DNA of 25,831 nt from a virus. The stretch's first letter is position 1; each line of letters begins with the position of its first letter. Below the pieces are notes generated by a model. It ran no database searches and had not been told where the DNA came from. It worked only from the letters and a program-made list of their open reading frames with translations. Below are positions 1-25,831 of this stretch, one piece after another. The stretch spans positions 1-25,831 of IMG/VR virus record IMGVR_UViG_3300021138_000151. The stretch is one strand, 5' to 3'. Both the position numbers and the translations under genes were made by a program.

Positions 1-156
1 TCTACTAATCCAAGTGGGTATCTAACAAGTATTACTTCAAGCCAAGTAACTACGGCTCTTGGATACACACCATATAATTCTACTAATCCAAGTGGGTATG
101 TAACAGGATCTGGATCAGTTGCTTATGCTACTTCAGCCGGGTCCGCTAGCACATTT
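1..156 (+). repeat. Tail fibre shaft repeat, 78-bp period
   Basis: A 21-base string starting tctactaatccaagtggg occurs at 1-21 and again, identical, at 79-99, a period of 78 bases or 26 codons. It encodes STNPSGY followed by L/V-T. Only one full unit plus the start of a second is visible; more copies may lie upstream of the window. Confidence 0.75.
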
Positions 157-579
157 ACTAGCACATCACAAAACTCACAATTTAATTCAATTGGTGTTGG
201 TACTGCAGCTTCTACATCAACAGGTGATATTCGTGCTACAGCTGATATTACTGCTTATTATTCATCAGATCGTACGCTTAAGGAAAACATTAGTAATATA
301 ACTAATGCTATTGATAAAGTAAATAAAATTCGTGGTGTTAACTTTGACTGGACAAATGAATATATCACTGATCATGGCGGAGAAGACGGATACTTTGTTA
401 GAAAACATGATATTGGTGTTATCGCTCAGGAAATTGAAGAAGTACTTCCAGAAGTCGTTGCTACTAGAGATGATGGTATTAAAGCAGTTAAATATGATCG
501 TATAGTACCATTATTGATTGAAGCTATTAAAGAATTATCTTGTGAAGTAGCATATTTAAAATCAAAATTAGGAAACTAA
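1..579 (+). CDS. Tail fibre protein, C-terminal part with S74 intramolecular chaperone
   Basis: The reading frame is open from the first base of the window, so this is the 3' end (192 codons) of a longer tail fibre gene. The first 40 or so residues hold a repeat unit, STNPSGY plus a spacer ending ALGYTPYN, once complete and once started again. This is typical of triple-stranded fibre shafts. The last ~105 residues match the peptidase S74 / intramolecular chaperone domain: SSDRTLKENI (bases 262-291), then GVIAQEIEEVLPEVV and a final VKYDRIVPLLIEAIKEL helix. In this family the chaperone helps the fibre trimerise and then cuts itself off just before the Ser of the SDRxLK motif, using a Ser-Lys pair; both residues are present. 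Host receptor binding is inferred from fibre identity. The N-terminus and total length lie outside the window. Confidence 0.9.
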   Translation, partial: STNPSGYLTSITSSQVTTALGYTPYNSTNPSGYVTGSGSVAYATSAGSASTFTSTSQNSQFNSIGVGTAASTSTGDIRATADITAYYSSDRTLKENISNITNAIDKVNKIRGVNFDWTNEYITDHGGEDGYFVRKHDIGVIAQEIEEVLPEVVATRDDGIKAVKYDRIVPLLIEAIKELSCEVAYLKSKLGN

Positions 580-580
580 T

Positions 581-1087
581 ATGACTACTGAATTACAAAC
601 TTCAGGTCAAATTTCTATGTCTCAAATTAACAGTTATTTTTCTCTAGGTAATGATTTGAGCCCTTACTGCGGTACAACTTATTGGAGTAGGTATCCCGGA
701 GCTACAGATTTTAATTATGTTTTTAGTGTCCTTCAAGTAACTGGAACGTTTAATTCTAGTAACCTTAAAATGAGTGATTTCTACGGTAAAAGAAAAAATC
801 AAGGTTTTACAATTACTTACCCTCTACTTACGCATAATGGCACTCCTTTTACATGGAGTATAACAAATGCTAATGCATACGAATATATACAGATTTGGGC
901 TCAAATACCCAGTGGTGGTAATTTTCATATTGCGGAATCCGATAATGTATTTATTCAATGCGATTCCAGCGGATCTTATTTTAATTATTTAGGAGATTGG
1001 TCCCCCGATACTGGTTCTGCAGACGTTTATTTTAGACGCTTTGATGGCACCACATATCATCTTTCTATATATGTATATTCGTCATAA
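581..1087 (+). CDS. Small probable tail/fibre-associated virion protein
   Basis: This 168-residue protein has no catalytic motif that I recognise. Near the N-terminus it has SGQISMSQINSYF, and around residues 60-70 KMSDFYGKRK. Such short IS-x-S-x-I and S-D-x-YG motifs recur at the start of many small tail-fibre-like and structural proteins of T4-like phages of aquatic bacteria. The remaining ~100 residues are rich in Tyr, Ser, Gly and aromatic residues with alternating polar and hydrophobic positions, suggesting a beta-sandwich. It starts one base after the fibre stop codon, with AGGA at 570-573 as the probable ribosome binding site, so it is probably co-expressed with the fibre. The place between a fibre gene and gene 13 is where T4 carries fibre and whisker genes, which supports a virion role. 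Exact function unknown. Confidence 0.6.
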   Translation: MTTELQTSGQISMSQINSYFSLGNDLSPYCGTTYWSRYPGATDFNYVFSVLQVTGTFNSSNLKMSDFYGKRKNQGFTITYPLLTHNGTPFTWSITNANAYEYIQIWAQIPSGGNFHIAESDNVFIQCDSSGSYFNYLGDWSPDTGSADVYFRRFDGTTYHLSIYVYSS

Positions 1088-1104
1088 TTAATTAAGGTAA
1101 AAAA

Positions 1105-1845
1105 ATGGCAATTCCAAATTCAAGAGATAGTTTCAAACAATATTGTTTACGTAAACTAGGCGCACCTGTTATTGAAATTAACGTAGATGACGATCAAGTA
1201 GATGATCGTATTGATGAAGCATTGCTTTATTTTGCTGATTATCATTTTGATGGTACTGAAAAAACTTATTATAAATATAAGATAACTGCTCCTGATATCA
1301 CAAATCAATATATTACATTACCAGATAATATTATTGGAGCAGTCGATTTATTTCCAATTGGTCAAGGATTAAATACAAACAATCTATTCAATATTCGTTA
1401 TCAGATTGCTTTGAATGATCTTTACACTTTGACATCTGTTTCGATGGTGCCATATTATATGGCTTTAACTCATGTACAGTTTCTTGAACAAATGTTAGTT
1501 GGTCAACAACCTATTCGTTATAATCGTCATGTAAATAAATTTTATATTGATATGGATTGGACAATTATTAATGTTGGTGATTATATTGTTATATCAGCAT
1601 ATCAAGTTGTTGATCCTGATGAATTTACTAGAACGTGGGGCGACCGTTGGTTAGCTCGTTATGCTTCAGCACTTATTAAGCAACAGTGGGGTTCAAATCT
1701 TAAAAAGTTTGAAGGTATGAAATTACCAGGTGGCTTAACATTTAATGGTCAAAAAATATATGATGAAGCTACTGAAGAAAGAAGAGAATTAGAACTAGAA
1801 ATGATTACAAGTTACAGTCTTCCAATTACAGATATGATAGGCTGA
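1105..1845 (+). CDS. gp13: Neck protein gp13
   Basis: 246 residues. The N-terminus (IPNSRDSFKQYCLRKLGAP, then VIEINVDDDQVDDRIDEAL) is the well-known start of the gp13 neck protein of T4-like phages. gp13 and gp14 form the head completion or neck complex that seals the filled head and joins it to the tail. The C-terminal half contains a WGDRWLARYASALIKQQWG-like helix and an acidic TEERRELELEM segment. It is followed one base later by gene 14, the T4 order. An exact TATAAATA at 1270-1277 lies inside this gene and is probably a chance match. The start has a modest AAGG ribosome binding site. Confidence 0.92.
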   Translation: MAIPNSRDSFKQYCLRKLGAPVIEINVDDDQVDDRIDEALLYFADYHFDGTEKTYYKYKITAPDITNQYITLPDNIIGAVDLFPIGQGLNTNNLFNIRYQIALNDLYTLTSVSMVPYYMALTHVQFLEQMLVGQQPIRYNRHVNKFYIDMDWTIINVGDYIVISAYQVVDPDEFTRTWGDRWLARYASALIKQQWGSNLKKFEGMKLPGGLTFNGQKIYDEATEERRELELEMITSYSLPITDMIG

Positions 1846-1846
1846 G

Positions 1847-2569
1847 ATGGCAACCAATTTTTATTTCAACAATTTTAATGCTTCAGGTGAACAATATTTA
1901 CTTGAAAATTTAATTATTGAATCAATTAAAATATATGGCGAAGATATATATTATGTTCCTAGAAATTTAGGTAACTTTGATGCCTTATATACTGCTGATG
2001 ACCAATCATATTATAATCATGCTATTCTAGTTGAAATGTATATTAAATCAGTAGACGGATTTGAAGGCGACGGTAATTTTATGTCTAAATTTGGTCTTGA
2101 AATAAAAGACCAGGTTACTTTTTCTATTGCACAAAGAGTCTTTACTGATGAAATTGGACGCCAACATGATTTAGTTAGACCAAGAGAAGGTGATATTATT
2201 TTCTTTCCATTAAACAATAAATGTTTTCAAATTACATTTGTTAATAAATTTGAAATGTTTTATCAATTAGGTGGATTACAAACTTGGGAACTTACTTGTG
2301 AACTATTTGAATATAGTGACGAATCATTTAACACAGGTATTCCTGAAATTGATGCAATACAAAATCGTTTAAGTACAAATATTTTAGATTATGCTATAAC
2401 TGATGAAACAGGTTTGTATCTATTAGATGATAATGATAATTATTTAGTAACAGAACATTATGATCTTAATACTATAGTAGGAACTGGTACGAACGATACA
2501 ATTCAAGAAGCTGCTGGTAATATGTTAGATTGGAGTGTCCATGATCCATTTAGTGAAGGTCATCTATAA
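1847..2569 (+). CDS. gp14: Neck protein gp14
   Basis: 240 residues, beginning ATNFYFNNFNASGEQYLLE and followed by IIESIKIYGEDIYYVPR, the conserved N-terminus of the gp14 neck protein. It works with gp13 at the portal vertex after DNA packaging, before tail attachment. The middle part (REGDIIFFPLNNKCFQITFV, then QLGGLQTWELTCELFEYS) is the typical beta-rich core of this family. The C-terminal ~50 residues are Asp/Asn/Thr-rich and probably exposed. The start is one base after the gene 13 stop, and the stop overlaps the gene 15 start (TAATG), indicating translational coupling of 13-14-15. Confidence 0.92.
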   Translation: MATNFYFNNFNASGEQYLLENLIIESIKIYGEDIYYVPRNLGNFDALYTADDQSYYNHAILVEMYIKSVDGFEGDGNFMSKFGLEIKDQVTFSIAQRVFTDEIGRQHDLVRPREGDIIFFPLNNKCFQITFVNKFEMFYQLGGLQTWELTCELFEYSDESFNTGIPEIDAIQNRLSTNILDYAITDETGLYLLDDNDNYLVTEHYDLNTIVGTGTNDTIQEAAGNMLDWSVHDPFSEGHL

Positions 2570-3402
2570 TGTTTAATCAAACATTTTATTTTCAAACAAT
2601 AAGAAAATATGTAACACTATTTGGTACGTTATTTAACGAAATAGCTATTACTAGAGAAGACTCTTTAGGTCATTTAACAGCTCTTATTAAAGTACCTGTT
2701 ACATATGCACCAAAAGAAAAGATGTTAGCTCGTCTACAAGAAGATCCAAATATTGATCGTCCATCAGCAACTGTTACATTACCATATATTTCTTTTGAAA
2801 TGACAGATGTATCTTATGATAGTTCTAGAAAATTAATTACAACTAATAGAATAGCTGTAAAAGATTCAACTAATCCAAATTCATTTAAATATCAATATAA
2901 TCCAGTACCATATAATTTTGGTTTTAGATTATACATTTATGTTAAAAATGCTGAGGACGGAACTAAAATTGTAGAACAAATACTTCCTTTCTTTACACCA
3001 GATTTTACAGCTCACGTTAATTTAATACCTGAAATGAATGTAAACATGGAAATACCTGTTATTATGAACAGTGTTTCTCAAGACGATACATATGAAGGTA
3101 ACTTTATTGAACGTCGTGCTATTATATGGACATTAGATTTTACCCTTAAAGGTTATATTTATGGACCAGTTAAAAATAGTGCAATTATTAAATTTGCCAA
3201 TACAGTTTTTTATGTTCCATCATTTTTTACTGATATAGCAAATGCGCCTACTCAAACACCATTTGCTTTTTATACATCAATAACACCTGGATTAACAGCA
3301 AACGGTCAACCAACATCTAATGGACTTTTATCAGTAAGTCCACTTTCAATTAATGTAGATGATGATTTTGGATATGTAATAAAAACAACAGATGGTATGT
3401 GA
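2569..3402 (+). CDS. gp15: Tail terminator / proximal sheath stabiliser gp15
   Basis: 277 residues starting FNQTFYFQTIRKYVTLFGTLFNEIAITR, typical of gp15, which caps the sheath and tube at the head-proximal end and makes the joint to the neck. Recognisable core segments are KVPVTYAPKEKMLARLQEDP (about residues 43-62) and PYISFEMTDVSYDSSRK, followed by a long beta-rich part. Length is close to the T4 protein (272 residues). The start codon overlaps the gene 14 stop, and the stop overlaps the gene 16 start, so the genes are co-translated. Function is by family membership and position; no enzymatic activity is expected. Confidence 0.9.
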   Translation: MFNQTFYFQTIRKYVTLFGTLFNEIAITREDSLGHLTALIKVPVTYAPKEKMLARLQEDPNIDRPSATVTLPYISFEMTDVSYDSSRKLITTNRIAVKDSTNPNSFKYQYNPVPYNFGFRLYIYVKNAEDGTKIVEQILPFFTPDFTAHVNLIPEMNVNMEIPVIMNSVSQDDTYEGNFIERRAIIWTLDFTLKGYIYGPVKNSAIIKFANTVFYVPSFFTDIANAPTQTPFAFYTSITPGLTANGQPTSNGLLSVSPLSINVDDDFGYVIKTTDGM

Positions 3403-3824
3403 TGCAAGATAAAAAAAATGATCCAATAAGTAATGCTCTTGGTTTGTCACCATTAGTAATTAACGATTCAGTAAAAGCTATAGCAATAAAAGCACATGAT
3501 GATAGTGCTAAAAATGATTTTGAAATGGCTCGTTCTAATATACATGAAGTTATTCAAAATGGGACATTTGCTATTGAAAAATTAGCTCAAATAGCAGACT
3601 CAAGTCAGCATCCTAGAGCATTTGAAGTATTAGCTAAGTTAATGGATACGATGCTACAAGCTAACAAAGATTTAATGGAGTTACAAAAAAATATTCGCGA
3701 AATTGATGCGAAAGATACTCCAATAAACGATCAAGCTAAATCAGTAACAAATAATCTTTTCGTTGGCTCAACTGCTGACCTTCAGAAAGCAATTGAAGGT
3801 ATGAAAAATGGCTCAGCCTCCTAA
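3402..3824 (+). CDS. gp16: Small terminase subunit gp16
   Basis: About 140 residues, mainly helical, with the pattern of T4-like gp16: an N-terminal DPISNALGLSP segment, a central coiled-coil stretch (FEMARSNIHEVIQNGTFAIE, then ADSSQHPRAFEVLAKLMDTM) and a C-terminal tail with TNNLFVGSTADLQKA. gp16 forms a ring that recognises DNA and regulates the gp17 packaging motor. A GTG at 3399 lies one codon before the ATG at 3402; the ATG overlaps the gene 15 stop as TGATG and is preferred. The 3' end overlaps gene 17 by 17 bases, as commonly seen for this pair. Confidence 0.88.
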   Translation: MQDKKNDPISNALGLSPLVINDSVKAIAIKAHDDSAKNDFEMARSNIHEVIQNGTFAIEKLAQIADSSQHPRAFEVLAKLMDTMLQANKDLMELQKNIREIDAKDTPINDQAKSVTNNLFVGSTADLQKAIEGMKNGSAS

Positions 3825-5460
3825 AGGATATAATGGTAATACACTTTTAAAACGTTCCAATCAAGTAATTGAATGGACGCCTGATCTTGTTGAAGAATAT
3901 ATAAAGTGTTCTAAAGATCCAATTTATTTTACTGAAACATATATGAAAATTATTAATATCGATAAGGGATTAGTAAGTTTCAAATTATATGACTATCAGA
4001 AAGAAATGATTAATTCTTTCGCAGATCATCGTTTTAATGTTGTTGCTACTGCACGACAAGCTGGTAAATCAACTGTAACTTGTGCTTTTATTCTTTGGTA
4101 TACTATATTTCATCCAGAAAAAACAGTTGCTTTACTTGCTAATAAAGGCGAAACTGCACGTGAAATTCTACAACGTATTCAGTTATCATATCAGTATTTG
4201 CCTAATTGGTTACAACAGGGCATTAAAGAATTTAGAGCTGGAGCTATTGTATTTGAAAATAATTCTCGTGTTATCGCAGCTGCTACATCATCAGATGCCA
4301 TTCGTGGTTATTCTATAAACCTATTATTCATTGACGAAGCAGCATTTATTGAGAACTGGGATACATTTTTTACTTCTGTTTATCCTACTATTTCGTCTGG
4401 TAAAGAATCAAAAATTATTCTTGTGTCTACACCAAATGGTATGAATCATTTTTATGCTATTTGGCAAAACGCTATAGAAAAACGAAATAATTATAATCCT
4501 ATAAAAGTATCGTATGAGCGTGTTCCAGGTCGTGATCAAAAATGGCGTGAAGAAACTTTATCTTCAATGAACTTTAACATTGAAAAATTTGAACAGGAAT
4601 ATTGTGTTGAGTTTATGGGTAGCTCTGGCACTTTAATTGCTGGTTGGAAATTAAAAGAACTTGTACATATAACTCCAATTATTTTTAAAGAAGGTTTAAG
4701 TCAATATAATATTCCTGAAGAAAAACATTCATATGTTATAGTATGTGACGTATCAAGAGGTAAAGGATTAGATTATTCTGCATTCTCTGTTATGGATGTT
4801 ACTGTTATGCCATATAAACAAGTATGTGTGTATCGTAATAATATGATAGCACCAATAGATTATGCTAGTGTTATTTTTAGAATAGCTAAATCATATAATA
4901 ATGCTTCTGTACTTGTTGAAATTAATGATATAGGTGAACAAGTTAGTCACTCATTACATTATGATTTTGAATATGATAATGTGTTGTTTACAGAAAATGC
5001 TGGTAGAGCAGGTAAACGTATTAGCACTGGTTTTGGTAATGGTAATAGCACAGATAAAGGTATTAGAACAACAAAACCAGTTAAAGCTACTGGTTGTGCT
5101 ATTCTTAAATTATTAATTGAGCAAAATCAATTAATAATAAATGATTTTCATACTATTGAAGAATTATCTACATTCTCTCGTAAAAATCAAAGTTACGAAG
5201 CAGAAAATGGTAAACATGATGATATGGTTATGCCATTAGTATTGTTTGCTTGGCTTTCTGATCAACAATATTTCAAAGAATACACGGATATAAATACATT
5301 AAGTAAACTTCGAGAAAAAACTGATGATGATATAGTAAATGATTTGTCTCCTTTTGGATTTGTAGACGATGGCAGAGGTGATTCATATTCCGAATATGAT
5401 ATATCTCGTAATGATAATTGGATGTTTGGAGAATTTGGAGTTGAAAATGAAAAATTATAA
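3808..5460 (+). CDS. gp17: Large terminase subunit gp17 (ATPase and nuclease)
   Basis: 550 residues with both activities of the packaging motor visible. The N-terminal ATPase has a Walker A-like ARQAGKST at residues 82-89 and a Walker B LLFIDEAAF at 172-180 (D176, catalytic E177), followed by the coupling motif VSTPNG. The C-terminal RNase H-fold nuclease has D314 in CDVSRGKGLDYSAF, E371 in VEINDIGEQV and D471/D472 in KHDDMVMP, matching the metal-binding acidic triad of T4 gp17. It translocates DNA into the prohead through the gp20 portal and cuts concatemers. Length is somewhat below T4 gp17 (610). It overlaps gene 16 at its start and ends inside the late promoter of gene 18. Confidence 0.96.
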   Translation: MAQPPKGYNGNTLLKRSNQVIEWTPDLVEEYIKCSKDPIYFTETYMKIINIDKGLVSFKLYDYQKEMINSFADHRFNVVATARQAGKSTVTCAFILWYTIFHPEKTVALLANKGETAREILQRIQLSYQYLPNWLQQGIKEFRAGAIVFENNSRVIAAATSSDAIRGYSINLLFIDEAAFIENWDTFFTSVYPTISSGKESKIILVSTPNGMNHFYAIWQNAIEKRNNYNPIKVSYERVPGRDQKWREETLSSMNFNIEKFEQEYCVEFMGSSGTLIAGWKLKELVHITPIIFKEGLSQYNIPEEKHSYVIVCDVSRGKGLDYSAFSVMDVTVMPYKQVCVYRNNMIAPIDYASVIFRIAKSYNNASVLVEINDIGEQVSHSLHYDFEYDNVLFTENAGRAGKRISTGFGNGNSTDKGIRTTKPVKATGCAILKLLIEQNQLIINDFHTIEELSTFSRKNQSYEAENGKHDDMVMPLVLFAWLSDQQYFKEYTDINTLSKLREKTDDDIVNDLSPFGFVDDGRGDSYSEYDISRNDNWMFGEFGVENEKL

Positions 5461-5463
5461 ATA
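5456..5463 (+). promoter_or_regulatory. T4-type late promoter for gene 18
   Basis: Exact TATAAATA, the gp55-dependent late promoter element of T4, spanning the last bases of gene 17 and the gap before gene 18. With T4 spacing, transcription would start near 5469, leaving a leader of about 38 bases that includes the strong AAGGAGA ribosome binding site near 5495. Confidence 0.7.
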
Positions 5464-5506
5464 TTCTAGAATTTAAAATTATTTTTTCCATGGAAGGAGA
5501 ATCCAA

Positions 5507-7585
5507 ATGCCATTCCAAGTTAGTCCAGGTATTAATGTAACAGAAATTGATTTGACAACGATTGTACCAGCAGTATCAAGCACTGATGGTGCTATTGCTG
5601 GTCTTTATAATTGGGGTCCAGTTAACGAACGTATTTTAATTGATTCAGAACAAGCTCTTTTAACTCGTTTCGGTAAACCATCTAATTTAAATGCTGAAAC
5701 TTGGTTCACAGGTTCTAGTTTCTTGTCATACGGCAATCATCTATATGTTGTTCGTGCTGCTGACATTGATACAGTTTCTGCTCAAGCAATTACTCCAGGC
5801 GGTGCATTACATGCAAATAGTGAAAACACTGCTTTAAATAAACATGATTATGAAGCTAAAGAAGGAACATTTGGTACAGATATCCTTTATATGGCTAAGT
5901 ATCCTGGTTCTTTTGGTAACTCATTACGTGTTTCTGTTTGTGATACAGCACAAGGTTATCACAATAAAGAACTTTTAAAGACAGATGCTTCATCTAATAC
6001 TACTGGTTATTTTCAACTATATGTTGGAAGTAATACAGGTACACTTATTGTAAGTAACACTGCAACTGGAACAATAATTGAAGCAAATACAGCAGCTAGC
6101 CAAGTTCTTGGATCAGTATCAATTAGCGATTTAGTTGTTGTTGGTAACGCTACTATCGGAACTCAATATCTTAAAGTTACTGCTGTTGATAGTTCTTTAA
6201 CTTCTAATAGTACAGCACGTTATTTTAATATTCACTTTGAAGATAAATTAGCTCTTCATACAGACGTGGATGAAAATACAACTGATGGCGCTAATAATAT
6301 ATATTTTGAACGTAATTGGCAATATTTCAACCTTGTTGATAAGGCTCCAGGTACTTCAGCATATGTACAACAGTTTGGTAACACAGCAGCTGTTGATGAG
6401 CTCCATGTAGTAGTTATTGATGAAGGTGGCAAGTTTACAGGTTCTCCTGGAACTATTCTTGAAACATATAAATCACTTTCACGTGCTACAGATGGTAAGA
6501 CTGTAGATGGTGGTACTAACTATTATAAGAATATCATTAATGACCAATCACAATTTATCTGGTATATTAATGATCGTGACGTAGCAACACAATCAAACAC
6601 AGCAATGCTTATTACATCTGGTTCTAATACAGCTATTTTAGACATTCAGATGCAAGGCGGAACTGAAATGGCTGATGAAACAAATGTTTCAATAGCAACT
6701 ATTGCTACTGGTTATGATTATTTTGTTTCAGCAGAAGATGTTGATGTATCACTTATTTTAACTGGTAAGTCAATTGGTGCTGGTGCATATAATACACAAC
6801 TTTCAAATTATATTGTCGATAATATCGTAGAAGTAAGAAAAGATTGTGTGGCATTTATTTCACCTAATAAGGATTCTGTTGTTAACAATGTTGGTTATGA
6901 AGCAGATAGTATTGTAGGATTTAGAAACGATTCTCGTGATACATCTTATGCAGTATTAGATTCTGGATACAAAAAGATGTATGATCGTTATAACGACATT
7001 TATCGTTGGATTCCACTTAACGGTGATATTGCAGGTCTTTGTGTAAGAACAGATACTACAAATGATCCATGGTGGTCACCAGCTGGTTTCAATCGTGGTC
7101 AAATTAAGAATTTAGTACAACTTGCTTATAATCCACGTAAGGCTGATAGAGATACTCTTTATAAGAATGGCATCAACCCAGTTGTTACATTCCCAGGTCA
7201 AGGCACAGTATTATTTGGTGATAAAACTATGCAGTCTAAGCCATCAGCATTCGATCGTATTAACGTTCGCAGATTGTTTATTGTTCTTGAAAAAGCAATT
7301 TCAACAGCTGCTAAGTTTACACTATTCGAATTTAATGATGCGTTTACACGTTCACAATTCCGTAACCTAATTACACCATATCTACGTGATGTAAAAGGTC
7401 GTCGTGGTGTAACAGACTTCCTTGTTGTTTGTGATGAAACAAATAATACTGGAGAAATTATTGACCGTAACGAATTTGTTGGTGACATTTACATTAAGCC
7501 AGCTCGTTCTATCAACTTTATCCAACTTAATTTTGTTGCTGTACGTACAGGCGTTCAGTTTGCTGAAGTAGTTGGCCAGTTCTAA
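5507..7585 (+). CDS. gp18: Tail sheath protein gp18
   Basis: 692 residues, close to T4 gp18 (659). The N-terminus FQVSPGINVTEIDLTTIVP, then AVSSTDGAIAGLYNWGPVNE, and the C-terminal segment GRRGVTDFLVVCDETNN, then NEFVGDIYIKPARSINFIQL, are hallmarks of contractile sheath proteins. The C-terminal domain forms the intertwined inner mesh around the tube; the variable middle (about residues 100-330 here) corresponds to outward-facing protrusion domains and is Thr/Ser/Asn-rich. Sheath contraction drives the tube through the cell envelope. It has its own exact late promoter and a strong ribosome binding site (AAGGAGA), fitting a protein made in large amounts. Confidence 0.95.
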   Translation: MPFQVSPGINVTEIDLTTIVPAVSSTDGAIAGLYNWGPVNERILIDSEQALLTRFGKPSNLNAETWFTGSSFLSYGNHLYVVRAADIDTVSAQAITPGGALHANSENTALNKHDYEAKEGTFGTDILYMAKYPGSFGNSLRVSVCDTAQGYHNKELLKTDASSNTTGYFQLYVGSNTGTLIVSNTATGTIIEANTAASQVLGSVSISDLVVVGNATIGTQYLKVTAVDSSLTSNSTARYFNIHFEDKLALHTDVDENTTDGANNIYFERNWQYFNLVDKAPGTSAYVQQFGNTAAVDELHVVVIDEGGKFTGSPGTILETYKSLSRATDGKTVDGGTNYYKNIINDQSQFIWYINDRDVATQSNTAMLITSGSNTAILDIQMQGGTEMADETNVSIATIATGYDYFVSAEDVDVSLILTGKSIGAGAYNTQLSNYIVDNIVEVRKDCVAFISPNKDSVVNNVGYEADSIVGFRNDSRDTSYAVLDSGYKKMYDRYNDIYRWIPLNGDIAGLCVRTDTTNDPWWSPAGFNRGQIKNLVQLAYNPRKADRDTLYKNGINPVVTFPGQGTVLFGDKTMQSKPSAFDRINVRRLFIVLEKAISTAAKFTLFEFNDAFTRSQFRNLITPYLRDVKGRRGVTDFLVVCDETNNTGEIIDRNEFVGDIYIKPARSINFIQLNFVAVRTGVQFAEVVGQF

Positions 7586-7591
7586 TAAATA
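7584..7591 (+). promoter_or_regulatory. Possible late promoter variant before gene 19
   Basis: AATAAATA, a one-base variant of TATAAATA, lies in the 33-base gap between genes 18 and 19. The predicted start near 7597 would leave about 22 leader bases containing the AGAGGAG ribosome binding site. Gene 19 could equally be read through from the gene 18 promoter. Confidence 0.35.
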
Positions 7592-7618
7592 GAATGAGAA
7601 TCAGAGGAGTACTCAAAA

Positions 7619-8200
7619 ATGGCATTTAATGTTAACGATTTTATTTCACGTGGTCTAGAGTACGGTGGCGCTCGTCCATCGCTCTTTGAAGTAAGATTAT
7701 ATCCACCAGGCGCAGTTCAGCTTGATGCATCTAGCGTACAGAAGTTTTCTTTCATGTGCCAAGCTGCTAATCTACCACCAGCAACAATGTCTTCGATCGA
7801 TGTTCCATACTTCGGTCGTAAGATTAAAGTTGCAGGAGAACGTACATTCCAAGATTGGTCACTAACAATCATGAACGATGAAGATTTTACAGTTCGTTCA
7901 TTATTTGAAAAGTGGTCAAATTCGCTTAACTCTTTAGAATCAAATCTACGTAAATCAGGACTTGATACTGAAAACTATAAGGCAGATTTAGATGTTATCC
8001 AGTATGCTAAGGACGGAGAAGTTATTCGTTCTTATACAATTATTGGTGCATTCCCAACTGACGTTTCAGGTATTGAAGTTAATTGGTCATCAACAGGAGC
8101 AGTTCAGACATTTACTACTTCTCTTGCTTATGATTATTGGATTCCTCAGACAGAAACTTCTTCTAAGGGCAATTCCAATCAGTACGCTGGTTCGATTTAA
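7619..8200 (+). CDS. gp19: Tail tube protein gp19
   Basis: 193 residues. It starts AFNVNDFISRGLEYGGARPS and has the tube-fold signatures FMCQAANLPPATMSSIDVPY (residues 45-64) and FQDWSLTIMNDEDFTVRSLF, then a C-terminal GAFPTDVSGIEVNWSSTGAV. It matches T4 gp19 (163 residues) with a slightly longer C-terminus. gp19 hexamers stack to make the inner tube inside the gp18 sheath. It is followed by a strong hairpin terminator, so the 18-19 transcript probably ends there. A second protein with the same fold pattern is encoded at 15960-16481. Confidence 0.94.
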   Translation: MAFNVNDFISRGLEYGGARPSLFEVRLYPPGAVQLDASSVQKFSFMCQAANLPPATMSSIDVPYFGRKIKVAGERTFQDWSLTIMNDEDFTVRSLFEKWSNSLNSLESNLRKSGLDTENYKADLDVIQYAKDGEVIRSYTIIGAFPTDVSGIEVNWSSTGAVQTFTTSLAYDYWIPQTETSSKGNSNQYAGSI

Positions 8201-8243
8201 TTTAAATATTGAGTTTTTAGATTATGTGCCTCTGATATTATTT

Positions 8244-8273
8244 GGGAGAGGCATTAATGCCTCTCTCTTTTTT
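8244..8273 (+). terminator. Rho-independent terminator after gene 19
   Basis: GGGAGAGGCA (8244-8253), loop TTAA, then TGCCTCTCTC (8258-8267) form a ten-pair stem with one G-U pair, followed directly by six T (8268-8273). It lies in the 84-base gap between genes 19 and 20 and should separate the tail unit from the head unit. The gene 20 ribosome binding site AGGAG begins at 8274, immediately after the T run. Confidence 0.9.
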
Positions 8274-8284
8274 AGGAGTTTTTG

Positions 8285-10033
8285 ATGGAATTATTTGGTT
8301 TTGAGTTTAAAAGAAAAATACCTACAGATGTACAACCATCGTTCGCGCCAAAAGATACGGACGACGGTGCATTAGTTGTTGCTGCTGGTGGTTCTTTTGG
8401 CACTTATGTGGATCTTGACGGTACAGTAAGAACAGAAGCTGAGTTAGTTACTAAATATCGTGAAATGGCATTGCAGCCAGAAACAGATGCTGCTGTTGAC
8501 GAAATTGTTAATGAAACAATGGCTATTGACGAAAAAGAAATAGTTAAAATTGATTTAGATCAATTAGAAATATCAGACAAAATAAAGAAAGCAATTAGAG
8601 AAGAATTTAATAATTGCTTAAATATTTTAGATTTTAATAAACACGCCTATGAAATTTATCGTCGTTGGTATGTTGATGGACGTTTATATTATCATATTAT
8701 TATAGATCCATTAGATCCAAAAGCTGGTGTCAAAGAAGTTAGATATATTGATCCACGCAAAATTCGTAAAGTTAGAGAAGTAATTAAGAAGCGTGTACGT
8801 GGTGGTGAAACAAACGACTCAGTTATAACTAAAACACAAAATGAATATTTTATCTATAACGATAAAGGTTTTAGTTATGGTAATAAATCAGTAGGACCTA
8901 CCACAACTGGTTTAAAGATTGCTAAAGATTCTATTCTTCATGTTACATCTGGTTTGACAGATACAAATGGAACTATGGTACTTGGTTATCTTCATAAAGC
9001 AATTAAAGCATTAAACCAGCTTCGTACATTAGAAGATTCATTAGTAATTTATCGTCTTGCTCGTGCTCCTGAACGTCGTATTTGGTATATTGATGTTGGT
9101 AATCTTCCTAAGATGAAAGCAGAACAATATGTTCGCGATATTATGGTCAAGCATAAAAATCGGTTAATTTACGATGCTGAATCTGGGCAAGTTCGTGATG
9201 ACCGTAAGTTTATGACTATGTTAGAAGACTATTGGCTTCCTCGTCGTGAAGGTGGTAAAGGTACAGAAGTTACTACTCTTCCTGGTGGTCAAACACTTGG
9301 TCAAATGGATGATGTTCTTTACTTTCAGAAAAAGTTTTATCAAACATTAAACGTACCTGTTAATAGACTTAACTCAGATGCGTTATTTTCATTAGGACGT
9401 GCTACAGAAGTTACTCGTGATGAATTAAAGTTTGCTCGTTTTATTTCTCGTCTTCGTGCTAAATTTGCTCAATTATTTGTTAATTTGCTCGAAAAACAAG
9501 TTGTATTAAAGCAAATTATGACTATTGAAGATTGGAATAATATTGCACCTGATGTTAAATTTGATTTTAGTAAAGACAATTATTTTACAGAACTTAAAGA
9601 TGGTGAAATTATTGATAACCGTGTTAATCTTGCCCGTAACATGCAAGATATGATTGGTAAATATTATTCACAGGAATGGCTTCGTAAAAATATTCTTCAG
9701 CAGTCAGATGATGATATTGAAGAAATGGATGAACAAATTGCAGAAGAATCAAATTCAAATGATCCACGTTGGCTTAATACTAGTTTAATGAATAATGAAA
9801 TGATGGCTCAACAAATGAATGGAGCACCGCCCGAAGGACCTGAAGGCGATACAAATCAAAATGCTTTAGCTAGTGATGAAGATACTGATGCTGATCCAGA
9901 ACATGATAAAGATGTTAGAAAGATGCAATCAGCAAAAGCAACAGTTGATTTACTTTCTAAAAAGAAAAACAGGACCCTTAGTGATGAAGCTAAACTTAAA
10001 TCTGCTAGTCAAATACTAGCTAAAAATAAATAA
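8285..10033 (+). CDS. gp20: Portal protein gp20
   Basis: 582 residues, larger than T4 gp20 (524). The T4-like portal core is visible: TDAAVDEIVNETM (about 65-80), YVDGRLYYHIIIDPLDPKAG, YIDPRKIRKVREV, LARAPERRIWYIDVGNLPK, MEDYWLPRREGGKGTEVTTL-like and LNVPVNRLNSDALFSLGRAT. Twelve copies form the ring at the unique vertex that starts head assembly, gates DNA and binds gp17. The last ~80 residues are acidic and Asn/Gln-rich (EGDTNQNALASDEDTDADPE), probably disordered. A TTG at 8282 could also start the frame, but ATG at 8285 is chosen because AGGAG at 8274-8278 then sits at a normal 6-base spacing. Confidence 0.95.
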   Translation: MELFGFEFKRKIPTDVQPSFAPKDTDDGALVVAAGGSFGTYVDLDGTVRTEAELVTKYREMALQPETDAAVDEIVNETMAIDEKEIVKIDLDQLEISDKIKKAIREEFNNCLNILDFNKHAYEIYRRWYVDGRLYYHIIIDPLDPKAGVKEVRYIDPRKIRKVREVIKKRVRGGETNDSVITKTQNEYFIYNDKGFSYGNKSVGPTTTGLKIAKDSILHVTSGLTDTNGTMVLGYLHKAIKALNQLRTLEDSLVIYRLARAPERRIWYIDVGNLPKMKAEQYVRDIMVKHKNRLIYDAESGQVRDDRKFMTMLEDYWLPRREGGKGTEVTTLPGGQTLGQMDDVLYFQKKFYQTLNVPVNRLNSDALFSLGRATEVTRDELKFARFISRLRAKFAQLFVNLLEKQVVLKQIMTIEDWNNIAPDVKFDFSKDNYFTELKDGEIIDNRVNLARNMQDMIGKYYSQEWLRKNILQQSDDDIEEMDEQIAEESNSNDPRWLNTSLMNNEMMAQQMNGAPPEGPEGDTNQNALASDEDTDADPEHDKDVRKMQSAKATVDLLSKKKNRTLSDEAKLKSASQILAKNK

Positions 10034-10046
10034 TTGGAGATAACAA

Positions 10047-10271
10047 ATGGATAATGAACTTTCAGTGTCAGATTTAATTTCACAATCATATAACCAACAA
10101 CCTATTGAATTTCAAAATACATTTAATTCTATTATGAATAGTAAAATTGCTGCAGCCGTAAATAGTAAGAAGTTAGAAGTTGCACAAGGAATGTTTAGTG
10201 ATCAACCACCTAGTGAAGATTACGAATCAGATTTAGACCAAGAGGATAATCAAGATGTCGAAGCTGCTTAA
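10047..10271 (+). CDS. gp67: Prohead core protein gp67
   Basis: 74 residues, close to T4 gp67 (80). It has the same character: an N-terminal hydrophobic/polar part (NELSVSDLISQSYNQQPIEF, then QNTFNSIMNSKIAAAVNSKK) and a strongly acidic C-terminal tail. gp67 is a minor scaffold component inside the prohead, removed by the gp21 protease during maturation. The position directly after the portal gene is the T4 order. A GGAG ribosome binding site precedes it (10036-10039). Its last 17 bases overlap the next gene in another frame. Confidence 0.82.
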   Translation: MDNELSVSDLISQSYNQQPIEFQNTFNSIMNSKIAAAVNSKKLEVAQGMFSDQPPSEDYESDLDQEDNQDVEAA

Positions 10272-11676
10272 AGATATTTTAAAACAAGCCCATGATACAA
10301 TTAAGGGCGTAAGGCATTCTACTACTGAACCAGTTTCAACTGGTAAAGATCCAGGCGTTGATTATAAGCCTAAGGCAGGTGATGAAGATAATTTCATTGC
10401 CAAACATTCTGTACAGAAATGGGATGAGCCAACTGGTAATATAGACCCATCAACTGGTGTTAAGTATTCGCTTGATACCCCACAAAATTCTCGTATGGGT
10501 AATAACCAAGCTAAATCAAAAGCTACTAATGAAGAAGTTATTAATGAACTTTCTCCAGCTACAAAATCTGATTATCGTGTTAAAGCAGGTGATGAAGCAA
10601 AACGTCTCAGAACAAGAATAGGCATCATGAATAAAGTTAAAAGTGATGACGATGTTGTTAAATCTGCTGCTGATAATGTCAAGAAAGATATGAAAAGAAA
10701 ACTAAACAACAGAGTTGATGGTATTTTGAGATCAACAAGATCAGAAGAAACTGATCCTGGATTTTCTAAATTGAAAGACGAATTAAACGAACTATCAACT
10801 GATCTTCTACATCGTGCAGCTCATAAGGCAGCTAAAGTTGCTATGACTGATGTTCAGGGTCGTTCTGGTCCTATCTTTAAGAAACGTGCAGCTCAGGCTA
10901 ACAAGTTTCGTGCTAAGGGTATGGAACAGGAAAAGAAAGAAAGAGCTATGAAAGAAGAAACTCTTGACGAAGTAGTTATTAATAGACAAATGACTCCAAA
11001 AGAAAAAGCTGCTAAGGCTGCTTATATTAAAAAACATTCAGCAAAATTAGCAGCTCATGATACTGGCACTTCTACACCTAAAAAATCATTTAAAGACGTA
11101 AATACTGAACGTGGTGATTATACTCATCAACCAAGTAAAATGGGATTAAGACACGCTATAGGTGCTGGGTATTATAAAGCAGAAGAAACTATTCATGAAG
11201 TACTAACTAAGTCAACAACTGCTGGCGAAACTATTCATGACTTTGTTCATTCAAAAGATCCTAAGTTTGCTGGTAAGTCAAAAGAAAAACGTAAGGAAAT
11301 GGCACTCGCTGCTTATTACGCAAAACAGCGTAATGAAGAAGTTAAAGAAGCTTATGCTGTACAGCCACTTCTTGGTTCAGTAACTGGTTCTTCTGATATT
11401 GCTAAATATAAGACAGATGACACTCAGGATGAAATTGATATGGTTCGCACTGAGTTGAAAGCTATTGCAAACAAAACAATGCATATGCTTTCGAACATGC
11501 CAGCTGATCATCATATTGAGCCTTGGGTTCAGTCAAAGATCGCAGCAGCAAAAGAAATGATTGGTTCTGTTCATGATTATATGATGTATAGCGATCATGA
11601 AGAAGATGAACAGATGGACACACCTATTACACTTCCAAATATGTCTGTAGACGTTAACACAGGACAAAACGTATGA
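10255..11676 (+). CDS. Large Lys-rich prohead/internal head protein at the gene 68 position
   Basis: 473 residues, highly charged, mainly Lys, Glu, Ala and Asp, with no enzymatic motif I recognise. In T4 this place (67-X-21) holds gp68, a 141-residue core protein, so this one is over three times larger. Two related segments follow an (I/L)NE-LS motif: INELSPATKSDYRVKAGDEA (residues 96-115) and LNELSTDLLHRAAHKAAKVA (177-196). LDE (237-239) and IHE (313-315) are further (I/L)xE sites, the specificity known for gp21. Around residues 327-356 is a DFVHSKDPKFAGKSKEKR segment followed by a MALAAYYAKQR helix, which I recall from other T4-like aquatic phages. It is followed by a C-terminal helical part. 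A core or internal head role is inferred from place and composition. It overlaps gene 67 by 17 bases and the next gene by 4. Confidence 0.7.
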   Translation: MSKLLKDILKQAHDTIKGVRHSTTEPVSTGKDPGVDYKPKAGDEDNFIAKHSVQKWDEPTGNIDPSTGVKYSLDTPQNSRMGNNQAKSKATNEEVINELSPATKSDYRVKAGDEAKRLRTRIGIMNKVKSDDDVVKSAADNVKKDMKRKLNNRVDGILRSTRSEETDPGFSKLKDELNELSTDLLHRAAHKAAKVAMTDVQGRSGPIFKKRAAQANKFRAKGMEQEKKERAMKEETLDEVVINRQMTPKEKAAKAAYIKKHSAKLAAHDTGTSTPKKSFKDVNTERGDYTHQPSKMGLRHAIGAGYYKAEETIHEVLTKSTTAGETIHDFVHSKDPKFAGKSKEKRKEMALAAYYAKQRNEEVKEAYAVQPLLGSVTGSSDIAKYKTDDTQDEIDMVRTELKAIANKTMHMLSNMPADHHIEPWVQSKIAAAKEMIGSVHDYMMYSDHEEDEQMDTPITLPNMSVDVNTGQNV

Positions 11677-11927
11677 GCCAGGTAATTAAACCACTAGCAA
11701 ATACTTTTAACGTTGATTCCGCCGCAAATAGTTGCGGTGGTGCTACTCTCGTAAAAGTTATTAATACTAGTACTGCTGCCACATTAGTTTTTAAATATGC
11801 AAACAATGTTCAGTACGCCGACCTTGCAGTTGCAGCAAACGAAAGTGTAATAGTTCAGAAAGCTAATACCGATTTAATTATTGGCACTGCTATGTTAGCA
11901 AGCCCTATAGCTTGGCCAAAAGGATAA
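11673..11927 (+). CDS. Small probable virion protein
   Basis: 84 residues, start overlapping the previous stop (ATGA). It begins SQVIKPLANTFNVDSAANSC and is rich in Ala, Val, Thr and Asn, with alternating hydrophobic positions that suggest a small beta barrel or sandwich: LVKVINTSTAATLVFKYAN, then LAVAANESVIVQKANTDLII. Proteins of similar size, N-terminus (x-PLANTF) and pattern occur in head gene clusters of T4-like aquatic phages, where they are labelled structural; that is from memory. It could be a capsid decoration or vertex protein, but nothing in the sequence proves this. It sits four bases before gene 21 and must be made with the head proteins. Confidence 0.65.
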   Translation: MSQVIKPLANTFNVDSAANSCGGATLVKVINTSTAATLVFKYANNVQYADLAVAANESVIVQKANTDLIIGTAMLASPIAWPKG

Positions 11928-11931
11928 ACCA

Positions 11932-12600
11932 ATGAAACTCATCACTGAACTTTTTGAAGACGTTCAATATATCTCAGAAGCTACAGAAAGCGGTGAGAAG
12001 CAGCATTTCATTGAAGGCGTTTTTCTACAGGCTAATAAGAAAAATCGTAATGGTCGTATTTACCCATTAAACATTATGGAAACAGAAGTTAATCGTTATA
12101 TGACTGACGTTGTCCATAAGAATAGAGCATATGGTGAACTTGGCCATCCTCAAGGTCCATCTATTAATCTTGATCGTGTGTCACATATGATTACTTCGCT
12201 TCATCGCGATGGTGATAACTTTATTGGTAAGGCTAAACTTACTGAAACCCCAATGGGTAACATTGCTAAAGGTTTATTAAAGTCAGGCGCCAATCTTGGA
12301 GTATCTTCTCGTGGTATGGGAACACTTACACCAGATAAAAATGGCGCAATGGTTGTTGGTCCTGACTTTCATTTAGCAACAGCGGCTGATATTGTTGCAG
12401 ATCCTTCTGCTCCAGACGCTTTTGTTAAAGGTATTATGGAAGGTGTTGAATGGCTTTATGACCCCGTTAAAGATACATGGTATGAAGAAAAGCTTGATAA
12501 TATGAAAAAGGCTATTCATAAGATGACTATTAATCAAATTGAAGAACAGAAGATAGAAATATTTGAGGGGTATCTCAAGTCTTTAGCACTAAAAATTTAA
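11932..12600 (+). CDS. gp21: Prohead core maturation protease gp21
   Basis: 222 residues (T4 gp21: 212). It shows the herpesvirus-like serine protease fold of phage prohead proteases: GRIYPLNIMETEVNRYM, then AYGELGHPQ with probable catalytic H72, a conserved INLDRVSHMITSLH strand, GNIAKGLLKSGANLGVSSRG with nucleophile S126 (or S125), and TAADIVADPSAPDAFV containing the conserved Asp. It digests the scaffold (gp22, 67 and neighbours) and trims gp23 at sites with Leu/Ile two residues before Glu, so the head can expand. The gene lies between core and scaffold genes in T4 order, with an AAAGGA ribosome binding site. Confidence 0.95.
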   Translation: MKLITELFEDVQYISEATESGEKQHFIEGVFLQANKKNRNGRIYPLNIMETEVNRYMTDVVHKNRAYGELGHPQGPSINLDRVSHMITSLHRDGDNFIGKAKLTETPMGNIAKGLLKSGANLGVSSRGMGTLTPDKNGAMVVGPDFHLATAADIVADPSAPDAFVKGIMEGVEWLYDPVKDTWYEEKLDNMKKAIHKMTINQIEEQKIEIFEGYLKSLALKI

Positions 12601-12604
12601 GAAG

Positions 12605-12612
12605 TATAAATA
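12605..12612 (+). promoter_or_regulatory. T4-type late promoter for gene 22
   Basis: Exact TATAAATA in the 43-base gap between genes 21 and 22. The predicted start near 12618 leaves a leader of about 26 bases holding the AGGGAGA ribosome binding site. Confidence 0.75.
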
Positions 12613-12643
12613 TATTTAAAATTCCAGTAGGGAGAATTATTAA

Positions 12644-13675
12644 ATGACAGATAAAGTAGAAAACATTGAAGCAATTGAAGAAGGCACAATGGCAGCCGAT
12701 TCTCTTCATCCAGCTTCTAAGTCAATATCAGATCCAAAGTCACGTATCGAAATGATGACCGCTGTTCTTCATGGTATGGATTCCATGCCAAAGAAGGATT
12801 TTGTTAAGTGGTTCGAACAGCAGCAAGCTGTATTTGGTCCAGGTAAGGACTATGGTGTTGGTGATAAGCATGCACAGAATCAATCTTCAATTGATATGAA
12901 GAGTGGTTCAGGTCCAAAGACACGTGACGCTATGCCAAAGCTTTCTGTTAAAGAAGATGTTGAAGAAATGTTTTCTGGTTCAGATTTGTCAGAAGACTTT
13001 AAGGAAAAAGCAACTACTATTTTTGAAGCTGCTGTTTCCGCTCGTATTATTACAGAAACTGCTCGTCTAGAAGAAGAATTTGATTCACAACTAACAGAAG
13101 CAGTTACTGAAATCCATGAAGAATTATCATCAAAGGTTGATGCATATCTTGAATATGTTGTTGAAAACTGGATGACAGAAAATGAAGTAGCTATTGAATC
13201 TACATTACGTAATGAGATTATGGAAGAATTTATCAATGGTCTTAAGGGTCTATTTTCTGAACATTATATTGATGTACCAGAAGAAAAAATTGATATAATT
13301 GAAACCCTTGCTTCAAAAGTTGATGAATTGGAAGCATTGCTTGATGAACAAATTAACGAAAATGTAGAAATTAAGCGTTCTCTAATTGAAGCTGAAAAGA
13401 AAGAAGTAATTGAATCATTCCTAAACAATTTAGCCTTATCACAACAAGAAAAATTTAAGGCTTTAACTGAGGGTGTTGAATTCGATGGTGATCTAGAAAC
13501 TTACACACGTAAGTTAGAGATCATTAAAGAAGCTTATTTTACAGAGAAAAAAGTTTTTACTTCAACTAATATTGAAGAAGAAACTTTTGAAGGCGAAACA
13601 TCTGCTAATGTTGTAAACGTTGACCCTTCTGTAAATAGATATGTACAAGCTATTTCTAGAACTACTAAAAACTAA
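12644..13675 (+). CDS. gp22: Prohead scaffold protein gp22
   Basis: 343 residues, longer than T4 gp22 (269). The C-terminal two thirds are acidic and almost entirely helical or coiled coil, from KEDVEEMFSGSDLSEDFKEK (about 103-122) through FEAAVSARIITETARLEEEF and TLASKVDELEALLDEQINEN, as expected for the main core protein that shapes the head and is then destroyed by gp21. The extra ~100 N-terminal residues contain SRIEMMTAVLHGMDSMPKKD and WFEQQQAVFGPGKDYGVGDK and are not strongly coiled coil. The gene stands between 21 and 23 with its own exact late promoter and an AGGGAGA ribosome binding site, fitting high late expression. Confidence 0.92.
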   Translation: MTDKVENIEAIEEGTMAADSLHPASKSISDPKSRIEMMTAVLHGMDSMPKKDFVKWFEQQQAVFGPGKDYGVGDKHAQNQSSIDMKSGSGPKTRDAMPKLSVKEDVEEMFSGSDLSEDFKEKATTIFEAAVSARIITETARLEEEFDSQLTEAVTEIHEELSSKVDAYLEYVVENWMTENEVAIESTLRNEIMEEFINGLKGLFSEHYIDVPEEKIDIIETLASKVDELEALLDEQINENVEIKRSLIEAEKKEVIESFLNNLALSQQEKFKALTEGVEFDGDLETYTRKLEIIKEAYFTEKKVFTSTNIEEETFEGETSANVVNVDPSVNRYVQAISRTTKN

Positions 13676-13680
13676 GAATA

Positions 13681-13688
13681 TATAAATA
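13681..13688 (+). promoter_or_regulatory. T4-type late promoter for gene 23
   Basis: Exact TATAAATA in the 46-base gap between genes 22 and 23. The predicted start near 13694 leaves about 28 leader bases with an AAAGGAGA ribosome binding site, fitting the most abundant virion protein. Confidence 0.8.
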
Positions 13689-13721
13689 AAATATAACAAA
13701 AGTTAGACAAAGGAGACTAAA

Positions 13722-15122
13722 ATGTATCTAGCTGAGGAAATCCAAAAGAAGTGGGCACCAGTGCTCGACCACGATGCTCTTGGTAGCATTAAGGACCAAC
13801 ATCGCCGTTCTGTAACTGCCATTATGCTCGAAAATACCGAGAAGGCACTTATGGAATCAGGTGCTCATGGTCAGTATCAGACTATCACCGAAACACTAGG
13901 CTCTTATCAGTCTGCAGTACCTGCAAACTATATGGGTGGTTCATCTTCAACTTCTGGAACAGGTGGCATTGACACTTTCGATCCAGTATTGATTTCACTT
14001 GTACGTCGTGCAATGCCAAATCTTATTGCCTATGACATCTGCGGCGTTCAGCCAATGACTGGTCCAACTGGCCTTATTTTTGCAATGCGTTCTAAGTACA
14101 ACGATCAATCAAACGGTAGCATGGGTGCCAATGGCGTCCAGTCAAACGAAACCTTCTATAACGAAGTAAACACTGCGTTCTCTTCTGTTACTGGTGGTGG
14201 AAACACTCTTGGTGATAACTTTACTGGCACTATTCCAGGTGATACTGGTACTAGTCCATTAACATCACTTGCTAACTATAATACTGGTGGTGGTATGTCA
14301 ACTGCTCAGGCAGAAGCACTTGGCACTTATGGTAACACTGATTTTGCTCAGATGGCTTTCAGCATCGAGAAGGTAACTGTTACTGCTAAGTCACGTGCTC
14401 TAAAGGCAGAATACTCAATGGAACTTGCACAGGACCTTAAGGCAATTCATGGTCTTGATGCAGAAACTGAACTTTCCAATATTCTTTCAGCAGAAATTCT
14501 TGCTGAAATCAACCGTGAAGTTGTTCGTGAAATCAACATCACTGCTGTAGTTGGTGCTCAGGACAATACAACTACTAATGGTGTCTTCGATCTTGACACT
14601 GACTCAAACGGTCGTTGGTCAGTTGAAAAGTTCAAGGGTCTTATGTTCCAGCTTGAAAGAGAAGCTAACCAGATCGCCAAGCAGACACGTCGTGGTAAGG
14701 GTAACATTGTTATTTGTTCTTCAGACGTTGCGTCTGCTCTACAGATGGCTGGTGTTCTTGACTACACTCCTGCTCTTAACAGCAACAACCTACAGGTAGA
14801 CGATACTGGTAATACTTTTGCTGGTATCCTAAACGGTCGCTTCCGTGTTTACATTGACCCATATGCTCTTGGTGGTAATTATATCACTGTTGGTTATAAG
14901 GGTTCGTCAGCATTTGATGCCGGCTTGTTTTATTGCCCATACGTTCCTCTACAGATGGTACGTGCAGTTGATCCATCAAGCTTCCAGCCAAAGATTGGTT
15001 TTAAGACACGTTACGGAATGGTAGCCAATCCATTTGCTGAAGGTCTTAACAAGGGTTATGGTGTTCTTGGACTTTCAACTAATAAGTACTATCGTCGCGT
15101 TATTGTTAACAACCTAATGTAA
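13722..15122 (+). CDS. gp23: Major capsid protein precursor gp23
   Basis: 466 residues, HK97-fold major capsid protein of the T4 type. The N-terminal ~60 residues (YLAEEIQKKWAPVLDHD and on) are the scaffold-like propeptide; (I/L)xE sites LME (43-45) and ITE (55-57) are candidates for gp21 cleavage. The conserved VLISLVRRAMPNLIAYDICG, QPMTGPTGLIFAMRSKYN and EKVTVTAKSRALKAEYSMEL, then AQDLKAIHGLDAE, all match T4-like gp23. The Gly/Thr/Ser-rich segment around residues 155-200 is the expected insertion-domain region. Codon use shifts to more C-ending codons than in the neighbours, common for a very highly expressed gene. A strong hairpin follows in the next gap. Confidence 0.97.
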   Translation: MYLAEEIQKKWAPVLDHDALGSIKDQHRRSVTAIMLENTEKALMESGAHGQYQTITETLGSYQSAVPANYMGGSSSTSGTGGIDTFDPVLISLVRRAMPNLIAYDICGVQPMTGPTGLIFAMRSKYNDQSNGSMGANGVQSNETFYNEVNTAFSSVTGGGNTLGDNFTGTIPGDTGTSPLTSLANYNTGGGMSTAQAEALGTYGNTDFAQMAFSIEKVTVTAKSRALKAEYSMELAQDLKAIHGLDAETELSNILSAEILAEINREVVREINITAVVGAQDNTTTNGVFDLDTDSNGRWSVEKFKGLMFQLEREANQIAKQTRRGKGNIVICSSDVASALQMAGVLDYTPALNSNNLQVDDTGNTFAGILNGRFRVYIDPYALGGNYITVGYKGSSAFDAGLFYCPYVPLQMVRAVDPSSFQPKIGFKTRYGMVANPFAEGLNKGYGVLGLSTNKYYRRVIVNNLM

Positions 15123-15132
15123 AATATATATT

Positions 15133-15158
15133 TTTATAGTCAACTTAAAGACTATAAA
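15133..15158 (+). other. Nine-base-pair hairpin after gene 23
   Basis: TTTATAGTC (15133-15141) and GACTATAAA (15150-15158) are perfect inverted copies around an 8-base loop, 11 bases after the gene 23 stop. There is no T run downstream, so it does not look like an intrinsic terminator. It could protect the 3' end of the gene 23 message. Confidence 0.5.
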
Positions 15159-15161
15159 CGA

Positions 15162-15169
15162 GATAAATA
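15162..15169 (+). promoter_or_regulatory. Late-promoter-like GATAAATA inside the 5' arm of the homing endonuclease hairpin
   Basis: GATAAATA differs from the T4 late element by one base. The identical variant stands before the tail gene at 15960. With T4 spacing the transcript would begin near 15175, after nearly all of the 5' arm of the hairpin at 15165-15196, leaving the ribosome binding site GGGAG (15187-15191) unpaired. Confidence 0.5.
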
Positions 15170-15198
15170 CTCCCGAGGGCAACTTCGGGAGTATTTTT
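15165..15198 (+). terminator. Terminator hairpin after gene 23 that also covers the next ribosome binding site
   Basis: AAATACTCCCGA (15165-15176) and TCGGGAGTATTT (15185-15196) are a perfect 12-base inverted repeat around an 8-base loop, ending in TTTTT (15194-15198). It looks like an intrinsic terminator for gene 23. Its 3' arm contains GGGAG (15187-15191), seven bases before the ATG at 15199, the only plausible ribosome binding site for the next gene. Confidence 0.85.
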
Positions 15199-15822
15199 AT
15201 GTCTAAAGAAAAGTATGGATTTGTCTATCTCTGGTTAGATAGAAAGCACAAACGCTATTATGTAGGATGTCACTGGGGATCTATAGATGATGGATATGTC
15301 TGTTCATCTCCCTGGATGATACAGGCATATAGAATTAGACCTCAAGATTTTAAGAGAAGAATCTTGAAAACTAACATTCTATCTAGACCTGAACTTTACG
15401 AAGAAGAGCAAAGATGGCTTGATCTTATTAAACCAAATGAGATAAAGCCACACAACGACAAGCCAAGATACTATAATCTTCAAATAAGAAACAATAATAC
15501 TTGGCACAAGTATGATGAACATATCAAGACAGTTGGTCAAAAGATCTCAGCTTCTAAGAAGGGTAAGAAGACCGGTCCTAGACCAGAAGTCGGACCAGCT
15601 ATATCTGAAGCTAAGAAAGGTAAACCACTGACCGAAGAACACAAGACCGCCCTCAGGGGCATCAAGAAGCCAGCTCGCACTGAAGAATGGAAACGACAGA
15701 ACTCAGAAAAGTTTAAGCAGCTATGGTCAGATCCAGAGTTCAAAGCCAAACAGACTGAAGCCAGAAAAGTAGCTTGGATTAAAAGACGACAAAAGATAAA
15801 TAGTAATGAACTTGCTCATTGA
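15199..15822 (+). CDS. Free-standing GIY-YIG homing endonuclease
   Basis: 207 residues. The N-terminal GIY-YIG domain shows GFVYLW (7-12) and RYYVGCHWG (19-27), the two tyrosine-bearing strands, then DDGYVCSS, YRIRPQDFKRRIL with basic residues, and ELYEEEQRW containing the expected metal-binding Glu. From about residue 110 come NUMOD3-type DNA-binding motifs, ISASKKGKKTG and ISEAKKGKPLTEEHKTALRG, and a basic C-terminus. This is the layout of Seg-type mobile endonucleases of T4-like phages, which cut a cognate site in related genomes and spread by repair. It sits alone between gene 23 and the tail-tube-like gene, with hairpins on both sides. Codon use (many AGA, more G+C) differs from its neighbours, suggesting recent arrival. 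Confidence 0.92.
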   Translation: MSKEKYGFVYLWLDRKHKRYYVGCHWGSIDDGYVCSSPWMIQAYRIRPQDFKRRILKTNILSRPELYEEEQRWLDLIKPNEIKPHNDKPRYYNLQIRNNNTWHKYDEHIKTVGQKISASKKGKKTGPRPEVGPAISEAKKGKPLTEEHKTALRGIKKPARTEEWKRQNSEKFKQLWSDPEFKAKQTEARKVAWIKRRQKINSNELAH

Positions 15823-15863
15823 AGGCAAGAATGCTACAAGACGGTTTTAAACCGCAAACTAAT

Positions 15864-15886
15864 GGGGTCTTCGGATCCCCTTTTTT
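15864..15886 (+). terminator. Rho-independent terminator after the homing endonuclease
   Basis: GGGGTC (15864-15869), a TTCG tetraloop closed by C-G, then GA-T-CCCC (15874-15880, one bulged T) followed by six T (15881-15886). It lies in the 137-base gap (15823-15959), whose other content is a short palindrome around 15842-15854 and the GATAAATA promoter. Confidence 0.88.
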
Positions 15887-15930
15887 ATTGACTAATACTA
15901 AATATGAAGTTATAATCATCTTGTGAGAAT

Positions 15931-15938
15931 GATAAATA
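15931..15938 (+). promoter_or_regulatory. Late-promoter-like GATAAATA before the tail-tube-like gene
   Basis: GATAAATA, one base from the T4 late element, after a terminator and 22 bases before the start codon at 15960. The predicted start near 15944 leaves a 16-base leader with GGAGA. The preceding terminator makes a promoter here necessary. Confidence 0.6.
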
Positions 15939-15959
15939 TAATTAGAATGGAGAAAGAAT

Positions 15960-16481
15960 ATGTCAGCTGTAGATAGTACACCTACTAATAAGAACTTTTT
16001 AAGTCCGTTAAACTTTACTTTCGTATTGAAAAGATCACCTTATTTAAATTTCTTTGTACAAAGTATTAACATACCTAGTTTATCTTTAGGATCATTTATG
16101 GGTCCATCTCCATTACTTAATATTCCATATTCTGGCGATCATATTGAATATAGTAATTTGCAAGTACAATTTAAAATTGATGAAAATTTTCAAAACTATA
16201 TGGAAATTTTTAATTGGATTAAAGGTTTAGGATATCCTGAAAATCAAACAGAATATCAATATCTTTCTAAACAACCAAAAACTACTGGTGCTGGATTAAA
16301 ATCTGAAATATCTTTAATTATTAGTGATGCTATTAAAAATCCAAATTATGAAATTGTATTTACTGATTGTTTTCCAATAGACTTATCAGAGATAAATTTT
16401 CAAACAACTGATGATAGTGTAAACTATGTTTCTGCTGTTGTCACGTTTAAATATACTTATTTTAATATTATGAAACTTTAA
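15960..16481 (+). CDS. Tail-tube-fold virion protein at the gene 3 position
   Basis: 173 residues. It follows the same plan as gp19 encoded in this window: FFVQSINIPSLSLGSFMGP (about 33-51; compare gp19 FMCQAANLPPATMSSIDVP), VQFKIDENFQNYMEIFNWIK (compare TIMNDEDFTVRSLFEKW), and FTDCFPIDLSEINFQTTDDS (compare GAFPTDVSGIEVNWSSTG). This points to a tail-tube-like fold. In T4, gp48 and gp54 at the tube base are such relatives. In T4-like aquatic phages I recall the gene between 23 and uvsY being labelled gene 3, a tail completion protein of similar length. So it may be a tube-end or tube-initiator protein; which end cannot be told here. It has its own late-type promoter and a GGAGA ribosome binding site. 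Confidence 0.7.
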   Translation: MSAVDSTPTNKNFLSPLNFTFVLKRSPYLNFFVQSINIPSLSLGSFMGPSPLLNIPYSGDHIEYSNLQVQFKIDENFQNYMEIFNWIKGLGYPENQTEYQYLSKQPKTTGAGLKSEISLIISDAIKNPNYEIVFTDCFPIDLSEINFQTTDDSVNYVSAVVTFKYTYFNIMKL

Positions 16482-16482
16482 T

Positions 16483-16511
16483 TTGACTTTTAAATAAAAA
16501 TATAGTATATT
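16483..16511 (+). promoter_or_regulatory. Sigma70-type promoter for uvsY and downstream genes
   Basis: TTGACT (16483-16488), a 17-base spacer, and TATATT (16506-16511) match host sigma70 consensus at five of six positions in each box with ideal spacing. It begins right after the tail gene stop. The predicted start near 16518 precedes the ribosome binding site GAGG (16527-16530) and the ATG at 16536. It suits early or middle expression of the recombination block. Confidence 0.72.
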
Positions 16512-16535
16512 ATGATATTAAATGGTGAGGATATT

Positions 16536-16970
16536 ATGAAGTTAGATGAGATATTTGAGCAATGGCAGATAGATAGTGATATTGATAAAACAGAACTTGG
16601 CGACGAATCTTTAAAGATACCAAAACTACATCATAAATATTTTCAGGTTTATACTTCAGAAAAACTTTTACTTAGAAAATATGAAGCTGAAATGAAACAA
16701 CTTAAACTTGAAAAATATGAATTTTATACACAAGGTCCTTCTAAAGAAACTATGGATAGAGGATGGGTACTACCAGCTCGAGGAATGATATTAAAACAAG
16801 AAATGCCTATGTATATGGATGGAGATAGAGAAATTATTTCTTTATCTTTAAAGATCGGAATGCAACAAGAAAAAGTTGAATTGCTAGAATCAATTATTAA
16901 AAGTCTTACTAATCGTGGTTTTCAAATTAAAGCAGCTATTGAGTGGACTAAATTTACAATGGGAGCATAA
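16536..16970 (+). CDS. uvsY: Recombination mediator UvsY
   Basis: 144 residues (T4 UvsY: 137), almost all helical. Order and content fit UvsY: an N-terminal acidic part (DEIFEQWQIDSDIDKTELG), then LHHKYFQVYTSEKLLLRKYE, a long helix, and a C-terminal SIIKSLTNRGFQIKAAIEW, which matches the T4 segment ending in KSRGFAIKHIQD. UvsY loads the UvsX recombinase onto gp32-coated single strands. The frame is open to ATG 16512, but the promoter places the transcript start after that codon, and GAGG at 16527-16530 serves the ATG at 16536, so the later start is chosen. It overlaps uvsW by one base (TAATGG). Confidence 0.85.
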   Translation: MKLDEIFEQWQIDSDIDKTELGDESLKIPKLHHKYFQVYTSEKLLLRKYEAEMKQLKLEKYEFYTQGPSKETMDRGWVLPARGMILKQEMPMYMDGDREIISLSLKIGMQQEKVELLESIIKSLTNRGFQIKAAIEWTKFTMGA

Positions 16971-18421
16971 TGGCAGAAATAATTGAAGTTGAAAGACTAG
17001 ACGAAACATATAATAAAATTACCTGTGACCCTAGTATTGGATTCGAATTAAACGAATACTTTACATTTGAAGTACCAGGTGCTAAATTTATGCCAGCTGT
17101 ACGCAATAAAGTGTGGGACGGTAAAATTCGTCTATACAATGTTATGTCTTGTCTGCTTTATGCTGGATTAAATAAGTATATTGAAGAATTTGCTAATGCA
17201 AGAAACTATGTTGTAATATACAAATCAGATTTTTCAGCTGATGAATTTTCGCTTAAAGAAGCTAATGATTTTATCGAAACATTAAATATACCAACAAAAT
17301 TTGAACGTAGAGATTATCAAATACAAGCTTTTACATATGCTGTTCGTAATCGTAGAGCAATTATGCTTTCGCCAACAGCATCAGGAAAATCATTTATTAT
17401 CTATCTATTAACGAGGTATTATAATGCACGGACTCTTATTATTGTGCCAACTACTTCTTTGGTTAGTCAATTGGCCAGTGATTTTAGTGACTACGGTTTT
17501 CTTTCTGATCAGTTCGTTCATCGAATCTATGCTGGACAAGATAAGCAAACAGATAAGCCAATTACCATCTCAACCTGGCAATCGATATATAAGCTTCCTA
17601 AAGAATATTTCAAGCAGTTTGAACTTGTAATTGGAGATGAGGCGCATCTTTTCAAGGCTAAATCCCTTACTTCTATTATGTCTAAGCTCAATGTTTGCAG
17701 GTACCGTTTTGGGTTTACTGGTACACTCGACGGTACTCAAACTAATAAACTTGTTCTAGAAGGTTTGTTTGGACCTGTAAGACGAGTAATTACTACTGCT
17801 GAACTAATTGATCAACAACATTTAACTAAATTTGAAATTAAAGCTATAATATTAAAATATCCTGATAATATCAGACAACAACTTAAAACTACAGATTATC
17901 AAGCTGAATTAGATTTTCTAGTTCGTAATGATGCACGTAATAAATTTATTATGAACCTTACGCTATCGCTTAAGGGAAATACTCTGTTGTTATTTCAATT
18001 TGTAGAAAAACATGGTAAAATATTATATGATATGATAAAAGATTGTGGACGATCAGTTTTCTTTGTCCATGGTGGAGTTGATGGAGAAGATCGTGAACGT
18101 ATTCGTAAATTACTTGAAACAGAACAAGACGCTATTGTTATTGCTAGCGTGGGAACTTTCTCCACAGGTGTTAACATTCCTAGTCTGCGTAACATTATAT
18201 CAGCTAGTCCTTCAAAATCCAAGATTCGAAATCTACAATCAATTGGTCGTGTACTACGCAAATCAGCTGGTAAAGATGGCGCAACTCTTTATGACATCGC
18301 TGACGACTTAACTTGGAAAACTAGAAAAAACTTTACACTATTACATTTCATGGCAAGAATAGCAATTTACAATGAAGAGAAATTTGATTATAAAATTTAT
18401 CCAGTTAACATAAAGGCATAA
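16970..18421 (+). CDS. uvsW: DNA/RNA-DNA helicase UvsW
   Basis: 483 residues, close to T4 UvsW (503). After an N-terminal nucleic-acid-binding domain (residues 1-100, with FEVPGAKFMPAVRNKVWDGK) comes the superfamily 2 core: the Q-like RRDYQIQAF, Walker A SPTASGKS (134-141), motif II DEAH (223-226), motif III FGFTGTLDG, and in the second lobe TFSTGVNIPSLRNIISASPS and QSIGRVLRKS (motif VI). UvsW unwinds R-loops and branched DNA, ending origin-type initiation and favouring recombination-dependent replication in T4. It is joined head to tail with uvsY and gene 55, also as in related phages. Motifs are all complete. Confidence 0.95.
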   Translation: MAEIIEVERLDETYNKITCDPSIGFELNEYFTFEVPGAKFMPAVRNKVWDGKIRLYNVMSCLLYAGLNKYIEEFANARNYVVIYKSDFSADEFSLKEANDFIETLNIPTKFERRDYQIQAFTYAVRNRRAIMLSPTASGKSFIIYLLTRYYNARTLIIVPTTSLVSQLASDFSDYGFLSDQFVHRIYAGQDKQTDKPITISTWQSIYKLPKEYFKQFELVIGDEAHLFKAKSLTSIMSKLNVCRYRFGFTGTLDGTQTNKLVLEGLFGPVRRVITTAELIDQQHLTKFEIKAIILKYPDNIRQQLKTTDYQAELDFLVRNDARNKFIMNLTLSLKGNTLLLFQFVEKHGKILYDMIKDCGRSVFFVHGGVDGEDRERIRKLLETEQDAIVIASVGTFSTGVNIPSLRNIISASPSKSKIRNLQSIGRVLRKSAGKDGATLYDIADDLTWKTRKNFTLLHFMARIAIYNEEKFDYKIYPVNIKA

Positions 18422-18422
18422 A

Positions 18423-18980
18423 ATGGTAAGAGTAAAAAAGCATTATGTAAATAATAAAACTTTATATGAAGAAATGGTAAAATTTAAAGATAAAACTAAT
18501 AATGCTATCGAAAATAATAAAACATTACCACAAATTCCTAATTATATTGGTCAATGTTTTTTAATGATATGCAATAAATTATCTACTAAACCAAATTTTA
18601 TGAATTATTCATATAGAGATGAAATGGTTGCAGATGCAATAGAAAATTGTGTATCAGCTGCTCATAGTTTTGATCCTTCAAAATCATCTAATCCATTTGC
18701 TTATTTTACTCAGATTGCATGGAATGCTTTTATTAGACGTATTGCTAAAGAAAAAAAACAAGCATATGTAAAACATAAGAATTTTGAATATAGTAATTTA
18801 ATGGTAGAGTTATCAAATGAAAATAATATGATTGACATTTCATATCATAACGAGTATTCTGATGATGTAATTCGAAACTTTGAAGAAAAATTAGTGAAAA
18901 ATGCCAAAAAGAATAAAATTGGTGTTGAAAAATTTGTAGAGGAAGAAATTAATGAAGAATTTGCACCTAGTACCAGTTAA
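18423..18980 (+). CDS. gp55: Late-transcription sigma factor gp55
   Basis: 185 residues, exactly the T4 gp55 length. It is a minimal sigma: YSYRDEMVADAIENCVSAAH and FDPSKSSNPFAYFTQIAWNA, then FIRRIAKEKKQA, match the sigma region 2 helices that bind core polymerase and melt the promoter. It directs host RNA polymerase to the TATAAATA late element; the window carries this element upstream of genes 18, 22 and 23, consistent with this gene's role. The C-terminal tail (after about residue 150) is charged and should contain the short sliding-clamp-binding end, which I cannot confirm by eye. It begins one base after uvsW ends and overlaps the next small gene by 29 bases. Confidence 0.9.
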   Translation: MVRVKKHYVNNKTLYEEMVKFKDKTNNAIENNKTLPQIPNYIGQCFLMICNKLSTKPNFMNYSYRDEMVADAIENCVSAAHSFDPSKSSNPFAYFTQIAWNAFIRRIAKEKKQAYVKHKNFEYSNLMVELSNENNMIDISYHNEYSDDVIRNFEEKLVKNAKKNKIGVEKFVEEEINEEFAPSTS

Positions 18981-19149
18981 TATTATTGATTTAGTTGATA
19001 AACTAAATGATCCTACAATTCGTGAGAATGAGCGTAATAATTATGTGTTTCGGTTGGAAGCTATCCGAGAATATACTAATGTTTGTCTGAATACTTATTC
19101 GAGGGATAAGAATTCATTTTCACATAATCGAAAGAAGTCTACAAGATGA
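18952..19149 (+). CDS. Small conserved protein of unknown function between genes 55 and 47
   Basis: 65 residues, starting inside the end of gene 55, with GAGGAAG near 18939 as ribosome binding site. The first ~45 residues read as a compact helical protein (LVPVNIIDLVDKLNDPTIRE, then NERNNYVFRLEAIREYTNV); the last 15 are basic and Ser-rich. It ends in an overlap with gene 47 (ATGA), so it is translationally coupled to both neighbours. I recall similar small proteins at this place in other T4-like aquatic phages but know no function. No membrane segment and no metal-binding motif are visible. Confidence 0.65.
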   Translation: MKNLHLVPVNIIDLVDKLNDPTIRENERNNYVFRLEAIREYTNVCLNTYSRDKNSFSHNRKKSTR

Positions 19150-20216
19150 AAATTTGTCTTTTGACTGATACACATTGGGGTGTTCGCAATGATAACGTTG
19201 CATTCATGGACAACAGTAAGAGGTTTCTAGACGATGTGTTTTTCCCCTACCTCGATAAGCATGGTATTGTAACAGTCTGTCATCTGGGAGACTTGGTTGA
19301 TCGGCGTAAGTACATTAATTATAATACTGCTCTCCGCCTTCGGGAAGATTTTCTCAATCCGTTATTTGGAAGAGATATCGTTCTACACATTATTGCTGGC
19401 AATCATGACACTTATTTTAAGAACACTAATCGAGTCAATGCACTTCGCGAACTAGTTGACGATAGATACTCTGAACATTTTAAAATCTACGATCAGATTC
19501 CACGCGAGGTGAAGTTTGACAACCTAACTGTACTCATGTTACCATGGATATGTGATGAGAATAGACAAATATGCTTGGATAGAATTAAAAGTACTCCTGC
19601 TCAAATTGTGTTTGGGCATCTTGAACTTGCTGGCTTCGAGATGTACAAGGGTTCTATGGTCAGTCATGGTGACGATCGTGGGGTGTTCTCTCGCTTTGAT
19701 ATGGTTCTTAGTGGTCACTATCACCATCGTTCCTCTGACGGCTCTATCTATTATCTGGGAAGCCACGCGGAATTTACGTGGTCGGATTATAACGATCCTA
19801 AAGGTTTTCACATCTTGGATACAGAAACACGTGAGTTGACTTTTGTTCCAAATCCTTATATAATGTTTGATAAAGTTTGGTATGATGATGTAACTCCTGG
19901 ACATGAACCAGAAGGTATTAATCTTAGTTTGTTAAAAGGTAAAATCATTAAGGTCATCGTTAAGCAGAAAAATGATCCTTATAAGTTTGATAGGTTTATT
20001 GAAGAGCTCGAAAAAGTTGGTGTATTAAGTATGCAAGTAGTTGATGATCATCTTAATCTTGGAACTATAGAAGACGAAAATATAGTTAATGAAGCAGAGT
20101 CTACTATTGATATTTTTAAAAAATATTTAGATATGATTAACTCCCCTAATCTCGATAAAAACAAACTTGAAAAAACAATCGTTGATCTCTATCAGGAAGC
20201 ATTGACTATAGAATGA
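19146..20216 (+). CDS. gp47: Recombination nuclease subunit gp47 (SbcD/Mre11-like)
   Basis: 356 residues (T4: 339). It has the five calcineurin-type phosphoesterase motifs of Mre11/SbcD in order: LLTDTHWGV (D8, H10), HLGDLVDRR, AGNHDTYF, FGHLELAGF and LSGHYHHRS. With gp46 it makes the Mre11-Rad50-type complex that resects double-strand ends for recombination-dependent replication and also helps degrade host DNA. The C-terminal ~130 residues (from about 240) are the capping and gp46-binding part. It overlaps the preceding small gene and gene 46 by four bases each. The first ~700 bases have more G+C and different codons than the AT-rich 3' third. Confidence 0.95.
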   Translation: MKICLLTDTHWGVRNDNVAFMDNSKRFLDDVFFPYLDKHGIVTVCHLGDLVDRRKYINYNTALRLREDFLNPLFGRDIVLHIIAGNHDTYFKNTNRVNALRELVDDRYSEHFKIYDQIPREVKFDNLTVLMLPWICDENRQICLDRIKSTPAQIVFGHLELAGFEMYKGSMVSHGDDRGVFSRFDMVLSGHYHHRSSDGSIYYLGSHAEFTWSDYNDPKGFHILDTETRELTFVPNPYIMFDKVWYDDVTPGHEPEGINLSLLKGKIIKVIVKQKNDPYKFDRFIEELEKVGVLSMQVVDDHLNLGTIEDENIVNEAESTIDIFKKYLDMINSPNLDKNKLEKTIVDLYQEALTIE

Positions 20217-21919
20217 TTTACTTTAAAGTTCTTCGTTGGCGTAATTTTCTCAGTACTGGAAACATCAATACTGAGATTGAACTTAACAAATCAACAAACA
20301 CACTTATTGTTGGCGAGAATGGTGCTGGTAAATCTACCATTCTCGACGCTTTAACGTTTGTATTGTTTGGTAAACCTTTTAGAAAGATTAATAAACCACA
20401 ACTACTTAATTCAATAACTAAGAAAGAATTGGTTGTTGAAATAGAATTTGATATTAGCGGCAATCGTTATAAGATTGTTCGTGGTATGAAACCTAATATT
20501 TTTGAAGTTTATCAAAACGATAATTTACTTAATCAGTCTGCAGAAATGAAAGATTATCAAGAAATACTTGAGAAGCAAATTCTTAAATTAAACTTTAAGT
20601 CTTTCTGTCAAGTAGTTGTTCTTGGTAGTGCTTCATTTGTTCCATTTATGCAATTGCCTGCAGCACAACGTCGCGAAGTAATTGAAGATTTACTTGATCT
20701 ACAAATATTTACTACAATGAATTTACTTCTTAAAGATAAAGTACAAACAAACAATGAAGAGCTTGCTAGTATTGCTAGTGATCAAAAAGTTGTTATGGAA
20801 AAAATTCGAATCATCAAAAATCATCTCCAAGAAAAACAAAATAATAATGAAAAGTTAGTTGCTGAGAAAATTTCTTTAATTGATGATACAAATTATAAAA
20901 TTAAAAAGCTTATACAACAGTATTCAAATTATGATTCAGCTATTAATTCTATGAAAGAAAAGATGGTTGAAGAAAAATCAATCGCTAAACATTTGCAAAG
21001 AGTATCACAGTTTCGACATAAGATAGAAGCAACAGTTGCTATTATTAATAGTGATCTAAAATTTTTTAATGAGCATAAAGATTGTCCTACATGTTCTCAG
21101 GCAATTGATGAAAGTTTTCGAGATAAAGTTGTTTTGGAGAAATCAACACAGCTTCAAAATTCTAATGGAAAACTTGAACTACTTGCGAAAGAATATGATG
21201 ATGCTAATGCTAAATTGAATGAATTAATCGAAGTTCAATCAAATATCAATACAAAGCAAATGGAACAATTTAGAGTCAAGAGTAATATTGATTCGTTGAC
21301 CAAGTATCTAGAACAACTTGAAAAAGAAATTAAAAATATCAACGCTGTTCATGAGGCGGACGAAGAAGATAAGATGTCTGAATTAGAAATTGAATTGAAT
21401 TCAGTAGCTGCAAGATATAATGATGCTATGGATCAAAAACAAATATATGTAGCTGCTTCTATAATGTTAAAAGACAGTGGAATTAAAGCTAGGATTATTA
21501 AACAATATGTACCAGTTATCAATAAGCTTATTGGGAAGTACCTTAGCGCTATGGACTTTTTTGTTCAATTTGAGTTGGATGAAGAATTTAATGAAACTAT
21601 CAAATCAAGATTCCGTGATGACTTTAGTTACGCATCTTTCTCAGAGGGGGAAAAGATGCGAATTAATCTTGCTATACTTTTCACTTGGCGTGCTGTTGCA
21701 AAATTGCGTAATTCTGTCAGTACTAACCTTCTCATTCTTGATGAGATAATGGATAGTTCATTGGATTCGAATGGAACTGAAGAATTTTTAAAAATTATAA
21801 AAGAGTTGACTTCTGATACTAATACCTTTATTATTAGTCATAAAGGTGATCAACTATTTGATAAATTTTCAAATATTCTTAAATTTGAAAAATATAAAAA
21901 TTTCTCTAGAGTAGCATAA
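20213..21919 (+). CDS. gp46: Recombination nuclease ATPase subunit gp46 (SbcC/Rad50-like)
   Basis: 568 residues (T4: 560). It has Walker A GENGAGKST at 34-42, an N-terminal coiled coil, the zinc-hook CPTC at 291-294 in the middle, a second coiled coil, the ABC signature FSEGEKMRINLA at 476-487 and Walker B LLILDEIMDSSLD with D510/E511. This is the full Rad50/SbcC plan in short form. It binds gp47, and ATP-driven opening and closing controls end resection. The ATGA overlap with gene 47 keeps the subunits balanced. Its stop codon overlaps the ATG of the next small gene. Confidence 0.95.
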   Translation: MIYFKVLRWRNFLSTGNINTEIELNKSTNTLIVGENGAGKSTILDALTFVLFGKPFRKINKPQLLNSITKKELVVEIEFDISGNRYKIVRGMKPNIFEVYQNDNLLNQSAEMKDYQEILEKQILKLNFKSFCQVVVLGSASFVPFMQLPAAQRREVIEDLLDLQIFTTMNLLLKDKVQTNNEELASIASDQKVVMEKIRIIKNHLQEKQNNNEKLVAEKISLIDDTNYKIKKLIQQYSNYDSAINSMKEKMVEEKSIAKHLQRVSQFRHKIEATVAIINSDLKFFNEHKDCPTCSQAIDESFRDKVVLEKSTQLQNSNGKLELLAKEYDDANAKLNELIEVQSNINTKQMEQFRVKSNIDSLTKYLEQLEKEIKNINAVHEADEEDKMSELEIELNSVAARYNDAMDQKQIYVAASIMLKDSGIKARIIKQYVPVINKLIGKYLSAMDFFVQFELDEEFNETIKSRFRDDFSYASFSEGEKMRINLAILFTWRAVAKLRNSVSTNLLILDEIMDSSLDSNGTEEFLKIIKELTSDTNTFIISHKGDQLFDKFSNILKFEKYKNFSRVA

Positions 21920-22068
21920 TGTGGAAACTTTGGTCAAAAGCACTTGGTGAAAAAGCAAGCGATGATAACAAGGAAGCAGACAAGGTTGCTATCATTAGAT
22001 CAGCTATTGTAATGTGTTATATTATAACTAATATGTTTATCGTAGCAGGAGTTATACGACATTGGTAG
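21919..22068 (+). CDS. Small single-pass membrane protein, 49 residues
   Basis: The frame starts at an ATG overlapping the gene 46 stop (TAATG) and ends at TAG 22066-22068. It reads MWKLWSKALGEKASDDNKEA, then DKVAIIRSAIVMCYIITNMF, then IVAGVIRHW. Residues ~23-46 form one hydrophobic helix closed by RHW; the N-terminal half is charged, so a short helix on one face and one membrane span are likely. I recall small proteins with a MWKLW start and an I-x-R-x-W end next to gene 46 in other T4-like aquatic phages, which supports it as a real gene. Function unknown. Confidence 0.65.
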   Translation: MWKLWSKALGEKASDDNKEADKVAIIRSAIVMCYIITNMFIVAGVIRHW

Positions 22069-22289
22069 TTACATTAGAACAAGATCCAGTAACAGGTGAT
22101 CTTATCCTTCCTATTCCAACCGATCTTTTATCTCAAATGGGATGGATAGAAGGTACAGAATTGTTTTGGATTGATAATGAAGATGGTACTTATAGTTTGA
22201 AGGAAAAGAAAAATGGAACTAGTAAAGAGCAACAATCCAATACTGACATCAACGTGTCAATCGTTCAACTTTCAGGATCCTCCGTTTGA
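22062..22289 (+). CDS. AbrB/SpoVT-like small protein
   Basis: 75 residues from a TTG start that overlaps the previous stop (TTGGTAG). AGGAG at 22047-22051 is 10 bases upstream. No other in-frame start would keep the fold. The sequence LEQDPVTGDLILPIPTDLLS, then QMGWIEGTELFWIDNEDGTY and SLKEKK, follows the swapped-hairpin AbrB pattern: strand, I-P-x-x-L helix, G-x-x-E-G turn, then two strands. Members bind DNA as transition-state regulators or antitoxins, but no toxin partner is visible and DNA binding here is inference. The last 25 residues overlap peptide deformylase in another frame and look unstructured. Confidence 0.6.
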   Translation: MVVTLEQDPVTGDLILPIPTDLLSQMGWIEGTELFWIDNEDGTYSLKEKKNGTSKEQQSNTDINVSIVQLSGSSV

Positions 22290-22755
22290 TCCGATTGAGT
22301 TTTCAAAAGAATTAATTAAATTTATGTATGACTCAAATGGTATTGGACTTGCTGCTAATCAAGTAGGTGTTACATATCGTATTTTTGCTATGCGTGGTCA
22401 GCCAGAAAATTTTGTTTGTTTTAATCCTAAGATTATCCATTTGTCTGAAACACAAATAGTTCTAGAAGAAGGATGCTTGACTTTTCCTAACTTACTTGTT
22501 AAAGTTAAGCGTCCACAACATATTAGAATACGTTTTCAGACTCCAAATGGAGATACTCTTACTAAACAATTTACTGGTATAACTGCTCGTATAGTTCAAC
22601 ATGAAATAGACCATTTAAACGGAATACTTTATTTTAATAGAGCTAACCGTTATCATAAAGAAGTAGCAATGAAAAAGTGGAAAAGTGGAGAACTTTCCAC
22701 TATTAAAATTAATCCTCTTGGAGAATATCGTGAACATCTTTTACGTCAGTCATGA
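22213..22755 (+). CDS. def: Peptide deformylase
   Basis: 180 residues, complete. All three motifs are present: GIGLAANQVG (43-52), EEGCLTFP with metal ligand C88, and QHEIDHLNG with metal ligands H130 and H134 and catalytic E131. It removes the formyl group from nascent proteins. Phage versions are known from marine phages, where they are thought to help process phage or photosystem proteins made during infection; which substrate matters here is unknown. The N-terminus (LVKSNNPILTSTCQSF) fits the family, so ATG 22213 is right although it lies 77 bases inside the AbrB-like gene. An AAGGAAAAG precedes it. The 3' end overlaps the next gene by 26 bases. Confidence 0.93.
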   Translation: MELVKSNNPILTSTCQSFNFQDPPFDPIEFSKELIKFMYDSNGIGLAANQVGVTYRIFAMRGQPENFVCFNPKIIHLSETQIVLEEGCLTFPNLLVKVKRPQHIRIRFQTPNGDTLTKQFTGITARIVQHEIDHLNGILYFNRANRYHKEVAMKKWKSGELSTIKINPLGEYREHLLRQS

Positions 22756-23269
22756 CCCCGTAGAAGCAGCCCAATGGCTAGTAGATAAGCATGTTGTAAA
22801 AATGATTCTTGAAAGCGCTCAGTTACTTTCAACTGCCCATAGAGTTCTTGACGGTGTTGAATATGAAGGTAAATCTAAAACTGGTCGTAAGAAAAAAATA
22901 TGGATGCTACAAGATCAACGTGAGACAATTATGTATGCTGCTACGCATATCAACCATCCATCTGCTGTTTGGTGTCGTACTTCTGTAGAAAATTATAATT
23001 GGCTTGTAGAACACTTTTTTGCTCTAATGTGCGAATATACTAATCGTTACGGCAAAACGCATAAGTGTTATGGTGAACTTTCATACCAGCTCCAATCTCC
23101 TCCACATAAATTAAAAGAATGGGAATGGACAAAAATGCCATCAGCAATGGATCAACAATATATTATTTCTGAAGATCCGATAATTAATTATCGTAATTAC
23201 TACCGCGAAGGTAAAGTAAAACTTCACAAATGGACTAACAGACAACCTCCGGAGTGGATCAATGAATAA
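22730..23269 (+). CDS. Conserved phage protein of unknown function
   Basis: 179 residues from a GTG start at 22730, chosen because GGAGA (22720-22724) sits five bases upstream and the first residues then read NIFYVSHDPVEAAQWLVDKH, followed by VVKMILESAQLLSTAHRVLD. Proteins with this start, a later NHPSAVWCRTSVENYNWLVE, then YGKTHKC and a final W-x-R-x-x-PEW, are common in many phages as uncharacterised proteins. Conserved charged or polar residues (DKHVVKM, HR, NHP, RTS-x-NY-W, RYGK-x-HK) look like an enzyme site, possibly nucleotide or DNA related, but I know no proven activity. The frame is open upstream to 22685, which would give 15 residues without conservation. It overlaps peptide deformylase by 26 bases. 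Confidence 0.75.
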   Translation: MNIFYVSHDPVEAAQWLVDKHVVKMILESAQLLSTAHRVLDGVEYEGKSKTGRKKKIWMLQDQRETIMYAATHINHPSAVWCRTSVENYNWLVEHFFALMCEYTNRYGKTHKCYGELSYQLQSPPHKLKEWEWTKMPSAMDQQYIISEDPIINYRNYYREGKVKLHKWTNRQPPEWINE

Positions 23270-23309
23270 GTGGGAATTAGATTGTCTTATGGGAGTTAAA
23301 CAGCAATGA
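23262..23309 (+). CDS. Possible 15-residue micro-gene (MNKWELDCLMGVKQQ)
   Basis: An ATG overlapping the previous gene's stop region, preceded by GGAG (23251-23254) at 7 bases, encodes 15 residues and ends in an ATGA overlap with the MazG-like gene. It fills the gap exactly and would couple translation of the two genes. It may only be a linking reading frame; conservation in relatives decides. Confidence 0.3.
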   Translation: MNKWELDCLMGVKQQ

Positions 23310-23719
23310 GTTATTTTACAGACGTACAAGACTTTCATCGAGCGTTCGGACAACGTATTGGCGAGAAGCCAGAACTTCCTAATGAGGATGAACGTGAGCT
23401 TAGGGTTAAACTGCTTAGAGAAGAATTTCGTGAATATTTGGATGGTGAATCTTTCAATGATCTTGTTGAAGTCGCTGATGCACTCGCTGATATTATTTAC
23501 ATCGCTTGTGGTACTGCCGTTTCTTATGGCATTCCTTTGGACGATGTTTTTGCTGAAGTTCATAGAAGTAATATGGCAAAACTTGTTGATGGCAAGGTAA
23601 TCCGTCGTGAGGATGGCAAGATCCAAAAACCAGAAGGTTGGACTGCACCTGACATTAAAAAGATCTTGACAAAAGCACAAGAAGACTATACACTTAAAAT
23701 TACACAAATTACTTTGTGA
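23306..23719 (+). CDS. MazG-like nucleotide pyrophosphohydrolase
   Basis: 137 residues. The all-alpha NTP pyrophosphatase motif is visible: REEFREYLDG (E39, E40, E43) and then DLVEVADALADIIYIACG (E55, D58, D62), the EExxE...ExxD metal site of MazG/dUTPase-2-type enzymes, in single-domain phage form. The loop DVFAEVHRSNMAKLVDGKVI supplies the usual Asn and Lys after the second helix. It likely hydrolyses nucleoside triphosphates or related nucleotides to monophosphates. Substrate cannot be told; adjusting (p)ppGpp was proposed for cyanophage MazG but is disputed. The next genes make a deazaguanine, so pool cleansing is one possibility. It has a GGGAG ribosome binding site 10 bases upstream. 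Confidence 0.82.
   Translation: MSYFTDVQDFHRAFGQRIGEKPELPNEDERELRVKLLREEFREYLDGESFNDLVEVADALADIIYIACGTAVSYGIPLDDVFAEVHRSNMAKLVDGKVIRREDGKIQKPEGWTAPDIKKILTKAQEDYTLKITQITL
23666..23692 (+). promoter_or_regulatory. Possible sigma70-type promoter before queD
   Basis: A perfect TTGACA (23666-23671) lies near the 3' end of the MazG-like gene, followed by TATACA (23687-23692) at a short 15-base spacing or TACACT at 17 bases. A transcript from here would run 40-50 bases before queD. The weak -10 box makes this uncertain. Confidence 0.3.
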
Positions 23720-23746
23720 TATCAAACTTACTCTAGGAGGCAAGAG

Positions 23747-24244
23747 ATGGCAAAATATTATTCTACTAAGACCTACGGTACTGACCGTGGGTTAAGCTGC
23801 TGTTTCCGACAGTGGCGTGCAACTCATTCGCACTGCTCTACATTGCATGGTTATTCCCTCGGGATCAAGTTAATCTTTGAGAGTGAAGAGCTTGATGATC
23901 GTAACTGGGTTATGGATTTTGGTGGGTTGAAGCATTTTAAGGATTGGGCAGATGAGATGTTTGATCATACTCTTGTAATTGCTAAAGATGATCCTCATAT
24001 TGATACATTCCTTGCGCTTAATGATATTGGTGGTGGATATATGGATAACGGTGTCTGCGACCTCGTTGTCGTTGAAGGTGTTGGTTGCGAGATGTTTGCT
24101 AAAATGTGTTATGATCAGATGAATAAGATTCTAATTGCATTTAAGCTTGGAGGGAATGGTAGATATCCTGTTGGAAGGAGTGTAAGATTGAAGAGCGCAG
24201 AAGTATTCGAACATGCAGGTAATTCTGCTATCTATGAGGGTTAA
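23747..24244 (+). CDS. queD: QueD-like 6-carboxytetrahydropterin synthase
   Basis: 165 residues of the PTPS/QueD family. Visible features are FRQWRATHSHCSTLHGYSLG with zinc-ligand candidates H27/H29 and H34, catalytic Cys C30 (C-x3-H), WVMDFGGLKHFKDWADEMFD, then FDHTLV with the catalytic D-H pair, and the C-terminal Glu in VEGVGCEMFAK. It converts dihydroneopterin triphosphate to 6-carboxytetrahydropterin, the second step to 7-deazaguanine. The usual HGHS reads HGYS (Y36), a variant I recall from other phage and marine QueD-like proteins. A strong AGGAGG ribosome binding site precedes it, and queE starts two bases after it. No folE or queC is seen in the window. Confidence 0.88.
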   Translation: MAKYYSTKTYGTDRGLSCCFRQWRATHSHCSTLHGYSLGIKLIFESEELDDRNWVMDFGGLKHFKDWADEMFDHTLVIAKDDPHIDTFLALNDIGGGYMDNGVCDLVVVEGVGCEMFAKMCYDQMNKILIAFKLGGNGRYPVGRSVRLKSAEVFEHAGNSAIYEG

Positions 24245-24246
24245 TT

Positions 24247-25092
24247 ATGTCTAAAATTAAAGTAGCAGAACTATTTTACTCGCTTCAAGGTGAAGGTCAG
24301 TATCTTGGAACACCCAGCGTATTTCTTCGTGTATTTGGCTGTAATTTTCAGTGTGCTGGTTTTGGAATGCCTAGGGGCGAACTCTCACAAGAGAGAATGG
24401 CTATTGATCCTACTAATTTTGAGTCTTACAATAGTTTGCCTCTTGTTCACACTGGATGTGATTCATATGCTTCTTGGGATCCGAGATTTAAACATCTCTC
24501 TTCAATGAGATCAATTGACTATATTGTAGACATGATGCAGGAATTGCTTCCTAATGGAACATTTGGTCCAGATAAGCATCTTATTATTACTGGAGGCGAA
24601 CCTCTTCTTGGATGGCAACGTTCATATATTGATTTGTTTGAAGAAATTAAACGTAGAGATATGAACCTTACTCACGTTACATTTGAGACAAATGGTACTC
24701 AACCATTACACAATGATATTAAAGAATACATCGAAAATAATTGGATTGATATTACATTTTCTGTATCGTCAAAACTTCCTTCTTCTGGTGAAAAATGGGA
24801 AAATGCTATTAAGCCCGATATTATCGGAGAGTATATGTATTACAGCAATTTGACTTATTTCAAATGGGTTGTATCTTCTGAAGAAGATATTATTGACATT
24901 AACAAAGCAATTATGTATTATAATTCAGTAATTAATACTAATAATACACCTATCTATATTATGCCAGCTGGCGGCACTACAAAGATATACGATAATAATG
25001 AAAAGTGGGTGGCTGATATGTGTATGAAGAATGGTTGGAGATATACTCCTCGTCTTCAAGTTCAGCTTTGGAAAAATGCGTGGGGAACTTGA
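24247..25092 (+). CDS. queE: QueE-like 7-carboxy-7-deazaguanine synthase (radical SAM)
   Basis: 281 residues. AELFYSLQGEGQYLGTPSVF (7-26) is the QueE N-terminus, followed by LRVFGCNFQC with C32 and C36, LIITGGEPLLGW (SAM-binding GGEP) and THVTFETNGTQPL. The enzyme rearranges 6-carboxytetrahydropterin to 7-carboxy-7-deazaguanine using a 4Fe-4S cluster. The third cluster cysteine normally follows two residues after the second (CNLRCVWCDT). Here 34 residues intervene, and the matching segment TGCDSY has C71. So the motif is C-x3-C-x34-C. The rest of the fold is complete, so it is probably active. It sits between queD and the TGT-like gene, one base before the latter. Confidence 0.9.
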   Translation: MSKIKVAELFYSLQGEGQYLGTPSVFLRVFGCNFQCAGFGMPRGELSQERMAIDPTNFESYNSLPLVHTGCDSYASWDPRFKHLSSMRSIDYIVDMMQELLPNGTFGPDKHLIITGGEPLLGWQRSYIDLFEEIKRRDMNLTHVTFETNGTQPLHNDIKEYIENNWIDITFSVSSKLPSSGEKWENAIKPDIIGEYMYYSNLTYFKWVVSSEEDIIDINKAIMYYNSVINTNNTPIYIMPAGGTTKIYDNNEKWVADMCMKNGWRYTPRLQVQLWKNAWGT

Positions 25093-25093
25093 A

Positions 25094-25831
25094 ATGAAAC
25101 AACTTGAATATGTTGCTAGTGGTACATCGCATACTAGAATTCTAGCAAGTGCTGTAATGGAGTCGCCAGAGACTATTGACCTTATTAATAGTTACTTTAC
25201 TAGCTTAAATGGTAAAAATAATCATAAATTTTCTCTATTGTTTAATGCTTTTACTGAAAAAGATTTTGGTGCTAAATTTAAGCAACATTATACTAAGAGT
25301 TTGTATACTGTACACGCTGACTCTGGCGGACTACAGATTATTACTCAAGGTAAAACAATTACACCTGAATTGAAAGACGATGTTTATAGAACACAAGCAA
25401 AATATTCAGATATTGCTATGTGTTTTGATCAAATTCCAATTGGTGTTGTTAGTGAAAAATCTGATCGTAATGATACAACTGGTAGATATTTCGATAAAAA
25501 TAACCTTGAGTTTTACTCCAGAGAAACTGGAAAAAACATAAAACGCCAAATAGAATTGTTTTTAGAAGAAAAATCTTCATCAAAACCAATGATCATTGCA
25601 CAAGGTAATGATTATGAATCTTATATGTATTGGGTTGAATATATTCTAAAAGAATTGCCACCATCATATTTGCCATATATTGGTGGTATTGCTATGGGTG
25701 GTGCTGCTCTTGGTACTGGTGCTCTAGAAGATATGGAACGTGCGGCGTATTCAACTAATCTTCCTTTCCAAATGGAAGAACCATATATACATATTCTTGG
25801 TGTAGGTTCAATTAGAAGATTGCTTCCATAT
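25094..25831 (+). CDS. dpdA: DpdA/TGT-like 7-deazaguanine transglycosylase, truncated by the window end
   Basis: The frame is open to the last base (246 codons). It follows the tRNA-guanine transglycosylase plan in order: ADSGGLQ with D76 (general base; TGT DSGGFQ), MCFDQIP with D112, IIAQGND with Q170, GGIAMGGAALG (197-207) and HILGVGS (233-239). In TGT the nucleophilic Asp lies about 20-30 residues after this last motif, so it falls outside the window. A TGT relative directly after queD and queE in a phage genome fits DpdA, which exchanges guanine for a 7-deazaguanine in DNA, rather than the host tRNA enzyme. That assignment rests on context; zinc-binding Cys residues are downstream and not visible. 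Confidence 0.82.
   Translation, partial: MKQLEYVASGTSHTRILASAVMESPETIDLINSYFTSLNGKNNHKFSLLFNAFTEKDFGAKFKQHYTKSLYTVHADSGGLQIITQGKTITPELKDDVYRTQAKYSDIAMCFDQIPIGVVSEKSDRNDTTGRYFDKNNLEFYSRETGKNIKRQIELFLEEKSSSKPMIIAQGNDYESYMYWVEYILKELPPSYLPYIGGIAMGGAALGTGALEDMERAAYSTNLPFQMEEPYIHILGVGSIRRLLPY

Follow-up and report, generated by a model that had tools for sequence, protein, structure and literature searches.

A single hairpin lying directly upstream of a homing endonuclease gene probably acts at once as the transcription terminator behind the capsid gene, as a lock on the ribosome binding site of the endonuclease and as the late promoter of an inserted endonuclease cassette. The hairpin is found in a 25.8 kb fragment (25,831 nt, referred to at its full length as the window) of an uncultured T4-like phage. 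On this fragment, genes for terminase, sheath, tube, portal, protease and scaffold are followed by gene 23, which encodes the major capsid protein (13722–15122, + strand; Pfam Gp23, E 8.4e-150), and then, after a gap of 76 bases, by the endonuclease gene (15199–15822, + strand). Beyond the latter come a tail tube-like gene (15960–16481, + strand; PHROG 45 tail tube, E 5.3e-33), which is the ancestral right neighbour of gene 23, then uvsY, uvsW and the gene for a gp55-type late sigma factor (18423–18980, + strand; PHROG 234 late sigma transcription factor, E 3.4e-53), the protein needed to read the late promoter box. A late sigma factor is also encoded in nine of the nine larger relatives that were tested. 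The head-tail adaptor gene of the window belongs to PHROG 211, and SbcCD-like nuclease genes and a QueE-like radical SAM gene (19146–21919 and 24247–25092) lie 3' of the late sigma factor gene.

The endonuclease is a free-standing protein of 207 amino acids, which matches PHROG 314 (homing endonuclease) with E 9.4e-16. Its AlphaFold model (pLDDT 88) has as its best PDB match the catalytic domain of I-TevI (1mk0; probability 0.99, E 0.03, TM about 0.5), while searches of Pfam and NCBIfam gave nothing above cut-off, the weak match to SegE_GIY-YIG falling below the Pfam threshold. Five residues, Y10, Y21, R53, E70 and N93, are invariant in 28 homologues and are, by analogy, the putative active-site residues of a GIY-YIG nuclease. 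Taken with the structural model, the protein is predicted to be a seg-like GIY-YIG enzyme of the homing type.

The stem of the hairpin (15165–15196, + strand; fold and covariation) is made up of a 5' arm, AAATACTCCCGAGG (15165–15178), and a 3' arm, CTTCGGGAGTATTT (15183–15196), which are closed by a GCAA loop (15179–15182). An earlier note on this DNA described a perfect hairpin of 12 base pairs, which is correct if an 8-base loop is drawn; the full stem has 14 pairs with the GCAA loop, the 12 being extended by one G-U and one further G-C pair. The same note placed the ribosome binding site of the endonuclease within the 3' arm and its start codon directly after the T run, and both placements are borne out by the sequence, in which GGGAG (15187–15191, + strand) lies 7 bases 5' of the ATG at 15199 and the T run (15194–15198, + strand; sequence and terminator scan) abuts that codon. 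The complement of the site, CTCCC (15170–15174, + strand; sequence and fold), is located between the promoter box and the predicted start of transcription. Fold z-scores of -5.0 and -6.5 were obtained in two runs, with none of 200 shuffles equally stable. Moreover, this is the sole hairpin in the 25.8 kb window with at least 12 pairs and at least 5 G-C pairs, a hairpin of that kind occurring anywhere in three of 20 dinucleotide shuffles of the whole window. The features of an intrinsic terminator are present, namely a G+C-rich stem, a short GCAA tetraloop and a T run, with the AAATA of the promoter box doubling as the A tract of the stem; the terminator scan is positive, such that termination is predicted here. 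In a fold of 15121–15240, an A+T-rich hairpin (15133–15158, + strand) also forms between the gene 23 stop and the promoter, and many of the homologous loci linked to gene 23 carry a hairpin of other sequence at this place.

The late promoter box itself is GATAAATA (15162–15169, + strand). The corresponding box of T4, TATAAATA, spans positions -13 to -6 and is variable in its first base among relatives, that of Aeh1 being CTAAATA (PMC1524935); the box described here begins with G where that of T4 has T. Eight of the 32 TAAATA words on the + strand lie 15–60 bases before a listed gene start, a zone which takes up 5% of positions (p = 1.4e-4). Such boxes precede genes 18, 19, 22, 23 and the tail-tube gene, the box of gene 23 being TATAAATA (13681–13688, + strand; late-box scan of the window) and that of the tube gene being once more GATAAATA (15931–15938, + strand; sequence scan). 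In other words, the box at 15162–15169 exceeds a chance word, and the late promoter which had been proposed for the 5' arm is upheld by the box, by the enrichment of TAAATA before gene starts and by the presence of a gp55 gene. A further GATAAATA occurs at 15795–15802, within the 3' end of the endonuclease gene and before the displaced terminator described below.

Since the T4 box spans -13 to -6, the predicted start of late transcription falls at 15175 (+ strand), the same position as had been put forward from T4 spacing, and a start there takes away 10 of the 12 bases of the 5' arm, again as proposed. Calculated accessibilities of the ribosome binding site are in keeping with this position. 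In the folded read-through RNA of gene 23 the site is paired and its accessibility is 8.5e-5 (about 0.0001), as would be expected of the predicted seal. Starts at 15174–15177 give 0.61–0.76, and RNA that begins at 15175, from which the box and CTCCC are both absent, gives about 0.75, a value held below 1 by weak leftover structure; for a start at 15170 the accessibility is just 0.01. The proposed release of the site on loss of the 5' arm is, in this way, supported computationally. Across 26 sealed homologues, the median accessibility stays at ~0 as far as a start at +1 after the box and is highest at +5/+6, matching the start position of T4. Two marks of I-TevI-class control are seen in these predictions: the ribosome binding site is paired in RNA from upstream, and the predicted late start removes the 5' arm.

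The mechanism that we infer from the established sequence, folds, homologues and displacement of the old terminator, as regards start site, termination, untranslatability and benefit, is as follows. The endonuclease cassette would have been inserted directly 3' of the gene 23 stop and 5' of gene 23's terminator. In the RNA of gene 23 the hairpin would form fully and most transcripts would end at the T run; in those that read through, the ribosome binding site of the endonuclease would be paired and the gene left untranslated. The gp55-RNA polymerase would read GATAAATA in the DNA of the 5' arm and start near 15175, and the new RNA, being without the box and CTCCC, would carry neither terminator nor seal and would be translated from a leader of ~24 bases. 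The displaced terminator of gene 23 would then end the endonuclease message, with the tail-tube gene retaining its own late promoter. The cassette would thus be its own transcription unit, shielded from the very strong transcription of the capsid gene, and the capsid gene would gain a replacement terminator.

The gap between gene 23 and the tube gene occurs both with and without an endonuclease gene, its flanks being continuous, and comparison of the two states, a check advocated by the earlier note, favours this mechanism. Of 46 relatives lacking the endonuclease, 44 have, in this order behind gene 23, a terminator, a separate TAAATA box and the tube gene, and in only one of the 46 does the box lie inside the terminator arm. 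By comparison, 28 of 34 homologues behind gene 23 have their predicted start within the terminator's 5' arm (p 1e-14 against the 1/46). This difference bears on the possibility that the hairpin is a terminator and nothing else, in which case GATAAATA would be an ordinary A tract, the ribosome binding site would overlap the stem for lack of space and a trickle of endonuclease would come from read-through. A tracts opposite T runs are usual in intrinsic terminators and the terminator scan is positive here, but an A-tract-only reading of GATAAATA is rejected by the comparison of endonuclease-bearing with empty gene 23 ends. Furthermore, the spacing of the box exactly fits the T4 start, a late sigma factor is encoded in the window with similar boxes before other late genes, and at 10 of 20 sites behind genes other than gene 23 the box and seal are kept with the terminator altogether absent. 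We regard a role in termination only as very unlikely.

The hairpin is also not the terminator with which gene 23 began. The segment between the endonuclease and the tube gene (15823–15959) aligns to the gene 23–tube gap of an endonuclease-free relative, L149, with a local score z of 16.7, the z for the gap before the endonuclease being much less, at 3.9; within it, AAGACGGTTTTAAACCGCAAACTAATGGGGTCTTCGGATCCCCTTTTTT matches AAGACGGTTTCAAGCCGCAAACTGGGGAGCTTCGGCTCCCCTTTTTT at the end of gene 23 in L149. This alignment places the ancestral terminator of gene 23, now displaced, at 15864–15886 (+ strand), 3' of the endonuclease. A T run and then a box precede the tube gene in 19 of 20 such post-endonuclease segments. 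Because an L149-like terminator lies behind the endonuclease, the cassette would appear to have entered between the gene 23 stop and its terminator and to have supplied a new one. The suggestion that the hairpin is the host gene's terminator stands in part, in that it is terminator-like and lies behind gene 23, and fails in part, in that the original has been displaced; the candidate identification of the hairpin as ancestral is rejected.

Eroded copies of the cassette exist. Behind gene 23 in L083, L072 and L089 (also in L071 and L126), on the minus strand, the endonuclease gene is reduced to between 8 and 42 codons with the promoter-hairpin intact, and in L072 and L089 the old terminator is still found 3' of the eroded gene. 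In L047 (2106–2147), gene 23 is followed by the same hairpin and then directly by the tail-tube gene, the endonuclease being absent; here the lock may have been adopted by a virion gene or may be a remnant of loss. A small protein (M-I/H-PVDQEFFYDKGEIGDCVRAVTASILEL...) is encoded just 5' of the endonuclease gene, or else accompanies this hairpin behind gene 23, in L070, L128, L129 and L110, as well as in L229, L248 and L281, and appears from its positions to be a passenger of the cassette.

The left end of the cassette may be marked by AATATATATTTTT (15123–15135, + strand; motif count), which lies directly 3' of the gene 23 stop. A motif like (A)ATATACTTTT is present in the first 25 bases after the stop at 34 of 52 endonuclease-bearing sites, as opposed to one of 46 empty gene 23 ends. 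Motifs of this kind also sit behind unrelated host genes (L242, L287, L290, L104 and others). The motif at 15123–15135 is possibly the left end of the cassette, or otherwise a candidate operator at which the endonuclease would bind and repress its own expression, as I-TevI does at its promoter.

Homologues were sought with the endonuclease as query and with an alignment of 28 homologues, giving 57 distinct upstream regions that were not chosen by pattern. Within this homology-selected material, 39 endonuclease genes have both a box and a recognisable ribosome binding site, and in 27 of them the site pairs with the promoter-to-start region, compared with two of 42 tail-tube genes of the same phages having the same type of box (p 7e-10); the homologues are related, and these counts are not of independent events. 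Seal and release together were observed in 14 of the 39, as against a mean of 3.3 of 39 after shuffling of the stretch from box to site and of the bases 3' of the site. Covariation points in the same direction, with changes on both sides at five of 11 stem pairs and 94.7% of cells paired, versus at most 60% when slid, in a set which was picked for hairpin and box and which supports the pairing but says nothing on its frequency.

About a third of the homologues linked to gene 23, as in L010, L272 and L267, have the promoter inside the terminator arm and the ribosome binding site outside. Since sites of the L010 class keep the promoter in the terminator with the ribosome binding site outside, sealing would seem, from these sequences, to be frequent but optional at gene 23, and the promoter within the terminator to be the constant feature there. 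Some sealed homologues (L022, L250, L277, L283) have an arm without the box. A third class of leader (L016, L019, L020, L023, L253, L259) has box and terminator, followed by another conserved hairpin (TGTCCGTCGCGG...CCACGGACTC) and by a small one at the ribosome binding site.

Homologues of the endonuclease are also found behind the head-tail adaptor gene, the sheath gene, gp17 and others, mostly within ~100 bases of the stop codon. The frequency of sealing is similar at both kinds of site, being 18/34 behind gene 23 and 12/20 behind other genes (p 0.78), whereas a hairpin scored as a terminator is found in 31/34 of the former and 0/20 of the latter. For the class of L016, L019, L020 and L023 the terminator count is that of the first detector, since their terminators escaped a second one that covered the last 75 bases alone; behind the sheath gene in L024, a T run can be seen by eye that falls below the detector thresholds. 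The hairpins behind gene 23 are the stronger (median -20 vs -12 kcal/mol, p 1.6e-4) and have T runs, which the others do not. On sequence grounds, terminator and seal appear to be separable, and we infer that termination by the hairpin is required behind gene 23, whose old terminator has been displaced, and has to be avoided inside late operons.

These same data weigh on the converse proposal, in which the hairpin is only a seal, undone by the late promoter, that does not stop the polymerase, such that a single message carries both gene 23 and the endonuclease. The T run is indeed short (five T, then ATG) and preceded by A, the base of the stem is A-U, and sealing is seen behind genes that lack terminators. 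Set against this are the greater strength and the T runs of the gene 23-linked hairpins, along with the displacement of the old terminator, for which a substitute would be needed. We therefore hold a purely sealing role to be distinctly unlikely and retain the reading in which the hairpin behind gene 23 terminates as well as seals.

To the earlier note the arrangement looked like an economical variant or independent invention; it is not a single invention of that kind, as the element recurs behind gene 23 and other late genes, with other endonuclease families and before some virion genes. A scan for the pattern TAAATACTCC-N-GGAGTATTT-ATG found at least 119 stretches. Among the matches listed, this endonuclease family accounts for about one-third of the distinct proteins encoded downstream, others being further GIY-YIG enzymes, HNH endonucleases and virion proteins; versions outside the family are, again among the matches listed, weaker on average (median -12 vs -18.5 kcal/mol). 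That the element is exclusive to endonucleases is accordingly rejected, the pattern also occurring before genes for tape measure, sheath, tube and baseplate lysozyme and before other endonuclease families. An isolate, Rhizobium phage RHph_I1_18, has the full element (GATAAATACCTCGG...CCGAGGTATTTTTATG) between its tail-tube and portal genes, and related elements are found in Sinorhizobium phages phiM12 and phiN3. The DLP6 gene between gene 23 and tube was considered as an endonuclease with the same element and rejected, its annotation being that of an exonuclease and its terminator a plain one.

As to what is gained from the seal, insulation from capsid read-through is likelier than timing, since gene 23 is itself late, with a TATAAATA box of its own. 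Timing is nevertheless the accepted reason in the T4 cases, where the known sealed genes are all carried on early or middle messages and their expression is timed by the late promoter (PMC2988022). Were the same to apply here, the seal would be directed at early or middle read-through RNA from upstream, and a long transcript of that kind across the region may be conceived. However, the gene in front is late, virion genes stand on both sides and a middle promoter was not identified; temporal control on the I-TevI model is accordingly rather unlikely. The overall picture, to which we give somewhat better than an even chance, is of a travelling cassette with, at its left end, a promoter nested in a terminator that locks the ribosome binding site. 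Such a cassette would take over the termination of a strong late gene and reuse the displaced terminator for itself, becoming an insulated unit whose deletion would be costly to the capsid message, with its hairpin adapted to each site, so that it terminates behind gene 23 and forms a weaker, non-terminating seal in late operons. This would show how a selfish gene can settle, without disturbing its neighbour, beside the gene that a virus expresses most strongly. It would extend the T4 lock from timing to insulation, in a compact natural insulator design where 32 bases make up a terminator, a translational lock and a promoter, the roles being tied by base pairing. The prediction is sharp, with a start at 15175 and 3' ends at 15196–15199, and an element that can be recognised by pattern offers a means of locating, in T4-like phages known only from uncultured material, endonuclease genes so far undescribed as well as late promoters.

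A search of the literature outside subscription papers found no description of a hairpin combining terminator, lock and promoter, and no relevant paper turned up when the literature was searched for promoters located within terminators. The precedent of I-TevI, a sealed site with the late promoter inside the hairpin, was correctly cited by the earlier note (PMC2988022). In T4 I-TevI, I-TevII and I-TevIII a hairpin likewise hides the ribosome binding site, and RNA from the gene's own late or middle promoter cannot form it (PMC2988022); I-TevI and I-TevII are moreover GIY-YIG endonucleases, as here, but all three are encoded within group I introns, in early or middle genes. In I-TevII, as read from the T4 record, the complement of the ribosome binding site is 5' of TATAAATA, the loop region contains the box and a T run is absent, whereas in the present case the box forms the base of the stem, box and start flank the complement, and the hairpin is terminator-like. 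T4 segD, between genes 23 and 24, is also a GIY-YIG endonuclease adjoining gene 23, but is in the opposite orientation with a promoter not found (PMC2988022). The seg43 gene of Aeromonas phage 25 resembles the L010 class in having a very stable hairpin beside the ribosome binding site of a seg-type endonuclease, although the site is outside the hairpin and an embedded late promoter is not mentioned (PMC2988022). T4 mobE and segF, unlike the present gene, have terminators inside their own coding regions. The T4 genes e, soc and 49 are similarly late genes translated only from RNA that starts within a sealing hairpin (PMC3014915), but they are the phage's own, immobile genes, and their hairpins are not described as terminators. 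The free-standing segB of T4 and mobE of Aeh1 share the hairpin-sealed ribosome binding site with a late promoter in the hairpin region (PMC2988022), and differ in being sited in the tRNA region and the nrd genes, on early or middle messages, with a sealing hairpin for which a terminator function is not reported. The seal with an embedded late promoter is therefore already known, from I-TevI and mobE, and it is the added terminator that appears to be new.
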